Of a stretch of DNA of 64,000 nt, positions 1-64,000 are shown in pieces. The stretch's first letter is position 1; each line of letters opens with the position of its first letter. Position numbers and translations under genes: made by a program. This DNA is from Vulcanimicrobiota bacterium (GTDB taxonomy: Bacteria; Vulcanimicrobiota; Vulcanimicrobiia; Vulcanimicrobiales; Vulcanimicrobiaceae): positions 1,798,001-1,862,000 of the forward strand of contig PMSI01000001.1 in assembly GCA_003168375.1 (NCBI GenBank), given 5' to 3'. The notes below the pieces were generated by a model. The model had not been told where the DNA came from and made no database searches. It saw only the letters and a list, made by a program, of their open reading frames with translations.

Positions 1-132
1 CGGCACGGCTTCGTCCGGATCGACGAATCTAGGGATGACCGGTGGTCCCTTACCACGACCGGCGGACACGGGCCGAACGTGCCGGCCTGGATTCGCGTAA
101 CGAACGGAGTAGACACCCATGCCATCCGGTAA
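1..132 (+). CDS. Possible C-terminal end of an upstream protein, cut by the window edge
   Basis: Frame 1 is open from the first base to a TAA at 130-132, giving 43 residues that include GGHGPNVPAWIRVTNG. The composition looks like real protein. It would overlap the start of the acyl carrier protein gene by 14 bases, a tight spacing typical of this genome. I do not recognise the family. The fragment is too short to exclude a chance open frame. Confidence 0.35.
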   Translation, partial: RHGFVRIDESRDDRWSLTTTGGHGPNVPAWIRVTNGVDTHAIR

Positions 133-370
133 CGACACGAAGTTGAAGCAGACGCTGGCGCAGGTCCTGGGCGTTCCGGAAAGCGGTATCGGCGATGAAA
201 CGTCGATGGACACGGTGCCGCAGTGGGATTCGCTGAAGCACCTCAACTTGGTGCTCGCAATCGAGGAGCAATTCGGCGTGTCGCTCACCGAAGAGCAGTC
301 GTTCGAGATCTTGAGCTACCCCCTCGCGAAGGCCGTCCTCGCCGAGCACGGGATCGACTTCGCAGCATGA
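119..370 (+). CDS. Acyl carrier protein
   Basis: An 83-residue carrier protein of normal ACP length. The phosphopantetheine site is visible as WDSLKHL, with Ser38 as the expected attachment residue, followed by the usual helix LAIEEQFGVSLTEE. It would carry an acyl or aminoacyl group as a thioester on a flexible arm in the cytoplasm. The ATG at 119 has a GGAG about 9 bases upstream. Its stop overlaps the ATG of an AMP-forming ligase (ATGA), which suggests the ligase loads this carrier. The setting is a surface-polysaccharide locus rather than fatty acid synthesis, so a dedicated carrier for sugar acylation is likely (inference). Confidence 0.9.
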   Translation: MPSGNDTKLKQTLAQVLGVPESGIGDETSMDTVPQWDSLKHLNLVLAIEEQFGVSLTEEQSFEILSYPLAKAVLAEHGIDFAA

Positions 371-1761
371 GCGCCGCGAACGATCGCGCCACGGTCGCGA
401 TCGACACCGTGATCGCGCGAATGGCGGGGTACGGTCCGAAGCCGGCGATCTTCTTCAAAGGCATCGAGTACAGCTACGAGCGGTTTCTAGAGCTGGTCGC
501 GGGCTGGCGGGCCCGCTTCGCAGGGCTGGGCATCAGCGCCGGCTCGGTCGTGGCCGTGCTCGGTGACTACTCGCCGAGCACGTGTGCGCTCTTCTTCGCG
601 CTGATGCAGGAGCGCGCGATCGTCGTTCCCTTCACGAAGAGCATCCACGCCGAGTTGGAGCGATTCATCGAGATCGCTGGCGTCGAAATCCTGATCACCA
701 TCGACTCGGACGACCGCGATGAGGCGCGACGCATCGGCGGCCTGCCCAAGAACGCATTGATCGAGGCGTTTCTGGCGGAGGGGATGCCCGGGCTCGTCGT
801 CTTCACGTCAGGGTCGACCGGCGAACCGAAGGGCATCCTGCACAACTGCGAGCACGTCATGAAGAAGTTCGCCACGGAGCGGCCGGGGTGGCGCTCGATC
901 CTCTTCCTGCTCATGGACCACTTCGGCGGGTTCAACACGTTTCTCGGAGCCTTCGCATACGGCGGCGTTGCGATCTGCGTTCGCGACCGCAGCCCGGAGG
1001 CGGTCTGCGAGTCGATTCAGCAGGCTCGCGCGACGCTGCTGCCGACGACGCCCACATTCATCAATCTGCTGATCGCCTCGAACGTCTATCGTGCGTTCGA
1101 CTGCTCCTCGGTTCGGATGATCACCTATGGAACCGAGGTGATGCCGGAAGCGACGCTCGCCAAGGTCCGCGCGATCTTCCCGAACGCGCAGATCAAGCAG
1201 ACCTACGGGCTCTCCGAGCTCGGCGTGCTGCGCTCGAAATCAGAGAGCGACGCGTCGCTATGGGTCAAAATCGGGGGCGACGGGTTCGAAGTCAAGATCA
1301 TCGACGACGTGTTGTGGGTTCGGTCCGAAGCGAACATGGTCGGGTATCTCAACGCGCCGAGCCCTTTCGACGACGAAGGCTGGATGTGTACGGGCGACCA
1401 TGTCGAGACGAAGGGCGAGTACATGCGCATCATCGGCCGCAAGTCGGAGATGATCAACGTGGGCGGGCAGAAAGTGTTCCCGGCCGAAGTCGAGACGGTG
1501 CTGCTCGAGGCGCCGAACGTTCGAGAGGCGACGGTTTTCGGAGCGCCGCATCCGATCATGGGGCAAGTTGCGCACGCTCGCATCTCCTTGCACGCGCCGG
1601 AGTCACCCGAAAGCGTCACCGAGCGGCTGCGCGCGCATTGCATCCGGCGCCTTCAGAAGTACAAGATCCCGGTCCGTTTCACGATCGTCGCGGATGAGAC
1701 GCTGCGATCGGACCGCTTCAAGAAGATCCGGTCCGGCCTTTCGGATGCCCCGATATCGTGA
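367..1761 (+). CDS. AMP-forming acyl/aminoacyl ligase (ANL superfamily) paired with the ACP
   Basis: A 464-residue adenylate-forming enzyme expected to activate a carboxylic acid with ATP and transfer it to the neighbouring carrier protein. The phosphate loop FTSGSTGEPKG lies at about 146-156, TYG at 279-281, the TGD aspartate at 343 and the hinge motif GRKSEMINVGG at about 357-367. A C-terminal Lys pair (RFKKIR, about 452-453) is in the position of the catalytic lysine. The start at 367 gives an ATGA overlap with the ACP stop; an upstream in-frame start would lie inside the ACP gene. The protein is shorter than most acyl-CoA synthetases (500-560), as is common for carrier-loading ligases. 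The substrate cannot be read from the sequence. Confidence 0.85.
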   Translation: MSAANDRATVAIDTVIARMAGYGPKPAIFFKGIEYSYERFLELVAGWRARFAGLGISAGSVVAVLGDYSPSTCALFFALMQERAIVVPFTKSIHAELERFIEIAGVEILITIDSDDRDEARRIGGLPKNALIEAFLAEGMPGLVVFTSGSTGEPKGILHNCEHVMKKFATERPGWRSILFLLMDHFGGFNTFLGAFAYGGVAICVRDRSPEAVCESIQQARATLLPTTPTFINLLIASNVYRAFDCSSVRMITYGTEVMPEATLAKVRAIFPNAQIKQTYGLSELGVLRSKSESDASLWVKIGGDGFEVKIIDDVLWVRSEANMVGYLNAPSPFDDEGWMCTGDHVETKGEYMRIIGRKSEMINVGGQKVFPAEVETVLLEAPNVREATVFGAPHPIMGQVAHARISLHAPESPESVTERLRAHCIRRLQKYKIPVRFTIVADETLRSDRFKKIRSGLSDAPIS

Positions 1762-2828
1762 AGATCCGCGACGCCCAGGACGGCGATTTCGCGGCGATAG
1801 CACGAATGGCTCAGCGCAGCGATCTGTTCGTCGGTGAGCTGAGCGAAGCCGGCTTTCCGTCGATGCTTGCGTGGCTGTACGTCGAAGCGCCCTCGAAGAT
1901 ACGGCTGCAGTTCGTCGCGGAACACGAAGAAGAGGTGGTGGCGCACTACGGAGCGGCGTCGATCGAGTACAAGCTTTACGACGAAACCTGCGTCGCCGGA
2001 TTCGCCTCGAACTTGGTCATCGACCCCGATCATCGCGCCGGCATGCTGTTCATTTCGCTCCAGTCGTACCTGCAGCGAGAATATCAGAAGAAGAACTTCC
2101 GCTTCGTGTACGGTCTCGTCACCCGAGCCAACGTACTGGAGCCGCACCTGCGTACGGGGTGGAAGAAGATCGGGATGGTGCCGGTCTATGCCAAGCCGTT
2201 CGACTTCCCGGCCGTGGCGGCGTCGGCGCTTCGTCATCCGCTGTCGCGAGCGCTCGCGTTCGCTCCGCTGAAGGCGGCCGAGTCGCTCTGGCGTGTCCGG
2301 TGGTCGCGGCGCTCCCGCACCGTCAGCGTCGACGAAGCAGCGCGCTTCGAGGCCGACGCCGATCGTTTCTTGGCCGAGTTCACCGCCTCGCTCGAGATCG
2401 GCGCGGTCCGGTCGCGCGAGATCCTCAACTGGCGATTCGCCGGGTACTCCGAGCGCGGCTACCGGCTCTTCGTGGCCCGGCAAGACGGACACGTGGCCGG
2501 CTACGTGGTGACACGACGTATGCCGCTCAAGCACTTGGATGCGCTCGTCCTGGTCGACATCGCATTCGATCCCGCTCGAACCGAGGTCGGTGAGGCGCTC
2601 TTGCGCCACTGCGATCGTGAGGCGATGCGAGCGGGAGTCGACGTCTCGGCGGCGATCATGAATTCGTCTTCGCCCTTCGCTCCGTACCTTCGGAGATTCG
2701 GGTACCTCAAGACGCCGGAGTCCTTCACGCTGGTGGTCCACGCCCCCCGGGGTGCGCCGGGACCGCCGTTCGCTGAAGCGCTGTTCCCGCACTGGCACGT
2801 CACATGGTTCGATCACGACTACGTATGA
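1758..2828 (+). CDS. Two-lobed GNAT-family acyltransferase
   Basis: A 356-residue protein that begins like a GNAT enzyme (MKIRDAQDGDFAAIARMAQ). The first lobe covers roughly residues 1-150 and includes VIDPDHRAGMLFISLQ, the region that normally binds the pantetheine pyrophosphate. A second GNAT-like lobe follows around 200-356 (GYVVTRRMP and IAFDPARTEVGEALL). The GTG start overlaps the ligase stop (GTGA), so the two are probably translated together. The likely role is transfer of an acyl group, possibly straight from the ACP, to an amino-sugar or other glycan precursor. The acceptor is unknown. Confidence 0.75.
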   Translation: MKIRDAQDGDFAAIARMAQRSDLFVGELSEAGFPSMLAWLYVEAPSKIRLQFVAEHEEEVVAHYGAASIEYKLYDETCVAGFASNLVIDPDHRAGMLFISLQSYLQREYQKKNFRFVYGLVTRANVLEPHLRTGWKKIGMVPVYAKPFDFPAVAASALRHPLSRALAFAPLKAAESLWRVRWSRRSRTVSVDEAARFEADADRFLAEFTASLEIGAVRSREILNWRFAGYSERGYRLFVARQDGHVAGYVVTRRMPLKHLDALVLVDIAFDPARTEVGEALLRHCDREAMRAGVDVSAAIMNSSSPFAPYLRRFGYLKTPESFTLVVHAPRGAPGPPFAEALFPHWHVTWFDHDYV

Positions 2829-2900
2829 CGACGGAGAGCGCCTGGCCGCCCGGGGCGGCCTGAAGGGGGCGGCGATTCCGGCGGAGCATCGTCTTTTGCG

Positions 2901-3629
2901 ATGGGTGAGTTTCGACACATCGAACCGCAGGCTGCGCGCCACCTGATCGCAGGGCATCCGACGTGGTATCACCGGATCGAAGTCGCGCCGGGTATCGTGA
3001 CACCCGGAATCAACGACTCCGAGCGCACGCTGGCGGCGCTCGAACTGCCCGAGGATCTCCGAGGCAAGACCGTGCTCGATATCGGGACGCGCGACGGTTT
3101 CTTCGCTTTCGCCTGTGAGCGGCGCGGAGCCGACGTGCTCGCGGTGGATTACATGCCCGTTGAAGCGACGGGCTTCGGGATCGCCGCCCAGCTACTCGGC
3201 TCGCAGGTGCGCTACCAGCGCGAGAACATCTACAATCTGCGTGCCGAAACGATCGGCAGCTTCGACATCGTGCTCATGCTGGGGCTTCTCTACCACCTAC
3301 CCGACCTGGTCGGCGCGCTCTCGACGGTGAGGCCCCTCTGCCGCGACCGGCTCTACGTCGAGTCGCACGTGTGCGACGTAGACTTCCCGGATTTGGCGGA
3401 CAAGCCGTTCGCGCACTTCTGCCAAGGTTCATCGCTGAACGCTGATCCGACGAATTACTGGGCGCCGACCACGCGGTGCGTCGAGGCAATGCTCGACGAG
3501 TGCGGCTTCAGCGTCTCGAAGACGACGCGCCTCGGAAGCCGGAGCATCTGCGAAGCGGCCGCCACGGTCGACTCCGGACGCTATTACCGCGCCATTGCTC
3601 TCGGCGAAGAAGTGCCCACGATCGACTGA
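2901..3629 (+). CDS. SAM-dependent methyltransferase, CmoB-like fold
   Basis: A 242-residue class I methyltransferase. The SAM-binding motif VLDIGTRDGFFAF is at about 58-70, with the acidic residue AVDYM after the next strand. The start WYHRIEVAPGIVTPG and the stretch LPEDLRGKTVLDIG resemble the DUF1698/CmoB group, but the protein is much shorter than CmoB (about 320). In polysaccharide loci, enzymes of this type usually methylate sugars or modify lipids. It follows the GNAT gene after about 70 bases. The substrate is not predictable. Confidence 0.75.
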   Translation: MGEFRHIEPQAARHLIAGHPTWYHRIEVAPGIVTPGINDSERTLAALELPEDLRGKTVLDIGTRDGFFAFACERRGADVLAVDYMPVEATGFGIAAQLLGSQVRYQRENIYNLRAETIGSFDIVLMLGLLYHLPDLVGALSTVRPLCRDRLYVESHVCDVDFPDLADKPFAHFCQGSSLNADPTNYWAPTTRCVEAMLDECGFSVSKTTRLGSRSICEAAATVDSGRYYRAIALGEEVPTID

Positions 3630-3709
3630 GCTCCTCTCCGAGCGGGCCGCCGATCGGGTAGCGGTCCCCGGCTGGAGGTAACTCGCCCTGGCGATCTGAA
3701 CGTCCGCGT

Positions 3710-6079
3710 GTGGCGAATCCGTGGCGATCCGCGGCGGTGACGATTGTGGCGCGCAACTACCTTCCGTTCGCGCGCACGTTGATGGCGTCGTTCGCCGCAG
3801 CCGACCCTGCGGTGGACCGCTTCGTGTTCGTCGTCGATGCCGTCGAGGCCGTGCCCGAGATGCGCGACGCGACGGTCCTCGTTCCCAGCGACGTCTTCGA
3901 TTACGAAGAGTACGCGGGCCTCGCGTACTCCTTCGATATCACCGAGCTGTCGACGTGCGTGAAGCCGTTCGTCCTGCGTCATCTCCTCGACCGAGGATAT
4001 GACCGCGCGTTCTACTTCGATCCGGACATCGAGGTCTTCGGGCCCATCGACGTGGTGCGCGACCCGCTCGACGCCGCCGATATCGTCTTGACGCCGCACA
4101 CGACCGAGCCGATACCCCTCGACGGGAAATTGCCGGACGAGATCACGCTGTTGCGAGCGGGTTCGTACAACCTGGGTTTCATCGGAGTCGCGAACCGGGC
4201 GCCGGCGCGGGACTTCCTCGACTGGTGGGCGGCGCGGCTCGAGCGTTACTGCGTCAACGACGTCGTATCGGGACTCTTCACCGACCAAAAGTGGATCGAC
4301 CTCGTCCCCGGACTGGTCGAGCGCGTCGCAATCGTGCGGCATCGCGGGTGCAACGTCGCGTACTGGAACCTGCATTCGCGCCGAATCGATCCGACGGTAC
4401 CCTTGCAGCTTGCGAGCGGGGAGCCGATCGTGTTCTTTCACTACAGCGGCTTCAATCCGCGCACCCCGGAGATACTCTCGAAACACCAGACGCGGATCGA
4501 TCTGGCGGGCGAGCCCGGGTTGGCGAAGCTCCTCAGCGAGTATGCCGGGCGTGTCATGGCGAACGGTTTTTCGGATGCGTCCCGGACGGCGTATGCGTTC
4601 TCTCGCTTCAGTAACGGCGTAGCGACCGACACGTTCAGCCGCTCGGTCTTGCGCGAAGCGCGAATCGGCGGATATCGTTTTCCCGACCCCGCCGACGTCT
4701 TCGCGGAGCCGTCCGCGTGGCGTTTTCTCAATGAGCCGGTCGACGAAGATGCGACCGCGATACCGCAGCCGCTGACGCGCTACCTGTACGAACTCTGGAA
4801 GAAGCGCCCTGACCTGCGCGCCACTTTTCCGCAGGTCCTGTCGGGCGATCGCGAGCGATTTGTGAACTGGCTGCGCAACGACTCGACAACGGGAGTCGAT
4901 CGAGCGTATCTGGCCGAGGCGGGATTGCGTGTTCGCCCGCAGCGGCTGGGCCCCAGTTTCGAGGGTGTCAACGTCGCGGGCTACTTCAAGACCGAATCAG
5001 GGGTCGGCGAAGCCGGGCGGGGGCACGTCGCGGCTCTGCGCGCGGCGGGAATTCCGACGCGACTGGTCGATTTCTCCGCGCATTCTCCGAGCCGGGCGGC
5101 GGACACGAGCATCGCCGGGCGCGAGGGTGACGGTGTGTATCCGATCAACCTCGTGTGCGTCAATGCCGATCAGGTCGCCACATTCTTGGCCAAGAACGGC
5201 GACGGGTTCTTTCGCGGCAAGTACAACATCGGGTCGTGGTGGTGGGAACTCCCGGAATTTCCCGACGCGTGGCTCGACGCGTTCGAGCCGTTCGACGAGA
5301 TCTGGGTCGGAACGCAGTATATTGCTGCCGCGATCGCGCCGAAATCGCCGGTTCCGGTGGTGATCGTGCCGCCGGTCGTGAGCGTCGGTGCGGTCCGACT
5401 TGGCCGCAAGGCGGATTTCGGCCTCGACCCGGACGACACGGTATTTCTCTTCGTGTACGACTACTTGAGCGTATTCGGACGGAAGAATCCGCTCGGCGCG
5501 ATCGAGGCGTTCAGACGCGCCTTTCCCGATCGCCGCGCGCGTGTGCGGCTGGTGATGAAATCGATCAACAGCGAGTTCGATCTTGCGGCGTACGAGAGCG
5601 TGCGAGACGCCGCCGCCGAGGACGACCGGATCGTGCTCATCGACGGTTACTTATCGCGTCGGCAAAAGAACGAGCTGCTGGGCGCCTGCGACGCATACCT
5701 TTCGCTTCACCGCGCTGAAGGCTTTGGATACACGCTAGCCGAGGCGATGACGCTCGGTAAGCCGGTCATCGCGACCGCGTTCTCCGGCTCCGCCGATCTC
5801 GTCACCGGCTCGAATGCCTTCCCGATCCCATACGACTTGGTGCCGGTCGGTCCAGGAAACGGCCCGTACGCGGCCGATCAAATGTGGGCCGAGCCCGACC
5901 TCGACCACGCCGCAGCGGCGCTGCGCCGCGTCTACGAGCGCCCGACCGATGCGCGCCGTCTCGGGGAACGCGCTCGCTCCGACGTTCTCGGCAAGTACGG
6001 GACGGCAGCCGTCGCTCGCATCGCAGGCGAGCGCATCGAACGCATCCTGGGCCGGCTCCCCGAAAGGATTTCCGTTTGA
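3710..6079 (+). CDS. Bidomain glycosyltransferase: GT8-like N-terminus plus GT4 C-terminus
   Basis: A 789-residue cytoplasmic glycosyltransferase with two apparent catalytic modules. The N-terminal part (about 1-270) carries a metal/nucleotide-sugar DxD-type motif, FYFDPDIEVF, at about 101-110, as in GT8-like enzymes. From about residue 424 (NVAGYFKTESGVGEAGRG) a GT-B fold begins. It ends with the GT4 donor signature HRAEGFGYTLAEAMTLGKP. Two catalytic modules suggest that one protein adds two successive sugars to a surface glycan. The GTG start is the first plausible one; no strong Shine-Dalgarno sequence is visible. The next gene starts inside the stop codon (TTGA). Confidence 0.8.
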   Translation: MANPWRSAAVTIVARNYLPFARTLMASFAAADPAVDRFVFVVDAVEAVPEMRDATVLVPSDVFDYEEYAGLAYSFDITELSTCVKPFVLRHLLDRGYDRAFYFDPDIEVFGPIDVVRDPLDAADIVLTPHTTEPIPLDGKLPDEITLLRAGSYNLGFIGVANRAPARDFLDWWAARLERYCVNDVVSGLFTDQKWIDLVPGLVERVAIVRHRGCNVAYWNLHSRRIDPTVPLQLASGEPIVFFHYSGFNPRTPEILSKHQTRIDLAGEPGLAKLLSEYAGRVMANGFSDASRTAYAFSRFSNGVATDTFSRSVLREARIGGYRFPDPADVFAEPSAWRFLNEPVDEDATAIPQPLTRYLYELWKKRPDLRATFPQVLSGDRERFVNWLRNDSTTGVDRAYLAEAGLRVRPQRLGPSFEGVNVAGYFKTESGVGEAGRGHVAALRAAGIPTRLVDFSAHSPSRAADTSIAGREGDGVYPINLVCVNADQVATFLAKNGDGFFRGKYNIGSWWWELPEFPDAWLDAFEPFDEIWVGTQYIAAAIAPKSPVPVVIVPPVVSVGAVRLGRKADFGLDPDDTVFLFVYDYLSVFGRKNPLGAIEAFRRAFPDRRARVRLVMKSINSEFDLAAYESVRDAAAEDDRIVLIDGYLSRRQKNELLGACDAYLSLHRAEGFGYTLAEAMTLGKPVIATAFSGSADLVTGSNAFPIPYDLVPVGPGNGPYAADQMWAEPDLDHAAAALRRVYERPTDARRLGERARSDVLGKYGTAAVARIAGERIERILGRLPERISV

Positions 6080-8208
6080 ACGGTCGCATGGTCGACGAGG
6101 ACGTGCAGCCATCCGAAGGGACCGTCCACAACGGCAACGTCCCGGGGCCGGCCGAGACGAGTACAGTCGCCCGGAACGGCGCCTCCGCTCACCCCGTGAA
6201 AGCGCCGGTTGAAATTCCCGCCGCCTCCGGTCCGGTCGGCGAGGAGGCCCCCTCGTCTGCGCCGATCGCCCCGGCGACGCCCGCGCTTCCGGGCGCGCCC
6301 AGATCGTTCTTCGGACGAATCATCGGGCGCGTAACCCGGTTTCAGACGGCGCGGCAGGACGCCGTCAACGCGCAGCAGGACTCCGTCAACGCGCGGCAGG
6401 ACGCCGTCAATGCCCGGCTCGCGGCGCAGCTCGGTCATCTCGAGGCGATGCCGCGCGAGATCGTGGCGTTGCGCCGCGACCTTCACGACGCCGCGATCGA
6501 TTTCGGTGTGGTCGCGGACCGCATGCGCGCGTTCGAGAACACGCGCCGAGTCGTCGACCGCATGCCCGCGTATCGGTCCGAGGTTCGCAACCAGCGGCGG
6601 CAGATCGCCGAACTTCGCGAGCACCTGGCCGCGCTGTCGGCTCGGCTCAGCTTTTTCCAGCGCGAAGGCACGCCGCTGCGCAGCGATGTGAGGGCGATCC
6701 GCAACGAGATCGCATCGCTGCGTACCGGATGGGGGAAGCTCGAAGATGTCGTCGGTGAGACGCAAGATTTTAGCCGAAGCACCGCGGAACGCCTCGACGA
6801 GCTCGCACGTGATGCTGAAGAAAACGCCCTCCGCAGCTCGCTTGGGGAAACGGAGCTCCACGCCGCGGTCGAAGAACTCGAACGGCGGTTGTCGGAGGCG
6901 GCGCAACACGTGACGTCGCTGATCGAAGCGCGCGGCCGGGAGAGCGAGATCGCGCTCGGCGAGCTCCGGTCCGAACTCGCGGCGAATCACGACCACCTTC
7001 GTCGCAGCCTCCACGATCCCATCGACCGCGCACTGCGGACGAGCGCGACGCTGCGGACCGCATTCGACAGCATGACGGCTGAAGTTGCCGGCGATCGTGA
7101 GCGGTCGGCGGCGGCCGGACTCCGTTTGAATGCCGCGGAAGAGCAGTTGCAACGCCTGGAGTCGGCGGCTGCCGAACTCGCCGGGCAAGCCTCTGCGCTC
7201 GAGGAACGAGCGCAGGTCTTGATGGCGGTTCAACAGCGGGTCGCCGAAATTGCCGACGCGGTCGACCGCATCCGGCATGCCACCGCCGCCGACCAAGCGG
7301 TGATGTCATCGCGCATCTCCGACATCGCCGGCGCACTGAATGACATGCGCGATTCGGCGGCCGCAGACCGCGCGGCGACGGCGAGCATCCTGGAGGATGG
7401 CGCACCCATCCGGAGCGAGCTGGAGCGGCTCGCCGCCGAGCTCGCGTCGCTGCGCAGCCGGCTGCTGGCGACGCCGTACATGAGCGCGCCGCCGGACGCT
7501 TGGCCCGCGCTTCGACTCTCGACCCCGGATGACTTTGATTACCTCGGGTTCGAGAACGTATTTCGCGGTCCCGAGGCGTTCATCCGCGAACGATTGCGCG
7601 CGTATCTCCCGCTCGTCGAGGGTCGAGCGCCCATCGTCGAGCTCGGCTCCGGACGCGGCGAGTTCCTGGAGATCATGCGCGAGAACGGACTCGCGGCGAC
7701 CGGAGTCGAGCTCAATCCGGATGCCGTCGCTCGCATGCGCGCGAAAGGTCTCGAAAACGTCGTCACCGGCGATGCGAACGCGTACCTGGCCGGGCTCGCG
7801 GAAAGCAGCGTCGGCGCGATCTTCTCGGCGCAGTTCGCCGAACATCTGCCGTTCGCAGAGCTCTTGCGCTGTTTGGAGCTCGCCCGGACGCGTCTCGTTC
7901 CCGGCGGCGTGTTCATCGCTGAAACCGTCAATCCGAATTCAATCGAGGCGTGGAAGACGTTTTACGTGGACCTCTCCCACGAAAAACCGCTGTTCCCCGA
8001 AGTGTTCGTGTTTCTCTGCCGGTCGATGGGGTTCTCGGACGTGCGGGTGTTCTATCCGAACGGAGGCGGTTTCGAAGAGTCGCTACCGACCGGCCAGCAC
8101 GAGTATGCCGTGGTTGCGACCGTCCCTAGCCTGGATGGATCGCAAACGGAAACAGCTCCCCTTGCGCGCGACCCTCGCCGTCGGCCGAAAGCGCGATCAC
8201 GCGAATAA
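6076..8208 (+). CDS. Long coiled-coil protein with C-terminal SAM methyltransferase domain
   Basis: About 710 residues. A TTG at 6076 is preferred because AAGGA lies 8 bases upstream and it overlaps the previous stop; an ATG at 6088 is the alternative. Residues about 1-90 are rich in Ala/Pro/Ser. About 90-460 are strongly heptad-like (runs of ELxxLxxxL), which predicts a long coiled coil. A methyltransferase domain follows (VELGSGRGEFLEIM at about 521). The architecture recalls coiled-coil methyltransferases that cap or measure O-antigen chains, so a chain-length or capping role is possible (inference). Its last 83 bases overlap the convergent gene on the other strand. Confidence 0.75.
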   Translation: MNGRMVDEDVQPSEGTVHNGNVPGPAETSTVARNGASAHPVKAPVEIPAASGPVGEEAPSSAPIAPATPALPGAPRSFFGRIIGRVTRFQTARQDAVNAQQDSVNARQDAVNARLAAQLGHLEAMPREIVALRRDLHDAAIDFGVVADRMRAFENTRRVVDRMPAYRSEVRNQRRQIAELREHLAALSARLSFFQREGTPLRSDVRAIRNEIASLRTGWGKLEDVVGETQDFSRSTAERLDELARDAEENALRSSLGETELHAAVEELERRLSEAAQHVTSLIEARGRESEIALGELRSELAANHDHLRRSLHDPIDRALRTSATLRTAFDSMTAEVAGDRERSAAAGLRLNAAEEQLQRLESAAAELAGQASALEERAQVLMAVQQRVAEIADAVDRIRHATAADQAVMSSRISDIAGALNDMRDSAAADRAATASILEDGAPIRSELERLAAELASLRSRLLATPYMSAPPDAWPALRLSTPDDFDYLGFENVFRGPEAFIRERLRAYLPLVEGRAPIVELGSGRGEFLEIMRENGLAATGVELNPDAVARMRAKGLENVVTGDANAYLAGLAESSVGAIFSAQFAEHLPFAELLRCLELARTRLVPGGVFIAETVNPNSIEAWKTFYVDLSHEKPLFPEVFVFLCRSMGFSDVRVFYPNGGGFEESLPTGQHEYAVVATVPSLDGSQTETAPLARDPRRRPKARSRE
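6352..6414 (+). repeat. Three tandem 21-bp repeats inside the coiled-coil gene
   Basis: Three adjacent 21-bp units (6352-6372, 6373-6393, 6394-6414) differ by only a few bases. Each encodes the heptad (R/Q)QD(A/S)VNA at the entry to the coiled coil. In-frame heptad units let the coil lengthen or shorten without a frameshift. Confidence 0.85.
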
Positions 8209-8986
8209 CGTGATCGCCGAGCGCGAGCGTGCCGGCGTCGATCCGGACCTCGTAGCCGGCGTATCGTAATGGGGGTTGATCGAGCTGTTCGGCGACGTCC
8301 GGACGCTCGGCGCCGATCCGGCCTCGAAAGAGGTGAACGTCATCGACGAGCGCGTAGACCGCGGCGGCCGGCTCCCCGCGCATGTGGTCGGCAGCCCAGC
8401 CGACGATGCTGAACGTCGCATCGTGCCCGAAGCTCGGAATCCCGGCCTCGAGTTCGGGCGACTCGCCCGTTTCGGCGACGTAATCGACGTGGATCGTCAC
8501 GCCGTCGACGATCGGCGTCTGGATCGTCAGCGACAACGCGCTTGCGCCGATCGTGATCTGCCGTTCGGGACCGCTGCGATAGGTCATCGCATCGACGAGT
8601 TGTGCGGCGGCGATCGTTCGAGCCCCATCCGCGAGCCCCGACGGCAGAACGCCTTCGAACCCCGAGTTCAGTGCGTCGGGCCCGTGCACGGCGGCGACGT
8701 CGGGGCGCGGATAGCCGCCCGTCGCCACCACGCCGAATGCCCCGTCGACCGTGATGACGATCTCCGGTGGCGCGGGGGCGTCCGGCACGTATATCCAGCC
8801 CGAGACGAAGATCGGCGCACCGCGCGGAATGAACGTCGGCTGCGCGGAGAGGTCGCTGATCCGGCGGCCCGTACCGTTGACGTCGTCGATGAACCCGTGC
8901 GCGCGCTCGCCGCTGCTCGTCATCGAAGGGAAGCGCAATCTCAGCAGCGCCGGCGCGAACGGGACATGGCCTTCCGGTCTGGGCAC
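8126..8986 (-). CDS. Unrecognised protein with two similar beta-rich domains
   Basis: About 286 residues from a GTG start; a later in-frame ATG (at FPSMTSSG) is an alternative because no clear ribosome site is visible. Two stretches look like copies of one beta-sandwich module: one around GWIYVPDAPAPPEIVITVDG and another around VGWAADHMRGEPAAAVYALVD. Each starts with a GW motif, then a Val/Asp strand, then a YEVRID- or GFEGVLP-type strand. I see no catalytic motif and no signal peptide. The placement behind the methyltransferase suggests a link to glycan assembly. The last 83 bases run antisense through the end of the coiled-coil methyltransferase gene. Confidence 0.6.
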   Translation of the reverse strand: MPRPEGHVPFAPALLRLRFPSMTSSGERAHGFIDDVNGTGRRISDLSAQPTFIPRGAPIFVSGWIYVPDAPAPPEIVITVDGAFGVVATGGYPRPDVAAVHGPDALNSGFEGVLPSGLADGARTIAAAQLVDAMTYRSGPERQITIGASALSLTIQTPIVDGVTIHVDYVAETGESPELEAGIPSFGHDATFSIVGWAADHMRGEPAAAVYALVDDVHLFRGRIGAERPDVAEQLDQPPLRYAGYEVRIDAGTLALGDHVIRVIALSADGEGRAQGELFPFAIHPG

Positions 8987-9003
8987 GTGCGATCCCGGAT
9001 CGG

Positions 9004-9432
9004 CTAGAACGTCTTGACCTTTGCCAGGCCGCTCGCGCGGAAGATCCCCTCGACCGCGGCGACGGTCTCCGCTTTCGCGAAGTAGGCGACGACGCTGCGG
9101 CCGGCTTGGAGCGCGTCAACGTAGTTCTCGACCTGGTCGTCGGGGATCTCGAGATCCCCGAGCCGGTCGCTCAGCGCCTCGTTGCGGAAGTACCGCGTGC
9201 CGTATCCGCCGGCGGTCGGCACGCCGCTCGTCACGCCGGGAACGCCCGTCCCCTGCCCGTCGCCCGTCATCAGACCCGGGTTCGCCATCCCCATCGACGA
9301 CGCGGCGCCCTGCGTCGAGTCGTCCGGGCCGATCAGTTGGATCGGATCGAGCGGGAGTCCGGCCGCCTTGAGTGCGGCTTCGAGCGGCGCGATGTCGCCG
9401 CTCTGGGAGATGCCGGTCACGACCAGACCCAC
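9004..9432 (-). CDS. YflT/Gsp17M-like stress protein
   Basis: A 142-residue protein. The C-terminal part (about 97-142, VENYVDALQAGRSVVAYFAKAE) resembles the general-stress protein 17M/YflT domain. Its N-terminus, MGLVVTGISQ, looks like a ferredoxin-like strand. The middle is a flexible Gly/Pro/Met-rich linker, and a YGTRYFRNE stretch leads into the C-terminal domain. The molecular function of this family is unknown. It lies downstream of the sigma/anti-sigma operon on the same strand but about 100 bases away, so co-regulation is only suggested. Confidence 0.6.
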   Translation of the reverse strand: MGLVVTGISQSGDIAPLEAALKAAGLPLDPIQLIGPDDSTQGAASSMGMANPGLMTGDGQGTGVPGVTSGVPTAGGYGTRYFRNEALSDRLGDLEIPDDQVENYVDALQAGRSVVAYFAKAETVAAVEGIFRASGLAKVKTF

Positions 9433-9530
9433 GAGGTACCTCTCTCGGGACGTTGAGTGCAGACCGTCCTGTTTTTGCGACCTACAGCCGCTCCTGCCAA
9501 TTCTTGCGGGAAGGGCTCAGAACCGCCCGG

Positions 9531-10373
9531 TCATTGCGAGCCGGCGATCGGGACGCGGCGGACGGCCGTATCGAGCGAGGTCGAGCGAATGAACGAGAGG
9601 ATCGCCGAGCCGAGGCCGACGAGCCACACCAGCGCGGAGACGGCCCACCCGATCAGCGGGACGATCTCGGCGGCGGAGACGACGACCAGCCCGAGCACGA
9701 GCGCGACCAGCGGCGAAGGCGTCGTCGCCGGCATGACCAGCTCGCACAGCCGGCGCCCGACCAACAGGCCGATCGCACCGGTGCCGATCCACACGCCGGC
9801 GATGACCGCGGCAGCCTCGAGCACGATCAGCGGGATCCCGATGATGCTGACAAAGAGGACGATCCCGATCGGGATGATCGCGACGGCCGCGATCGCGCCC
9901 GTCAGGGCCGACAGCGCGGGGTGACGTTCGACGCGCGAAAGCGCGACGCGCATCCGCAGCGGGAAGAGCAAGAAGATCAGCAAGACGATCGCGCTCGACC
10001 ACAGCTTCGAGACCAAGTGATGGTCTTGCTCGGCGAGCAGGCCGAAACCGCGATCGCGGTTGACCGCCCACGGCAGCAGCGCGCGGACGCCGTCGTTGTT
10101 GAAGCTGTTGATCTTCCCGTCCACGATACCGCCGTCGACGATCGTGCACTGACCGAAGACGGTGTTGCAGTCGCCCGTGACGAGACCCGCGACCTTGACG
10201 TCGCCGAACACGACGTTGACGTCGCCGGCGATCATTTCGCCGGGTGCGACGTAGATATCGCTGAAGACCTTGGTCTCACCCGCATCGCGTCCGCGCGCGT
10301 CGGCAGGCGCTGCCTGGGCGAGACCGGCGAGCGCGAGCAGCGTCGTGACGAGCGCGAGAAAGCGAACGTTCAC
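9531..10373 (-). CDS. Secreted/membrane protein with bactofilin-like repeats and C-terminal membrane helices
   Basis: About 280 residues. A signal peptide (MNVRFLALVTTLLALAGLAQA) is followed by a short beta-helix-like stretch with a repeating pattern (GDVNVVFGDVKVAGLVTGD), as in polymer-forming bactofilin proteins. Four or so hydrophobic segments then follow, including IVLLIFLLFPLRM and GIVLFVSIIGIPLIVL. The GTG start overlaps the anti-sigma stop (GTGA). Encoded as the third gene of a sigma/anti-sigma operon, it may take part in sensing or responding to envelope stress. The function is not established. Confidence 0.65.
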   Translation of the reverse strand: MNVRFLALVTTLLALAGLAQAAPADARGRDAGETKVFSDIYVAPGEMIAGDVNVVFGDVKVAGLVTGDCNTVFGQCTIVDGGIVDGKINSFNNDGVRALLPWAVNRDRGFGLLAEQDHHLVSKLWSSAIVLLIFLLFPLRMRVALSRVERHPALSALTGAIAAVAIIPIGIVLFVSIIGIPLIVLEAAAVIAGVWIGTGAIGLLVGRRLCELVMPATTPSPLVALVLGLVVVSAAEIVPLIGWAVSALVWLVGLGSAILSFIRSTSLDTAVRRVPIAGSQ

Positions 10374-10909
10374 CAACGGAGGCGTTCCGCCAGCCGGGGT
10401 CGCACGACCGTGAAACCGACGACGAGCGCGAGCGCCACCGCGACGTCGAGGACGATCGCAGCGCCGAGGAAGGCACTGACCGGGCCGAAGTCGCCCAGGG
10501 CGCGCGCGCCGGCATGGCCGACGACGCCGAAGGCGCGCGCGAACTGCGCGCTCACGTTGAGCGCGGTTTCGCCGAACGCGCGCATCGCGTCGGGCGCCAG
10601 CAGGAAGCCGGCGCCGATCAGCAGCCACGATGCGACCAGATAGGAGACGAGATACGCGTAGAGCGGCACCGGCGAGACGTGCGGGCGCGGCAACGACCGC
10701 ACTTCCGCCATCGTCGCGAAGGTGAAGTTCTGCGGCAGCTCGATCTCGCGCGGCGAGGCGATCAGCGCATCGACGACGCGCAGCTCCTCGAGCACGCCCT
10801 TGCAGCGGCCGCAGCGGTTCAGGTGCGCGAGCAGCCGGGCACGCCGTGCCGGGAGCAGCGTGTCGTCGAGGTACGCCTCGAAGGCGGCTTCAGCCGAGCT
10901 GCAGCTCAC
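10370..10909 (-). CDS. Zinc-finger anti-sigma factor with membrane anchors
   Basis: A 179-residue protein. The N-terminus holds the zinc anti-sigma motif (His29, Cys33, Cys36, with an early Cys3). Two hydrophobic helices follow (LYAYLVSYLVASWLLIGAGFLL and a later VAVALALVVGFTVV), consistent with an inner-membrane anti-sigma factor. It should hold the adjacent sigma factor inactive until an envelope or redox signal releases it. The GTG start lies 20 bases inside the sigma gene, which couples the two translationally. Confidence 0.85.
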   Translation of the reverse strand: MSCSSAEAAFEAYLDDTLLPARRARLLAHLNRCGRCKGVLEELRVVDALIASPREIELPQNFTFATMAEVRSLPRPHVSPVPLYAYLVSYLVASWLLIGAGFLLAPDAMRAFGETALNVSAQFARAFGVVGHAGARALGDFGPVSAFLGAAIVLDVAVALALVVGFTVVRPRLAERLRW

Positions 10910-11546
10910 CGAGACCCTCGAGCACCCGGAACATCCGGGTCGGGGAGTTTCCCACGGCAGCCGCCTCTCGCTGGCGCAGCTTGTGCGCGAGCGCCAGCTT
11001 ACCCCGATGGATCAGCGTCTTGACGTTGCCTAGCGACAACCCCATCGTCGAGGCGATCGTCTGGTAGTCCATGTTGTCGTAGAAGCGCAGCGCCAGCACG
11101 GTGCGGGTGCGTTCGGGCAGCTCCGCAAGCGCCGAGCGGACCTCGGCCTCCGCTTCGGCACGCAGCACGCCGCCGGTCGGATCGGCCTCGCGGGAGAGGT
11201 CGGCGACGGTGTTCTCGAGCGTCTGCTCCTCGCCCAACTCGGCGAGCGGCGGGCGGCGCAGGGAGCGCCCCAGGAACGTGCGGACGACGTTGCGGGCGAT
11301 GTGGTAGAGCCAGGTCGAAAAGCGGCCGAGGTCCGGGTTGAACGTTCCGAGATGCGCGTACGCGCGCAGAAACGTCTCCTGCGTCAGGTCGGCGATGTCC
11401 GAGGGCTGGCGGACCGACGCCCCGATGAACGAGGCGATCCCGCGCTTATACCGCTCGACCAGGTGGCCGAAGGCGTCGCGGTCGCTGTCGAGGACCGCTC
11501 GGACGAGCCGCTCGTCCGTGAGATCGGGGACTGACTGCACAGCCAT
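10890..11546 (-). CDS. ECF-type RNA polymerase sigma factor
   Basis: A 218-residue sigma factor. Region 2 is visible as DLTQETFLRAYAHLGTF with a following TWLYHIARN. Region 4 is visible as LPERTRTVLALRFYD and the helix-turn-helix TIASTMGLSLGNVKTLIHRG. The ATG at 11546 is chosen because it has a purine-rich AAGGGTCAGG just upstream and starts at the usual distance from region 2. A longer frame upstream has no supporting features. It heads an operon with its anti-sigma factor and a bactofilin-like membrane protein and is divergent from rfbB. Confidence 0.9.
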   Translation of the reverse strand: MAVQSVPDLTDERLVRAVLDSDRDAFGHLVERYKRGIASFIGASVRQPSDIADLTQETFLRAYAHLGTFNPDLGRFSTWLYHIARNVVRTFLGRSLRRPPLAELGEEQTLENTVADLSREADPTGGVLRAEAEAEVRSALAELPERTRTVLALRFYDNMDYQTIASTMGLSLGNVKTLIHRGKLALAHKLRQREAAAVGNSPTRMFRVLEGLGELQLG

Positions 11547-11554
11547 CCTGACCC

Positions 11555-11584
11555 TTAGTACCGCCGTCGGGATCGGAAGTTTCC
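11555..11584 (-). promoter_or_regulatory. Possible autoregulated ECF promoter of the sigma operon
   Basis: On the minus strand, GGAAACTT (11577-11584) is followed after 16 bases by TACTAA (11555-11560). This resembles the GGAACTT-type -35 of ECF promoters. The expected transcript start would fall only a few bases before the ATG at 11546, so a near-leaderless message is implied. This is a pattern match only. Confidence 0.35.
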
Positions 11585-11635
11585 GGCTCGGGTACGGGGA
11601 GACTCGGAGGGCGCGAACGAACACCGCGGCGCGTC

Positions 11636-12649
11636 ATGATCCATCGGCGCTGGCTTGTCACGGGTGGTCTCGGTTTTATCGGTTCGGCGTTCGTACGGAT
11701 GATGCTGCGCGAGCGCCCCGACGTCGCGATCGCAGTCCTGGACGCGGTGACCTACGCCGGGAACCCGGCCAACGTCTCCGAGGTCGCGCACGACCCCCGC
11801 TACAGCTTCGTGAAGGGCGATATCGCGGACGCCGACCGGGTCGACGAGGCGATCGGCCAGGGGGTCGACGCGATCGTCAACTTCGCGGCGGAGACGCACG
11901 TCGACCGCTCGATTCTCGATCCGGAGGCCTTCATCCGGACGGACGTGATGGGGACGCACGTCCTCCTGGAGGCGGTCCGCCGGCATAAGATCCAGCGCTA
12001 CCTCCAGGTCTCGACCGACGAGGTCTACGGCGACGTCGAGCTCGGCGCGTCCGCCGAAGGCGATCCGATCCGGCCGCGCAGCCCCTACGCTGCCTCGAAG
12101 GCCGGCGGGGACCTTCAGGTGCTCGCCTACCACACGACCTTCGAGGCGCCGGTGCTGGTCACACGCGGCTCGAACACGTACGGCCCGTATCAGTATCCGG
12201 AGAAGCTGATCCCGTTGTTCATCACCAACCTGCTCGAAGGCGAGCAGGTCCCGGTCTACGGCGACGGGCTCCAGGTGCGGGACTGGCTGCACGTCGACGA
12301 CCACGCGCGCGGCATCGCGCACGTGCTCGAACACGGTGTGCCGGGTGAGGTCTACAACCTCGGCGGCGGGAACAGCCGGACCAACATCGAGATCACCCGC
12401 GAGCTGCTGCGCTTAACCGCACGGTCCTACGAGGGGAGCGTGCGGCACGTGACGGATCGTCAAGGACACGACCGCCGGTACGCCATCGATTCGTCGAAGG
12501 CCCAGGCGCTCGGCTGGGCTCCGCGGGTGCCGTTCGCGAACGGCCTCGCCGAGACGGTAGCATGGTATCGCGACCGCGAAGATTGGTGGCGTCCGATCAA
12601 GTCCGGCGAGTTTCGGGAGTACTACAGGCGCCAATACGCGCTTCGCTGA
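11636..12649 (+). CDS. rfbB: dTDP-glucose 4,6-dehydratase
   Basis: A 337-residue short-chain dehydrogenase/reductase that converts dTDP-glucose to dTDP-4-keto-6-deoxyglucose in the cytoplasm. The NAD-binding GGLGFIGS is at 10-17. The active-site region STDEVYGD and the pair Tyr151/Lys155 (SPYAASK) are present. The length matches RmlB. It is followed by rfbA and rfbD. Divergent transcription from the sigma operon leaves about 90 bases for both promoters. Confidence 0.93.
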   Translation: MIHRRWLVTGGLGFIGSAFVRMMLRERPDVAIAVLDAVTYAGNPANVSEVAHDPRYSFVKGDIADADRVDEAIGQGVDAIVNFAAETHVDRSILDPEAFIRTDVMGTHVLLEAVRRHKIQRYLQVSTDEVYGDVELGASAEGDPIRPRSPYAASKAGGDLQVLAYHTTFEAPVLVTRGSNTYGPYQYPEKLIPLFITNLLEGEQVPVYGDGLQVRDWLHVDDHARGIAHVLEHGVPGEVYNLGGGNSRTNIEITRELLRLTARSYEGSVRHVTDRQGHDRRYAIDSSKAQALGWAPRVPFANGLAETVAWYRDREDWWRPIKSGEFREYYRRQYALR

Positions 12650-12663
12650 CGAGAGAAGAGCAC

Positions 12664-13404
12664 GTGAAAGGGATAATCCTGGCAGGGGGGTTGGGGTCGC
12701 GGTTGCGGCCGCTGACGAAGGTCACCAACAAGCATTTATTGCCGATCTACGACCGGCCGATGATCTACTATCCGCTGCAGACGCTGTGTGATGCGGGGAT
12801 CCGCGAGATCATGATCGTGACCGGCGGCAACAACGCCGGAGACTTTCTGAAGCTGCTGGGCAACGGGCGTGAGTTCGGGCTGCCGCACATCGCCTACACC
12901 TATCAAGAGGGTGAGGGCGGGATCGCCGACGCCCTCAAGCTGTGCGAGCACTTCGCGTCCGGCGATTCCGTCGCGGTCGTCCTCGGAGACAACATCATCC
13001 AGAACAGCATCTCGGCGCACGTCGAGCGTTTCGCGCAGCAGCGCACGGGCTGCCGGCTGCTGCTCAAGGAGGTCGAGGACCCCGAGCGTTTCGGCGTTCC
13101 GGAGTTCGACGGCGAGCGCATCATCGCGATCGAGGAGAAGCCGAAGGTCCCGAAGAGCAACTTCGCGGTCACCGGAATCTACATGTACGACAACCGCGTC
13201 TTCGACTACGCGCGCGAGCTCAAGCCCTCGGCGCGCGGCGAGCTCGAGATCACCGACGTCAACAACGCCTACATTGCGGCCGGCGACTGCTACTACGACG
13301 TGCTCGAGGGCTGGTGGACCGACGCCGGGCAGTTCGAGTCGCTCTACCGCGCGACGCAGCTCGTCGCCGAGGAGCGGATGAAAAAGGCGCTCGCACCGGC
13401 ATGA
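12664..13404 (+). CDS. rfbA: Glucose-1-phosphate thymidylyltransferase, short form
   Basis: A 246-residue nucleotidyltransferase that makes dTDP-glucose from glucose-1-phosphate and dTTP. The signature GGLGSRLRPLTKVTNKHLLPIYDRPMI begins at residue 7. The catalytic region VVLGDNIIQ and the Mg-binding stretch WWTDAG are also present. It is of the short class (about 240-250) that lacks the C-terminal extension of enterobacterial RmlA (about 290). The GTG at 12664 is 14 bases after rfbB and has an AGAAGAG-type ribosome site; any longer start would run into rfbB. Confidence 0.9.
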   Translation: MKGIILAGGLGSRLRPLTKVTNKHLLPIYDRPMIYYPLQTLCDAGIREIMIVTGGNNAGDFLKLLGNGREFGLPHIAYTYQEGEGGIADALKLCEHFASGDSVAVVLGDNIIQNSISAHVERFAQQRTGCRLLLKEVEDPERFGVPEFDGERIIAIEEKPKVPKSNFAVTGIYMYDNRVFDYARELKPSARGELEITDVNNAYIAAGDCYYDVLEGWWTDAGQFESLYRATQLVAEERMKKALAPA

Positions 13405-14288
13405 GCGCCGCGAGGATCGCGATCGTTGGTGCGTCGGGCCAGCTCGGTTCCGCGCTCAGCGAGGCGTTCGCCGGGCGCGAGATCGTGACGCCCACGCACG
13501 CCGAGGTGCCGTTCGAGGACCCAGCCGCGGTCGGGCGACTGCTGGAGCTGCAGCGCCCCGACGTTCTGATAAACTGTTCGGCCTTCCATCACGTCGACAC
13601 ATGCGAGCGCGAACCGGCACGTGCGTTTGCGCTGAACGCGCTCGCGGTCGACGCGGCCGCCGCCGCATGCGCGGCGCGCGAGGTCGCGTTCGTGACGGTG
13701 AGCACCGATTTCGTGTTCGACGGAACGCTGGGACGCGCGTACCGCGAGGACGACGCCCCGAACCCGCTCACGGCGTACGGGACCTCGAAGCTCGCCGGCG
13801 AGCTGCTGACGCGCCGCCACGGGCCGCGCCACATCATCGTGCGGGCGAGCGGCGTTTTCGGAACGGGCGGGACTTCGAACAAAGGCTACACGCTGATCGA
13901 GAAGGTGCTCGCGCAAGCGGAGCGCGGCGAGCGGACCCGCATGGTCGACGACATGGTGTTCTCGCCGTCGTACGCGCCACACGTCGCGCGAGCGATGCGC
14001 GATCTGATCGACGCCGAGCAATTCGGAACGCATCACGTCGCGAACGCAGGTTGTTGCAGCTGGTATGAGTTCGTTGCGACGGCCTTCGAGAAAGCCGGAC
14101 TCGGCGGCGCTCCGCTGGAGCGCATCAGCTATGCGTCGTTGCAGAATCCGACGCGGCGCCCGATGTACTCTCCCCTGGAGAACACGACCTTCGCCCGCGC
14201 CGGCATCGCGCCGCTCCCCTCGTGGCAAGCGGCGATCGACGCGTTTCTCGCGAACCGCAAGGCGCGCATGGCTGTCGCGGGGGCGTGA
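13401..14288 (+). CDS. rfbD: dTDP-4-dehydrorhamnose reductase
   Basis: A 295-residue NAD(P)H-dependent reductase, the last step of dTDP-L-rhamnose synthesis. Visible features are the nucleotide fold GASGQLGSAL near the start, STDFVFDG, and the Tyr/Lys active site YGTSKLAGE. The ATG overlaps the rfbA stop (ATGA). The 3,5-epimerase rfbC, needed between RfbB and RfbD, is not encoded in this window. Confidence 0.88.
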   Translation: MSAARIAIVGASGQLGSALSEAFAGREIVTPTHAEVPFEDPAAVGRLLELQRPDVLINCSAFHHVDTCEREPARAFALNALAVDAAAAACAAREVAFVTVSTDFVFDGTLGRAYREDDAPNPLTAYGTSKLAGELLTRRHGPRHIIVRASGVFGTGGTSNKGYTLIEKVLAQAERGERTRMVDDMVFSPSYAPHVARAMRDLIDAEQFGTHHVANAGCCSWYEFVATAFEKAGLGGAPLERISYASLQNPTRRPMYSPLENTTFARAGIAPLPSWQAAIDAFLANRKARMAVAGA

Positions 14289-14299
14289 GCCGTGCCCGT

Positions 14300-14806
14300 T
14301 TAGTGCAGTTCGGGCGGAAGCTTGCCGGTGACGACGACCGTCACGCCGTCGGGGACTTTGCCGGCCTTGAGCTGTTGCACCCAGCCCGCGCCGTTCGTTG
14401 CTTCGGTCCCTCCAACCGCCGCCTTGATCGTAAAGAGCCGCTCGATCCCCGCGAACGTGGCGACCTGATAGGTGGGGCTGACGGCCCCGGTGCGTTGATA
14501 GATCGTCTGAACCGTGAGCGTTTTCGCGTCGGGAGCGAGCACTTTTGCTTTCTGGATCAGGACGGTCAACGCGTCGGACTCGAGGCGGCGAAGCGTCTCC
14601 TCGGCGGAGCTCTTCGCATTCACTAACGTCGCGAGATCGGTGGTCGCGTCCCATACGGCCAGCGCGTCGCCATGCGCTCGCGTCAACACGACCGGACCAA
14701 GCGAGTCGGCAGCGTTCGCCTGCCCGCTCGTAGGCGGAACCGACGAGAACGCGAGGATCACGAGCGCGGCGCAGAGCGCCGCAGGAGCACGATAAAACGT
14801 CTTCAT
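14300..14806 (-). CDS. Small secreted protein of unknown function
   Basis: 168 residues from the ATG at 14806, which begins a clear signal peptide (MKTFYRAPAALCAALVILAF, cleavage probably after SGQANA). The mature part contains predicted alpha and beta segments such as LGPVVLTRAHGDALAVWDA and a long helix with ESDALTVLIQKAKVLAPDA. I recognise no family or catalytic motif. An extended upstream frame lacks any support. It is convergent with rfbD (11-base gap). Confidence 0.55.
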   Translation of the reverse strand: MKTFYRAPAALCAALVILAFSSVPPTSGQANAADSLGPVVLTRAHGDALAVWDATTDLATLVNAKSSAEETLRRLESDALTVLIQKAKVLAPDAKTLTVQTIYQRTGAVSPTYQVATFAGIERLFTIKAAVGGTEATNGAGWVQQLKAGKVPDGVTVVVTGKLPPELH

Positions 14807-14904
14807 AAGTGTCCGAAGGACGGTACGGTGCAGAGCGAGCGCTCCCCTCCGATTGCGGAAGCGGCGCCCACGCTCGTGAAACGCCGCGTTCACCGGGTCG
14901 GTTC

Positions 14905-16044
14905 CTAGGCCACCTCAATCGGAACGTCAGCCGTCGGCGCAAACCAGCGCACGAACTCCTGGACGAGCGAGAGCCGCAGAATGTAACGGCCGGGCCGCGC
15001 CGGCGCGACCGCGCGCACGGGGTAACGCGTCGCCGTTCCGGGGCCGGCCGCCGGCGCAATCAGCGAGCGGCTGGACTCGCCGACCTCGGTGCCGCTCTCA
15101 TCGAGCCAGCGGTCGGCGAAGCGGACCGGATACGGGAAGAAGCTTGCGAGGCTGAAGTCGCCGTCATTTCGCAGGGCCACGGACGCAGCGAAGGGCTCTC
15201 CGGCGCGCACCCGCGGCGGCGCCACGGCCAGGCTGAGCTCGACCAATCCGTCTTGCTCCCGAAGTGCCGGCATCGTGATGCGGGCCAGCAGCGCCGCGTC
15301 GTCGATCGGCCGGTGCGATGCGACGGCGAAGAGATCTGCCGCGTCGCGCATCTCTGCGACGGTGAACGGCGTCGCGAGCGATCCTCGCGCGTCGGCGGCG
15401 GACCCGAACCATACGCGTGCGTGGGGAAACCACGCTCGCAGCTGGCGTCGCAACACGTTCGCGCGCTGTTCGTTGATGTGCATCGCGCGCTCGTATGGGG
15501 TGCGCGGATCTTCCGGCCACGACTCGCCGTGCCTGGCGGCTTCCAGGCGCCGCCGGGCATAGCCGTAGCGATACATCCACGCGTTGGGCCAGGTGTGGAG
15601 AACGAGACTTCCGTCCGGCCACAACATCGCCGCGAGGCGGCGGTAGAGTCCGTCGAGCTCCGTCGCGGCGAGATGCTCGATGACGTCAGAGGCCACCGCG
15701 AGGTCGAATCCGCCGGGATCGACGAACGTGGTGACGTCGGCGCAAACGAAACGCACGGGAAGATCGCCGGCGGTCGCGCGCGCGAGCGTGAGAGCGTCCG
15801 CCGAATAGTCGATCGCGGTGACCTGCGCACCGTTCGACGCGAACGCGAACGCGAGCTCGCCGCGACCGCACCCTACGTCGAGCACGCGCGCTCCGGCGGA
15901 CGGAGCCGTGAGGGCGTGGATCGCGGCGAGCCGGGGATCCTCGAGTTTGCGACCCGCGAAAAGCGCGTACTCACGATAACCACCGCAGTCGTCGAGGTAG
16001 TAGGCCGAGTCGTACTTCTCGCGGATCTCCCGGGACGTGGTCAT
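14905..16044 (-). CDS. SAM methyltransferase with C-terminal Ig-like domain
   Basis: 379 residues. The N-terminal half is a class I methyltransferase (VLDVGCGRGELAFAF at about 54-68, AIDYSADAL next, SDVIEHL after strand 4). The C-terminal 130 residues form a beta-sandwich-like domain (LSLAVAPPRVRAGEPFAASV and ending GRYILRLSLVQEF). This resembles the Wzt C-terminal and related domains that bind O-polysaccharide. A methyltransferase fused to a glycan-binding sandwich fits methylation of a nascent polysaccharide (inference). It is divergent from the epimerase gene at 16101. Confidence 0.75.
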   Translation of the reverse strand: MTTSREIREKYDSAYYLDDCGGYREYALFAGRKLEDPRLAAIHALTAPSAGARVLDVGCGRGELAFAFASNGAQVTAIDYSADALTLARATAGDLPVRFVCADVTTFVDPGGFDLAVASDVIEHLAATELDGLYRRLAAMLWPDGSLVLHTWPNAWMYRYGYARRRLEAARHGESWPEDPRTPYERAMHINEQRANVLRRQLRAWFPHARVWFGSAADARGSLATPFTVAEMRDAADLFAVASHRPIDDAALLARITMPALREQDGLVELSLAVAPPRVRAGEPFAASVALRNDGDFSLASFFPYPVRFADRWLDESGTEVGESSRSLIAPAAGPGTATRYPVRAVAPARPGRYILRLSLVQEFVRWFAPTADVPIEVA

Positions 16045-16100
16045 GCGCCATGGTTCGCCGGGCGCGGGAGTTGCGCCGCTCGCACCGTAGAGGTGGAGCG

Positions 16101-17144
16101 ATGAAGGTCCTGGTCACCGGCGGAGCCGGCTACATCGGCGTCGTGCTCTGCCGGCAGATCCGCGAAGCGGGGCACGAGCCGGTCGTGCTCGATCGTCTCT
16201 TCTGGGGACGAAGCCCGCTCGCCGGCCTCGATGCGACGGTCATTCGCGGCGACATCCGGCAGCTGGACGACCGCTGGTTCGAGGGGATCGACGCCGTCTG
16301 TCATCTCGGCGGACTCTCAAACGACCCGACGGCGGAGTACAACACCGAGGCGAACCGGCAGATGAATACCGAGGCGACCGATGCGCTGGTTCGTGCCTGC
16401 AAGCGGCACGGAATCCGCCGTTTCACCTTCGCTTCCAGCGCGTCGATCTACGATCGCGAGGCCTGTTCGGACGACGCGCACCGCTCGCCGATCATGTGCG
16501 ATGAAGCGACGCCGGTCGAGCCGCGCGGTGCGTATTCGACCTCGAAGCGGCGCGCGGAGGAACTGATCCTCGCGCAGGCGGACGACACGTTCGCCCCGGT
16601 CATCTTCCGGCAGGGAACGGTCTACGGGTACAGCCCGCGGATGAGATTCGACCTCGTCGTCAACACGTTCATCAAGGACGCGATCCTCGCGCGGAAGCTC
16701 TTTCTGCACGGCGGCGGCTGGATGTGGCGCCCGCTGGTCGACGTGCGCGACGTCGCCCGCGTCCATGTGATGGCACTGACGGCACCGCTCGATCCGATCC
16801 GAGGGCAGATCTTCAACGTCCTCGAGGAGAACTATCAGATCCGCCAGCTCGCGATGCTCGTTACCGGATCGCTGGCGATCCTCAAGCCCGACTGGCGTGT
16901 CGAGATCGTCGAAGCGCCGGCGCCGGCGACGGTGCGGAATTACCGGATGAGCAACTCCAAGCTCAGCAACGTCTTCGACTTCACGCCCTCGGTAACGGTC
17001 CTCGAGTCGATCGAGGACATGCTGCGGAGGCTTCCGATCGACTTCCCGCAAGAGTTCGGAAACCCGCGATACTACAACATCGCCTGGATGTCGCTGCTCG
17101 AGGAGGTCCACGCGGAGCAGCGCGAGTTCGGCTCGATCTACTAG
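16101..17144 (+). CDS. NAD-dependent nucleotide-sugar epimerase/dehydratase
   Basis: A 347-residue extended SDR enzyme. The cofactor motif GGAGYIGVVL is at residues 7-16, SSASIYD carries the active-site Ser region, and YSTSKRRAEE carries the Tyr/Lys pair. The ATG at 16101 has a good AGAGGTGGAG ribosome site; an upstream in-frame start is not needed. The substrate is probably a UDP- or GDP-sugar used by the surrounding glycan genes. The gene ends on a CTAG shared with the convergent gene. Confidence 0.82.
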   Translation: MKVLVTGGAGYIGVVLCRQIREAGHEPVVLDRLFWGRSPLAGLDATVIRGDIRQLDDRWFEGIDAVCHLGGLSNDPTAEYNTEANRQMNTEATDALVRACKRHGIRRFTFASSASIYDREACSDDAHRSPIMCDEATPVEPRGAYSTSKRRAEELILAQADDTFAPVIFRQGTVYGYSPRMRFDLVVNTFIKDAILARKLFLHGGGWMWRPLVDVRDVARVHVMALTAPLDPIRGQIFNVLEENYQIRQLAMLVTGSLAILKPDWRVEIVEAPAPATVRNYRMSNSKLSNVFDFTPSVTVLESIEDMLRRLPIDFPQEFGNPRYYNIAWMSLLEEVHAEQREFGSIY

Positions 17145-17977
17145 CAGCCCGCCGGGCGCGGCTCCGCGACCTCGCCGCCGAAACGCGGCGGGTGACCGGA
17201 GAGCTGCGCAAAGTGTGAGACCAAATAAAACCGCGGCGGCTGGTAGTGGTTCTCCGCGTCGAACGGGGCGGCGAAGCGGTCGACGGCGAGATCCGAGCGG
17301 ACGAAGAACGCATTGACGCCGGCGATGTTACAGCCGACGAGCGAGTACCCCCGTTCGGTCATGAGATCGTCGTACGCATTGAGCGAGGCGCCGAAGTAGT
17401 TCGTACCATCCCAGCGGTGGTCGGGGTCGTAGGACATGATCCAACGCACGGGCGGCCGATACGAGGCGTTGTACTCCAACACGACGACGCGCGGCTGAAT
17501 CGCTTCGATTCGGCGCAGCACGTGGTAGTCGTTGCCGTCGATATCGAGGCTGAACAGGTCGATCTCGCCGGAGAGCCCCGAGTCGCGGATCAGCTCGTCG
17601 ACGGAATCCGGCGTCGCGGCCCCGCCGACGAGCGCGAGCCGGCCCTCTCGGATCTCGCCGTCGCAGTTCCGCAGAATCGCCGCGATGCGACCGGGGTCTG
17701 CTTCGATCCAGGTTCCGGACCATCCGCATGCGAGCAGATACGCGGTGTTGTTCTCGAGGCCGTCACCGACGCCGATCTCGAGAAAGCGCCGGCTGGTCGT
17801 CCCGATCCGCCGGAAGATCTCCTGGATCATTCCGTCTTCGTCGGTCTGGGAGAATGCGCGCCAGCCGAAACGGTGCAGGCGCCCGGCAGCGGCATAGCGA
17901 TCCTCCCCGAGGATTCGCGCGATTTCAGCCGAGGGGCCGGCCGCAACGGGGGCCGGAACCGGTATGCCTGGCTCCAC
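17141..17977 (-). CDS. FkbM-family methyltransferase
   Basis: About 278 residues. The pattern SQTDEDGMIQEIF, FLEIGVGDGLENNT, GWSGTWIEAD and FSLDIDGNDYHVL is typical of FkbM-like O-methyltransferases, which act on sugars and other small groups in polysaccharide and natural-product loci. The start is uncertain: GTG at 17977 is the only ordinary start shortly before the conserved part, and no ribosome site is visible. It lies just after the terminator of the beta-helix gene, so it probably has its own promoter. Confidence 0.75.
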   Translation of the reverse strand: MEPGIPVPAPVAAGPSAEIARILGEDRYAAAGRLHRFGWRAFSQTDEDGMIQEIFRRIGTTSRRFLEIGVGDGLENNTAYLLACGWSGTWIEADPGRIAAILRNCDGEIREGRLALVGGAATPDSVDELIRDSGLSGEIDLFSLDIDGNDYHVLRRIEAIQPRVVVLEYNASYRPPVRWIMSYDPDHRWDGTNYFGASLNAYDDLMTERGYSLVGCNIAGVNAFFVRSDLAVDRFAAPFDAENHYQPPRFYLVSHFAQLSGHPPRFGGEVAEPRPAGC

Positions 17978-18034
17978 CGGTCGAAAATTCGGCTTGTTCT
18001 GCGTAACGCCCGCCAGGCCGGGCGGTTGCGCGAT

Positions 18035-18072
18035 AAAAAACCGCGACGAGCTCCCCCGTGAACTCGCCGCGG
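18035..18072 (-). terminator. Rho-independent terminator of the downstream beta-helix gene
   Basis: Bases 18041-18052 pair with 18061-18072 (12 pairs, two of them G-U in the minus-strand RNA). They are followed on the minus strand by six T residues (complement of 18035-18040). It sits 25 bases after the stop of the 18097-19038 gene. Confidence 0.8.
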
Positions 18073-18096
18073 TTCGAGTCGTGCTATTCCGTAGGC

Positions 18097-19038
18097 CTAG
18101 AGGATCCCGACCGAGCCGGTCTTCGAACCGTCGCCGCTCGTGTTTCCGCCGAGCCAATTGTTGTTCCCGGTCAACATCTGACCGCTGGTGTCCACCAGCA
18201 TGCCGGTGCCGTTGGTGAAGTAGATGCTCGTATTCGTCACCCGCATGATCCCGCTGTTGGTAGCGTGAACGCCGAATACTTGATTGTTCGAGACCGTCGA
18301 GATATCGACGCTGATCTGGCTGGAGCCGCCGTTTGCTTCGACGCCGCCGCCCGCGTTGTTGCTGACCATCGAATGGTGAATGACCACGTCGCTGTTTGAG
18401 GTCGCCTGCACACCGATCCCGGAGCGTTGTATGGTCGACTTCTCGACGTTGATGCGGTTCGTTCCGGACGTGGTCGAGCTCTTGATGCCGCCGCCCGCGC
18501 AGTTCTCGAGATTTGTGTTGTACATGATGAGGTTCATCGAGTTCGTCGGCTGGAAGTTGATGCACTGCTGCGTGAAGTTCTCGACGTCGACGTTTTCGAG
18601 GGCGACATTCTTGCCGGCGAGCACGTTGATGCCGAACGTTCCGGTAACGCCGCCCACACCGGGTCCGTTGATGTCGAGGTTTCGGAGCACGTCATAGTTG
18701 CACACCGCGCTCGAGTTGTTGATGGTAACTCCAACCGTACCGCTCGCCAGGATCGATGCGACCTGGCCGGCTTCGCCGCCGCCGCCGTCGATCTTGATGC
18801 CCTTGGTGATCGTGATGGTGCCGAATCCGCCGGGGTCAAGGGCGTCGATCTCACCGCAGTCCGCGGTCTTCGAGATTGCGCCCGCGAACGTTTTGCAGGG
18901 CGCGGTCCGGCTGCAGGGGTTCACGTCGTCGCCCACCCCGGAAACCCACGTGCGCGTCGCCTGCGCCTGGGCCTGCGTCGTCATGGCGCAGAGACAGAAC
19001 ATCATCGCTGCGACGACCCCAAAGATAGTTCTCTTCAT
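18097..19038 (-). CDS. Secreted right-handed parallel beta-helix protein, copy A
   Basis: 313 residues. A signal peptide (MKRTIFGVVAAMMFCLCAMT, cleavage probably after AQAQA) precedes a mature part starting TRTWVSGVGDDVNPCSRTAPCKTF. The rest is an Asn/Ser/Gly-rich repeat of short beta strands (NTNLENCAGGGIKSS, HHSMVSNNAGGGV), as in pectate-lyase-like solenoids. No catalytic residues are evident. The ATG at 19038 has AAAAGGAA upstream; a start eight codons earlier is less likely. By my hand count about 268 of 313 residues match copy B upstream, so the two arose by tandem duplication. It is probably extracellular or surface-attached. Confidence 0.85.
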   Translation of the reverse strand: MKRTIFGVVAAMMFCLCAMTTQAQAQATRTWVSGVGDDVNPCSRTAPCKTFAGAISKTADCGEIDALDPGGFGTITITKGIKIDGGGGEAGQVASILASGTVGVTINNSSAVCNYDVLRNLDINGPGVGGVTGTFGINVLAGKNVALENVDVENFTQQCINFQPTNSMNLIMYNTNLENCAGGGIKSSTTSGTNRINVEKSTIQRSGIGVQATSNSDVVIHHSMVSNNAGGGVEANGGSSQISVDISTVSNNQVFGVHATNSGIMRVTNTSIYFTNGTGMLVDTSGQMLTGNNNWLGGNTSGDGSKTGSVGIL

Positions 19039-19123
19039 AAGGTTCCTTTTATCATAGGCCAAAGTAAGGGGGGGCCTGACTTCGCTTGCTGGGACGCGGG
19101 GCCTTTCGGCCGGACGGCAACCA

Positions 19124-19164
19124 CGACGAAAAAGAAACGCGGCGAGTTCGAAAACTCGCCGCGT
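19124..19164 (-). terminator. Rho-independent terminator with UUCG tetraloop after beta-helix copy B
   Basis: A perfect 12-bp stem (19137-19148 with 19153-19164) closes a TTCG loop on the minus strand and is followed by TTCTTTTT. It ends the 19187-20128 gene 23 bases after its stop, so the two beta-helix paralogues are probably separate transcripts. Confidence 0.92.
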
Positions 19165-19186
19165 CCGGTTCGTGCGCTGGCAGGGG

Positions 19187-20128
19187 TCAGAGGATGCCGA
19201 CCGACCCCGTCTTGGAGCCGTCGCCGCTCGTGTTTCCGCCGAGCCAGTTGTTGTTGCCGGTCAGCATCTGGCCGGAGGTGTCGACCAGCATACCGGTGCC
19301 GTTGGTGAAGTAGATGCTGGTGTTCGTCGCGCGAATGATCCCACTGTTGGTCGCGTGCAGGCCGAACGTTTGGTTGTTCGACACCGTCGAGAGATCGACG
19401 CTGATCTGGCTCGTGCTTCCGTTCGCCTCGATGCCGCCGCCCGCGTTGTTCGAGACCATCGAATGGTGAATGACCACGTCGCTGTTCGACGTCGCCTGGA
19501 CGCCGATACCCGATCGCTGGATCGTCGACTTCTCGATGTTGAGTCGGTTCGTTCCGGTCGTGGTCGCGGCTTTGATCCCGCCGCCCGCGCAGTTCTCCAG
19601 GTTCGTGCTGTACATGATCAGATTCATGGACGACGACGGCTGGAAGTTGATGCACTGCTGGGTGAAGTTCTCGATGTCGATGTTCTCGAGGCTGACGTTC
19701 TTGCCCGCGAGCACGCTGACGCCGATCAGTCCGGTCACACTGGCGCCGCCCGCGCCGTTGATGTCGAGGTTTCGCAGGACGGTGAAGTTGCAGGCCGCGC
19801 TTTGGTTGTTGACGACGACCCCGTTGGTCCCGCTCGCCAGAATCGATGCGACCTGACCCGCTTCGCCGCCGCCGCCGTCGATCTTGATGCCTTTGGTGAT
19901 CGTCACGACGCCGAACCCGCCAGGATCAAGGGCGTCGATCTCACCACAGTCCGCGGTCTTCGAGATTGCGCCCGGGAACGTTTTACAGGGCGCAGTCCGG
20001 CTGCACGGGTTCGCATCGTCGCCCACACCTGAGACCCACGTGCGCGTCGCCTGAGCCTGCGCCTGCGACGTCATCGCGCAGAAACAAAACAGGACGGCCG
20101 CAAAGATGAAAAAGATGGTACGCTTCAT
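19187..20128 (-). CDS. Secreted right-handed parallel beta-helix protein, copy B
   Basis: 313 residues, the same length as copy A. It has a signal peptide (MKRTIFFIFAAVLFCFCAMT) and the same opening TRTWVSGVGDDANPCSRTAPCKTF, then the Asn-rich beta-helix. The C-terminal third is nearly identical to copy A (TGNNNWLGGNTSGDGSKTG). The central N-terminal rungs, around residues 100-140, have diverged most. The ATG has an AAGAGGGAA ribosome site. Like copy A it has paired cysteines near the mature N-terminus that could form disulfides outside the cytoplasm. Function unknown. Confidence 0.85.
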   Translation of the reverse strand: MKRTIFFIFAAVLFCFCAMTSQAQAQATRTWVSGVGDDANPCSRTAPCKTFPGAISKTADCGEIDALDPGGFGVVTITKGIKIDGGGGEAGQVASILASGTNGVVVNNQSAACNFTVLRNLDINGAGGASVTGLIGVSVLAGKNVSLENIDIENFTQQCINFQPSSSMNLIMYSTNLENCAGGGIKAATTTGTNRLNIEKSTIQRSGIGVQATSNSDVVIHHSMVSNNAGGGIEANGSTSQISVDLSTVSNNQTFGLHATNSGIIRATNTSIYFTNGTGMLVDTSGQMLTGNNNWLGGNTSGDGSKTGSVGIL

Positions 20129-20424
20129 GAAATTCCCTCTTTTGAGGAACTGGTCAAGCTAAGGGCGGGCTTTCTTCGGCTGGAGGGCCGTAACGCCTTC
20201 CCGAAGCGATCGCATCATTCTACGGGTCGCGGACGCGCTCGACCGCGTGCGGATCCGCCACGATCAGGACATTCTGTCTCGTTGAGTCCCTCGGCGGGCA
20301 ACGATTCGTTCGACGCGCTGCCCGGTGTATTGCGCCGGGGCCGAACAAAGCGCTGCGGCCCCGCATCCGCCGAACATTCCTCGGCGGAAAGCCGCGGCTC
20401 GTCCCGGAACTGTTCGATTCGCCC
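20129..20424. other. Divergent intergenic region before kamD
   Basis: About 296 bases between the beta-helix gene (minus) and kamD (plus). It must hold both promoters. I see no open frame I can support, no cobalamin-riboswitch core and no clear terminator. Confidence 0.5.
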
Positions 20425-21969
20425 ATGGAACTGCGCATCGACCAGAACGCCGTCGCGGGGGCGCGTTCGCTCGCCGCCGCGATCGTCGATCCGATCGTCG
20501 ACTTCGTCGCCGGCCACTCGACGCTCAGCGTCGAGCGCGCCGTTACGCGCCTGTGCGGCGTCGACGGCGTCGACGGCGAGGGGGTCCCGCTGCCGAACCG
20601 CCTGGTCGATGCGCTTGCGCGGCCGGGGCTCGGCGTCGCGCGGGCGCTCGGCGCCGCGCTCGCCGAGACCGGCCGGTCGCCGCAACAGGTCGCCGAGGCC
20701 GTCGCTGCCGGCGAACCGCTGCCGGACCCGGAGCGTACGCCGGAGGGTGCGCTCCGGGCGGCGCTGCGGTCGCACGTCGACGCGGGGCTCGCGCGCATCG
20801 ACGCTGCGCGGGGCACGCGTGACGCCATGCTGGCGCGCCTTCCGCAAGACGAGCCGCCGCTGCTCTACGTGATCGTCGCAAGCGGCAACATCTACGAAGA
20901 CCGCACCGCCGCGGTCGCCGCCGCCGAGGCCGGGGCGCAGATCATCGCCGTGATTCGCTCCACCGCCCAGTCGCTGCTCGACTACGTACCGTACGGGGCG
21001 ACGACCGAAGGCTTCGGCGGCACCTACGCGACGCAGGAGAACTTCCGCATCATGCGCGCGGCGCTCGACGAGATATCCGAGCGGCTGGGCCGATACGTGA
21101 TGCTCACGAATTACGCCAGCGGGCTGTGCATGCCGGAGATCGCCGCGACGGCCGCCCTCGAGCGGCTCGACATGCTGCTGAACGACTCGATGTATGGGAT
21201 CCTGTTCCGCGACATCAACATGCAGCGGACTTTCGTCGATCAGCATTTCTCGCGCCAGCTGAACGCGCGCAGCGGGATCGTGATCAATACCGGTGAGGAC
21301 AACTACCTCACGACCGCCGACGCCGTCGAGCAAGCTCCCGCGGTGCTGGCCTCGCAGTTCGTCAACGAGGCGTTCGCGCGCCGCGCGGGCCTGCCGGACG
21401 CACAGATGGGGCTGGGCGACGCCTACGAGATCGATCCGGATCTCCGGGACGGGTTTCTGCTTCAAGTCGCGCAGGCGCAACTCGCCCGGCAGATCTTCCC
21501 GAACGCGCCCCTAAAGTACATGCCGCCGACCAAGCACATGACGGGGAACATCTTCAAGGGCCACCTGATCGACGCGATGTTCAACCTCACCTCGGTCATG
21601 ACGCACCAGACGATCCACCTCTGCGGGATGCTCACCGAGGCGATCCATACGCCGTTCCTCGGCGACCGCGCCCTCGCGCTCGAGAACGCGCGCTACGTCA
21701 TGAACACGGCGCGCAGCTTCGGCGATGAGATCGAGATCAAACCCGGCGGACGGATCGAGCAGCGAGCGCACGAGGTTCTGAGCGGCGCGGTGCACATCTT
21801 GAGCGGTGTCGCGCAGCGCGGCTTGATGAACGCGATCGAGGACGGGACGTTCGCCGACGTGCGGCGGCCACGCGACGGCGGGCGCGGCTACGACGGCGTG
21901 TTCGTGAAGGAAGCGGCCTACTGGAACCCGTTCGCCGACGCGCTCGGCGGGGTCACGGTGCGGGCGTGA
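20425..21969 (+). CDS. kamD: Lysine 5,6-aminomutase, large (alpha) subunit
   Basis: 514 residues, the usual length for KamD. The enzyme moves the terminal amino group of D-lysine or L-beta-lysine using adenosylcobalamin and PLP. Recognisable stretches are YVIVASGNIYEDRTAA, RSTAQSLLDYVPYGATTEGFGGTYATQENF, and KYMPPTKHMTGNIFKGH. The ATG at 20425 fits the family start (MELRIDQNAVAGAR). kamE follows with a GTGA overlap. No other genes of lysine fermentation are next to it. Confidence 0.92.
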   Translation: MELRIDQNAVAGARSLAAAIVDPIVDFVAGHSTLSVERAVTRLCGVDGVDGEGVPLPNRLVDALARPGLGVARALGAALAETGRSPQQVAEAVAAGEPLPDPERTPEGALRAALRSHVDAGLARIDAARGTRDAMLARLPQDEPPLLYVIVASGNIYEDRTAAVAAAEAGAQIIAVIRSTAQSLLDYVPYGATTEGFGGTYATQENFRIMRAALDEISERLGRYVMLTNYASGLCMPEIAATAALERLDMLLNDSMYGILFRDINMQRTFVDQHFSRQLNARSGIVINTGEDNYLTTADAVEQAPAVLASQFVNEAFARRAGLPDAQMGLGDAYEIDPDLRDGFLLQVAQAQLARQIFPNAPLKYMPPTKHMTGNIFKGHLIDAMFNLTSVMTHQTIHLCGMLTEAIHTPFLGDRALALENARYVMNTARSFGDEIEIKPGGRIEQRAHEVLSGAVHILSGVAQRGLMNAIEDGTFADVRRPRDGGRGYDGVFVKEAAYWNPFADALGGVTVRA

Positions 21970-22703
21970 GCATGGTGCGACCCTACGGCGACACGCACGA
22001 CGACGGGGCCGTCCAGCTCTCGTTCACGCTCCCGATCGCATGGAGCGAAGCCGCCGACGAAGCTGCGCGTCAGCTCGCCGTGAAGATGGGGCTCACCGAG
22101 GTCTCCGTCGTCGAGGGCCGGGCGATCGCTGCCGGCTTCTCGTTCTTCGTCGTGTACGCGCGCACGCCGGCCGCGATCGAGGTCTCCACGATCCGCGCGC
22201 CGTCCGCGGCCGACGCCCCGCTCTCGATGGAACAGGTCGACGATCTGATCGCGAAGCGAGTCGGCCGCAAGCTCAAGGTCGCCGGCGCGTGCATCGGGAC
22301 CGACGCTCACACGGTCGGCATCGATGCGATCCTGAACATGAAAGGGTACAAAGGCGACTACGGGCTGGAGCGCTACCAGGGATTTGAGGTCTTCAACCTC
22401 GGCAGCCAAATCTCGGTCGAAGATCTCGTGCGGTTTGCGCGCGAGCGTGACGTCGACGCCATCCTGGCTTCGCAGGTCGTCACCCAAAAAGGAAGCGATA
22501 TCGCGAACTTCACCGCGCTCGCAGAGCTCCTCGAAGCGGAGAACGTGCGCGAGCGTCTCCTGCTGATCGCCGGTGGACCGCGCGTGACGAATCTGCTCGC
22601 CGCCGAGCTCGGGTATGACGCCGGATTCGGACGAGGAACGCTCCCCTCCGACGTCGCGACGTTCATCGCGCGACGGCTCAGCGACGCGGCATCTCGGAGG
22701 TGA
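21966..22703 (+). CDS. kamE: Lysine 5,6-aminomutase, small (beta) subunit, cobalamin-binding
   Basis: About 245 residues. The base-off cobalamin motif is GTDAHTVGID: Asp113, His115 (cobalt ligand) and Gly118. Lys126 lies 11 residues after the His, the same spacing as the PLP-binding lysine of the known beta subunit. The C-terminal Rossmann part contains GSQISVEDLVRFARERDVDAILASQVVTQK. The GTG start overlaps the kamD stop; an ATG two codons later is possible. The complete pair is present, so an active enzyme is expected. Confidence 0.92.
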   Translation: MSMVRPYGDTHDDGAVQLSFTLPIAWSEAADEAARQLAVKMGLTEVSVVEGRAIAAGFSFFVVYARTPAAIEVSTIRAPSAADAPLSMEQVDDLIAKRVGRKLKVAGACIGTDAHTVGIDAILNMKGYKGDYGLERYQGFEVFNLGSQISVEDLVRFARERDVDAILASQVVTQKGSDIANFTALAELLEAENVRERLLLIAGGPRVTNLLAAELGYDAGFGRGTLPSDVATFIARRLSDAASRR

Positions 22704-22733
22704 GGGGAGCGCCCGCACCGTGCGCCAAAAACG

Positions 22734-24578
22734 GTGGAATCCGTGTTGTCGCATGACCGCTTCGTCGCCTCGATGCTGCTTGACGGCGCCGACCAGCAGC
22801 CGTACCTCGCCGAGGTGCTGGTGCGATCCCTCCTGCGCATCGGCGAGATCGCTGCCGGGAACGTCGTCCTATACGTCGCACCCGGCGTGCCGGAGGCGGC
22901 AATCGAACCGCTGCGCCGGCTTGGCTGCGAGGTCGATCCGGTCGTTGCCGAACACGGTGCCGTCGCCGGAAACGACCTGCTGAGGCAGCTCGACGCGTGG
23001 AACGAGAGGTTCGACGCCGGCGTCGCGGGGGCGTGGTTGTTCTCGCTCGGAACGGCAATGAGCGCGCCGTTGGTGCCGCCCGCCGAGCCCGCGGTCGCGG
23101 GGAAGAAACCTGAACGGGAGCTGCTGCCGCTTCCCGTCGTCGAGCAGATCTTCTCCGCCGCGCGCGTCCGGTTCCCCGCCGTAACCCGCTGCGACGCCGA
23201 TCGCGGAACGACGGTCGCGACGCATCTCGACGGCGGATTGATCTACGTTCCGCGCGAACGCTCCGGCGCGCTCGCTGACGAATGGCGGCGATGTGCGAAT
23301 GCAATCGCGTCGCGTCCCGAGTTGGCCGCCGTTCCGGAGCGCGACCGCACCGTCCGGGATCTGTCTCTCGCGCTGGCGCTCGCGGCACTCGACGCTCCGA
23401 TCGCGTATCTCGGGGCGAACGAGAGCTTTCCGCTCGACGCCGGCGTGCTGCCGCCGTCGTTCGACCCGTCCCAGCCGGTTCGCGCGCTGCGCTGCGGCGC
23501 GCGGATCGACGAGTTCGGGCTCGTCTCGGCGCGGGTGCGCGACGCGAGCGTCGATGCAGCCGTCGCGTCGCTCAACGAGGTGCTCGTCGAGCCCTCGGAC
23601 ACATCGTCGTTCGCTCGCTACAAACGCGCGGCGGCGCGCAGAACGAGGCCGCCGGAGCTCCCTTCCGACCACCCGTTCGTGACCGCGCTGGCGGAGACCG
23701 CAGCCGCGTTCGGCGGGCGCTTGCGCGTCGTGCTGCACGCGGGAACGCCGAAGACCGGGACCAAGGCGCTGCAGCTCGCGCTCTACCGGGAGCGTGCGAG
23801 ACTGGCGGAGCTCGGCGTCTGGTATCCACCGATCAACGTCGATCCTGAAACCAAGAAGCATCAGTACTTCATCCCGCTGCTCGAACACGGCGACGGCCCC
23901 GGACTCGCCGCCGCGCTGGACGACGTCGTACGCTCCGCGCCGCCGCAGACGAGAACGATCGTCCTATCGACCGAGGGGTTTTTCAATCACTGGTGGGACT
24001 TCCCGCCCTCGGCGAAGGCGATGCTCCGCCACCTTTCGTCCGTCGCGGACGTCGAGATGTGGGTCTGTTTTCGTGAACCGGTCGCGTTTGCGATCGCCCA
24101 ATATGCGCAATTGCTGCGTAATCCTCGCGTCTTCTCACCCGCATACGGGCTCGACATCGGGTTCGACGAGATGCTCGAAAACAAATGGTTCGTGAAGCGC
24201 CTCGATTACTACGGCTTCGTCCTCGAGGTGGAGGACCTGATCGGAGCGGGGAACGTGCGGTCGTTCCGGTACGGTCGCGACATCGTGGACCGCATCTTTC
24301 GTGCGCTCGGCGCAGGCCCGCCCGACGATGCGCACGATACGGTCAACCCGTCGCTACGGCAGCCCGGCGTGGATATGATGCGTATCGTCAACCGCTACGA
24401 TCTTCCGCCGGATCGGAAAACCCTCGCGGCGGCGCTGGTGCTGCAGCTCGACTCGCTGGTGGGCGAGCGCGCCGAGCCATTGCGCGTGAGTCCGGAAGCC
24501 GAGCGCCGCGTCCGTGCGCTCGCCGGACGCAGTTGGCGAGAGCTGGACGCGCTGCTCGACGCGGCGGAGATGCGATGA
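22734..24578 (+). CDS. Sulfotransferase-like protein with a large N-terminal domain
   Basis: 614 residues. The C-terminal half begins at about 335 with HAGTPKTGTKALQLAL, which resembles the 5'-phosphosulfate-binding loop of sulfotransferases. Later come STEGFFNHWWDF and a core CFREPVAFAIAQYAQLLRNP that resembles the 3'-phosphate-binding region. The N-terminal about 300 residues are an alpha/beta domain I do not recognise; it opens SVLSHDRFVASMLLDGADQQPYLAEVLVRSLLRIG and may belong to a nucleotide-sugar fold. The GTG start is weakly supported. The stop overlaps the next glycosyltransferase (ATGA). Together they suggest modification of a surface glycan by sulfate. Confidence 0.65.
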   Translation: MESVLSHDRFVASMLLDGADQQPYLAEVLVRSLLRIGEIAAGNVVLYVAPGVPEAAIEPLRRLGCEVDPVVAEHGAVAGNDLLRQLDAWNERFDAGVAGAWLFSLGTAMSAPLVPPAEPAVAGKKPERELLPLPVVEQIFSAARVRFPAVTRCDADRGTTVATHLDGGLIYVPRERSGALADEWRRCANAIASRPELAAVPERDRTVRDLSLALALAALDAPIAYLGANESFPLDAGVLPPSFDPSQPVRALRCGARIDEFGLVSARVRDASVDAAVASLNEVLVEPSDTSSFARYKRAAARRTRPPELPSDHPFVTALAETAAAFGGRLRVVLHAGTPKTGTKALQLALYRERARLAELGVWYPPINVDPETKKHQYFIPLLEHGDGPGLAAALDDVVRSAPPQTRTIVLSTEGFFNHWWDFPPSAKAMLRHLSSVADVEMWVCFREPVAFAIAQYAQLLRNPRVFSPAYGLDIGFDEMLENKWFVKRLDYYGFVLEVEDLIGAGNVRSFRYGRDIVDRIFRALGAGPPDDAHDTVNPSLRQPGVDMMRIVNRYDLPPDRKTLAAALVLQLDSLVGERAEPLRVSPEAERRVRALAGRSWRELDALLDAAEMR

Positions 24579-25504
24579 TCGACCTGTCCGTCGTCGTGTC
24601 CGCGCACGACTTGCGGCGCGAGCTGCCGCGCACCGTCGTATCGCTCTCACCTCCGTACCAAGTCGGGATCGACCCGGCGCGTATGGAGATCATCGTCGTC
24701 GACAACGGATCCAGCGAATGGGTGCACCGCGACTGGTTCGACGGCGTCGCGGCCGACGTGCGGATCATCCGGTTTCCACCCGGCAATCCGTCACCGTGCG
24801 CGGCGCTGAACGCCGGGGTCGCAGCGGCGCGCGGCACGATAGTGTCGCTGCTGATCGACGGCGCGCGCATGGCCAGCCCGGGGCTGTTCGCGCAGGCGCG
24901 TACCGCGGCGCTGATAGCGGACGACGTCTTCGTCTTGACGATGGGCTTCCATCTAGGTCACGAGACGCAGCAGGTCTCGCTCGGAAAGGGCTACGGTCCC
25001 GACGTCGAGGACCGGCTGCTCGACGGGATCGACTGGCAGAATGACGGCTATCGGCTGTTCGAGATCTGCGCGCGCGGTGAGTCCTATCGCCACGGCGTCC
25101 TCTCTCCGTTTCCCGAGACGACGGCCTGCGTGATGCGCCGAACGACCTTCGCGCGCGTCGGCGGCTTCAACGAAGGGTTTCGCTATCGCGGCGGCGGCTT
25201 GGCGAACTTCGACTTCTTCGAGCGCGTCTTGGCTGATGCGGCGATCACGCCGGTCGTCCTGGTCGGCGAAGGGACGTTCCATCAAGTCCATTACGGAAAC
25301 TCCACGCGCGCCGGCGGCGTCCGCAACCGCGAGCGGCCCGACGGCCCGACGATCTGGGACGCGATGGCGGAGGAGTTCGTCGCCGTCGTCGGTCATCCAC
25401 CGTTATCGACGCAGCTGCGCAAGCCGCTGCTGTTCGGCCGCTGTGAAACGAGGGCTGCCGAGCGCTGCTTCTTTGCCGAGACGAATGCCGACGTGCCCTT
25501 GTAG
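24575..25504 (+). CDS. Glycosyltransferase family 2-like protein
   Basis: 309 residues. The GT-A opening IDLSVVVSAHDLRRELPRTV is followed by EIIVVDNGSSEW (nucleotide-binding) and CAALNAGVAAARGTIVSLLIDGARM in place of a classic DxD. The C-terminal part has FNEGFRYRGGGLANFDFFERVL, typical of GT2 acceptor regions. The start overlaps the sulfotransferase stop. It probably extends the same glycan. The substituted metal site (IDGA) may change metal dependence. Confidence 0.75.
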   Translation: MIDLSVVVSAHDLRRELPRTVVSLSPPYQVGIDPARMEIIVVDNGSSEWVHRDWFDGVAADVRIIRFPPGNPSPCAALNAGVAAARGTIVSLLIDGARMASPGLFAQARTAALIADDVFVLTMGFHLGHETQQVSLGKGYGPDVEDRLLDGIDWQNDGYRLFEICARGESYRHGVLSPFPETTACVMRRTTFARVGGFNEGFRYRGGGLANFDFFERVLADAAITPVVLVGEGTFHQVHYGNSTRAGGVRNRERPDGPTIWDAMAEEFVAVVGHPPLSTQLRKPLLFGRCETRAAERCFFAETNADVPL

Positions 25505-25516
25505 ACGCCGATCGCG

Positions 25517-26416
25517 CTATGCGTGCTGCCGCTCGAGTGCTTCCCAGTGCTCGCGTATCGCGGCGAGGTCGACCGGCGGCGCGTTAGCGCGGCTCCAATT
25601 TGCGAAGTCGCGCAGAACCTGATCGAGCAGCGACGTTCGGAACTCCGGCCCGCAGGGTTGCTGCAGCAGGACGTGGGCGACGCTCACCCATGCGACGAGC
25701 GCCGGATCGACCGCACGCGCGTCGATTGCGGCCGAGCGGTTATGGTCGAGATCGGGTGACAGAAACGCCGCGACGCTCGCTCGCATATCGGCGCGAACCT
25801 CCAGGCCGATATCGAGCTCGGCAACGCACCTCGCGACCACCGCTTCCCAGCCGGTCATGAGCTCTTCGTAGCTCACGAACACGCGCGGCGCGCCGCGCGT
25901 GTCCCGCTCGCCGATCAGGTTGTATTTGAGCCACAGTGCGAGCGCGTGCTGAAGCGACAAGCGGTCGCGCGCCGCGAGCGAGGCCGCGACGCCGGCCGGA
26001 TTGCGCACGATGTGCACGAACGAAGGACGCACGCCGCAGGCGGTGAGCGCTTCGATCCAATACGGGAGCAGCGCGCTGATCCGCGGCTCCTTCAGCACGA
26101 CCGGGCGCCTGGACGCGAGCGCCGGCGTGAGAAAGGCCACGATCTGCTCGACGAAGCGGACGCGATCGGGACCGGTGACGGGTTCTGTTTGGAGCGTCAG
26201 GCCGGCGTCGAAAAACGAGGACCCTTGCGCGTCGAGGAAGGCGTTGTTCAGGTCGACGGCGCGCTCCGGCTCCCAAAAGCCGGTCGGATTCGCGAAATTC
26301 GACGGCAGCAGTGGGAAGGGGAGCGCGCCGCCGCAGAGCGTGAGCACGCGCGCCAGCGCGGACGTGCCGCTACGGCCCATCCCGACCACGACGATCGCAT
26401 CGCGCGATCTCACCAT
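25517..26416 (-). CDS. Sulfotransferase family protein
   Basis: 299 residues. The phosphosulfate loop VVGMGRSGTSALARVL is at about 10-25. A second conserved region is FVHIVRNPAGVAASLAARD, the RNP motif for the 3'-phosphate. FANPTGFWEPERAVDLNNAFLD and VVLKEPRISALLPYW match bacterial sulfotransferases of the Sulfotransfer_3 type. It would use PAPS to sulfate a glycan. The start overlaps the upstream gene by 7 bases; a GTG three bases later gives an alternative GTGA overlap. Confidence 0.8.
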   Translation of the reverse strand: MVRSRDAIVVVGMGRSGTSALARVLTLCGGALPFPLLPSNFANPTGFWEPERAVDLNNAFLDAQGSSFFDAGLTLQTEPVTGPDRVRFVEQIVAFLTPALASRRPVVLKEPRISALLPYWIEALTACGVRPSFVHIVRNPAGVAASLAARDRLSLQHALALWLKYNLIGERDTRGAPRVFVSYEELMTGWEAVVARCVAELDIGLEVRADMRASVAAFLSPDLDHNRSAAIDARAVDPALVAWVSVAHVLLQQPCGPEFRTSLLDQVLRDFANWSRANAPPVDLAAIREHWEALERQHA

Positions 26417-29400
26417 GCGAGCGGCGGGCGGTACACGGTGCACCACGACAGCCCGGCCGCCTCGCAGACGGCTGGGAGAATCTGCTCGATCGCGTGGATC
26501 ATCGAACCATCGTACGGCAGCGGCTCCGGCGGCAGATCCGACGATCGCAGCCCGAGATCCCACAAGGACCGCAGCGCGGCCGGACGGGCCCAGAACATCG
26601 AGCCGATCGGGAAGACCGGAAACCGCGGCACAGCCGGCGTCGGCGTCAGAACGCGCGCGAGATCCTCGGCGAACGGCAAGTTCTTCGTCCAGCCGACGGA
26701 CCGGCGGTCCTCCGGGAAAAGCAAACCCAGCGTAGGATCGTCCGCAAAGAGGCGGAGGATGCCGGCCAAGTGCGATGCATCCCCGAGGAGCGTGTCGAGG
26801 AGATAGGCCCGCCACCGGTCGCCGATCTCCGAGCCGACGTCGAGGCTCCGCTTGCCGTGCAGATGTCCGATGACGTCGTAGCGGCCGGTCCCGAGGAGAT
26901 CGGGCATCGTCGTGAGCATCGGCCCCAAGTCGCGCCCGCGGTTGGCGACGGCGAGCACTTCGACGCTGCCGCCGCCGTAGCTTCGAAACGCACGAGCGAT
27001 CGATGTCCGGGAGCGCGCGGATGTGGTCGTGATGCAGAGGTCGGCAGTCAACCCCGCTTGCGCGAAGCGCGCGACGAACTCGGCCGCGAGCTCGGGATAA
27101 TGGAGATGCAGGTGCACCGCGATCCGCGGAATCGGAGCAGAGCTCCGAATGCCTGGTTCTAGAACGACGCATCGGTGCGTCGTCGGCAGTGCGTCGCCGC
27201 CGCGATCCAACGCACGGATCAGCGGCGGATCGGCGGGGGACGCCGCCGAGGTATCCTGCGAGCGGTAGTACCCCTCGTGAAATCCCGGTCGAGGATTGCA
27301 CGCCGTCAGCGCCTTGACTCCGCGCGCTGCGTACGACAGGGCCGCGCGACGTGCCTCGGGTACGGCTCGCGTGCACGGGGTACCCTCGTGGAACGACGAA
27401 TCGAATGCGCCTGACGCGAGCACGCGTTCCGCAACGCGATCCGTTTGCGCCCTCAAGCTGCAGGCCCGCCAGATCTGATGCTCGACGAACTTCGCATACT
27501 CGGAAAAGTCGAAGCGGGCCGCCAGGGAAGGCTTGCGGTCCGGCTTCGCGCCCCCCTCGTCCTGCGCAAAGAGCTCGACGATCGCGCGGGCTGCGTCCGC
27601 GACGTTTCCGTAGCGTGCGAGGCGTCCTAGCGTGCTGTCGTGTCGAAGCTCCTCGGCAAAGCTCGTCGCGTCCTCGAAGCAGACCACCGGCTTACCGGCG
27701 AAGAACGCCTCGATCATGACGTTCGGATACGGGTCCAGCCGCGATGAAAGATAGAACACGTCCGCCAACTCGAACAGCGTGCGCAGATCGGACTGAGCCG
27801 CGATAAAGACGACGTGCTGCTCGAGATGGAGTTTCCGCACCATGTCCTCGAGCCAAAACGAGTAATCCGCATCGGCGCGGTCGCCGACCCACAGAAACCG
27901 GACCGCGTCTCCGTACGTACGGCGGACCTCGTCGGCTGTTTGAACGAAGAGGTCGACGCCCTTGCGCATGATGACCGAGCCGGCGCCGAGGACGATTCGC
28001 GTCGCGCCGCGGTCACGGATCCCGAGCAAGTCGGCGAGGTCCTGATACGAATGGTCGGCGGGATGTTCGTCCGGCGGTATGATCGGCCGGCCCTGATGGC
28101 GGACGACGACGTTGTTCGGCGCCTCGAGGCGGTGGAGCACCACCTCCCGGTTCAGCGACTCGCGGACAAGCTCGCTCGCGACGACGACGACATCGGCCGC
28201 CTCGACGATCCCGGTGACCTTACCGTGCGGCGTGACGTATTCGGCGAATTCGTGCACGAGCGCCACGGACGGGATCCCCGCGTGCAGCGCGGCGGGCGCG
28301 AACTCACTCGTCTCGACGCTGTTCAACACGATCGCGAAGACCCCGTACCGGCGCCGCATCTCCGCGAGGATGTACTCGGCCTCGAGCGGCGAGGCCTTAC
28401 GCGACACGATCGCGACGCTGAACGCGCGAAAACGGTCTTCGAGCGGTCCGCCCTCGCCGAGGGCGACCACGACGTTGTAGCGCTCGGAGAGCGCTCCCAC
28501 GAGGGCGAGGCAGACGAAGGGCGCACCCGTGCGCGAAGCGTCGTGGCTCGCTACCGCGATCGTCGGCTTCGACGGATCGACGGCGCGCTCGCCGGAAGAG
28601 AACCATTCGTCACCGTCTAGCCGGGCCACGCGGCCCTCGCTCCGTCCGGAGCGAACGAAGTGGACGAACGGATCGACGTGAGAGCCTGCAACGTCGGGAT
28701 TGGAACGCAGGTAGTAGTCCGACGAAAGATCGGGGCTCGCGTCCCGACCCTCGCGGGCGCCGTGGAGCACGTAGTGCCGTAACGGATCCTGCGGCAGATC
28801 CGCGGCTGGGAGTTGCGCGCAATAATAGGACGCGCTGAAGTGCGGAGCGAGGACCTCCACGCGCTCGCGAAGATCGGCCGGTGACCCGACGCGCGCTTGC
28901 AGCCGGCCGACCTCGACATAGTGGATCAGCGGGCGTCGCGAGGACGACCCGACGTCGTCGTACATTGCGGCATAAAAATCTTCGTCGCAGTCGATCCCCG
29001 CGGAAACGGATCGCGGCTGCATCAGGAGGTACGTCTCGACGGCGGAGAATCCCGGGCGAGCGGAAACGCCGGCGCGCCTGAAGGAACCGAAGTCGAACAG
29101 CCCGCTGCGCTCGATCGTCTCGGCGTCGGCGCGTAACCGGCGCCGGTTCGGGTACCGATGCTCGGCGCGGCCACGGCGTATGAAGTGGGCCAGCGAACTC
29201 ATACCGGCCGCCACGACGTCGGGATTCGTCAGCCGGTAGAAGGCCGGGCTGAACTCCGCGGACGGGCTGAGCATGGCGGACTCGCCGAACTCGAGGTAGT
29301 GCCGGACCAGGAGGTTGCGTTCTCCGACGATGCCCGAGCGCTGCGAGTAGTAGGCATCGTCGAAGAGAGCGTCAGATTCGAGAAGCGGAATCCGGTCGTC

Positions 29401-29421
29401 GACGGGCGGACCGGTTGTCAC
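26410..29421 (-). CDS. Large glycosyltransferase: GT4 plus rhamnan-synthesis-F-like domain
   Basis: About 1,003 residues from a GTG that overlaps the upstream stop (GTGA). The N-terminal about 260 residues contain repeats of the type PDVVAAGMSSLAHFIRRGRAE (at least three), each ending HY/HFxxxGxxEGR, a pattern seen beside glycosyltransferases. The middle holds a GT4 GT-B domain (VLGAGSVIMRKGVDLFVQTADE, and PNVMIEAFFAGKPVVCFED). The last 250 residues resemble RgpF (HLHLHYPELAAEF, GRDLGPMLTTMPDLL, IGHLHGKRS), which transfers side-chain sugars on rhamnan polymers. Confidence 0.8.
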   Translation of the reverse strand: MTTGPPVDDRIPLLESDALFDDAYYSQRSGIVGERNLLVRHYLEFGESAMLSPSAEFSPAFYRLTNPDVVAAGMSSLAHFIRRGRAEHRYPNRRRLRADAETIERSGLFDFGSFRRAGVSARPGFSAVETYLLMQPRSVSAGIDCDEDFYAAMYDDVGSSSRRPLIHYVEVGRLQARVGSPADLRERVEVLAPHFSASYYCAQLPAADLPQDPLRHYVLHGAREGRDASPDLSSDYYLRSNPDVAGSHVDPFVHFVRSGRSEGRVARLDGDEWFSSGERAVDPSKPTIAVASHDASRTGAPFVCLALVGALSERYNVVVALGEGGPLEDRFRAFSVAIVSRKASPLEAEYILAEMRRRYGVFAIVLNSVETSEFAPAALHAGIPSVALVHEFAEYVTPHGKVTGIVEAADVVVVASELVRESLNREVVLHRLEAPNNVVVRHQGRPIIPPDEHPADHSYQDLADLLGIRDRGATRIVLGAGSVIMRKGVDLFVQTADEVRRTYGDAVRFLWVGDRADADYSFWLEDMVRKLHLEQHVVFIAAQSDLRTLFELADVFYLSSRLDPYPNVMIEAFFAGKPVVCFEDATSFAEELRHDSTLGRLARYGNVADAARAIVELFAQDEGGAKPDRKPSLAARFDFSEYAKFVEHQIWRACSLRAQTDRVAERVLASGAFDSSFHEGTPCTRAVPEARRAALSYAARGVKALTACNPRPGFHEGYYRSQDTSAASPADPPLIRALDRGGDALPTTHRCVVLEPGIRSSAPIPRIAVHLHLHYPELAAEFVARFAQAGLTADLCITTTSARSRTSIARAFRSYGGGSVEVLAVANRGRDLGPMLTTMPDLLGTGRYDVIGHLHGKRSLDVGSEIGDRWRAYLLDTLLGDASHLAGILRLFADDPTLGLLFPEDRRSVGWTKNLPFAEDLARVLTPTPAVPRFPVFPIGSMFWARPAALRSLWDLGLRSSDLPPEPLPYDGSMIHAIEQILPAVCEAAGLSWCTVYRPPLAW

Positions 29422-29957
29422 GTGCCGCCGAACAGACGTCGCAGCGCTCGGCCGATCGAGCGCAGCGGCTGCGTCGCACGCCAAGAACGCGACGCGAGAA
29501 TCTCGCGCAAGAACACGCTGTCGCGTGCCCCCGCTTCGGCCTTCTCGCGCAAACCGGCGATCTCATCGCGCACCTCCGCCAGCGCCGCTTCGTGCTCGCG
29601 GGTGAATCGCGCGTACCACGTTTGGTGCTCGGCGATGAGCTGCGCGCACGTCTCTTCGTGTTCGGCGAGCTCGCTCGACAGCCGCGTCGCCCACGTCGCA
29701 TCGGACGCCGCGCGATCCGCTGCGCCGCGTTGCGTCAAACGGAGGTTCTCGGTCTCCAACTGGTCGATGCGGGCGGCGAGGCGCGACGCCGTCTCCGATT
29801 CTTGCGCGGCGCGCAGCGGGTCCGGCAGTTCGTCGGCCGGATCGTGGAACGCGGAGCCTACGCGGTCCGAGATCGCCACGACCTGCGCCGGGACGCCGCC
29901 GGAGACGTCGCTCGCACGCGCCGGTCTCTTTCGTTCACGCATTACCTGGGCATCCAC
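29418..29957 (-). CDS. Coiled-coil protein, possibly an accessory of the large glycosyltransferase
   Basis: About 179 residues from GTG (an ATG five codons later is possible). Residues 55-150 are charged and heptad-like (RLAARIDQLETENLRLTQRG). The C-terminus ASRSWRATQPLRSIGRALRRL is a short tail found at the end of many sugar-modifying enzymes in bacterial glycan loci. No catalytic motif is present. It is translationally coupled to the large glycosyltransferase, which suggests a scaffold or partner. Confidence 0.6.
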   Translation of the reverse strand: MDAQVMRERKRPARASDVSGGVPAQVVAISDRVGSAFHDPADELPDPLRAAQESETASRLAARIDQLETENLRLTQRGAADRAASDATWATRLSSELAEHEETCAQLIAEHQTWYARFTREHEAALAEVRDEIAGLREKAEAGARDSVFLREILASRSWRATQPLRSIGRALRRLFGGT

Positions 29958-30088
29958 CGCTACGGCGCCAGCTTCCCGCTACGACGATGATACACGTAGC
30001 GCCGGACTTGCTGCAAGAAGCCCGTCGGAGCGCATCCTGCGGGAAGGAGACCCCTGCTTCAGACGTGGAACATACGTTCCCGTAGGCT

Positions 30089-31246
30089 ATGGCGATTCAT
30101 CCGGATCCAGCTCTTATCGCGCCGGTCCCGTTCAACCGCGCCACGGTCGTCGGCAGCGAGAGACGCTACCTGCTGGAGGCTCTTGCGAACGAGGACTTCG
30201 GCGGGACCGGGCCGTTTGCGAGGCGTTGCGAGGCGTTGCTGGAGAAGCACATCGGCGTTCCTCGGGCGCTCTTGACGACGTCGTGCACGCACGCGCTCGA
30301 GATGTGCGCGCTGCTGCTGGATCTGGGTCCCGGCGATGAAGTGATCATGCCGTCGTTCACGTACGTCGGTTGCGCGAACGCCATCGCGCTGCGTCAAGCC
30401 CGGCCGGTCTTTGCGGATATCCGAGCCGATTCGTTCACGCTCGATCCCGCCGGGATCGAACCGCTGATCACGGCCCGGACGAAAGCGATCATGCTCGTGC
30501 ATTACGCCGGGATCTCACCCGACGTCGAAGCGATCGCGGCGCTCGCGAAGCGGCGCGGACTCGTCCTGATCGAAGACAACGCCCACGGTGCGTTCGCCCG
30601 CCAGGGTGGCCGGCAGCTGGGAACCTTCGGTGGGCTTGCGACGCTGAGCTTTCACGCGACGAAGAACATCACGTGCGGCGAAGGCGGTGCACTGCTCGTG
30701 AACGATCCGGCGCTCATCGGAAGGGCGGAGATCATTCGCGACGGCGGGACCGACCGGTCTCGCTTCCGGCGGGGTGAAGTCGGTTTCTATGCATGGCAGG
30801 AGCTTGGCTCCAGCTATACGATCGGAGATCTTCTGGCGGCGGCATTGCTGGCGCAACTGGAATCGCGCGACGAGATAACCGCGCGCCGCCGAACGCTCTG
30901 GGAGCGCTACGCGCAAGACCTTCAGCACTGGGCGGCGGCGGCAGGGGTCGCGCTCCCATACGTCCCGGCCGGCGCCGACCAGCCGTATCACGTGTTCTAC
31001 CTCGTCATGCCCACCCGCGAGGCGCGCACTGAGTTCATCGCGCAACTCCACGACGACGGGGTGCACTGTGCCTCACACTACGTGCCGCTTCACCAGTCGG
31101 CCCCAGCGCGCCGGTTGATGCTCCGTTCCCAGTGCGAGCTCACCGAAGACGTCGCCGCCCGCATCGTCCGCCTGCCGCTGTACACCAACATGACGGAAGC
31201 CGAACAATCTCGCGTTATCGAATCCGTCCTCGCCGCCCGGCTCTGA
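30089..31246 (+). CDS. wecE: dTDP-4-amino-4,6-dideoxygalactose transaminase (WecE/RffA type)
   Basis: 385 residues of the DegT/DnrJ/EryC1 family. The PLP lysine is Lys192 in FHATKNITCGEGGAL, a WecE-like signature. NAIALRQARPVFADI and YNTNMTEAE-like ending (LYTNMTEAEQSRV) also match WecE. It would convert dTDP-4-keto-6-deoxyglucose, the RfbB product, to an amino-sugar nucleotide. The ATG is reasonable although no strong ribosome site is visible. It lies 17 kb from rfbA-rfbB but may use their product. Confidence 0.85.
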   Translation: MAIHPDPALIAPVPFNRATVVGSERRYLLEALANEDFGGTGPFARRCEALLEKHIGVPRALLTTSCTHALEMCALLLDLGPGDEVIMPSFTYVGCANAIALRQARPVFADIRADSFTLDPAGIEPLITARTKAIMLVHYAGISPDVEAIAALAKRRGLVLIEDNAHGAFARQGGRQLGTFGGLATLSFHATKNITCGEGGALLVNDPALIGRAEIIRDGGTDRSRFRRGEVGFYAWQELGSSYTIGDLLAAALLAQLESRDEITARRRTLWERYAQDLQHWAAAAGVALPYVPAGADQPYHVFYLVMPTREARTEFIAQLHDDGVHCASHYVPLHQSAPARRLMLRSQCELTEDVAARIVRLPLYTNMTEAEQSRVIESVLAARL

Positions 31247-32796
31247 CGCGGCGGGCGCTTGCCGCCGCGCTCGCGGCGTGTGCGGTGCTCGCCCTCGCTC
31301 CGCCGGCGCTGGCCGTCGACCGCAGCGTCGGCGCGGACGTGCCGAAGCCGGTCGTGACCGGGACTCCGTGGACCGATGCCGAGATCGCGGGGCTCGATGC
31401 CGCCGTCGACGTCGCGCTCGCCGGCGCGAAGACGCTGCGCGGCGCGCACGCCGGCCTCTACGCCGTTGACGCACGCGACGGCCACCTGCTGTACGCGCGC
31501 AACCCCGACGACGCGTTTCAGCCCGCGTCGACGCTCAAGCTGCTGGTCGGGAGCGCGGCGCTCGACCGGCTCGGGCCGGGATTTCGCTTCCGGACCGAGG
31601 CCGTCGTCCCGGGCTACGAGGAAGTGCGTGGCGGCGAGCTGAGCGGCGCGCTGCTGTTGCGCGGGAGCGGTGACGTGCTGCTCGACGACAAGGCGCTCGA
31701 CGAGTTGCCCAGCGCGCTGCGCCAGAGCGGGATCGACGCCGTCCACGGCGTGAGCTTCATCGACGATCCCTCGTTCCCGCCGTATTTGCCGGGGTGGTCG
31801 TGGGACGATCTCCCGTGGTACTACGCGGCGCCGGTCACGCCGCTCGGGCTCAACGACAATCAAGTGACGCTGAACGTGACGCCGGCCCCGGCGCCGGGCG
31901 CCCGGGTGAACGTCACCGTCTCGCCATGGGGCACGGCGTGCGTCCCCGACGCCGTGTGCACGCCGGATCTGGGCTTTACGATCTCCGTGCGCGCGACGAC
32001 CGGCGAGAAAGGGACCGCGAATACGCTCGACGTCGAGCGGCAGCCGGGGCCGGGCGCCGAGGTCCGGCTCGTCGGCTCGCTGCCGGCCGGCGCGCCGGCG
32101 CAGCACCTCTCGATCGCCGTCCCGTGGCCGCCGGCCTACGCGGCGTGGGGCGCCCGCCGCGCGCTGCAACGCGCCGGACTCCGCGTGCTGCAGGACGTGA
32201 TTGCGGCGCCGCCTCCCGGCCCGGCCGTCTGGGGCGTCCTTTGGTCGCATCAGTCGGAACCGCTCGCCGACATGCTCGCCGATCTGTGGCTGCCGAGCGA
32301 CAACGTGCTCGCCGAGGAGCTGCTGCGCGCGCTCGGCGCGCCGGTGCCGCCCCTCCCGTATCCGGTGCTCCAGGGCAGCTCGGCCGACGGGATCGCGTTC
32401 GAGAAGACGTGGCTGAAAAGTCTCGGTGTCGACACCGATGCGATCGCGCTCGAGGACGGCAGCGGCCTGTCGGTCTACGACCGCATCACGCCGCGCGATC
32501 TGGTCGCGATCTTACGGCACGACTGGGACGGTCCGAACCGGGATCTGGTCCTCGACGATCTCCCGATCGCAGGCGTGCGCGGAACCTTGAAGTCTTCGTT
32601 TACCGGTACGCCGGCGGAGAAGCGCGTCTTCGCGAAGACGGGATCGCTCTCGCACGTGAGCGCGCTGGCGGGATACGTCGCGAACCCCAAGCACGGGGCC
32701 GTCATCTTCGCATTTCAAGTCGACGACTGGCTCGGTGCGAGCGCCGATCTGCGCGAGCTTCGCGGCCGGGTACTCTCGCAGTTCGTCGAACGGTAG
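31243..32796 (+). CDS. dacB: PBP4-type D-alanyl-D-alanine carboxypeptidase/endopeptidase
   Basis: About 517 residues of peptidase family S13, acting on peptidoglycan peptides in the periplasm. The three active-site motifs are present: SxxK at Ser96-Lys99 (ASTLK), SxN at Ser352-Asn354 (PSDN) and KTG at 465-467. The start is unusual. A good signal peptide (LTRRALAAALAACAVLALA) begins at a CTG that overlaps the wecE stop (CTGA). The only other in-frame starts are a GTG 111 bases inside wecE and a GTG that would cut the signal peptide. I report the CTG as the likeliest start but it is unproven. Confidence 0.85.
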   Translation: MTRRALAAALAACAVLALAPPALAVDRSVGADVPKPVVTGTPWTDAEIAGLDAAVDVALAGAKTLRGAHAGLYAVDARDGHLLYARNPDDAFQPASTLKLLVGSAALDRLGPGFRFRTEAVVPGYEEVRGGELSGALLLRGSGDVLLDDKALDELPSALRQSGIDAVHGVSFIDDPSFPPYLPGWSWDDLPWYYAAPVTPLGLNDNQVTLNVTPAPAPGARVNVTVSPWGTACVPDAVCTPDLGFTISVRATTGEKGTANTLDVERQPGPGAEVRLVGSLPAGAPAQHLSIAVPWPPAYAAWGARRALQRAGLRVLQDVIAAPPPGPAVWGVLWSHQSEPLADMLADLWLPSDNVLAEELLRALGAPVPPLPYPVLQGSSADGIAFEKTWLKSLGVDTDAIALEDGSGLSVYDRITPRDLVAILRHDWDGPNRDLVLDDLPIAGVRGTLKSSFTGTPAEKRVFAKTGSLSHVSALAGYVANPKHGAVIFAFQVDDWLGASADLRELRGRVLSQFVER

Positions 32797-32803
32797 CAGC
32801 CTG

Positions 32804-33799
32804 ATGCTCGGCGCGCACTTCGAGGCGGAGATTCGCGAACAGCCCGACGTCTGGCGCCGCATCGCCGCGTCGGACGGTGCGCGTCGCTTCGCGGCCGCGG
32901 TCGCGGGCCGCGACGTGCTGTTCGTTGGCAGCGGCAGCTCGCTGTTCGTCGGGATGCTCGGCGCGCTGGCGTTCCGCCGGCGGGGGATCCGCGCCTCGGC
33001 GCTGGCCGCGACCGAAGCGCGTTTCGACAACGCGGCGTATCGCGACGCGTGCGTCGTCGCGCTCTCGCAGAGCGGGCGCTCGGCCGACTCGCTGGCCGCG
33101 ATCGACGAGCTCGCCCCCTTGCGGCTCGTCGCGCTGACGAACGACGTGACGTCACCGCTCGCCGAGCGCGCCGAGATCGTCATCGACTGCCTGGCGGGTC
33201 CGGAGTTCGCGGTCCCGGCCAGCAAGAGCGTGAGCTCGATGGCGGCGATCCTGCTCTGGGCCGCCGCGCTCACCGGCGGAAAGAAGAACCGCACTGCCGC
33301 GACCCTCGAGCAGACCGCCGAGGACGTTCGCGATTGGCTGGGCGGCGACGGCGTCGCCGACGTGGTCGAGGCCGCGCGCCGCATCGCCCGGCGGCGGAGC
33401 GTTGCGGTCGTCGCGGCCGGTTACGGCGTGCCGATCGCGTACGAGCTGGCGCTGAAGATCAAGGAGGCCAGCTACGTGCACGCCGAGGGGTTCGCGGCCG
33501 GCGAGTTCCGGCACGGGAGCTCGGCGATCCTCGACCCGTCGAGCGCGATCATCGGGATCGTCGACGAAGCCTCGCGGGATATCGTCCACCGCCCGCTGGC
33601 CGAGGCGGTCGAAGCGGAGGCCGCACGCTACGTGATCGGCGCCCGCAGCGGCGAGATCCCGCTCCTGGGTCCCGCGACCGGCGAGGCCTTCAACACGCTG
33701 GCCTGGCTGGTCGCCGGCCAGTACTTGGCCCTCTCGATCGGCCGGGCGAATTTCGTCGAGTCGGACGCGCCCCGCGGCCTCTCCAAGTGGGTTGGCTAA
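32804..33799 (+). CDS. SIS-domain sugar-phosphate protein (GlmS isomerase-like)
   Basis: 331 residues with two SIS lobes, as in the isomerase half of glucosamine-6-phosphate synthase or in FrlB/AgaS-type deglycases. Visible are VLFVGSGSSLFVGMLGAL, LSQSGRSADSLAAID, SKSVSSMAAILL, and ALKIKEASYVHAEGFAAGEFRHG. The glutaminase domain of GlmS is absent. It would act on amino-sugar phosphates, possibly in cell-wall recycling, since it follows the PBP4 gene by 7 bases. Confidence 0.8.
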   Translation: MLGAHFEAEIREQPDVWRRIAASDGARRFAAAVAGRDVLFVGSGSSLFVGMLGALAFRRRGIRASALAATEARFDNAAYRDACVVALSQSGRSADSLAAIDELAPLRLVALTNDVTSPLAERAEIVIDCLAGPEFAVPASKSVSSMAAILLWAAALTGGKKNRTAATLEQTAEDVRDWLGGDGVADVVEAARRIARRRSVAVVAAGYGVPIAYELALKIKEASYVHAEGFAAGEFRHGSSAILDPSSAIIGIVDEASRDIVHRPLAEAVEAEAARYVIGARSGEIPLLGPATGEAFNTLAWLVAGQYLALSIGRANFVESDAPRGLSKWVG

Positions 33800-33812
33800 G
33801 CAGAGACCTTTC

Positions 33813-35354
33813 ATGCGGACTCCCTTCACTGGACCGGCTGCGGCGGCGCTCGCGGCGACGGTGCTCGCACTGTTCACCGCGCAGTCGCCGGCGCCGTTCA
33901 CGTGGCCGACGCCGCTGCCGTCCAGCGCTCCCGCGCCGCAGCCGACCGTGCTTTGGAACGGAGCGCCGGCCGCTTCGTTTGCGCTCGACGTCGAGCCGCT
34001 CGGCGTGACGCCCGATGGCGACGCGCGCGCGCTCGTCCGGGTCGTGCTGCGCGACGCGCAAGGGAACCCGACACGGCTGCGGCGCGGCGCGGACTTCGAC
34101 TACTTCACCGACCGCGGCGCGGCGCAGTGGCAGACGCGGTTGCGTTACGGCGGACCGGCTGCGATCGTCGCGGTGCGCGACGACGGTCCGGCGCACGTGC
34201 GCGTCGTTGCGAACCGTCCCGCCGGACTCGGCGAGCAGCGCACAGCGTTCGACACGCGCGCCTGGCGCGGACCGCGCGTGGTCGCCGCCGCAGTCGGTCC
34301 GCACCTCGTGCGCGTCGGCTGGTTTCCGCAGGTGCGCGAGGGCGCGGCGCGCGTGTATCGCGCCGACGCCTCGGGGCGAAGAACGCTCGCGGCGATCGTG
34401 CGGGCGCCGGCGTCGTCGTGGGACGACGGAACGGTACGACCCGGTGCGACGGTGCGGTACGTCGTCGTGCGGCCGCGCAGCGCGGGTGTGCCGGTGCGCG
34501 CGAGCGTGCCGCCGGAGCTGCCCCCGAGCGGCGCCGACGCGATGCGCGGCAAGTCCGCGTGGCTCGCCTTTTCCGCCGATCCGCTCGACGACGCATCCTA
34601 CGCGAACCTCGACGTCGAGCACATCGTGGCGACCGCGGTGCACGCCGGGCTGCGATCGGTCGAGCTGCGGCTGGCGTACGGCGCGTTCGACGAGGTCGGT
34701 CCGGCGGCGAAACCCGTCATCGACCGGCTGATCGACGGTCTCGTCGCGCACCGGATCGCGGTGATCGGATGGACCGTTCCCCGCGCGACGAGCTTCGAAG
34801 ATCTCGCGCGCAACGCCGAGATCGCCGCGTATCGCACACCGAACGGCAGCCGCATCACGGGATTGGCCGTCGACCTCGAGCGCGGCGGCGAGTTTCTCGG
34901 CGACGGATCGCGCGGCTATGCGGCGCTCCGTTCGTACCTCGCGGTGCTGCGACGCGCGGCCGGCCCGCACGTGCTCCTCGTCGCGACGGTCGAGGACCCG
35001 TACCTCGCGCACCTCGATCAGACGAAGTTTCCGTACCGCGAGATCGCGCGCGACGCGGACGTCCTGCAGCCGATGACCTACTGGCGCATGATGGGACCGT
35101 GGGACACGATCCCCAAGGTGCAGAGCGCCGTCGCCGGCTCGGTGGCGCTGCTCCGACGGCTCGCCGCCCGTGACGTCCCGATCGACGTCGGCGTGCAGAC
35201 CGGCGTGCTCTCGAAGCGCGGAGCGCCGCCGGGCGACGAGCTCGCGGCGGCGATCGACGCCGGCCGCCGGGCGGGCGCGATCGGGGTCACGTTCTACGAC
35301 TGGAGCGGGACCGGTCCGGAGCAGTGGGACGCCATCGCGCGGGCGAGCTGGTAG
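33813..35354 (+). CDS. Secreted protein with TIM-barrel glycoside-hydrolase-like domain
   Basis: About 513 residues from the ATG at 33813; a TTG at 33792 is an alternative that overlaps the previous stop. A signal peptide (PAAAALAATVLALFT) is followed by beta-rich modules (about 50-240). A barrel-like domain then runs to the end. Strands GLAVDLERGG and DVLQPMTYWRMMG hold acidic and aromatic residues in positions expected for a glycosidase. I cannot assign a GH family. It may trim envelope glycans. Confidence 0.6.
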   Translation: MRTPFTGPAAAALAATVLALFTAQSPAPFTWPTPLPSSAPAPQPTVLWNGAPAASFALDVEPLGVTPDGDARALVRVVLRDAQGNPTRLRRGADFDYFTDRGAAQWQTRLRYGGPAAIVAVRDDGPAHVRVVANRPAGLGEQRTAFDTRAWRGPRVVAAAVGPHLVRVGWFPQVREGAARVYRADASGRRTLAAIVRAPASSWDDGTVRPGATVRYVVVRPRSAGVPVRASVPPELPPSGADAMRGKSAWLAFSADPLDDASYANLDVEHIVATAVHAGLRSVELRLAYGAFDEVGPAAKPVIDRLIDGLVAHRIAVIGWTVPRATSFEDLARNAEIAAYRTPNGSRITGLAVDLERGGEFLGDGSRGYAALRSYLAVLRRAAGPHVLLVATVEDPYLAHLDQTKFPYREIARDADVLQPMTYWRMMGPWDTIPKVQSAVAGSVALLRRLAARDVPIDVGVQTGVLSKRGAPPGDELAAAIDAGRRAGAIGVTFYDWSGTGPEQWDAIARASW

Positions 35355-35414
35355 CGTGGGTCAGCGAGCGACCCAGGGACTTCGGGCTCCGGGCCGCCAA
35401 CGTAGCGGCATCCT

Positions 35415-37074
<1,660 letters not shown>

Positions 37075-37075
37075 C

Positions 37076-38011
37076 GTGCGGGTTCTCGTCACGGGGGCGC
37101 GCGGGTTCGTCGGAGGTCACCTCACCGCGGCCCTGCGCGCGCGCGGGCACGAGGTGATCGAAGCCGACCGCGCCGCACACGACGACGAGGTGCTGGAGCT
37201 CGACGTCACCGACGGGCTCGCGGTACGTGCGGCGTTCGACCTCGCACGGCCGGACGCCGTCGCACACCTCGCGGCGCAAGCGTCGGTCCCCGGATCGCTC
37301 AAGGATCCGGACGGGACGTTCGCGGTGAACGCGGGCGGGACGCTGCACGTGCTCGACGCCGCGCGCGCCGTTGCGGCCGGAGGTGCGCGCGCACGGGTGC
37401 TCGTCGCAAGCAGCGCCGACGTGTACGGTGCGCAGCCGCCGGCGTCGTATCCGCTGCGCGAAACGGCGCCGCCGCTGCCGCGCAACCCCTACGCCGCGAG
37501 CAAAGCGGCCGCCGAGGCCTTGGCGCAAGCGTACGCGCGCTCGTACGGCGTCGACGCGGTCGTGACGCGCGCCTTCAACCACATCGGCCCGCACCAGGAC
37601 GAGCAGTTCGCCGTCGCGTCGTTCGCCGCCCAGATCGCGCGCGTCGAGGCGGGGCTCGACCGCGTCGTCCGCGTCGGCAACCTCGAGGCGAGCCGCGACG
37701 TGCTCGACGTGCGCGACGTGTGCGCAGCATACGTGCTGCTGCTCGAAGGCGGCGGTGAAGCCGGCGAGGTGTACAACATCTGCAGCGGAACGGCGACGAC
37801 GATACGCGAGCTGCTGCGCCGGCTGATCGAGATCGGCCGCGTCCCGGTCGAGGTGCGTGAAGACCCGGAGCGAATGCGCCCGTCGGACGTTCCGGTCAGC
37901 GTCGGCGACGCGTCGAAGTTGCGCGAGGCGACCGGCTGGACGCCTCGCTTCTCGCTCGGAGCCGCGCTGCGCGCCGTCTACGACGATGCGCGCACGCTGA
38001 CGAAGAGGTGA
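37076..38011 (+). CDS. rmd: GDP-6-deoxy-D-mannose reductase
   Basis: 311 residues. A short-chain reductase with GARGFVGGHL at the start, SSADVYG, and YAASKAAAEAL for the Tyr/Lys pair. FNHIGPHQ and the ending region GWTPRFSLGAAL fit Rmd, which makes GDP-D-rhamnose from the Gmd product. The GTG start lies one base after the gmd stop. GDP-fucose synthase (Fcl) is the alternative; the HIGPHQDEQF motif favours Rmd. Confidence 0.82.
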   Translation: MRVLVTGARGFVGGHLTAALRARGHEVIEADRAAHDDEVLELDVTDGLAVRAAFDLARPDAVAHLAAQASVPGSLKDPDGTFAVNAGGTLHVLDAARAVAAGGARARVLVASSADVYGAQPPASYPLRETAPPLPRNPYAASKAAAEALAQAYARSYGVDAVVTRAFNHIGPHQDEQFAVASFAAQIARVEAGLDRVVRVGNLEASRDVLDVRDVCAAYVLLLEGGGEAGEVYNICSGTATTIRELLRRLIEIGRVPVEVREDPERMRPSDVPVSVGDASKLREATGWTPRFSLGAALRAVYDDARTLTKR

Positions 38012-38015
38012 CCAG

Positions 38016-38621
38016 GTGAACGAGCGAACCCCGGACGAAGCCGGTCTCGACGCGTTCGTGTTCGGCAACCGCGGTGCGCTGCTCGCGCTGCCGGCGGTCG
38101 TCCTGGCGGCGCTCGGCCGGCCGAGCGCGTTTTCGATCGCGATCGGCTTGCCGCTCGCGTTCGCCGGCGAAGCGGTACGCATGTGGGCCGTCGGCTACAG
38201 CGGCGTGACGACTCGCGGTGATACCGTCATCGCGCCCGCACTGGTCACGGCCGGACCGTACGCCTACGTGCGCAACCCGCTCTATGTCGGCAACGTCATG
38301 ACGGCGGCCGGCTTCGCGCTCGCGTTCACCGGGAAGAATTCGGCGCCGATGCGCTTCGCGCTGGTCGGCGGATCGCTCGCCGCGATGCTCGGTGTCTACG
38401 CGATCATCGTGCCGCACGAGGAGAAGTACCTGCGCGCGACGTTCGGAGAAGCGTTCGACGACTACGTCGAGCGCGTTCCGCGCATCGTGCCCTCCCTGGA
38501 ACCCGGCGAACCCCAGCAGGGGTCGTACGATCCCGACGTGATCGGCAAAGCGGAGTCTCGAACCTGGATCACCTTGGGCGTGATGCTCGGCGTGCTCGCG
38601 CTCAAGGCACTGCGGGGGTGA
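38016..38621 (+). CDS. Isoprenylcysteine carboxyl methyltransferase-like membrane protein
   Basis: 201 residues with about four hydrophobic helices. The C-terminal signature GPYAYVRNPLYVGN, followed by a Glu-Glu pair (PHEEKYLRATFGEAFDDY) and VPR, is typical of the ICMT/PEMT family, which binds SAM at the membrane face. The substrate may be a lipid or a small molecule. AGGTGA precedes the GTG start. It overlaps the next gene (GTGA). Confidence 0.75.
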   Translation: MNERTPDEAGLDAFVFGNRGALLALPAVVLAALGRPSAFSIAIGLPLAFAGEAVRMWAVGYSGVTTRGDTVIAPALVTAGPYAYVRNPLYVGNVMTAAGFALAFTGKNSAPMRFALVGGSLAAMLGVYAIIVPHEEKYLRATFGEAFDDYVERVPRIVPSLEPGEPQQGSYDPDVIGKAESRTWITLGVMLGVLALKALRG

Positions 38622-39523
38622 CCGCGCACGCCGGCGGCTCGACCGCACGCCTGAAGGTCGCACTCGTCGCGACCGCGGGCGTTGCCGTGCTCGAGCTGGT
38701 CGGCGGCATCCGGGCGGGTTCGCTCGCGCTGGTTTCGGACGCCGCCCACGTCGCGATGGACGTCGTCGCGCTGGCGATCGCCCTCGCCGCTGCCGTGCAG
38801 GCGAAGCGCCCGGCGACGCACCGGCAGACGTACGGCTTCGCGCGCTACGAGATCCTCGCCGCGCTCGCCAACGGCGGCCTGCTCACCGCCGTCACCGTGC
38901 TGATCGCGGTCGAGGCCGTGCGCCGGCTGCTCCATCCCGAGCTGCCCGCCGCCGGGCTGATGGCGGCGGTCGCCGCGATCGGCGTCGCGGTGAACGTCAC
39001 CGTCGGCATCGTGCTGGCCCGTGGCGCCCACCAGAACCTCAACCTGCGCGCGGCGGTGCTGCACGTCGCCGGCGATGCGCTCGGCGGGCTCGCGGTGGTC
39101 GCGGGCGGCGCGCTGATCGCGTTGACCCGCGCGGCGTGGATCGACCCGGTCCTCTCGCTGCTGGTCGCGGTGATCATCGTCGTCGGCATCGCCGGCGTGA
39201 TCCGCGAGGCGACCGGCGTGCTGCTCGAGAGCGCTCCCGGACACGCCGAGGTCCCCGCGGTCCGCGAACGGATCGGCCGCGTCACGGGGGTCGTCGGCGT
39301 CCACGACCTGCACGTCTGGACGATCGGATCGGGGACCCACGCCCTCTCCGCGCACGTCGTCCTCGACGACCGCAAGCTCAGTGAGGCGAGCGCAATCATG
39401 CGCTCGATCGACGCGGCGATGCGGGACGACTTCGAGATCGCCCACGTCACCGTGCAGTTCGAGTGCGAGAGCTGCGATCCCGACACGACGATCGTCTGCA
39501 CGCAAACCTCGATGAGCGGGTAG
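38618..39523 (+). CDS. Cation diffusion facilitator (zinc-type metal exporter)
   Basis: 301 residues. Metal-binding HxxxD pairs are visible in helix 2 (SDAAHVAMD) and helix 5 (HVAGDALGG), as in CzcD/ZitB exporters. Six hydrophobic helices are followed by a cytoplasmic C-terminal domain with VHDLHVWTIGSG. A late FECESCD may add thiol ligands. It exports Zn2+ or a similar ion from the cytoplasm in exchange for protons. Confidence 0.9.
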   Translation: MTAHAGGSTARLKVALVATAGVAVLELVGGIRAGSLALVSDAAHVAMDVVALAIALAAAVQAKRPATHRQTYGFARYEILAALANGGLLTAVTVLIAVEAVRRLLHPELPAAGLMAAVAAIGVAVNVTVGIVLARGAHQNLNLRAAVLHVAGDALGGLAVVAGGALIALTRAAWIDPVLSLLVAVIIVVGIAGVIREATGVLLESAPGHAEVPAVRERIGRVTGVVGVHDLHVWTIGSGTHALSAHVVLDDRKLSEASAIMRSIDAAMRDDFEIAHVTVQFECESCDPDTTIVCTQTSMSG

Positions 39524-39660
39524 CTCGAGAGGCCAGGATGGCGGCGGTTCCGCGGCGCGCTCACGCCCAATTCGAAAATTAGGCGGGCCGAGTATTCGTG
39601 GAGCGCAGTGCGGCGCTCGTCGGGGCCGTCCATGAAGTGGGTGCTCGGCGATGCCCCGTA

Positions 39661-39678
39661 GTGCCATGACGCTGGCAC
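39661..39678. repeat. Hairpin 23 bases upstream of tnpB
   Basis: GTGCCA (39661-39666) and TGGCAC (39673-39678) form a perfect 6-bp stem with a 6-base loop. Subterminal hairpins mark the ends of IS200/IS605 elements, where TnpA binds them. Here it could also be a local regulatory hairpin. Confidence 0.5.
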
Positions 39679-39700
39679 AACGTCGCAGGAGGATGACCTC

Positions 39701-40992
39701 GTGGCATCGCGCTTCGATGGGCAGCTCCGTTGGCTGCACAAAGTCCGGCTTTATCCGAGCTGCGCGCAGGAACGGTCGCTGATCTCCATGTTGCGCGTGA
39801 CCCGCGAGCTCTACAACGCGTTGCTTCAGCAGCGTCGCGACGCCTGGACGACGCGCCACGTTTCGCTGGCCGGCCGCGAGCAGTACGCGCAACTCACGGA
39901 ACTGCGAGAGGCTGAGCCACGGTTCGAGGGCGTCTATCGCGAGTGCGAGGATGCGGTCCTGCACCGGTTGGATCTGGCGTTCGCGGCGTTCTTCCGACGG
40001 CTCAAACGCGGCGAAACTCCGGGATACCCGCGCTTCAAAGTCGCCGCCCGCTGGAATCAGTTGGAGTTTCCGCACGGCGACCGCGCGCTCAAGCTCGATG
40101 TCGTGCAACGGAGCGTGCGTGTGCCGGGTGTCGGATCGATTCGACTCCGCAAAGGACGGGCTGTACCGGAGTTCGGGCGTGCCTTCCTCGTGACGAAGAA
40201 CGGCCGCTGGTACGCTATCTTCGAGGCGCACCGCCTGCCATGCGCCTTACCCGTAACCGGGCGAAGCGTTGGGATCGACCGCGGTGTCCGGGTGCTTGCC
40301 GCACTCTCCGACGGCACGATGATCGAGAACCTGCGGGCCGGTTCCCGCCGCAGAGCCGTCGTCGAAAGGCACCAGCGCTCGCTCGACACCGCCACGGTGA
40401 AGGACGCGATCGGCAGACCGCTCAACAGGAAGGACCCTGCCCGCATCGCCGCAGTGCGTCGACTTGCTCGAGCCAAAGAGCGCGCGGCAAACGCACGGCT
40501 CGACTGGCTGCATAAGGTCAGCCGGACAATCGTACTGCGGTTCGATCGCATCGTCCTGGAAGCACTGCGGCTACGTTCGATGACGCGCAGCGCCAAAGGA
40601 ACGCAAGAAGAGCCTGGGGCTAGGGTACGGGCCAAGGCGGGCTTAAACCGGGCACTCTTGGATGCCGCGTTCGGGACGCTGGCGACCTTGATCCGCGAGA
40701 AAGCAGAGTATGCTGCTCGCACGGTGATCGAGGTGGACGCCAGATACACTTCGCAGACGTGTGCCGCGTGCGGATGCGTCTGCAAGGAAAGCCGGAAGGG
40801 AGCACGCTTTGCTTGCGTTCGCTGCGGCCATGTGGCCGACGCGGACGTGAATGCGGCTCGAGTGATCCTCCTGCGGGCGGAGTCGCCGCCCATGAGAGCG
40901 CCGGGTACCGCCCGGGGCGGGCAGCACGATGCAGCCTGGCCGCGCTCACGACGTTGGGAATCCATCGGCGGTCTGACGAAGTCTGTAGGGCT

Positions 40993-40996
<4 letters not shown>
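39701..40996 (+). CDS. tnpB: TnpB: RNA-guided nuclease of an IS605/IS1341-type element
   Basis: 431 residues. The N-terminal VRLYPSCAQERSLISML is typical. The RuvC catalytic residues are intact: Asp193 (GIDRGV), Glu287 (VLEAL) and Asp382 (ADVNAA). The zinc finger has Cys354/357 and Cys372/375. TnpB cuts DNA opposite a short guide in an omegaRNA made from the element's 3' end. The GTG start has a strong AGGAGG. The last 40 residues are low in conserved features and probably read through the omegaRNA region. The stop overlaps the thiolase ATG (ATGA). Confidence 0.93.
40875..40992 (+). ncRNA. Candidate omegaRNA region at the 3' end of tnpB
   Basis: Two hairpins lie here: GGGCGG/CCGCCC (40875-40880 with 40886-40891) and CCGGG/CCCGG (40901-40905 with 40911-40915). 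TnpB guide RNAs normally overlap the end of tnpB and continue past the right end into flanking DNA. This is an inference from position and folding only. Confidence 0.3.
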
Positions 40997-42330
<1,334 letters not shown>

Positions 42331-42344
42331 CCGGAGCCGCCGCC

Positions 42345-43220
42345 GTGCGAGTGTTGGTGGTCGGGGCCGGTCAGATGGGCGGCGGCATCGCGCAGGTGCT
42401 CGCCGCCAAAGGCCACGAGGTGCTGCTCAACGACGTCGACGAGACGCGGATCCGCCAGGGGATCGACGGAATCGCGAAGCGCCTCGAGCGCGACGTGGAA
42501 AAGGGCCGGCTCTCGCCCGCGCAGCGGGGTGAGATCTTGGCGCACATCGATCCGCGGGCGCACGTGCACGACCTCGACGTCGCGCTGGCGATCGAAGCGG
42601 CGACCGAGCGGCTCGATCTGAAATTGGATCTGTTCCGGTTCCTCGACGAGAACACGCCGCCCGAAACGATCCTCGCCAGCAACACCTCGTCGATCTCGAT
42701 CACCGTGCTGGGCGCGGCGACGTCGAAGCCGGGTCGCGTCATCGGCATGCACTTCATGAACCCGGTCCCGGTGATGAAGCTGGTCGAGGTGATCCGCGGG
42801 ATCGCAACCTCGGACGCTTCGTTCGCGTTCGTGCGCGACCTCGCGCTCGAGCTCGAGAAGACGCCGGTCGAGGTCCGCGATTTCCCGGGCTTCGTCGCCA
42901 ACCGCGTGCTGCTCCCGATGATCAACGAAGCGATCTATGCGCTGTACGAAGGCGTCGCGTCGGTCGAAGCGATCGATACGGTGATGAAGCTCGGCATGAA
43001 CCATCCGATGGGGCCGCTCACGCTCGCCGATTTCATCGGGCTCGACACGTGCCTCGCGATCATGAACGTGCTGCACGAAGGGCTCGGCGACTCGAAGTAC
43101 CGGCCGTGCCCGCTGCTCAAGCAGTACGTCGCGGCCGGCTGGCTCGGGAAGAAATCCGGCCGCGGCTTCTACGACTACGCCGGGGACAAGCCCCTTCGAC
43201 AAGCTGGGGACAAGCTGTGA
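42345..43220 (+). CDS. hbd: 3-Hydroxybutyryl-CoA dehydrogenase
   Basis: 291 residues. The NAD site GAGQMGGGIAQVL is near the start; EAATERLDLKLDLF, ASNTSSISIT and GMHFMNPVPVMKLVEV are classical, with the catalytic His in HFMNP. The GTG at 42345 is the first start that keeps the N-terminal strand (VRVLVVGAG). The end FYDYAGDKPLRQAGDKL extends past the usual FYDY end because of a short DNA repeat. It is followed by acyl-CoA dehydrogenase with a GTGA overlap. Confidence 0.9.
   Translation: MRVLVVGAGQMGGGIAQVLAAKGHEVLLNDVDETRIRQGIDGIAKRLERDVEKGRLSPAQRGEILAHIDPRAHVHDLDVALAIEAATERLDLKLDLFRFLDENTPPETILASNTSSISITVLGAATSKPGRVIGMHFMNPVPVMKLVEVIRGIATSDASFAFVRDLALELEKTPVEVRDFPGFVANRVLLPMINEAIYALYEGVASVEAIDTVMKLGMNHPMGPLTLADFIGLDTCLAIMNVLHEGLGDSKYRPCPLLKQYVAAGWLGKKSGRGFYDYAGDKPLRQAGDKL
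43182..43215. repeat. Repeat at the 3' end of hbd
   Basis: GGGGACAAGC occurs twice (43182-43191 and 43206-43215). The stretch between holds a near-palindrome, CCCC-TTCGACAAGCT-GGGG (43191-43209). It resembles a dispersed intergenic repeat that has landed inside the coding end and supplies the last residues of hbd. Confidence 0.6.
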
Positions 43221-44380
43221 TCGAGGCGAGCCGCACCGCCACGTTCGAGGTCACCGAGGACCAGCGCGCGATCGGCGACGTCGCGCGCGACGTCGCGCAG
43301 CGCGAGATCGCGCCGTACATCGCGGACTGGGACAAGCGGCACGTCTTTCCGCGCGAGCTGTACGGAAAGCTGACCGAAGCCGGGCTGATGGGGATGCTCG
43401 TCCCCGAAGCGTACGGCGGCGTCGGCGCCGACTACGTCTCGTTTGCGCTCGCGATCGAGGAACTGGCGCGGGTCGACGCGGGGACCGCGGTGACCGTGTC
43501 GGTACACTCGATGATCTGCAACGCGATCGCGAAGCTCGGATCGGCCGAGCAACGGGTGCGCTGGCTCGAACCGCTCGCCGCCGGCGACGTCATCGCGGGC
43601 TTCGGCTTGACCGAGCCCGACGCGGGCTCGGACGCCGCGGCGATCCGCGCGCCGGCGCAGCGCGACGGCGACGGCTGGATCCTCGGCGGGCGAAAGCAGT
43701 GGTGCACGAACGGGGAGTGCGCCGGCGTCGTGATGGCGATGTTCCGTACCGGTGGACCGGGTGCGAAGGGGATCAGCGCGTTCCTGGTCGACACGGCGCT
43801 GCCCGGGATCGTGGTCGAGAAGACGACCGAGAAACTGGGGATCCACACCTCGAACACGGTCGACCTCGCGTTCGACGACGTGCGGGTGCCGGCGTCCGCG
43901 ATGCTCGGCGCCGAAGGCGCGGGCTTCACGCAGGCGCTGATGACGCTCGCGTCCGGGCGGATCGGGATCGCCGCGCAGGCGGCCGGTATCCTGGCGGCGT
44001 GCCTCGACGCATCGGTCGCGTTCGCGAAGGACCGCGTCGCGTTCGGCAAACCGATCGGCGCCTTCGAAGGCATCTCGTTCAAGCTCGCGCGGATGGCGAC
44101 CGATCTCGACGCGGCGCGGCTGCTGGTCTACCGGGCCGCGGCGCTCGCCGACGCCGGGCGGCCGTTCGTGACCGAAGCGTCGAAAGCCAAGCTCTTCGCA
44201 TCGACCAAGGCGCGCGAACACGCTTCGGAAGCGATTCAGATCCACGGCGGCTACGGATACACGACCGAGTTCCCGGTCGAGCGCTACTACCGCGACGCGA
44301 AGATCACCGAGATCTACGAAGGCACCTCCGAGATCCAGCAACTGGTGATCGCGCGCGCGCTGCTGGGGCGGCTCGGCTAG
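43217..44380 (+). CDS. Acyl-CoA dehydrogenase
   Basis: 387 residues of normal length. FAD-linked oxidation of short-chain acyl-CoA. Motifs are GFGLTEPDAGSDAAAI, the WILGGRKQWCTNGE region, and HGGYGYTTEFPVERYYRDAKI. The catalytic base is Glu368 in IYEGTSEIQ. The GTG start overlaps the hbd stop. With thiolase and hbd it forms an operon for butanoyl-type acyl-CoA metabolism; the crotonase step is not encoded here. Confidence 0.92.
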   Translation: MIEASRTATFEVTEDQRAIGDVARDVAQREIAPYIADWDKRHVFPRELYGKLTEAGLMGMLVPEAYGGVGADYVSFALAIEELARVDAGTAVTVSVHSMICNAIAKLGSAEQRVRWLEPLAAGDVIAGFGLTEPDAGSDAAAIRAPAQRDGDGWILGGRKQWCTNGECAGVVMAMFRTGGPGAKGISAFLVDTALPGIVVEKTTEKLGIHTSNTVDLAFDDVRVPASAMLGAEGAGFTQALMTLASGRIGIAAQAAGILAACLDASVAFAKDRVAFGKPIGAFEGISFKLARMATDLDAARLLVYRAAALADAGRPFVTEASKAKLFASTKAREHASEAIQIHGGYGYTTEFPVERYYRDAKITEIYEGTSEIQQLVIARALLGRLG

Positions 44381-44778
44381 CCCTCGACCGGGTCCGTGAG
44401 GAAACGTTCGCGCAGTCCGGGCGGCGGCAGCGGGCACGTCTCTTGGCGGCCGAACCAGCGGTAGCGGTTGCGCCCGAACCAGCCGTACGCCGCGTCACGC
44501 CACGCACGCGGCACGAGGATCAGGGCGAACGCGAACGGCCACGGCGCGCGCAGCCCGAGCGCGAGGTGCAGCACCGCGTCGCTGCGTTCGTAGCGCCGCC
44601 CGTGGTCGAGCAGCACGAACGTCTCGGGATCGCGCGTCAGGTCGACGGCGTCCCCCAGCAGCGCGCGCGCTTCCGGCGACTGCAGCGGCGCGAACGCGAA
44701 CCGCCCGGCGGGATCGTTCGCGGCGATGAAGCGCACCGACCCGTTGCAGAAGTTGCAGACGCCGTCGAACAGGACGAT
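44377..44778 (-). CDS. DCC-family thiol-disulfide oxidoreductase-like protein (DUF393)
   Basis: The annotated frame encodes SIVLFDGVCNFCNGSVRFIAANDP, the diagnostic DxxCxxC start of this family. The C-terminus (RNRYRWFGRQETCPLPPPGLRERFL) also fits. The only ordinary start, GTG at 44736, lies after the CxxC motif. The frame opens at a TGA inside the upstream gene, and between it and the motif there is only ATC (44778) or CTG (44772). I placed the start at the ATC as a marker of the conserved domain, not as proof. A frameshift is another explanation. Function is probably membrane- or redox-related. Confidence 0.6.
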   Translation of the reverse strand: MVLFDGVCNFCNGSVRFIAANDPAGRFAFAPLQSPEARALLGDAVDLTRDPETFVLLDHGRRYERSDAVLHLALGLRAPWPFAFALILVPRAWRDAAYGWFGRNRYRWFGRQETCPLPPPGLRERFLTDPVEG

Positions 44779-44806
44779 CGAGCGCGGAGTGCCTTCGATC
44801 GAGAAC

Positions 44807-45562
44807 CTACTTCTTGTAGAAGTTGTCGCTGATCAGCTTTGCGACGAGGTGCGCGTCGGTCGTGATCGTCTCGTCGGAGGCGAGCTGGCGGCGAATGTGC
44901 GAGTTCAGGTCGTACGAGAGCGGCGAGATGAGATCGGTCGCGTAGGTCGTCGTGCCGCGGTCGCTCTCGTCGAAACCGTTGACCCCACCAACCGAGATCG
45001 ATCCTTCGAGCGCGATCGTCGCGTTGGGGCCGTCGATGCCGCTGACGCGGTACGTCGTCGCGCCTTTCGCCGGCGGCGGCGCTTGGACGGTCCAGCTCGC
45101 GCCGACCTGGACGGTTCGGTCCGCCATGAACCCGCGCGCGAGCAGCGGGAGGATGTGCAGGGCTTCGGGGCCGAGCGTTTTCGTCGGGTCGGCGGTCAGC
45201 CGCCCGTCCGGGTACAGCGCGACCCGCATCTTGGGCGCGTTGTTCAGCTTGCCGGAGTACGCCACGTCGACGACGAGTCCGCCATCGGGGGTCGCCGCGA
45301 TGACGTCGATGGTGAGGCGCCCGCTGTCGCTTCCGTCCATCGCGACGCTCGCGGTTCCGCTGCCGCCGACCCCGGGCGCCGCGGCATCGCTGCCGTAGCC
45401 GCCGTTGAACCCGGAAGTCTTCTTGTCGTGGCGCGTGTGCGCCGCGTACGACACGTCGTAGACGAGCGACCGGAGCACGCGAACCGGGGCATCGGGCGCG
45501 GCGAGGGCCGCGGTCGGAGCTGCGAGCGCGACGAGAACACCAAGAGCAAGCAGGCGGCGCAT
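44807..45562 (-). CDS. Secreted protein of unknown function
   Basis: 251 residues. A signal peptide (MRRLLALGVLVALAAPTAALAAP) is followed by a beta-rich mature chain with GLVVDVAYSGKLNNAPKMRVALYPDG and the repeat-like YRVSGIDGPNATIALEGSISVGG. The ATG at 45562 has GGGAGGGAC at good spacing, so the longer frame upstream is not used. No catalytic motif is seen. Confidence 0.6.
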   Translation of the reverse strand: MRRLLALGVLVALAAPTAALAAPDAPVRVLRSLVYDVSYAAHTRHDKKTSGFNGGYGSDAAAPGVGGSGTASVAMDGSDSGRLTIDVIAATPDGGLVVDVAYSGKLNNAPKMRVALYPDGRLTADPTKTLGPEALHILPLLARGFMADRTVQVGASWTVQAPPPAKGATTYRVSGIDGPNATIALEGSISVGGVNGFDESDRGTTTYATDLISPLSYDLNSHIRRQLASDETITTDAHLVAKLISDNFYKK

Positions 45563-45681
45563 ACGACGTCCCTCCCGTCGCCAGGGAATTTCGGCGCGCG
45601 GGCCGCGCCTCCGCCTCGCGCGCGGATGACGGAAAAGTCGTCCAGGGGCCGACTTTGGCGGCGCGGAACGGAGCGCGTCCG

Positions 45682-46869
45682 ATGAAACTGATGGAGTATC
45701 AGGGCAAAGACCTGTTCCGCCGGGTCGGCATTCCGACGCCGAGCGGGGTCTACGCGACGGCCGCCGGTGACGTCGCATCGTACATCGCCGCGCACCCCGG
45801 CTCGTGGGTGCTCAAGAGCCAAGTGATGATGGGCGGCCGCGGCAAGGCCGGCGGGATCAAGTTCGCCGACGACGCGCAGCACGGCGAGGCGCTCGCGCGT
45901 GAGCTTTTCGGCAAGGTCCTGAAATCGATCCAGAACCCCGACGGCGAGGAAGTCAAATCGCTCCTCGTCGAGGAGAAGGTCGACATCGCGAGCGAGGCCT
46001 ACGTGTCGATCGCGATCGACCGCGCGGCGCGCAAGCCGGTCGTGCTCGTCACCGCGCAAGGCGGGATGGACGTCGAGGAGGTCGCCGAGCGCGATCCCGG
46101 CGCGATCGAGAAATACTGGATCGATCCCGCGATGGGTTACTCGCCGTTCATCGGCCGCAAGCTCGCGTTCGACGCCAAGCTCCCCGAGGGTTATCGCAAA
46201 GCGTTTCCGTCGATCCTGGGCGCGCTCTACACGCTGTTCATGGACTACGGTGCGAACCTGGTCGAGATCAACCCGCTCGTGCTGACCAAGGACGGCCGCG
46301 TGATCGCCAGCGACGCGAAAGTCGAGCTCGACGACAACGGCCTCTACAAGCACCCTGACATCGCGAAATGGAACAAGGAGCAGCCGACGGACGACGATCA
46401 GGCGGCGGCGGTCGCGATCGGTCTCGGAATGTCGAACTACGCGAAGCTTCCCGACGAAGACGGCCGCATCGGCAGCGTCGGCGTGATCGCGAACGGCGCC
46501 GGCCTCGGCATGGGCACGATGGACGCCGTCAAGAACGCGGGCGGGGGCGCTGCGAACTTCCTCGACATCGGCGGCGGCGCGCAGGCCGACCTGGTGAAGA
46601 AGAGCTACAACCTGGTCACCTCGGATCCGCGCGTCAAGGCGATGTTCATCAACATCTTCGGCGGGATCACGCGCGGCGACCAAGTCGCCAAGGGGATCGT
46701 CGAAGCGCTCGCCGGCGATGACGTGCGCAAGGTCCCGCTCGTCGTGCGGTTGACGGGAACCAACGCGGAAGAGGGCCGCGCGATCCTGGCCCAGGCCGGC
46801 TTCGTTCCGGTCGAGACGATGGACGAAGGCGCCGCGCGCGCCGTAGCGCTCGCGAGCGGAGGCAAATAA
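45682..46869 (+). CDS. sucC: Succinyl-CoA synthetase, beta subunit
   Basis: 395 residues. ATP-grasp enzyme that forms succinate and ATP or GTP from succinyl-CoA in the TCA cycle. The start [14 protein letters not shown] is characteristic. [33 protein letters not shown] and [13 protein letters not shown] are all present. The ATG at 45682 is chosen over an upstream GTG because it matches the family start. Confidence 0.95.
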
Positions 46870-46870
46870 C

Positions 46871-47752
46871 GTGGCGATTTTCGTCGACAAGAACTCGAAG
46901 GTGATCGTTCAGGGGATCACCGGCCGCGAAGGCGCGTTCCACACGCAGCGCATGCTGGCGTACGGGACCAAGATCGTCGGCGGCGTCACGCCCGGCAAAG
47001 GCGGCACCACGATCGAGAGCGGTCAGCCCGTCTTCGACACGGTGAAGGACGCGGTCGAGGCGACCGGCGCCACGCATTCGATCATCTTCGTTCCGCCGTT
47101 CGCCGGCGCGGACGCGCTGTGGGAAGCGTACGACGCCGGGATCGCGCTCGCGGTCTGCATCACCGAGGGGATCCCCGCCCACGACATGCTGCGCGTCGTG
47201 AACACGACGCCCGGGATGCGCATCATCGGCGGCAACTGCCCCGGCGTGATCTCGCCGGGCAAGTCGCTGATCGGCATCATGCCGGGCCACGTCTTCAAAG
47301 AAGGCAACGTCGGGATGATCTCGCGCTCGGGGACCCTGACGTACGAGATCGTCGACGGTCTCACCCGGGCCGGCTTCGGCCAGTCGACCTGCGTCGGGAT
47401 CGGCGGGGACCCGATCATCGGGACGACCTTCGTCGACTGCCTCCGCGCGTTCGCCAACGATCCCGAGACCGAGGCGATCGTGGTCGCCGGCGAGATCGGC
47501 GGCTCGGATGAAGAAGACGCGGCCGCCTTCATCAAGGAGCACATCACCGGGAAGCCGGTGATCGGGTTCATCGGCGGCCGCAGCGCGCCCAAGGGCAAGC
47601 GGCTCGGGCACGCCGGCGCGATCATCTCGGGCAACACGGGGACGCCGGAGTCCAAGGTCAAGGCGTTCGCCGAGGCGGGGGTCCCGGTCGCGGACCGGCC
47701 CTCCGATATCCCCAAGCTCCTCGCGAGCCGGCTCAAACCCGTCCCCGCGTAG
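46871..47752 (+). CDS. sucD: Succinyl-CoA synthetase, alpha subunit
   Basis: 293 residues. The CoA-binding start [14 protein letters not shown] and the phospho-histidine His247 ([10 protein letters not shown]) are present, as are [11 protein letters not shown] and [10 protein letters not shown]. The GTG start lies one base after sucC, so both subunits come from one message. It completes the enzyme. Confidence 0.95.
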
Positions 47753-47757
47753 GGGTC

Positions 47758-47973
47758 ATGCGCTTCGGTTACAAGTGCGAGGAGTGCGAAGAGGCGATTT
47801 GGCTCGCCACCACGCGCGCGGAACTGCAGTGGCTTCGCAGCCGGCGCCACGTCGTACGGGAAGTCCAGCGGCACCTGAGCGCCGGGCTCGACGGCTGGAT
47901 GGATGAAGGGCTGGCGTTCCTCGACGCTCATGACGGCCACAGCGTGGTCGTCGTGGAGCGCCCCGGTCGCTGA
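47758..47973 (+). CDS. Small zinc-ribbon-like protein
   Basis: 71 residues starting [15 protein letters not shown]. One CxxC pair (Cys7, Cys10) could be half a metal site, and His-rich segments follow. An AGGGG lies just before the ATG, 5 bases after the sucD stop. I do not know the family. It is short, but the codon use looks real. Confidence 0.5.
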
Positions 47974-48144
47974 GCGCGCCCCGCGCCGGCCGTCGCCGAG
48001 CCGTCCCGTCGAGGGGAAGCCAGCTCAGTCTGTCAGAAGAGTGCCAGGTCCGTCCAAGGCTTGACACGGCTATTCCTCACGGAATTCCGAGCCCGGCTCT
48101 CGGCTCGGTCAAACCCCACCCACCCATCGAAAGGATAGGTGCCC
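47974..48144 (+). promoter_or_regulatory. Leader of the TonB-receptor gene with a hairpin
   Basis: The 170-base gap has a TTGACA (48061-48066), but no convincing -10 at 16-18 bases. A hairpin CCGAGC/GCTCGG (48087-48092 with 48103-48108) precedes the ribosome site AAGGA (48131-48135). The leader may be regulated, but no known riboswitch is recognised. Confidence 0.35.
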
Positions 48145-51100
48145 GTGGCAATCCCCTATTCGGTGAGACGTGGTATCGTCGCGGTTCTGTTGCTAATTGC
48201 GTTCGTGCTCCAGGGAACGACAAGCGTTCTGGCAGGCACAACGGGCGTGATCAACGGTTCCGTCGTCGACCCGCAGTCGAACCAACCCATCAGCGGCGCC
48301 CGCGTCACCGCGGCAAGCCCGTCGCAATCGGCGACGACGACATCAGACGCGACGGGACGCTTCTCGTTCGTCTCGCTCAACCCTGACACGTACACGGTCT
48401 CGACGCCGGCGACGGCGTTGCGCGACGCCGTCAACGTCAGCGGCGTCACCGTCCAAGCGGACGCGACGGTCAGCGTGAGCCTCCCGCAGCCCACGAAGCT
48501 CAAGGTGATCGGTTCCGTCACCTCGCGCGCGGCTTCCGCGCTCGTGAAGCCCGGTACGACCGCCGACGTCTACTCGATCAACGCGGTCACCCAGGACAAA
48601 GCGTCGGCGATGGGCGGCGGCGGCACGCTCAACAGCGCGTGGTCGGCGATCTCGACGGTCCCCGGTGTGTACGTCCAGCCCAACCAGGCCGGCTACATCG
48701 GCGCGGGTCCGCAGCTCTCGATCCGCGGCGGCGACTACGACCAGATCGGCTACGAGTTCGACGGCGTCCCCGTCAACCGTGCCTTCGACAACTACCCCTC
48801 GGGGCCGGCCTCATCGCTCGGCCAGCAGGAGCTCCAGGTCTACACCGGAGCGCCGGCTGCGAACGCCGAGGCGAACGGTATCTCGGGCTACATCAACCAG
48901 GTCATCCGCACGGGCACGGCGCCCGCGTCGCGGAACCTGACGCTCGCGATCGGCACGCCGACGCTCTACAACAAGGTGTCGTTCGAGGCGGGCGGCGCGA
49001 ATCCGAGCCGCACGTTCTCGTACTACATCGGAGCCGGCGCGTACAATCAGAGCTACCGGTACTACGATCAGTACAACGGCGGCAGCCTCCAGCACGACTG
49101 GGGTGCACCGCTGGTTACCTGCTCGGGCACGCCGCAGCTCGAGACCCCGTCGTGCTACACCAACAACGGGACGCCGTACACGAACACCGGCTATCTGCCG
49201 TCGTACGTGCTCGGACCCTACGTGGCCGACAGCGTCTCCGGCGTGAAGGTCCGCGACACGGTCGCGAACTTCCACTTCGGCATCCCGCGCAAGGACGGCA
49301 ACCGGGACGACGTCCAGTTCCTGTACGACAATAACTTCATCAACAACGAGTCGTACACATCGACGAACGATCAGGGCGGCGCCCAGTTCCTCAGCGACAT
49401 CGGCGTCGGCGTTCCGGCCTATATCGACACGTTCGGGTCGAACCTGGCGGTCGGCACGCTCCTCCCGACGACCTTCACCGGCGGCGGGGGCTTCTACTAC
49501 CCGTTCCCGCAATCGCCGGGCGGGCGCGCGCGCGGGCTGCAGAACTGCTCGATCACGAACAACACGACGGCGGGCGGCGGATGTATCGAACCCAACCGGC
49601 GCGATGCGTTCAACAACGACCAGTCGATCGTGAAGCTGCAGTACCAGCACAACTTCGGGACGAACGCGTTCCTGCGCGTGTACGGATACACGTACTACTC
49701 CGATTGGCTGATGGTCGGCCCGCAGTCGTCGTATCAGAACTACCTCGGATTCGCGTCGGCGGACTACGAGCTCGAGAGCCATACCCGTGGCGTGAGCGCG
49801 CAGTTCACCGACCAGATCAACTCGCAGCACCTGCTGACGATCCAAGGTTCGTACACGACCGCGAGCACGCTGCGCGACAACAACACGCAGGCGTTCGCCG
49901 GGTTCGGCGGCGTCAACGCGCGTACCGTCATCGGCGGACTCGTCGACTCGTCGAATCCCGGCAACGGCATCTGCTACAACCAGCTTCACGTCGCTGTGAA
50001 CTGCTACAGCGGCAGCGGCAGCAACCTGAACAGCGGCAACACGGGTTACTTCACGGCGACGCAGGCGTTCAACGGAACGGTTACGCCGGCGAGCGGAACC
50101 TGCGGCGGCGGACTGTGCGAATACATGGTGCTCAATAACGGTCAATTCGCGACCTACAACACCGTGCAGCCGCGGTTCGCCGCGGCGTCGATCTCGGATC
50201 AGTGGAAGCCCAGCGACCGCCTGAACATCAGCCTCGGCCTGCGGTTCGACCAATTCCAGTTCCTCGGTTCGGACACGACGAACGGCGGGCTGGCGCGCAC
50301 GTTCTTCTACAACGCCTGGAACGCGCAGTTCCCGACGTTCCAGCAGTTCAACGTGTCAGGTCAGACCTTCACGTACAACATCTTCCAGCCGCGCATCGGC
50401 GCGACGTACACGGTGGACCCGCGAACGGTCCTTCGGGCCAGCTACGGGCGCTACGCCCAGGCTCCGAACACCGCGTTCATGCAGTACAACTCCCTGCAGC
50501 CTGAGGCGCCGCTCGTCCTGGCCGGCTTCGTGCGGAACGGCATCGGCAACACGCCGGGCCACGGCAGCATCAAGCCGTCGATCGCGGACAACATCGACTT
50601 CTCTCTCGAGCACCAGTTCAAGGGAGACACGTCGTTCAAGCTGACGCCGTTCGTGCGCAGAACGCAGGACCAGATTCAGCAGTTCTACCTCGATCAGAAG
50701 ACGAGCTTCGTCTCGGGCGTCAACGTCGGCGCGCAGACGTCGCAAGGCTTCGAGCTCGAAGTCGACAAGGGCGACTTCTCGCGCAACGGCATCGCGGCGC
50801 GCTTGTCGTTCGCGTACACGAACAGCTACATCACCTACAAGCGCCTGAGCAACGGCGTCGGCGTGATCGACGGCTTCAACACCGCGATCTCGGCGTATGA
50901 CAAGCTCACCAGAGGCGGCGGCGGCGCGCCGTGCTACACCACCGCCGGTGTCGTCGACAACGCGTGCGCGGCGACGTCGATCGCCAACCCGTACTACAAC
51001 GCGCCGACCCAGCCGCTCATGGATCCGAACGGCCGGTACGCCACCTACGACACCTTCCCAGGTGCCATCGGCGGCGGCGGTTACAACCAGTACGGTGCAC

Positions 51101-51675
51101 CGTACGTCTCCACCCTGCTCCTGCAGTACAAGCACGGCCCGCTGGCCATCACGCCTGCGCTGCAGTTCTCGGGCGGTCAGAAGTACGGAGTCCCGCTCTC
51201 GACGCCGGGTGTCGACCCGAGCGCCGGATGTCCCGGTCTGTTCACCGCAACGACGGTCGGCGATCCTCGCTACCCGTACGGTGCTGTCGGCGGTGCGCCG
51301 TACGACGCCGCGTGCGGTTTTGCGATCGCTATTCCGAACCCGTACACGGGCCGGTTCGACAACGTCGGTGCCTTCACCGCACCGAACTCCCTCCTGCTCC
51401 ACACGCAGGTCACGTACGACATCAATAAGCGTGTGACGCTGGTCGGAAACTTCGCGAACATCGTCAACCGCTGCTGGGGTGGGACGCACACGGGCTTCAC
51501 CGTGAACCACGCCTGCAACTACACGGCGACGGCCGGTGCGGGCGGCGGGATCATTCCCGCCGGGAACGTCTACAACCCGGGCGACCAGGTGCAGCCGTTC
51601 CTCGCCACACCGTACAACCCGCTGTTCCCCGGATTCCCGTTCAATATGTACTTCGAGGCTCGGATCAAACTCTAA
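48145..51675 (+). CDS. TonB-dependent receptor with N-terminal carboxypeptidase-regulatory-like domain
   Basis: About 1,176 residues; a GTG two codons earlier is also possible, but 48145 is 9 bases after AAGGA. Signal peptide (IVAVLLLIAFVLQG), a CarboxypepD_reg-like domain (GVINGSVVDPQSNQPISGARV), then a plug with VPGVYVQPNQAGYIGAGPQLSIRGG, and a long beta-barrel. The C-terminus ends in an aromatic-rich strand (NMYFEARIKL). This outer-membrane protein would import a large ligand using TonB. No SusD-like lipoprotein or dedicated partners are adjacent. Confidence 0.88.
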   Translation: MAIPYSVRRGIVAVLLLIAFVLQGTTSVLAGTTGVINGSVVDPQSNQPISGARVTAASPSQSATTTSDATGRFSFVSLNPDTYTVSTPATALRDAVNVSGVTVQADATVSVSLPQPTKLKVIGSVTSRAASALVKPGTTADVYSINAVTQDKASAMGGGGTLNSAWSAISTVPGVYVQPNQAGYIGAGPQLSIRGGDYDQIGYEFDGVPVNRAFDNYPSGPASSLGQQELQVYTGAPAANAEANGISGYINQVIRTGTAPASRNLTLAIGTPTLYNKVSFEAGGANPSRTFSYYIGAGAYNQSYRYYDQYNGGSLQHDWGAPLVTCSGTPQLETPSCYTNNGTPYTNTGYLPSYVLGPYVADSVSGVKVRDTVANFHFGIPRKDGNRDDVQFLYDNNFINNESYTSTNDQGGAQFLSDIGVGVPAYIDTFGSNLAVGTLLPTTFTGGGGFYYPFPQSPGGRARGLQNCSITNNTTAGGGCIEPNRRDAFNNDQSIVKLQYQHNFGTNAFLRVYGYTYYSDWLMVGPQSSYQNYLGFASADYELESHTRGVSAQFTDQINSQHLLTIQGSYTTASTLRDNNTQAFAGFGGVNARTVIGGLVDSSNPGNGICYNQLHVAVNCYSGSGSNLNSGNTGYFTATQAFNGTVTPASGTCGGGLCEYMVLNNGQFATYNTVQPRFAAASISDQWKPSDRLNISLGLRFDQFQFLGSDTTNGGLARTFFYNAWNAQFPTFQQFNVSGQTFTYNIFQPRIGATYTVDPRTVLRASYGRYAQAPNTAFMQYNSLQPEAPLVLAGFVRNGIGNTPGHGSIKPSIADNIDFSLEHQFKGDTSFKLTPFVRRTQDQIQQFYLDQKTSFVSGVNVGAQTSQGFELEVDKGDFSRNGIAARLSFAYTNSYITYKRLSNGVGVIDGFNTAISAYDKLTRGGGGAPCYTTAGVVDNACAATSIANPYYNAPTQPLMDPNGRYATYDTFPGAIGGGGYNQYGAPYVSTLLLQYKHGPLAITPALQFSGGQKYGVPLSTPGVDPSAGCPGLFTATTVGDPRYPYGAVGGAPYDAACGFAIAIPNPYTGRFDNVGAFTAPNSLLLHTQVTYDINKRVTLVGNFANIVNRCWGGTHTGFTVNHACNYTATAGAGGGIIPAGNVYNPGDQVQPFLATPYNPLFPGFPFNMYFEARIKL

Positions 51676-51703
51676 GGCTCGCGTACTCCTGAAAGGGATG
51701 GTG

Positions 51704-51740
51704 AGCGGCTCCGCTTCGGCGGGGCCGCTCTTCTTTTTCC
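51704..51740 (+). terminator. Rho-independent terminator of the TonB-receptor gene
   Basis: An 11-bp stem (51704-51714 with 51719-51729) closes a TTCG loop and is followed by CTTCTTTTT. It lies 28 bases after the stop. The structure is clear. Confidence 0.93.
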
Positions 51741-52064
51741 CCTGGCTGGATGGTGGCTCGGGGCACGGCGGGGGCATGGGCCTCGGCCGGCACGCTCCCT
51801 GCGCGCATCCTGCGCTGCGGTCGCTACCGCTGCGTCGCTCCCGCCCCTCCGGGGCTCCGCGACTCCGCGAGTACCGTCCGAGACCCATGCGCCCACCGCG
51901 CCCCTCCAGGCAGTCGTGCGCTCGGGGGATGTGGGGTGGGAGGGTGGGGATGTGAAGACGCCTGCGGCGAGGGAGCACGCAGGCGTCGTTGGGCACGGCT
52001 GATGTTGGCGAGTCTGGCGCACCGCGCGTTGGCGTGGCGCGCCAGCCGGGTGGCTAGAGGGCTT
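51741..52064. other. Intergenic region with GC-rich inverted repeats
   Basis: No gene is supported here. A 9-bp stem GACGCCTGC/GCAGGCGTC (51957-51965 with 51979-51987) is the clearest structure. Around 51815-51870 there is a stretch rich in CGCTGCG and CTCCGCGACTCCGCG repeats. It may contain a dispersed repeat. Confidence 0.5.
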
Positions 52065-52349
52065 TCATCGCGGCACGCGGAGCTTCTGGCCGATTTGGAG
52101 GTTCGCGCCGGTCAGGTGGTTCGTCGCGATGATCTGGTCGACGGTCGATTGGACGTCGCCGGTCGCGGGGGTCCTGGCCTCGGCGACCGACCAGAGGGTC
52201 TGACCGCTATGGACGGTGACCGTCGTGTACGCGACGGGCGGCGCGGCGTGGACCGTGCTCGACAGGGCGGGGAGCGTCACGGCCAGGCTGAGCCCGCCGA
52301 GGGCCACCAGCGGCATGAGGGTCAGTTTTCGTTTGGACGTCCCGTACAT
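52065..52349 (-). CDS. Small LysM protein, likely YneA-like SOS cell-division inhibitor
   Basis: 94 residues. A short cytoplasmic start (MYGTSKRKLTL), one membrane segment or signal (about 11-33) and a single LysM domain (VHSGQTLWSVAEA ... NLQIGQKLRVPR, about 45-93). It is transcribed divergently from lexA and has its own SOS box. This is the arrangement of yneA in Firmicutes, where a LysM membrane protein delays septation during DNA damage. GGAAG precedes the ATG at 52349. Confidence 0.75.
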   Translation of the reverse strand: MYGTSKRKLTLMPLVALGGLSLAVTLPALSSTVHAAPPVAYTTVTVHSGQTLWSVAEARTPATGDVQSTVDQIIATNHLTGANLQIGQKLRVPR

Positions 52350-52378
52350 GGTGCTTCCGATCCCCCTAGATGTTGTGC

Positions 52379-52392
52379 CGAACGCTCGTTCG
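52379..52392. promoter_or_regulatory. SOS box 1 (LexA operator), in front of the LysM gene
   Basis: CGAACGCTCGTTCG has perfect inverted arms (CGAACG/CGTTCG). It matches the Gram-positive LexA consensus CGAAC-RNRY-GTTYC except at the third spacer base and the final base. It lies 30 bases upstream of the LysM ATG and just downstream of the predicted -10. Confidence 0.75.
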
Positions 52393-52400
52393 TCCCCCAT

Positions 52401-52430
52401 ATGGTACCAAGGCGGGTCCTCCCGCGTCAA
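52401..52430 (-). promoter_or_regulatory. Promoter of the LysM gene
   Basis: On the minus strand, TTGACG (52425-52430) and TACCAT (52401-52406) are 18 bases apart. SOS box 1 begins 8 bases downstream of the -10, so LexA would cover the transcription start. Confidence 0.55.
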
Positions 52431-52436
52431 TGGGTT

Positions 52437-52450
52437 CGAACATATGTTTG
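52437..52450. promoter_or_regulatory. SOS box 2 (LexA operator), in front of lexA
   Basis: CGAACATATGTTTG matches the Bacillus-type LexA consensus in all but the last base. It overlaps the -35 of the predicted lexA promoter, which fits autorepression. Confidence 0.8.
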
Positions 52451-52476
52451 CTCCGGCTGGGGTTCTGTGCTAGGAT
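52448..52476 (+). promoter_or_regulatory. Promoter of lexA
   Basis: TTGCTC (52448-52453) and TAGGAT (52471-52476) are separated by 17 bases. The -35 overlaps SOS box 2. Confidence 0.6.
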
Positions 52477-52567
52477 GTGCAGCAATCAAATGCGGCGGCC
52501 CCGGCCGTCGTCGGCGAGCGTCTGTTGGCGCAGTGCCTACTGGGTGGCATTCTTCTAGGAGGGATGA

Positions 52568-53182
52568 ATGGCCGAACGGGCCACGACGGAGAGGCAGCAG
52601 CGGATCCTCGAGGTGATCCGCGAGTTCAGCTCCGAACACGGGTACCCGCCTTCGGTGCGGGAGATCGGCGAGCGCGTCGGCCTCTCGTCGTCGTCGACGG
52701 TGCAGTCGCACTTGAAAACGCTCGAGCGCCGCGGTCTGCTCAGACGCGATCCCACCAAGCCGCGCGCGCTGGTGGCGAGCCGCCCCGCCGACGAGCCGGA
52801 GAAGGTCGCGTCGGCGACGCTGCCGCTGCTCGGCCGCGTCGCGGCCGGCGTGCCGATCACCGCGACGGAGAACCTCGAGGAGCAGTTCGTGCTGCCGGCC
52901 TCGTGGGTGCCGCGCAGCGGCGGCTTCATGCTGCGCGTCAAAGGCGACTCGATGATCGACGCGGCGATCCTGGACGGCGACCTCATCGTCGTCGAGCCGC
53001 GCCCGAATGCGAACAACGGCGAGATCGTGGTCGCCATGATCGACGGCGAGGCGACGGTCAAACGGTTCTACCGTGAGAGCGGCCGGGTGCGGCTCCAGCC
53101 GGAGAACGCCACCATGGCGCCAATCTACGCCGACGATGTCACCATCGTCGGCCGGGTCGAAGCCGTCATCCGCAAGCTCTAG
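52568..53182 (+). CDS. lexA: SOS repressor LexA
   Basis: 204 residues. The N-terminal winged helix has YPPSVREIGERVGLSSSSTVQSHLKTLERRG. The self-cleavage site is Ala93-Gly94 (RVAAGVPI), with nucleophile Ser128 (GDSM) and base Lys165 (ATVKRF). It represses DNA-damage genes and is cleaved when RecA is activated. AGGAGG is well placed before the ATG. Confidence 0.96.
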   Translation: MAERATTERQQRILEVIREFSSEHGYPPSVREIGERVGLSSSSTVQSHLKTLERRGLLRRDPTKPRALVASRPADEPEKVASATLPLLGRVAAGVPITATENLEEQFVLPASWVPRSGGFMLRVKGDSMIDAAILDGDLIVVEPRPNANNGEIVVAMIDGEATVKRFYRESGRVRLQPENATMAPIYADDVTIVGRVEAVIRKL

Positions 53183-54452
53183 CGCAGCGGCGCTCGAGGC
53201 GCCGGCCGGTGAGGGGATCGTCGCGCGGCTCGAACGCGCGGCTGCTCCGCTGGCGCACCGCATCGCGGAGGCACCCGCCGTCCGCGCGCTGCAGGAGTCG
53301 CTGCCGATCGCGTTCGGCGCGGCACTGGCCGCGCTCGTCGCGCGGCTGGCGGTCTTGCTGAACGGCCGGCCGTTCCCGGGGTGGTCGGCGCTCAGGGCGC
53401 TGGTCGCGTTCCTGCCGAGCGCGTTCGCGCTCGCCTCGGTGCTGATGCTCGTCGTGCTCTCGCTGCGGCTGGCGCTGCGACTGAGATATCCCGCGCTGCC
53501 GCTGCTCGCCGCGGCAGCGGTCGCCTTCGCGCTCGCGCTGCCGCACGATGCGCTGACGGCGCTCGAGCGCTTTGCCCGGACGCGCGCGATCGACGATCTC
53601 GCGCCCTTCGCGCGCACGCTCGGCGTGAGCGGGATCTTCACCGCCATCGTGATCGCGCTGGGCGCGGCCGGAGCGATCGCCCTCGGCCGGCGCCGGTTCG
53701 GCGCCGTGGCCGGAACGGCAGCGGGCGCGTGCGCGTTCGTCGCGGCGGCGTACGCGCTCTTCGCGCTCGGCCTCTCGCCCGCGAGCGGGCTCGCGAGCGC
53801 GCTCGAGCCCTTGGCGACGCTCGGCGACAGCTTCGTCGCGCTCGTGCTGATCACGGCGATCGAGTCGATGCTGTGGCTGGTCGGGATCCACGGGCCGGCG
53901 CTGCTGGCCGCGATCGTGTTCCCGGTGTACTTGCAGCTTCAAGTCCAGAACAGCGACGCGTTCGCGCACCATCAGCCGATCCCGCACGTCGTCGTCGTGT
54001 CGACGTTCCTGTTCGTTTTCCCGGGCGGCGCCGGCGCGACGCTTCCGCTCGTCGTGCTGCTCCTGCGCAGCCGCGTGCGCCGCCTGCGCGCGTTCGGGTT
54101 CGCCACGCTCGCGCCGGCGCTGTTCAACATCAACGAGCCGGTGATCTTCGGCCTGCCGATCGCGTACAACCCGGTGCTCGCCGTGCCGTTCGTGCTCGCT
54201 CCGGTCGTCCTCTCGTGCACGACGTTTACGGCGTTCGCGCTGGGCTGGGTCGGCCGGCCGCTGTTCTACACGCCTTCGACGATCCCCGCGCTCATCAACG
54301 CGTTCATCGCTACGCTCGACTGGCGCGCGTGCGTGCTCGTCGCGCTGAACCTCGCGATCGCGGGTGCCGTCTGGCTGCCGTTCGTGCGCGTCTACGAGCG
54401 GGCCGAAACCGCGCGCGCCGCGCGTGCGCAGCCGGCGGCGGGCGCCGCGTGA
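53136..54452 (+). CDS. PTS EIIC-like sugar permease without partner domains
   Basis: About 438 residues from ATG 53136, which overlaps lexA by 47 bases. The conserved N-terminal helix VARLERAAAPLAHRIAEAPAVRALQ starts about 22 residues in and has no ordinary start directly before it. About ten hydrophobic helices follow. The signature NINEPVIFGLPIAYNPVLAVPF is that of lactose/cellobiose-type EIIC. No EIIA or EIIB domain is present here. It may be part of a scattered PTS or a transporter that has lost PTS coupling. Confidence 0.75.
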   Translation: MSPSSAGSKPSSASSSAAALEAPAGEGIVARLERAAAPLAHRIAEAPAVRALQESLPIAFGAALAALVARLAVLLNGRPFPGWSALRALVAFLPSAFALASVLMLVVLSLRLALRLRYPALPLLAAAAVAFALALPHDALTALERFARTRAIDDLAPFARTLGVSGIFTAIVIALGAAGAIALGRRRFGAVAGTAAGACAFVAAAYALFALGLSPASGLASALEPLATLGDSFVALVLITAIESMLWLVGIHGPALLAAIVFPVYLQLQVQNSDAFAHHQPIPHVVVVSTFLFVFPGGAGATLPLVVLLLRSRVRRLRAFGFATLAPALFNINEPVIFGLPIAYNPVLAVPFVLAPVVLSCTTFTAFALGWVGRPLFYTPSTIPALINAFIATLDWRACVLVALNLAIAGAVWLPFVRVYERAETARAARAQPAAGAA

Positions 54453-55696
54453 TCGAGCTGCTGCTGACCGGGAGCGACGTCGATCCGCGCGTGCGCACCG
54501 CCGCCGAGCGCGCCGCCGTATGGCTCGAGCGGCGCGACCCGCGCGCGACCGCGGTGCGAGCGCGCGTCCTGCGCGCGTTTCTCGACGAGGGGATCGCCGA
54601 GAGCGACCTCGCCGGGACGACCGGGTACGGCTACGACGACGCGGCGCGCGAGCGCTACGAGTCGCTGCTCGCACGCGTGCTTCGCGCCCAGCGCGTCCTG
54701 GCGCGGCTCTCGATCGTCAGCGGCACGCACGCGATCGTGGCCGGACTCGATGCGCTGGTGCCGAGCGGTGCGATGCTGCTGGCGGCAAACGGTGCGCCGT
54801 ACGACACGCTGCGGCATGCGATCGCGACCGCGCCGTACGCGCTCGTGACGCGCGGCGTGCGCTACGCCGAGGTGCCGCGCACGCCGGCCGGCGAGACGGA
54901 CCTTGCTGCGCTGACCGAGACGGCCCGCCGCGAGCGTCCGGCGGTCGTCTTCGTGCAGCGCTCACGCGGCTACGCGGTCCGCCGCTCGCTCTCGATCGCT
55001 GCGATCGGAGCGATCGCGAGCGCCGTCCACGCTGCCTGCCGCGAGACGATCGTGTTCGTCGACAACTGCTACGGCGAGCTCGTCGAAGAGCGCGAGCCGC
55101 TCGAAGTTGGGGCCGACGTGATCGCGGGTTCGCTGATCAAGAACCTCGGCGGCGGCTTGGCGCCGGGGGGCGCGTACGTGGCGGGCCGTGCCGATCTGGT
55201 GGAGCGGATCGCGGCCCGTGTCTTCGCGCCGGGGATCGGCGCCGGTCTCGGGCCGACGCTCGGCTTCGGCCGCGCGCTCGTGCAAGGACTCTTCTACGGG
55301 CCGCTCGTCGTCGCGGAGGCGTTGCGCGGGCTCGACTTCGCGGCCGCCCTGTTCGCCGAGCTGGGGTTCGGCGTCGACCCCGAGCCCGGCGCCGAGCGCA
55401 CCGACATCGTGCAGGCGATCCGGCTCGGCTCGCCGGAACGGCTGATCGCGTTCGCGCGCGGGCTGCAGCTCGCACTTCCGGTCAACGCCCGCTTCGCGCC
55501 GGAGCCCGGGCCGGTTCCCGGCTATGTCGACCCCGTCATCATGTCGAGCGGTTCGTTCGTCAGCGGGGCGACGATCGAGCTGTCGTGCGACGCGCCGCTG
55601 CGCGCGCCGTTCGAGGTCTACCTGCAAGGCGGCGTCACCGCGGAGCACTCCGCGCTCGGGGCTATGCTGGCGGCGACCGCGGTGCTGCGGGCCTGA
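54449..55696 (+). CDS. YnbB-like PLP-dependent enzyme (methionine gamma-lyase family / aluminium-resistance protein)
   Basis: 415 residues. GYGYDDAARERYESLLARVL and SIVSGTHAIVAGLDAL match the YnbB/aluminium-resistance group. The PLP lysine is Lys231 (GSLIKNLGGGLAPGGAYVAG). VFVQRSRGYAVRRSL and FVDNCYGELVEE are also diagnostic. The GTG start overlaps the EIIC stop (GTGA). The physiological role is unclear; sulfur amino-acid cleavage is the usual guess. Confidence 0.82.
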   Translation: MIELLLTGSDVDPRVRTAAERAAVWLERRDPRATAVRARVLRAFLDEGIAESDLAGTTGYGYDDAARERYESLLARVLRAQRVLARLSIVSGTHAIVAGLDALVPSGAMLLAANGAPYDTLRHAIATAPYALVTRGVRYAEVPRTPAGETDLAALTETARRERPAVVFVQRSRGYAVRRSLSIAAIGAIASAVHAACRETIVFVDNCYGELVEEREPLEVGADVIAGSLIKNLGGGLAPGGAYVAGRADLVERIAARVFAPGIGAGLGPTLGFGRALVQGLFYGPLVVAEALRGLDFAAALFAELGFGVDPEPGAERTDIVQAIRLGSPERLIAFARGLQLALPVNARFAPEPGPVPGYVDPVIMSSGSFVSGATIELSCDAPLRAPFEVYLQGGVTAEHSALGAMLAATAVLRA

Positions 55697-55721
55697 GCCG
55701 GTCCGGGAACAGCCGGCTGGG

Positions 55722-55949
55722 CTACTCGGCCTCCGCGTCGGCCTCCGCGTCGGCCGCGTCTTCGCCCATGAAGCCGTAGAAGTAGTAGATTGAGCCGTCG
55801 TCGGTCTCGATCGAGATGCGCGTCTCCTCGAGCTGCGCCGAGACGATGCGGCGTCCGACCATGCCGCCGAGCAGTTCCTGGGCCTGCATGAACTCCGCGG
55901 CGCGCAGCGATTCGGAGTCGATCTCGAGGAGTGGGTGGTCGTCTTTCAC
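55722..55949 (-). CDS. Small acidic-tailed protein of unknown function
   Basis: 75 residues from GTG 55949, which has AGGAAG upstream. The body (LLEIDSESLRAAEFMQAQELLGGMVGRRIVSAQLE) is followed by SIYYFYGFMGED and the acidic tail AADAEADAEAE. The tail is encoded by a 12-bp unit repeated twice (55729-55740 and 55741-55752). It is divergent from the FHA gene. No family is recognised. Confidence 0.5.
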   Translation of the reverse strand: MKDDHPLLEIDSESLRAAEFMQAQELLGGMVGRRIVSAQLEETRISIETDDGSIYYFYGFMGEDAADAEADAEAE

Positions 55950-56009
55950 GCGGTACGTGCTTCCTGTGGAGAGGACCGGCCGTCCGGGCCGCGCGAAGGC
56001 GGTCCGGTC

Positions 56010-56306
56010 ATGTATGTCCTCGAGGTGATGAGTGGCCCGCTCGACGGTAAGACGTGGGCGTTCGAGCAGGAGATCACCATCGGCCGTGACGATGCGGTGG
56101 CAACCGCGTGCATCACGATCGACCGCTATATTTCCCGAAAACACGCGCGACTCTTCCAGGAAGAGGATGGTCGGTTACAGTTGGCCGATCTCGCGAGCCG
56201 CAACGGCACGCGGGTCGGCGGGCGGACGCTCGGCGAGCCCGAGCCGATCGGCTTCGGCGAGCCGTTCGTCATCGGCCGCACGACCCTCCGCGTGGTCCAG
56301 CCGTAA
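56010..56306 (+). CDS. Small FHA-domain protein
   Basis: 98 residues forming a single forkhead-associated domain, which binds phosphothreonine. Visible motifs are ITIGRDD, ITIDRYISRKHARL, DLASRNGTRVGG and FVIGRTTLRV. It starts 5 bases before panC ends up in the same direction, but a metabolic link is not obvious. It probably reads out a protein kinase signal. Confidence 0.85.
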   Translation: MYVLEVMSGPLDGKTWAFEQEITIGRDDAVATACITIDRYISRKHARLFQEEDGRLQLADLASRNGTRVGGRTLGEPEPIGFGEPFVIGRTTLRVVQP

Positions 56307-56310
56307 GCAG

Positions 56311-57147
56311 ATGGAAATCGTCAGGACTCCGGCGGAGGTCCGCGCGGCGCTCGTCGCGGCCGAACGCCCGCTCGGGCTGGTTCCTACGATGGGTGCGCTC
56401 CACGCCGGGCACCTCGCCCTGGTCCGGCGCGCGCGCGAGGAGTGCCGCTCGGTGGCCGTGTCGGTCTTCGTGAACCCCCTGCAGTTCGGTCCGAACGAGG
56501 ACTACGACCGCTACCCGCGCGCCTTCGAAGGCGACGTCGCGGCGCTGCGCGAGGCCGGCGTCGATCTCGTCTACGCGCCCGACGCCGCGACGATGTACCC
56601 GCCGGGCTTTGGGACCACCGTCGATCCCGGGCCGGTCGGCGCCGTCTACGAGGGCGCGCTGCGCCTCGGGCACTTCCGCGGCGTCGCGACGGTCTGCACG
56701 AAGCTGTTCGCGACGGTCGGCCCCGACCGCGCGTACTTCGGCGCCAAGGATGCCCAGCAGGTCGCGGTGCTGCGCCGGGTGGTGGCCGATCTGGATCTTC
56801 CGGTCGAGCTCGTCGTCTGCCCGACGGTGCGGGAGCCGGACGGGCTCGCCCTCTCGAGCCGCAACGCATACCTCGATCGCGAGCAGCGCGCCTCGGCCCC
56901 CTCGCTTCACCGCGCGCTCGAGGCGATCGCTGCCGCCGCTCGCGCCGGCGAGGTCGATCGCGACCGCGCCATCGCCCGTGGCCGCGCGGAGCTGTCCGCG
57001 CCGCTGCGCGAAGCGTACCTCGACGTCGTCGATCCCGCGACGTTCGTTACCGTGGCGCAGGTGCGACCGCCGGCGCTCGCGATCGCGAGCGCGTGGGCCG
57101 GCACGACGCGCTTGATCGACAACGAACCGATCGAGGCCCAGCCGTGA
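56311..57147 (+). CDS. panC: Pantothenate synthetase
   Basis: 278 residues. Condenses pantoate and beta-alanine with ATP. The ATP motif PTMGALHAGHLALV is near residue 26. VFVNPLQFGPNEDYDRYPR, KDAQQVAVLRRVV and LALSSRNAYLD are all present. The ATG at 56311 is the family start. It overlaps coaBC (GTGA). Confidence 0.95.
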   Translation: MEIVRTPAEVRAALVAAERPLGLVPTMGALHAGHLALVRRAREECRSVAVSVFVNPLQFGPNEDYDRYPRAFEGDVAALREAGVDLVYAPDAATMYPPGFGTTVDPGPVGAVYEGALRLGHFRGVATVCTKLFATVGPDRAYFGAKDAQQVAVLRRVVADLDLPVELVVCPTVREPDGLALSSRNAYLDREQRASAPSLHRALEAIAAAARAGEVDRDRAIARGRAELSAPLREAYLDVVDPATFVTVAQVRPPALAIASAWAGTTRLIDNEPIEAQP

Positions 57148-58334
57148 ACGGGCGCCGCGTGCTGCTCGGCGTCACCGGCGGGATCGCAGCGTACAAAGCG
57201 GCTGCGCTCGCGAGCCGGCTCGTGCAAGCCGGTGCGATCCTCGACGTCGTGCTGACCGCCGATGCGCTGCGCTTCGTCGGCGCCGCCACGTTCGCCGCGC
57301 TCGCGCGAAGGCCGGTCCACACCTCGCTGTGGGAACGCGTCGAGGAGATTCCGCACATCACGCTGGCGCGGGAAGCCGAGGTCGTCGCGATCGTACCCGC
57401 GACCGCGAACACGATCGCAAAGCTAGCGCTCGGAATCGCCGACGATCTGCTCACCAACGTCGTGCTCGCGACCCGCGCGCCGCTGGTCGTCGCGCCCGCG
57501 ATGAACACGGCGATGCTGGAACACGATGCGACGCGCGCGCACATCGCGACCTTGCGCGCCCGCGGTGCAGAGATCGTCGAGCCCGAGATCGGTTTTCTCG
57601 CCGAGCGCGAGCACGGCGCCGGCCGGCTCGCCGGCGAGGACGCGCTCGTCGCAGCGATCGAGCACGCGCTGCTCCGCACGAACGAGCTCGCCGGTGAACG
57701 CGTGCTGATCACCGCCGGACCGACGCGGGAACCGATCGATCCGGTGCGCTTCCTCTCCAACGCGTCGAGCGGGACGCAGGGGATCGAGTTGGCGCGCGAG
57801 GCGCTGGCGCGCGGCGCCGAGGTCGACCTCGTGCTCGGACCGACGTCGCTCGAACCGCCGGCCGGCGCGCGCACGGCGCGCGTCACCACCGCACGCGAGA
57901 TGGACGACGCGGTGCGCGAGCGCGCGGCGAACGCGACGATCGCGATCGCCACGGCGGCGGTCGCCGACTGGCGTCCCGCGACGACGCACGCGCACAAGGT
58001 GAAGAAGACCGACGAACCGCAGTCGCTCGCGCTCGAACGCAATCCCGATATCCTGGCCAACCTCGGCGCGCAGAAGAACGGTCTGTTCCTGGTCGGCTTC
58101 GCGGCCGAGACGGAGGCGCTCGAGACGAGCGCACGCGAGAAGCTGGTGCGGAAGCAGCTCGATGCGATCGCGGTGAACGACGTCGGCGGCGAACGCGGCT
58201 TCGGAGCCGGGCCGAACGCGCTCGTCCTGCTGTGGGGCGTGCACGGACGCAAGGATCTCGGCGCCGGGTCGAAGCGCGAGCTCGCCGTGCGCCTGTGGGA
58301 CGCGATCGTCGAACTGAAGGCGGAGCGCCGTTAG
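57144..58334 (+). CDS. coaBC: Bifunctional phosphopantothenoylcysteine decarboxylase / phosphopantothenate-cysteine ligase
   Basis: 396 residues. The CoaC half has GVTGGIAAYKAAALAS, VPATANTIAKLALGIADDLL and PAMNTAML. The CoaB half starts near ERVLITAGPTREPIDPVRFLSNASSG and has the KVKKTDEP motif. The usual SSGKMG loop reads SSGTQG here. The two activities make phosphopantetheine. The GTG overlaps the panC stop. Confidence 0.93.
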   Translation: MNGRRVLLGVTGGIAAYKAAALASRLVQAGAILDVVLTADALRFVGAATFAALARRPVHTSLWERVEEIPHITLAREAEVVAIVPATANTIAKLALGIADDLLTNVVLATRAPLVVAPAMNTAMLEHDATRAHIATLRARGAEIVEPEIGFLAEREHGAGRLAGEDALVAAIEHALLRTNELAGERVLITAGPTREPIDPVRFLSNASSGTQGIELAREALARGAEVDLVLGPTSLEPPAGARTARVTTAREMDDAVRERAANATIAIATAAVADWRPATTHAHKVKKTDEPQSLALERNPDILANLGAQKNGLFLVGFAAETEALETSAREKLVRKQLDAIAVNDVGGERGFGAGPNALVLLWGVHGRKDLGAGSKRELAVRLWDAIVELKAERR

Positions 58335-58335
58335 C

Positions 58336-59133
58336 ATGCTTCTCTGCATCGACGTGGGCAATACGGAGACGAAGCTCGGCGCGTTCGACGCGTCCGGCGC
58401 GATGGTCGGGACGTGGCGCGTCACCACCGCGCGGCGGCGCACCGCGGACGAGTTCGGCGTGCTGTTCGCGGCGTTCTTCTCGGCGGCGAGCGTTCCGATC
58501 CGCGACGTCGAGGCGATCGTCGTCTCGTCGGTCGTCCCCGTCGTCGACCGTCCGCTCGGCGAAGGATGCCAGAAATATTTCGGCGTGCAGCCGACGTTCT
58601 TCACCGCCGCCAACCAGCGTTCGATCGTCGTGCGCACCGATCGGCCGACCGAGGTCGGCAGCGATCTCGTCGCCGGCGCGATCGGGGCGGTCGCGTTCGT
58701 CGGCGCACCGTCGATCGTGATCAACTACGGCACCGCGACGACCTTCGGCGCGATCGGCGCCGACGGTGCCTACCTCGGCGTCGCGATCGCCACCGGGCTG
58801 CAGGTCTCGCTGGACGCGCTCGTCGGGCGCACCGCGAAGTTGCCGCAAGTCGCGCTCGTCGCGCCGGGAAGCCCGATCGGGCGCGATACGGTCAGCGCGA
58901 TCCAGGCCGGGCTCGTCTACGGCGCGGTCGGGCAGACCGAAGAGCTGGTGCGCCGGATGCGCACGATCCTCGGCGACGGTGCGCGCGTCATCGCGTCCGG
59001 CGGCATGGCGCCGGTCGTCGCCGCTGAGACGTCCGCGATCGAGCTGGTCGAACCGCACCTGGTCCTCCACGGGCTGCGCTTCGACCACCTGCGCGCGTCG
59101 AGCCGGCACGACATGCACGAGCGCCGCAGGTAG
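58336..59133 (+). CDS. coaX: Type III pantothenate kinase
   Basis: 265 residues. The phosphate motif CIDVGNTETKLG is at the start and GTATTF in the middle, as in CoaX; INYGTATTFG and ASGGMAPVV also match. It phosphorylates pantothenate, the first committed step. It completes a panC-coaBC-coaX set. The ATG is one base after coaBC. Confidence 0.93.
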   Translation: MLLCIDVGNTETKLGAFDASGAMVGTWRVTTARRRTADEFGVLFAAFFSAASVPIRDVEAIVVSSVVPVVDRPLGEGCQKYFGVQPTFFTAANQRSIVVRTDRPTEVGSDLVAGAIGAVAFVGAPSIVINYGTATTFGAIGADGAYLGVAIATGLQVSLDALVGRTAKLPQVALVAPGSPIGRDTVSAIQAGLVYGAVGQTEELVRRMRTILGDGARVIASGGMAPVVAAETSAIELVEPHLVLHGLRFDHLRASSRHDMHERRR

Positions 59134-59241
59134 GGCCAAGCGGCGCTCGCGGGGGCGGAAGCGTTACCGCCTGCCCCGGTCCATCGTACGCCCGTTCGGA
59201 GCCGCCGTCGACATGCTGCGGCGCACGAGAACCCGCGCGGG

Positions 59242-59292
59242 ACCCAAGACAGGCTGAGAGCCCCGGCTCAACGGCTCGAGGCTCTCTTGGGT
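59242..59292. other. Nested inverted repeat between convergent genes
   Basis: An outer stem ACCCAAG/CTTGGGT (59242-59248 with 59286-59292) encloses GAGAGCC/GGCTCTC (59256-59262 with 59280-59286). The two stems share one base. Both flanking genes end near it (59133 and 59405). It could be a bidirectional terminator, although neither side has a long T-run. A palindrome GCACATGTGC (59311-59320) lies just beyond. The 59134-59404 gap holds no gene. Confidence 0.4.
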
Positions 59293-59404
59293 GGGTGTTG
59301 CACGACCGGCGCACATGTGCCGGTGCTGTGGTGCTACCCGCCCGGGCGTGAAAATTACGTACCGGCCGGTGGTCTGGCGGCTCGGCAGGTCAGCGGCGGC
59401 GGCG

Positions 59405-60352
59405 TCAGATCGTGCGCCCGAAGAACGCCAGCGTGTGGATCCACGTGTCGGCCGCGGCGTGCTCGTTCGCGGCCGTGCTGCCGCCGAGCCGGAAGCTCAT
59501 CTTGCCGGCGGGGATCACCTCCGGCGACGGCCTCCCGCCCAGCGAGAGCGCGTGTCCGGCGCCCGGTTCGACGATCACCTCGTCGGCGGCGGCGGCCCGG
59601 ATGCCGCGGCGGCGCGCGGCGATCGTCTTGCAGGCGCCGGCGCTGTCCCACTGGCGGTCGTCGTCGCCTGCGATGCACAGGATCGGTGCGGTGATGCGCT
59701 CGACCGGGATCGCCGCGCTCGCCACCGTCGCCGGCGACGCCGTCGCGAGCGAAGCGTCGTAGAGCTCGCGAAATGCGAAGGTTCCCCCGCTCTGAAACGC
59801 GCGCCCGAGTGCGGCTTTCGCGCGCTGGTCCGGCGGGATGAACGGCAGCGGCCCGTTGTTCGCCGTCCACGACGAGCGGTCGGCCTCGCCGTCGAAGGCC
59901 GGCGCGAACCAGACGTACGCGCTGGGCGAGATCACCCCGACCGAGGTGATCCGCGGGTCGCGGCCCGCGGCGAGCAGGGCGAGCTCGGAACCCTTCGAGA
60001 TCCCGAGGATCCCGATGTGCGCAAGATCGACCTCCGGCCGGGCGCGCAACCAGTCGATTGCGCGCGAGACGGTCTCGACCGGAATCTTGTCCGCGGACGG
60101 CGGCAGGGGCGCCGCACCGAAATAGGCGACCCCAAAGACCGCGTAGCCTTGCAGCGCTAGGCTGTACGCCTCGTCGGGAATACCGCCCTCGAAGCCGCCG
60201 AGCACGATGAGCGCCGGGTGTCGTCCGCCGTCGGAGGGCGCGGCGAAGTTCCCGACGAGCGCGTTCTCGTGAACCGGTTCGTCGACGAACCGGCGCCCGG
60301 GCGGCGGTGAGGCGGCTGCGAGCAGAGCCGCAAGGGCGAGCGCGGCGACCAT
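59405..60352 (-). CDS. Secreted alpha/beta hydrolase with BAAT-C-like acyltransferase/thioesterase domain
   Basis: 315 residues. A signal peptide (MVAALALAALLAAASPPPG) is followed by a fold with HPALIVLGGFEGG. The nucleophile elbow is GISKGSEL, with the acid in GDDDRQWD and the base His in GAGHAL. The C-terminal lid of BAAT-C proteins is recognisable. It probably hydrolyses an ester or thioester outside the cytoplasm. It lies back to back with dusB. Confidence 0.75.
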   Translation of the reverse strand: MVAALALAALLAAASPPPGRRFVDEPVHENALVGNFAAPSDGGRHPALIVLGGFEGGIPDEAYSLALQGYAVFGVAYFGAAPLPPSADKIPVETVSRAIDWLRARPEVDLAHIGILGISKGSELALLAAGRDPRITSVGVISPSAYVWFAPAFDGEADRSSWTANNGPLPFIPPDQRAKAALGRAFQSGGTFAFRELYDASLATASPATVASAAIPVERITAPILCIAGDDDRQWDSAGACKTIAARRRGIRAAAADEVIVEPGAGHALSLGGRPSPEVIPAGKMSFRLGGSTAANEHAAADTWIHTLAFFGRTI

Positions 60353-60437
60353 CGTCGCAGTGCTCCGGAGAGCGGCCGCCGGTTACCTGCCCCGGCCGGT
60401 GGGCGTTGCCGCCCCGGGCGTGGTACACTCGGTGGTC

Positions 60438-61469
60438 GTGACCCGTCATCCTCAGTCCCGGGGGACCGTCCCACCGCTTCGGATCGGACCGATCGACGTC
60501 TGGCCGCCGATCGTGCTCGCGCCGATGTCGGGGGTGACGAACCGTACCCTGCGGGCGCTCTACAAGCCGTTCGGGTTCGGTCTGACCGTGACGGAGTTCG
60601 TCTCGTCGAACGCGCTCCAGTACGGCAACCAGCGCACGATGGAGATGATCGACCAGCACGGCGTCGAGAAGCCCGTCTCGACCCAGTTGTGGGGCAACGA
60701 CCCGGCGATCATGGCGCACGCCGCCAAGCTCGTGCGCGAGTGCGGTGCCGACATCGTCGACATCAACTTCGGCTGCCCGGCGCCGAAGGTGACGAAGACC
60801 GAAGGCGGGAGCGCCTGTCTGCGCGACGTCGACCGCTGCGAGGCGATCATGAAAGCAGTCGTCGCCGCCGTCGATTGTCCCGTGACGATGAAGATGCGCC
60901 TCGGCTGGGCCGAGAACGAGCTGGTCTTCGTCGAGGTGGCGAAGCGCGCGCAGGCCGTCGGCGTGCAAGCGTTGACCCTGCACGCGCGCACCGCGAAGCA
61001 GTTCTACCGAGGCAGCGCCGACTGGGCGAAAATCGCCGAGCTCAAGCGCGCGGTCGACATCCCGGTGATCGGGAACGGAGACCTCGGCGATCCGTACGAC
61101 GCGCTGCACCGGATGCGGGAGAGCGGCGTCGATGCCGTGATGCTGGGCCGTGCCACGCTGGGGAACCCGTGGCTCGTCTCGCGGCTGCGCGCGCTGATGG
61201 AGGGGCGCGAGCCCGACGCGACGCCGGAGGCGCCCGATCGTCTGCGCTTCGCGATGCACCACTACCGTACGATGGTCGAGGAGTGGGGCGAACCGCGCGC
61301 AGTTCCGCAGATGCGCAAGCATCTCGGCTATTATCTCAAGGGCTTCCCGGGTGCGAGCGCGCTACGCGAACGGCTGATGCGCACGGAGACGGCGGGCGAG
61401 ACGCTCGCGGTGCTCGAGGCGACGATCGCCCAGCTCGAAGCGCGCATGCCCGAGCTCGCCGTCGCGTGA
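60438..61469 (+). CDS. dusB: tRNA-dihydrouridine synthase
   Basis: 343 residues. The flavin-barrel start LAPMSGVTNRTLR and the catalytic Cys113 in FGCPAPKV are present, with GGSACLRD and QLWGND. It reduces uridines in tRNA using FMN. The start is taken as GTG 60438; other GTGs lie a few codons upstream. Its stop overlaps the following aminotransferase (GTGA). Confidence 0.9.
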   Translation: MTRHPQSRGTVPPLRIGPIDVWPPIVLAPMSGVTNRTLRALYKPFGFGLTVTEFVSSNALQYGNQRTMEMIDQHGVEKPVSTQLWGNDPAIMAHAAKLVRECGADIVDINFGCPAPKVTKTEGGSACLRDVDRCEAIMKAVVAAVDCPVTMKMRLGWAENELVFVEVAKRAQAVGVQALTLHARTAKQFYRGSADWAKIAELKRAVDIPVIGNGDLGDPYDALHRMRESGVDAVMLGRATLGNPWLVSRLRALMEGREPDATPEAPDRLRFAMHHYRTMVEEWGEPRAVPQMRKHLGYYLKGFPGASALRERLMRTETAGETLAVLEATIAQLEARMPELAVA

Positions 61470-62758
61470 TCGTGCCCCACGATCCCGACTTGTACGGCGC
61501 CGCCACGCCCGCGGCGCTGTACGAGGAGACGTACGAGAACTATCGCGCCTACCTGAACCCGCCGCTGGCGCGGGTGATGAAGCTCTCCGGCTCGCCGGTC
61601 GAGGTGCGCGCCGAAGGCTCGACGATCACCGACCACAACGGCAAGACGTACCTCGATTTTGCCGGCGGCTACGGCGTGTTTACGCTGGGACACCGTCATC
61701 CGCGCGTCGTCGCCGCGGTGCGCGAGCAGCTCGACCGCATCGCACTCTCGGGCCGCACGATGTTCAACCCGCTGATGGGGCGGCTCGCGAAACGGCTGGC
61801 CGAGCTGACGCCCGGCGATCTCGCGATCTCGTTCTTCGCGAACAGCGGGACCGAGGCGGTCGAGGGTGCGCTCAAGCTGGCTCGGGCCGCGACGAAGCGC
61901 GCCGCGATCGTCGCGACCGACGCGGCGTTTCACGGCAAGACGCTCGGCGCGCTCTCCGCGAGCGGCCGCGACGCCTTCCGCGATCCTTTCCTGCCGCTCC
62001 TCGCCGACGTGCGGCGCGTGCCGTTCGGCGACGCCGCCGCGCTGCGCGGCGCGGTCGACGGCGACGTCGCGGCGGTGATCGTCGAGCCGATCCAAGGCGA
62101 GGGCGGCGTCAACATCCCGCCCGACGGCTATCTGCGCGAGGTGCGCGCGATCTGCGACACCGCCGGCGCGCTACTGATCGCCGACGAGGTGCAGACGGGG
62201 CTCGGGCGCTGCGGCGCGCTCTTCGCGTGCGATCGTGAAGCCGTCGTCCCCGACGTGATGACGCTCGCGAAAGGGCTCTCAGGCGGCGTCATCCCGATTG
62301 GAGCCTACGTCGCGCGGCCGGCGGTGTGGAACGCGGCGTACGGGAAGCAGCCGCTGCTGCACACTTCGACCTTCGGCGGGAACGAGCTCGCCTGCGCGGC
62401 GGCGCTCGCCGCGCTCGACGTCCTGCTCGACGAAGATCTCGTCGCGAACGCCCGCGAACGCGGCGCGCAATTGCTCGCCGGTGCGCGGCTGACGATGCAG
62501 CGCTTCCCGGCCGTGATCGCGGACGCGCGCGGCGCGGGGTTGCTGGTCGGCGTCGAGCTGCGCAGCGAAGGGTACGGCGGCACGATCATCCCGGAGCTGT
62601 TGAAACGCGGCGTCACCGCCGCGTGGACGCTGAACCAGCAGCGCGTGATCCGTCTCGAACCGCCGCTGATCGTGACCGTCGAGGAGGTCGATACCGCGCT
62701 GCGCGCGTTCGACGCTGCGGTGGCGACCGCGTTCGAGAAGCTCGGGACGCTCGCGTAA
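61466..62758 (+). CDS. Class-III PLP-dependent aminotransferase
   Basis: 430 residues. The PLP lysine is Lys269 (TLAKGLSGG). FFANSGTEAVEGALKLARAAT, EPIQGEGGVNIPPDGY and HTSTFGGNELACAAALAAL fit the ornithine/putrescine aminotransferase group. It would transfer an amino group from a diamine or ornithine-like substrate. The GTG start at 61466 overlaps dusB. The substrate cannot be fixed from sequence; a putrescine-type role is most likely. Confidence 0.82.
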   Translation: MIVPHDPDLYGAATPAALYEETYENYRAYLNPPLARVMKLSGSPVEVRAEGSTITDHNGKTYLDFAGGYGVFTLGHRHPRVVAAVREQLDRIALSGRTMFNPLMGRLAKRLAELTPGDLAISFFANSGTEAVEGALKLARAATKRAAIVATDAAFHGKTLGALSASGRDAFRDPFLPLLADVRRVPFGDAAALRGAVDGDVAAVIVEPIQGEGGVNIPPDGYLREVRAICDTAGALLIADEVQTGLGRCGALFACDREAVVPDVMTLAKGLSGGVIPIGAYVARPAVWNAAYGKQPLLHTSTFGGNELACAAALAALDVLLDEDLVANARERGAQLLAGARLTMQRFPAVIADARGAGLLVGVELRSEGYGGTIIPELLKRGVTAAWTLNQQRVIRLEPPLIVTVEEVDTALRAFDAAVATAFEKLGTLA

Positions 62759-63225
62759 TGCCGTACGTCGAGTGCTCGATCGACGTCGAGGCGCCCGCCG
62801 CGACGGTCTACGAGCTCGCCAAGGAGCAGGAGCGTTTCCCGGAGTTCATGCCGGACGTCGAGACCGTCGTCGTGCTGGAGCGCCACTCCGATCACGTGAT
62901 AACGCGCTGGAAGACGCTGGTCGAGGATGCGCCGATCGAGTGGACCGAGCGTGACGTCTTCGACGACGTCGCGCTGCGGATCGAGTATGCGCTGATCGAG
63001 GGCGATCTCGACACGTTCGAGGGCGCTTGGACGTTCGCGCAGGAGGGCACGACCACGCACGTCGTGCTCAGCGTCGAGTACGACTTCGGCGTGCCGACGC
63101 TCGCCGAGCTGATCGGCCCGACGCTGGAGAAAAAGGTGCGCGAGAACTCGGAGATGATGCTCGCCGCGCTCAAGGCCGAGGCGGAGTTACGGACGGCCCC
63201 GCAGTCGGTGCGCGGTACGCGCTGA
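62758..63225 (+). CDS. SRPBCC-fold (polyketide cyclase / COQ10-like) protein
   Basis: 155 residues. Starts PYVECSIDVEAPAATVYELAKEQERFPEFMPDV, the typical opening of this ligand-binding fold. Strand and helix order fits to the C-terminal KKVRENSEMMLAALKAEAE. The start overlaps the aminotransferase stop (TAATG). It may bind a lipid or quinone. The end overlaps the convergent gene by 56 bases. Confidence 0.8.
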   Translation: MPYVECSIDVEAPAATVYELAKEQERFPEFMPDVETVVVLERHSDHVITRWKTLVEDAPIEWTERDVFDDVALRIEYALIEGDLDTFEGAWTFAQEGTTTHVVLSVEYDFGVPTLAELIGPTLEKKVRENSEMMLAALKAEAELRTAPQSVRGTR

Positions 63226-63994
63226 AGCTGGTCGCGATCGAGACCGCGCGCTGCGGGATCGCGGCGTGCAGCAGTTCGATCGTTCGCAGTACCTCTTCGG
63301 CGTATTCGGCGTCTTCGAGACGCGCCGGATCGAACACCAGCGCGCCGACGCGGAACCCTGCCTTCTCGAGCCGGTCGAGTGCGCCGCCGGCGTTCTTCGC
63401 GCGGCCCGAGAGCGCCCGAATGCGCTGTAGCGCGTCCTCGAGCCGGACGACCTCGGTGCGGTAGTCCGCGTACTTCTTGATCTCGGCGGCGGCGCGGTCG
63501 CGAATCGCGGGCCAGGGTTCTTCGCGGAAGCGCGCGATCGCCTCGGCGCCGCGCTCGGAGAAGCGGCGCTTGCGCGCGGTGACGATCTTGCGCTCCTCCT
63601 CGTCGGCACTGCGCGCACCCTTCGCTCGCGCGCGCGCCAGCGCGGCGTGTTCCGCCGGCGTGTACTCGGTCTCGAGCGCGATGCGGTCGCTGAGCGCGCC
63701 CAGCTCCTCGCGCCAGATCTCCTCGAGTGCGGGCGGCTCGTTCAGAGCGCCGAGCTGCCTGCGCCGCGCCGCCAGCCGGTCGCGCCGTGCGGTGAGAAGC
63801 TCGCGCAGCCGGTCGACGCCCTCGCGCAGCGCGCCGATCCAGGCCGTATCGGTCGGCGTGGTGTGGTCGTCGAAGCGCAGGTCGACGCCGAGTCCCAGTG
63901 GTTGGACCTCCGCCAGGCGCCACTGATCGCGTTCGCCGGCGAGCACGCGGACGCGGCTCCCGATCGGCGGCCGGTCGCCGGTCGTGACGAACAC
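63170..63994 (-). CDS. Coiled-coil protein, possibly incomplete at the window edge
   Basis: At least 274 residues from GTG 63994, but the true start may lie past 64000. The N-terminus (GSRVRVLAGERDQWRLAEVQ) is beta-rich. The middle is Arg/Glu-rich and helical (LRELLTARRDRLAARRRQLG). No known family is recognised. The stop lies inside the end of the SRPBCC gene. Confidence 0.45.
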   Translation of the reverse strand: MFVTTGDRPPIGSRVRVLAGERDQWRLAEVQPLGLGVDLRFDDHTTPTDTAWIGALREGVDRLRELLTARRDRLAARRRQLGALNEPPALEEIWREELGALSDRIALETEYTPAEHAALARARAKGARSADEEERKIVTARKRRFSERGAEAIARFREEPWPAIRDRAAAEIKKYADYRTEVVRLEDALQRIRALSGRAKNAGGALDRLEKAGFRVGALVFDPARLEDAEYAEEVLRTIELLHAAIPQRAVSIATSFSAYRAPTAGPSVTPPRP

Positions 63995-64000
63995 GACGAA

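Follow-up and report, generated by a model that had tools for sequence, protein, structure and literature searches.

A divergent lexA/LysM gene pair with conserved LexA-type boxes in a class of diderm bacteria: a probable SOS module of the YneA/ChiZ kind

We analyzed a 64,000-nucleotide stretch of DNA (the window) from a Vulcanimicrobiota bacterium (GenBank assembly GCA_003168375.1, contig PMSI01000001.1). In the window, lexA and a small gene for a LysM protein point away from each other across a shared spacer, and the pair adjoins a TonB-dependent receptor gene. The genes, the two LexA-type boxes between them, and the promoter elements are located as follows (window coordinates):

52065-52349, minus strand: LysM gene (yneA/chiZ-like), start codon ATG at 52349-52347, stop codon at 52065-52067, 94 amino acids
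52379-52392: LexA-type box 1, CGAACGCTCGTTCG, 0 mismatches to CGAAC-N4-GTTCG
52401-52406, minus strand: -10 element of the LysM gene, TACCAT, with a TG extension; aligned position kept across relatives
52425-52430, minus strand: -35 element of the LysM gene, TTGACG (most relatives have TTGACA)
52437-52450: LexA-type box 2, CGAACATATGTTTG, one mismatch to CGAAC-N4-GTTCG
52448-52453, plus strand: -35 element of lexA, TTGCTC; its TTG is common to the GTTTG half-site of box 2
52471-52476, plus strand: -10 element of lexA, TAGGAT; conserved TGgTA position in relatives
52557-52563, plus strand: ribosome-binding site of lexA, AGGAGGG, read from the sequence
52568-53182, plus strand: lexA, 204 amino acids, with a winged helix-turn-helix, Ala93-Gly94, Ser128, and Lys165

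The lexA promoter has a 17-bp spacer between its -35 and -10 elements, and box 2 overlaps the -35; the same box is also upstream of the LysM -35, at a distance of 6 nt. In the LysM promoter, the spacer is 18 bp and box 1 begins 8 nt past the -10, so that the LysM transcript is likely to start inside this box. The first-pass annotation of this DNA had reported two palindromes at 52379-52392 and 52437-52450, one overlapping the lexA -35 and the other just downstream of the LysM -10. The positions proved exact, and the promoter coordinates identify the former as box 2 and the latter as box 1. Both palindromes had also been described as near-perfect matches to the Bacillus consensus. Box 2 fits this description better than box 1, in which one position of the core (GCTC) does not conform to RNRY.

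The LexA protein matches TIGR00498 with an E value of 3.5e-68 (229 bits, above the curated cutoff of 111), and the Pfam domains LexA_DNA_bind and Peptidase_S24 are both present. The Ala93-Gly94 cleavage site and the Ser128/Lys165 dyad can be read in its sequence. Relatives of this LexA at 68 to 75% identity include Candidatus Eremiobacterota MAGs.

A loose match to the box motif means nothing by itself in this window, which is GC rich and holds 121 sites when two mismatches are allowed. This frequency is what favors taking the palindromes for chance matches or for sites of another regulator. We counted 37 copies of the strict motif CRAAC-N4-GTTYG in the genome (4.43 Mb), versus 10 of a reversed control pattern; at that density, two copies in a spacer of ~215 bp would, by our own arithmetic, be an event of ~1e-6. 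The decisive evidence is comparative. We compared 84 lexA loci of the class, all with a LexA identity of 60% or more; a few species are represented twice among them. At least two boxes lie upstream of lexA in all 84, and the two nearest to lexA are 57 to 63 bp apart in 80 of them. In every locus (84/84), the half-site nearest to lexA reads GTTTG and never GTTCG, presumably because the same bases form part of the lexA -35. Three boxes are found in 25 loci, the third (as in L117, L119, and L125) being regularly spaced ~40 bp farther from lexA, within the LysM leader. With the boxes kept in every locus, and with the strict motif also preceding recA, dnaE2, and an imuA-like gene, we rejected chance palindromes; that reading, or a different regulator, is extremely improbable. 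Conservation across the class settles, at the level of sequence, that the boxes are real. It could still be argued that they serve lexA only and that the LysM gene merely shares the spacer as a constitutively expressed passenger, since box 2 by itself would suffice for lexA autoregulation. However, the start site at which box 1 lies belongs to the LysM gene rather than to lexA, box 1 is conserved throughout the class along with box 2, and the third box of some 25 loci lies deeper still on the LysM side. We therefore rejected the lexA-only reading on conservation as well and regard it as very unlikely. LexA control of the divergent lexA/LysM pair is strongly supported by the comparison.

The strict motif was also found before other genes of the same genome:

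C6:1129696: recA, strict box at the gene start
C4:865600: imuA-like gene, strict box at the gene start
C4:882488: dnaE2, strict box at the gene start
C6:1016872: alkB-like gene (AlkB-like oxygenase), strict box at the gene start
C1:18175: radical SAM gene, strict box; best match to the Rv2578c family, below the cutoff of that family
C6:683187 (L195:5750-7693): class II (vitamin B12-dependent) ribonucleotide reductase with an intein, box at L195:5681-5694

The boxes of recA, the imuA-like gene, dnaE2, the alkB-like gene, and the ribonucleotide reductase (here 62 bp upstream) are perfect. Because the motif precedes lexA, recA, the imuA-like gene, and dnaE2, there is good support for a CGAAC-N4-GTTCG SOS regulon in the window's genome, with LexA binding predicted from the boxes. 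Together with the class-wide conservation, these sites strongly support the first-pass claim of Gram-positive-type SOS boxes at a divergent lexA/LysM pair in a diderm. The regulon varies among relatives: of 30, only 9 have a strict box no farther than 300 bp from recA. Elsewhere in the genome, the box CAAACGTATGTTCG is followed within a few bases by an open reading frame of 305 amino acids (L193:2016-2933; G000:C6:398190), a candidate SOS gene whose product gave no Pfam or NCBIfam match.

A divergent LysM open reading frame accompanies lexA in 83 of the 84 class loci; the single exception lies at a contig end, with just 268 bp upstream of lexA. When we searched 121 genomes of the phylum with a profile, the LysM family was present in 89 of the 96 class genomes. 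In the MAGs of the other seven, a full-length lexA is missing as well, so that the absence looks like MAG incompleteness. The same search did not find the family in other classes of the phylum, where it returned one weak LysM match. The pair and the box were likewise absent from ten lexA loci of other classes (LexA 32 to 45% identical; locus L180 has 210 bp upstream only). In these classes, TGAAC-N4-GTTCA palindromes stand 27 to 63 bp before lexA (L177, L178, and L180), a pattern that suggests a shifted LexA operator. Among the LexA relatives fetched from Bacillota and Actinomycetota, 42 of 76 have a divergent LysM open reading frame beside them. Two class genomes carry second LysM copies away from lexA (L276:2022-2306 in G105 and L277:1972-2250 in G102). 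The copy in G105 adjoins a Crp-like open reading frame, and no LexA box was seen near either copy in the available flanks (L277 stops at a contig end).

In a LexA tree, the class was placed near Coriobacteriia and Gaiellaceae with weak support, and a single clade for the whole phylum was not rejected (AU test, P = 0.3). The module may be older than the local split between monoderms and diderms, or the class may have acquired it along with lexA.

The LysM protein consists of a basic N terminus, one hydrophobic segment (residues 10 to 36), a short linker, and a LysM domain (residues 43 to 93; Pfam LysM, E = 1.7e-9), which is the sole Pfam LysM match in the genome. AlphaFold modeled an N-terminal hydrophobic helix at low confidence (pLDDT, 52 to 61) and a beta-alpha-alpha-beta LysM fold (pLDDT, ~80). 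The leading Foldseek neighbors in the PDB are LysM domains, none of which reaches an E value of 0.001 for the 94-residue model. The top NCBIfam family is YneA (NF010723; E = 2.7e-11), and the protein is the genome's best match to this profile. Its score of 43.3 bits does not reach the curated cutoff of 60 bits. Three other class members with a match scored 32 to 54 bits, and lexA-divergent proteins of clostridial, coriobacterial, and actinobacterial origin scored 61 to 68, 55, and 39 to 46 bits, respectively. The scores thus make the LysM protein a YneA relative at actinobacterial distance, not a certified YneA.

Over 82 sequences, the mean pairwise identity is 56% in the membrane segment (residues 10 to 36) versus 51% in the LysM domain, and Pro13 and Pro27 of the membrane segment are invariant (82/82). 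Judged by these alignments, conservation of the membrane segment is no lower than that of the LysM domain. Such conservation is unexpected for a mere export signal and, with the invariant prolines, argues for specific membrane contacts. The N-terminal segment could instead be a cleavable signal peptide (VHA-A).

Small membrane inhibitors with a LysM domain are encoded next to lexA in Bacillus, Listeria, and Mycobacterium (PMC6851548). In YneA, the transmembrane segment binds TM7 of FtsW, and the LysM domain must bind peptidoglycan (PMC13396833). By homology, topology, and context, division inhibition like that of YneA is likely for the window's protein, and from the analogy we infer FtsW as its target. 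We consider it probable that the locus is an SOS module of the YneA/ChiZ kind, divergent and autoregulated by LexA, that produces a single-pass membrane division inhibitor. In undamaged cells, a LexA dimer on box 2 would block the lexA -35, and LexA on box 1 would lie across the LysM transcription start; box 2 is placed just upstream of the LysM -35 as well. Upon DNA damage, LexA would cleave itself at Ala93-Gly94 under the action of RecA filaments, and the two promoters would become active. With its N-terminal helix, the 94-residue product would then insert into the inner membrane, leaving the LysM domain held in the periplasm beside the membrane, where it would bind new septal peptidoglycan. 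The helix would probably contact the divisome (by analogy, FtsW), and septation would pause until LexA reaccumulates. The first-pass annotation had proposed that this diderm has the same damage checkpoint as Firmicutes. The regulatory half of that proposal is strongly supported, and the division half is likely for a protein that scores 43 bits against a YneA cutoff of 60. As the pair and its LexA-type operators occur in every complete class locus examined, it is probable that diderms, too, have the checkpoint.

The LysM protein might also be SOS induced and yet act as a periplasmic factor that binds or remodels the wall, protecting or repairing the envelope without stopping division. LysM is only a glycan-binding fold, the N terminus might be a signal peptide that is removed, and ChiZ is reported as a wall hydrolase in work cited in PMC6851548. 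However, the protein has 94 residues and no catalytic domain, and a cleaved signal peptide is unlikely to keep two invariant prolines or to exceed the mature domain in conservation. The characterized LysM proteins divergent from lexA in Gram-positive bacteria, moreover, inhibit division. An envelope factor is thus an unlikely, though not negligible, explanation next to the division inhibitor that we favor.

Several known systems resemble the proposed division inhibitor. YneA of Bacillus and Listeria is small and single pass, with a transmembrane segment at the N terminus and the LysM domain outside the cytoplasm, and its gene is divergent from lexA and LexA regulated (PMC6851548, PMC13396833). 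The window's protein likewise is small, has a LysM domain, and is encoded divergently from lexA; its single-pass topology and its LexA regulation are predicted. Unlike YneA, it has two invariant prolines in the putative transmembrane segment, and its host has an outer membrane and a thin wall. ChiZ (Rv2719c) and other LysM neighbors of lexA in Actinomycetota, including Coriobacteriia, share the divergent arrangement, the CGAAC-N4-GTTCG boxes, and similar YneA profile scores, and the LexA proteins of these loci are about 50 to 59% identical to that of the window. Their hosts, however, are monoderm or have a mycomembrane, and many of the proteins have long N-terminal extensions that are missing in the window's protein. 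SosA of Staphylococcus and DivS of Corynebacterium are also SOS-induced small membrane division inhibitors encoded next to lexA, but they have no LysM domain. In diderms, SOS-induced division inhibitors are represented by SidA of Caulobacter and SulA of Escherichia coli, neither of which is a LysM protein; their operators also differ. SulA is a cytosolic protein that targets FtsZ, and SidA is a small membrane protein that targets the FtsW complex (PMC13396833).

The cultivated relative Vulcanimicrobium alpinus is Gram negative, with an outer membrane covered by lipopolysaccharide, and grows as rods to filaments of 92 µm (PMC9758169). Omp85/BamA is present in the window's genome; LptD was not found there with the Pfam model, which matched only two proteobacterial controls. 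The gene order and the box type are already known from Bacillota and Actinomycetota. What is new is their occurrence, with near-absolute conservation, in a whole diderm class. In the open-access papers that we searched, we found nothing on SOS in Eremiobacterota or on YneA in diderms. Paired lexA/LysM division checkpoints have been described in Gram-positive lineages, and these papers contain none from a phylum whose outer membrane bears lipopolysaccharide. If the checkpoint reading is true, the YneA-type mechanism would be independent of a thick wall, and the module would be older than the monoderm/diderm divide or have moved across it. The availability of V. alpinus in culture makes this reading directly testable.

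A perfect LexA-type box also lies upstream of mraZ in the window's genome (G000:C4:1256953-1256966; L012:1501-1514; L269). The cluster there comprises mraZ, rsmH, an ftsL-sized open reading frame, ftsI, two Mur ligase genes, mraY, and ftsW. An mraZ box was found in 8 of 30 class loci, namely, in each of the four sampled same-genus genomes that gave an mraZ match and in four others (the relatives' loci are L210, L211, L213, L222, L229, L232, and L237). Given how often the motif occurs across the genome, we would expect, by our own arithmetic, fewer than 0.1 such boxes, against the 8 observed. Tentatively, the SOS response of this lipopolysaccharide-diderm class may hold division twice, with a proline-marked YneA-like helix blocking the septal synthase and LexA controlling the mraZ cluster, in a module older than the monoderm/diderm split or acquired with lexA; we regard this combined picture as possible but doubtful. 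In the SOS meta-regulon of gut Firmicutes, a CGAAC-type box precedes mraZ and is bound by Bacillus subtilis LexA in vitro (PMC3998124). The Eremiobacterota case is alike and purely computational, and given the binding seen for the gut Firmicutes site, the mraZ link is of a known kind in a new place.
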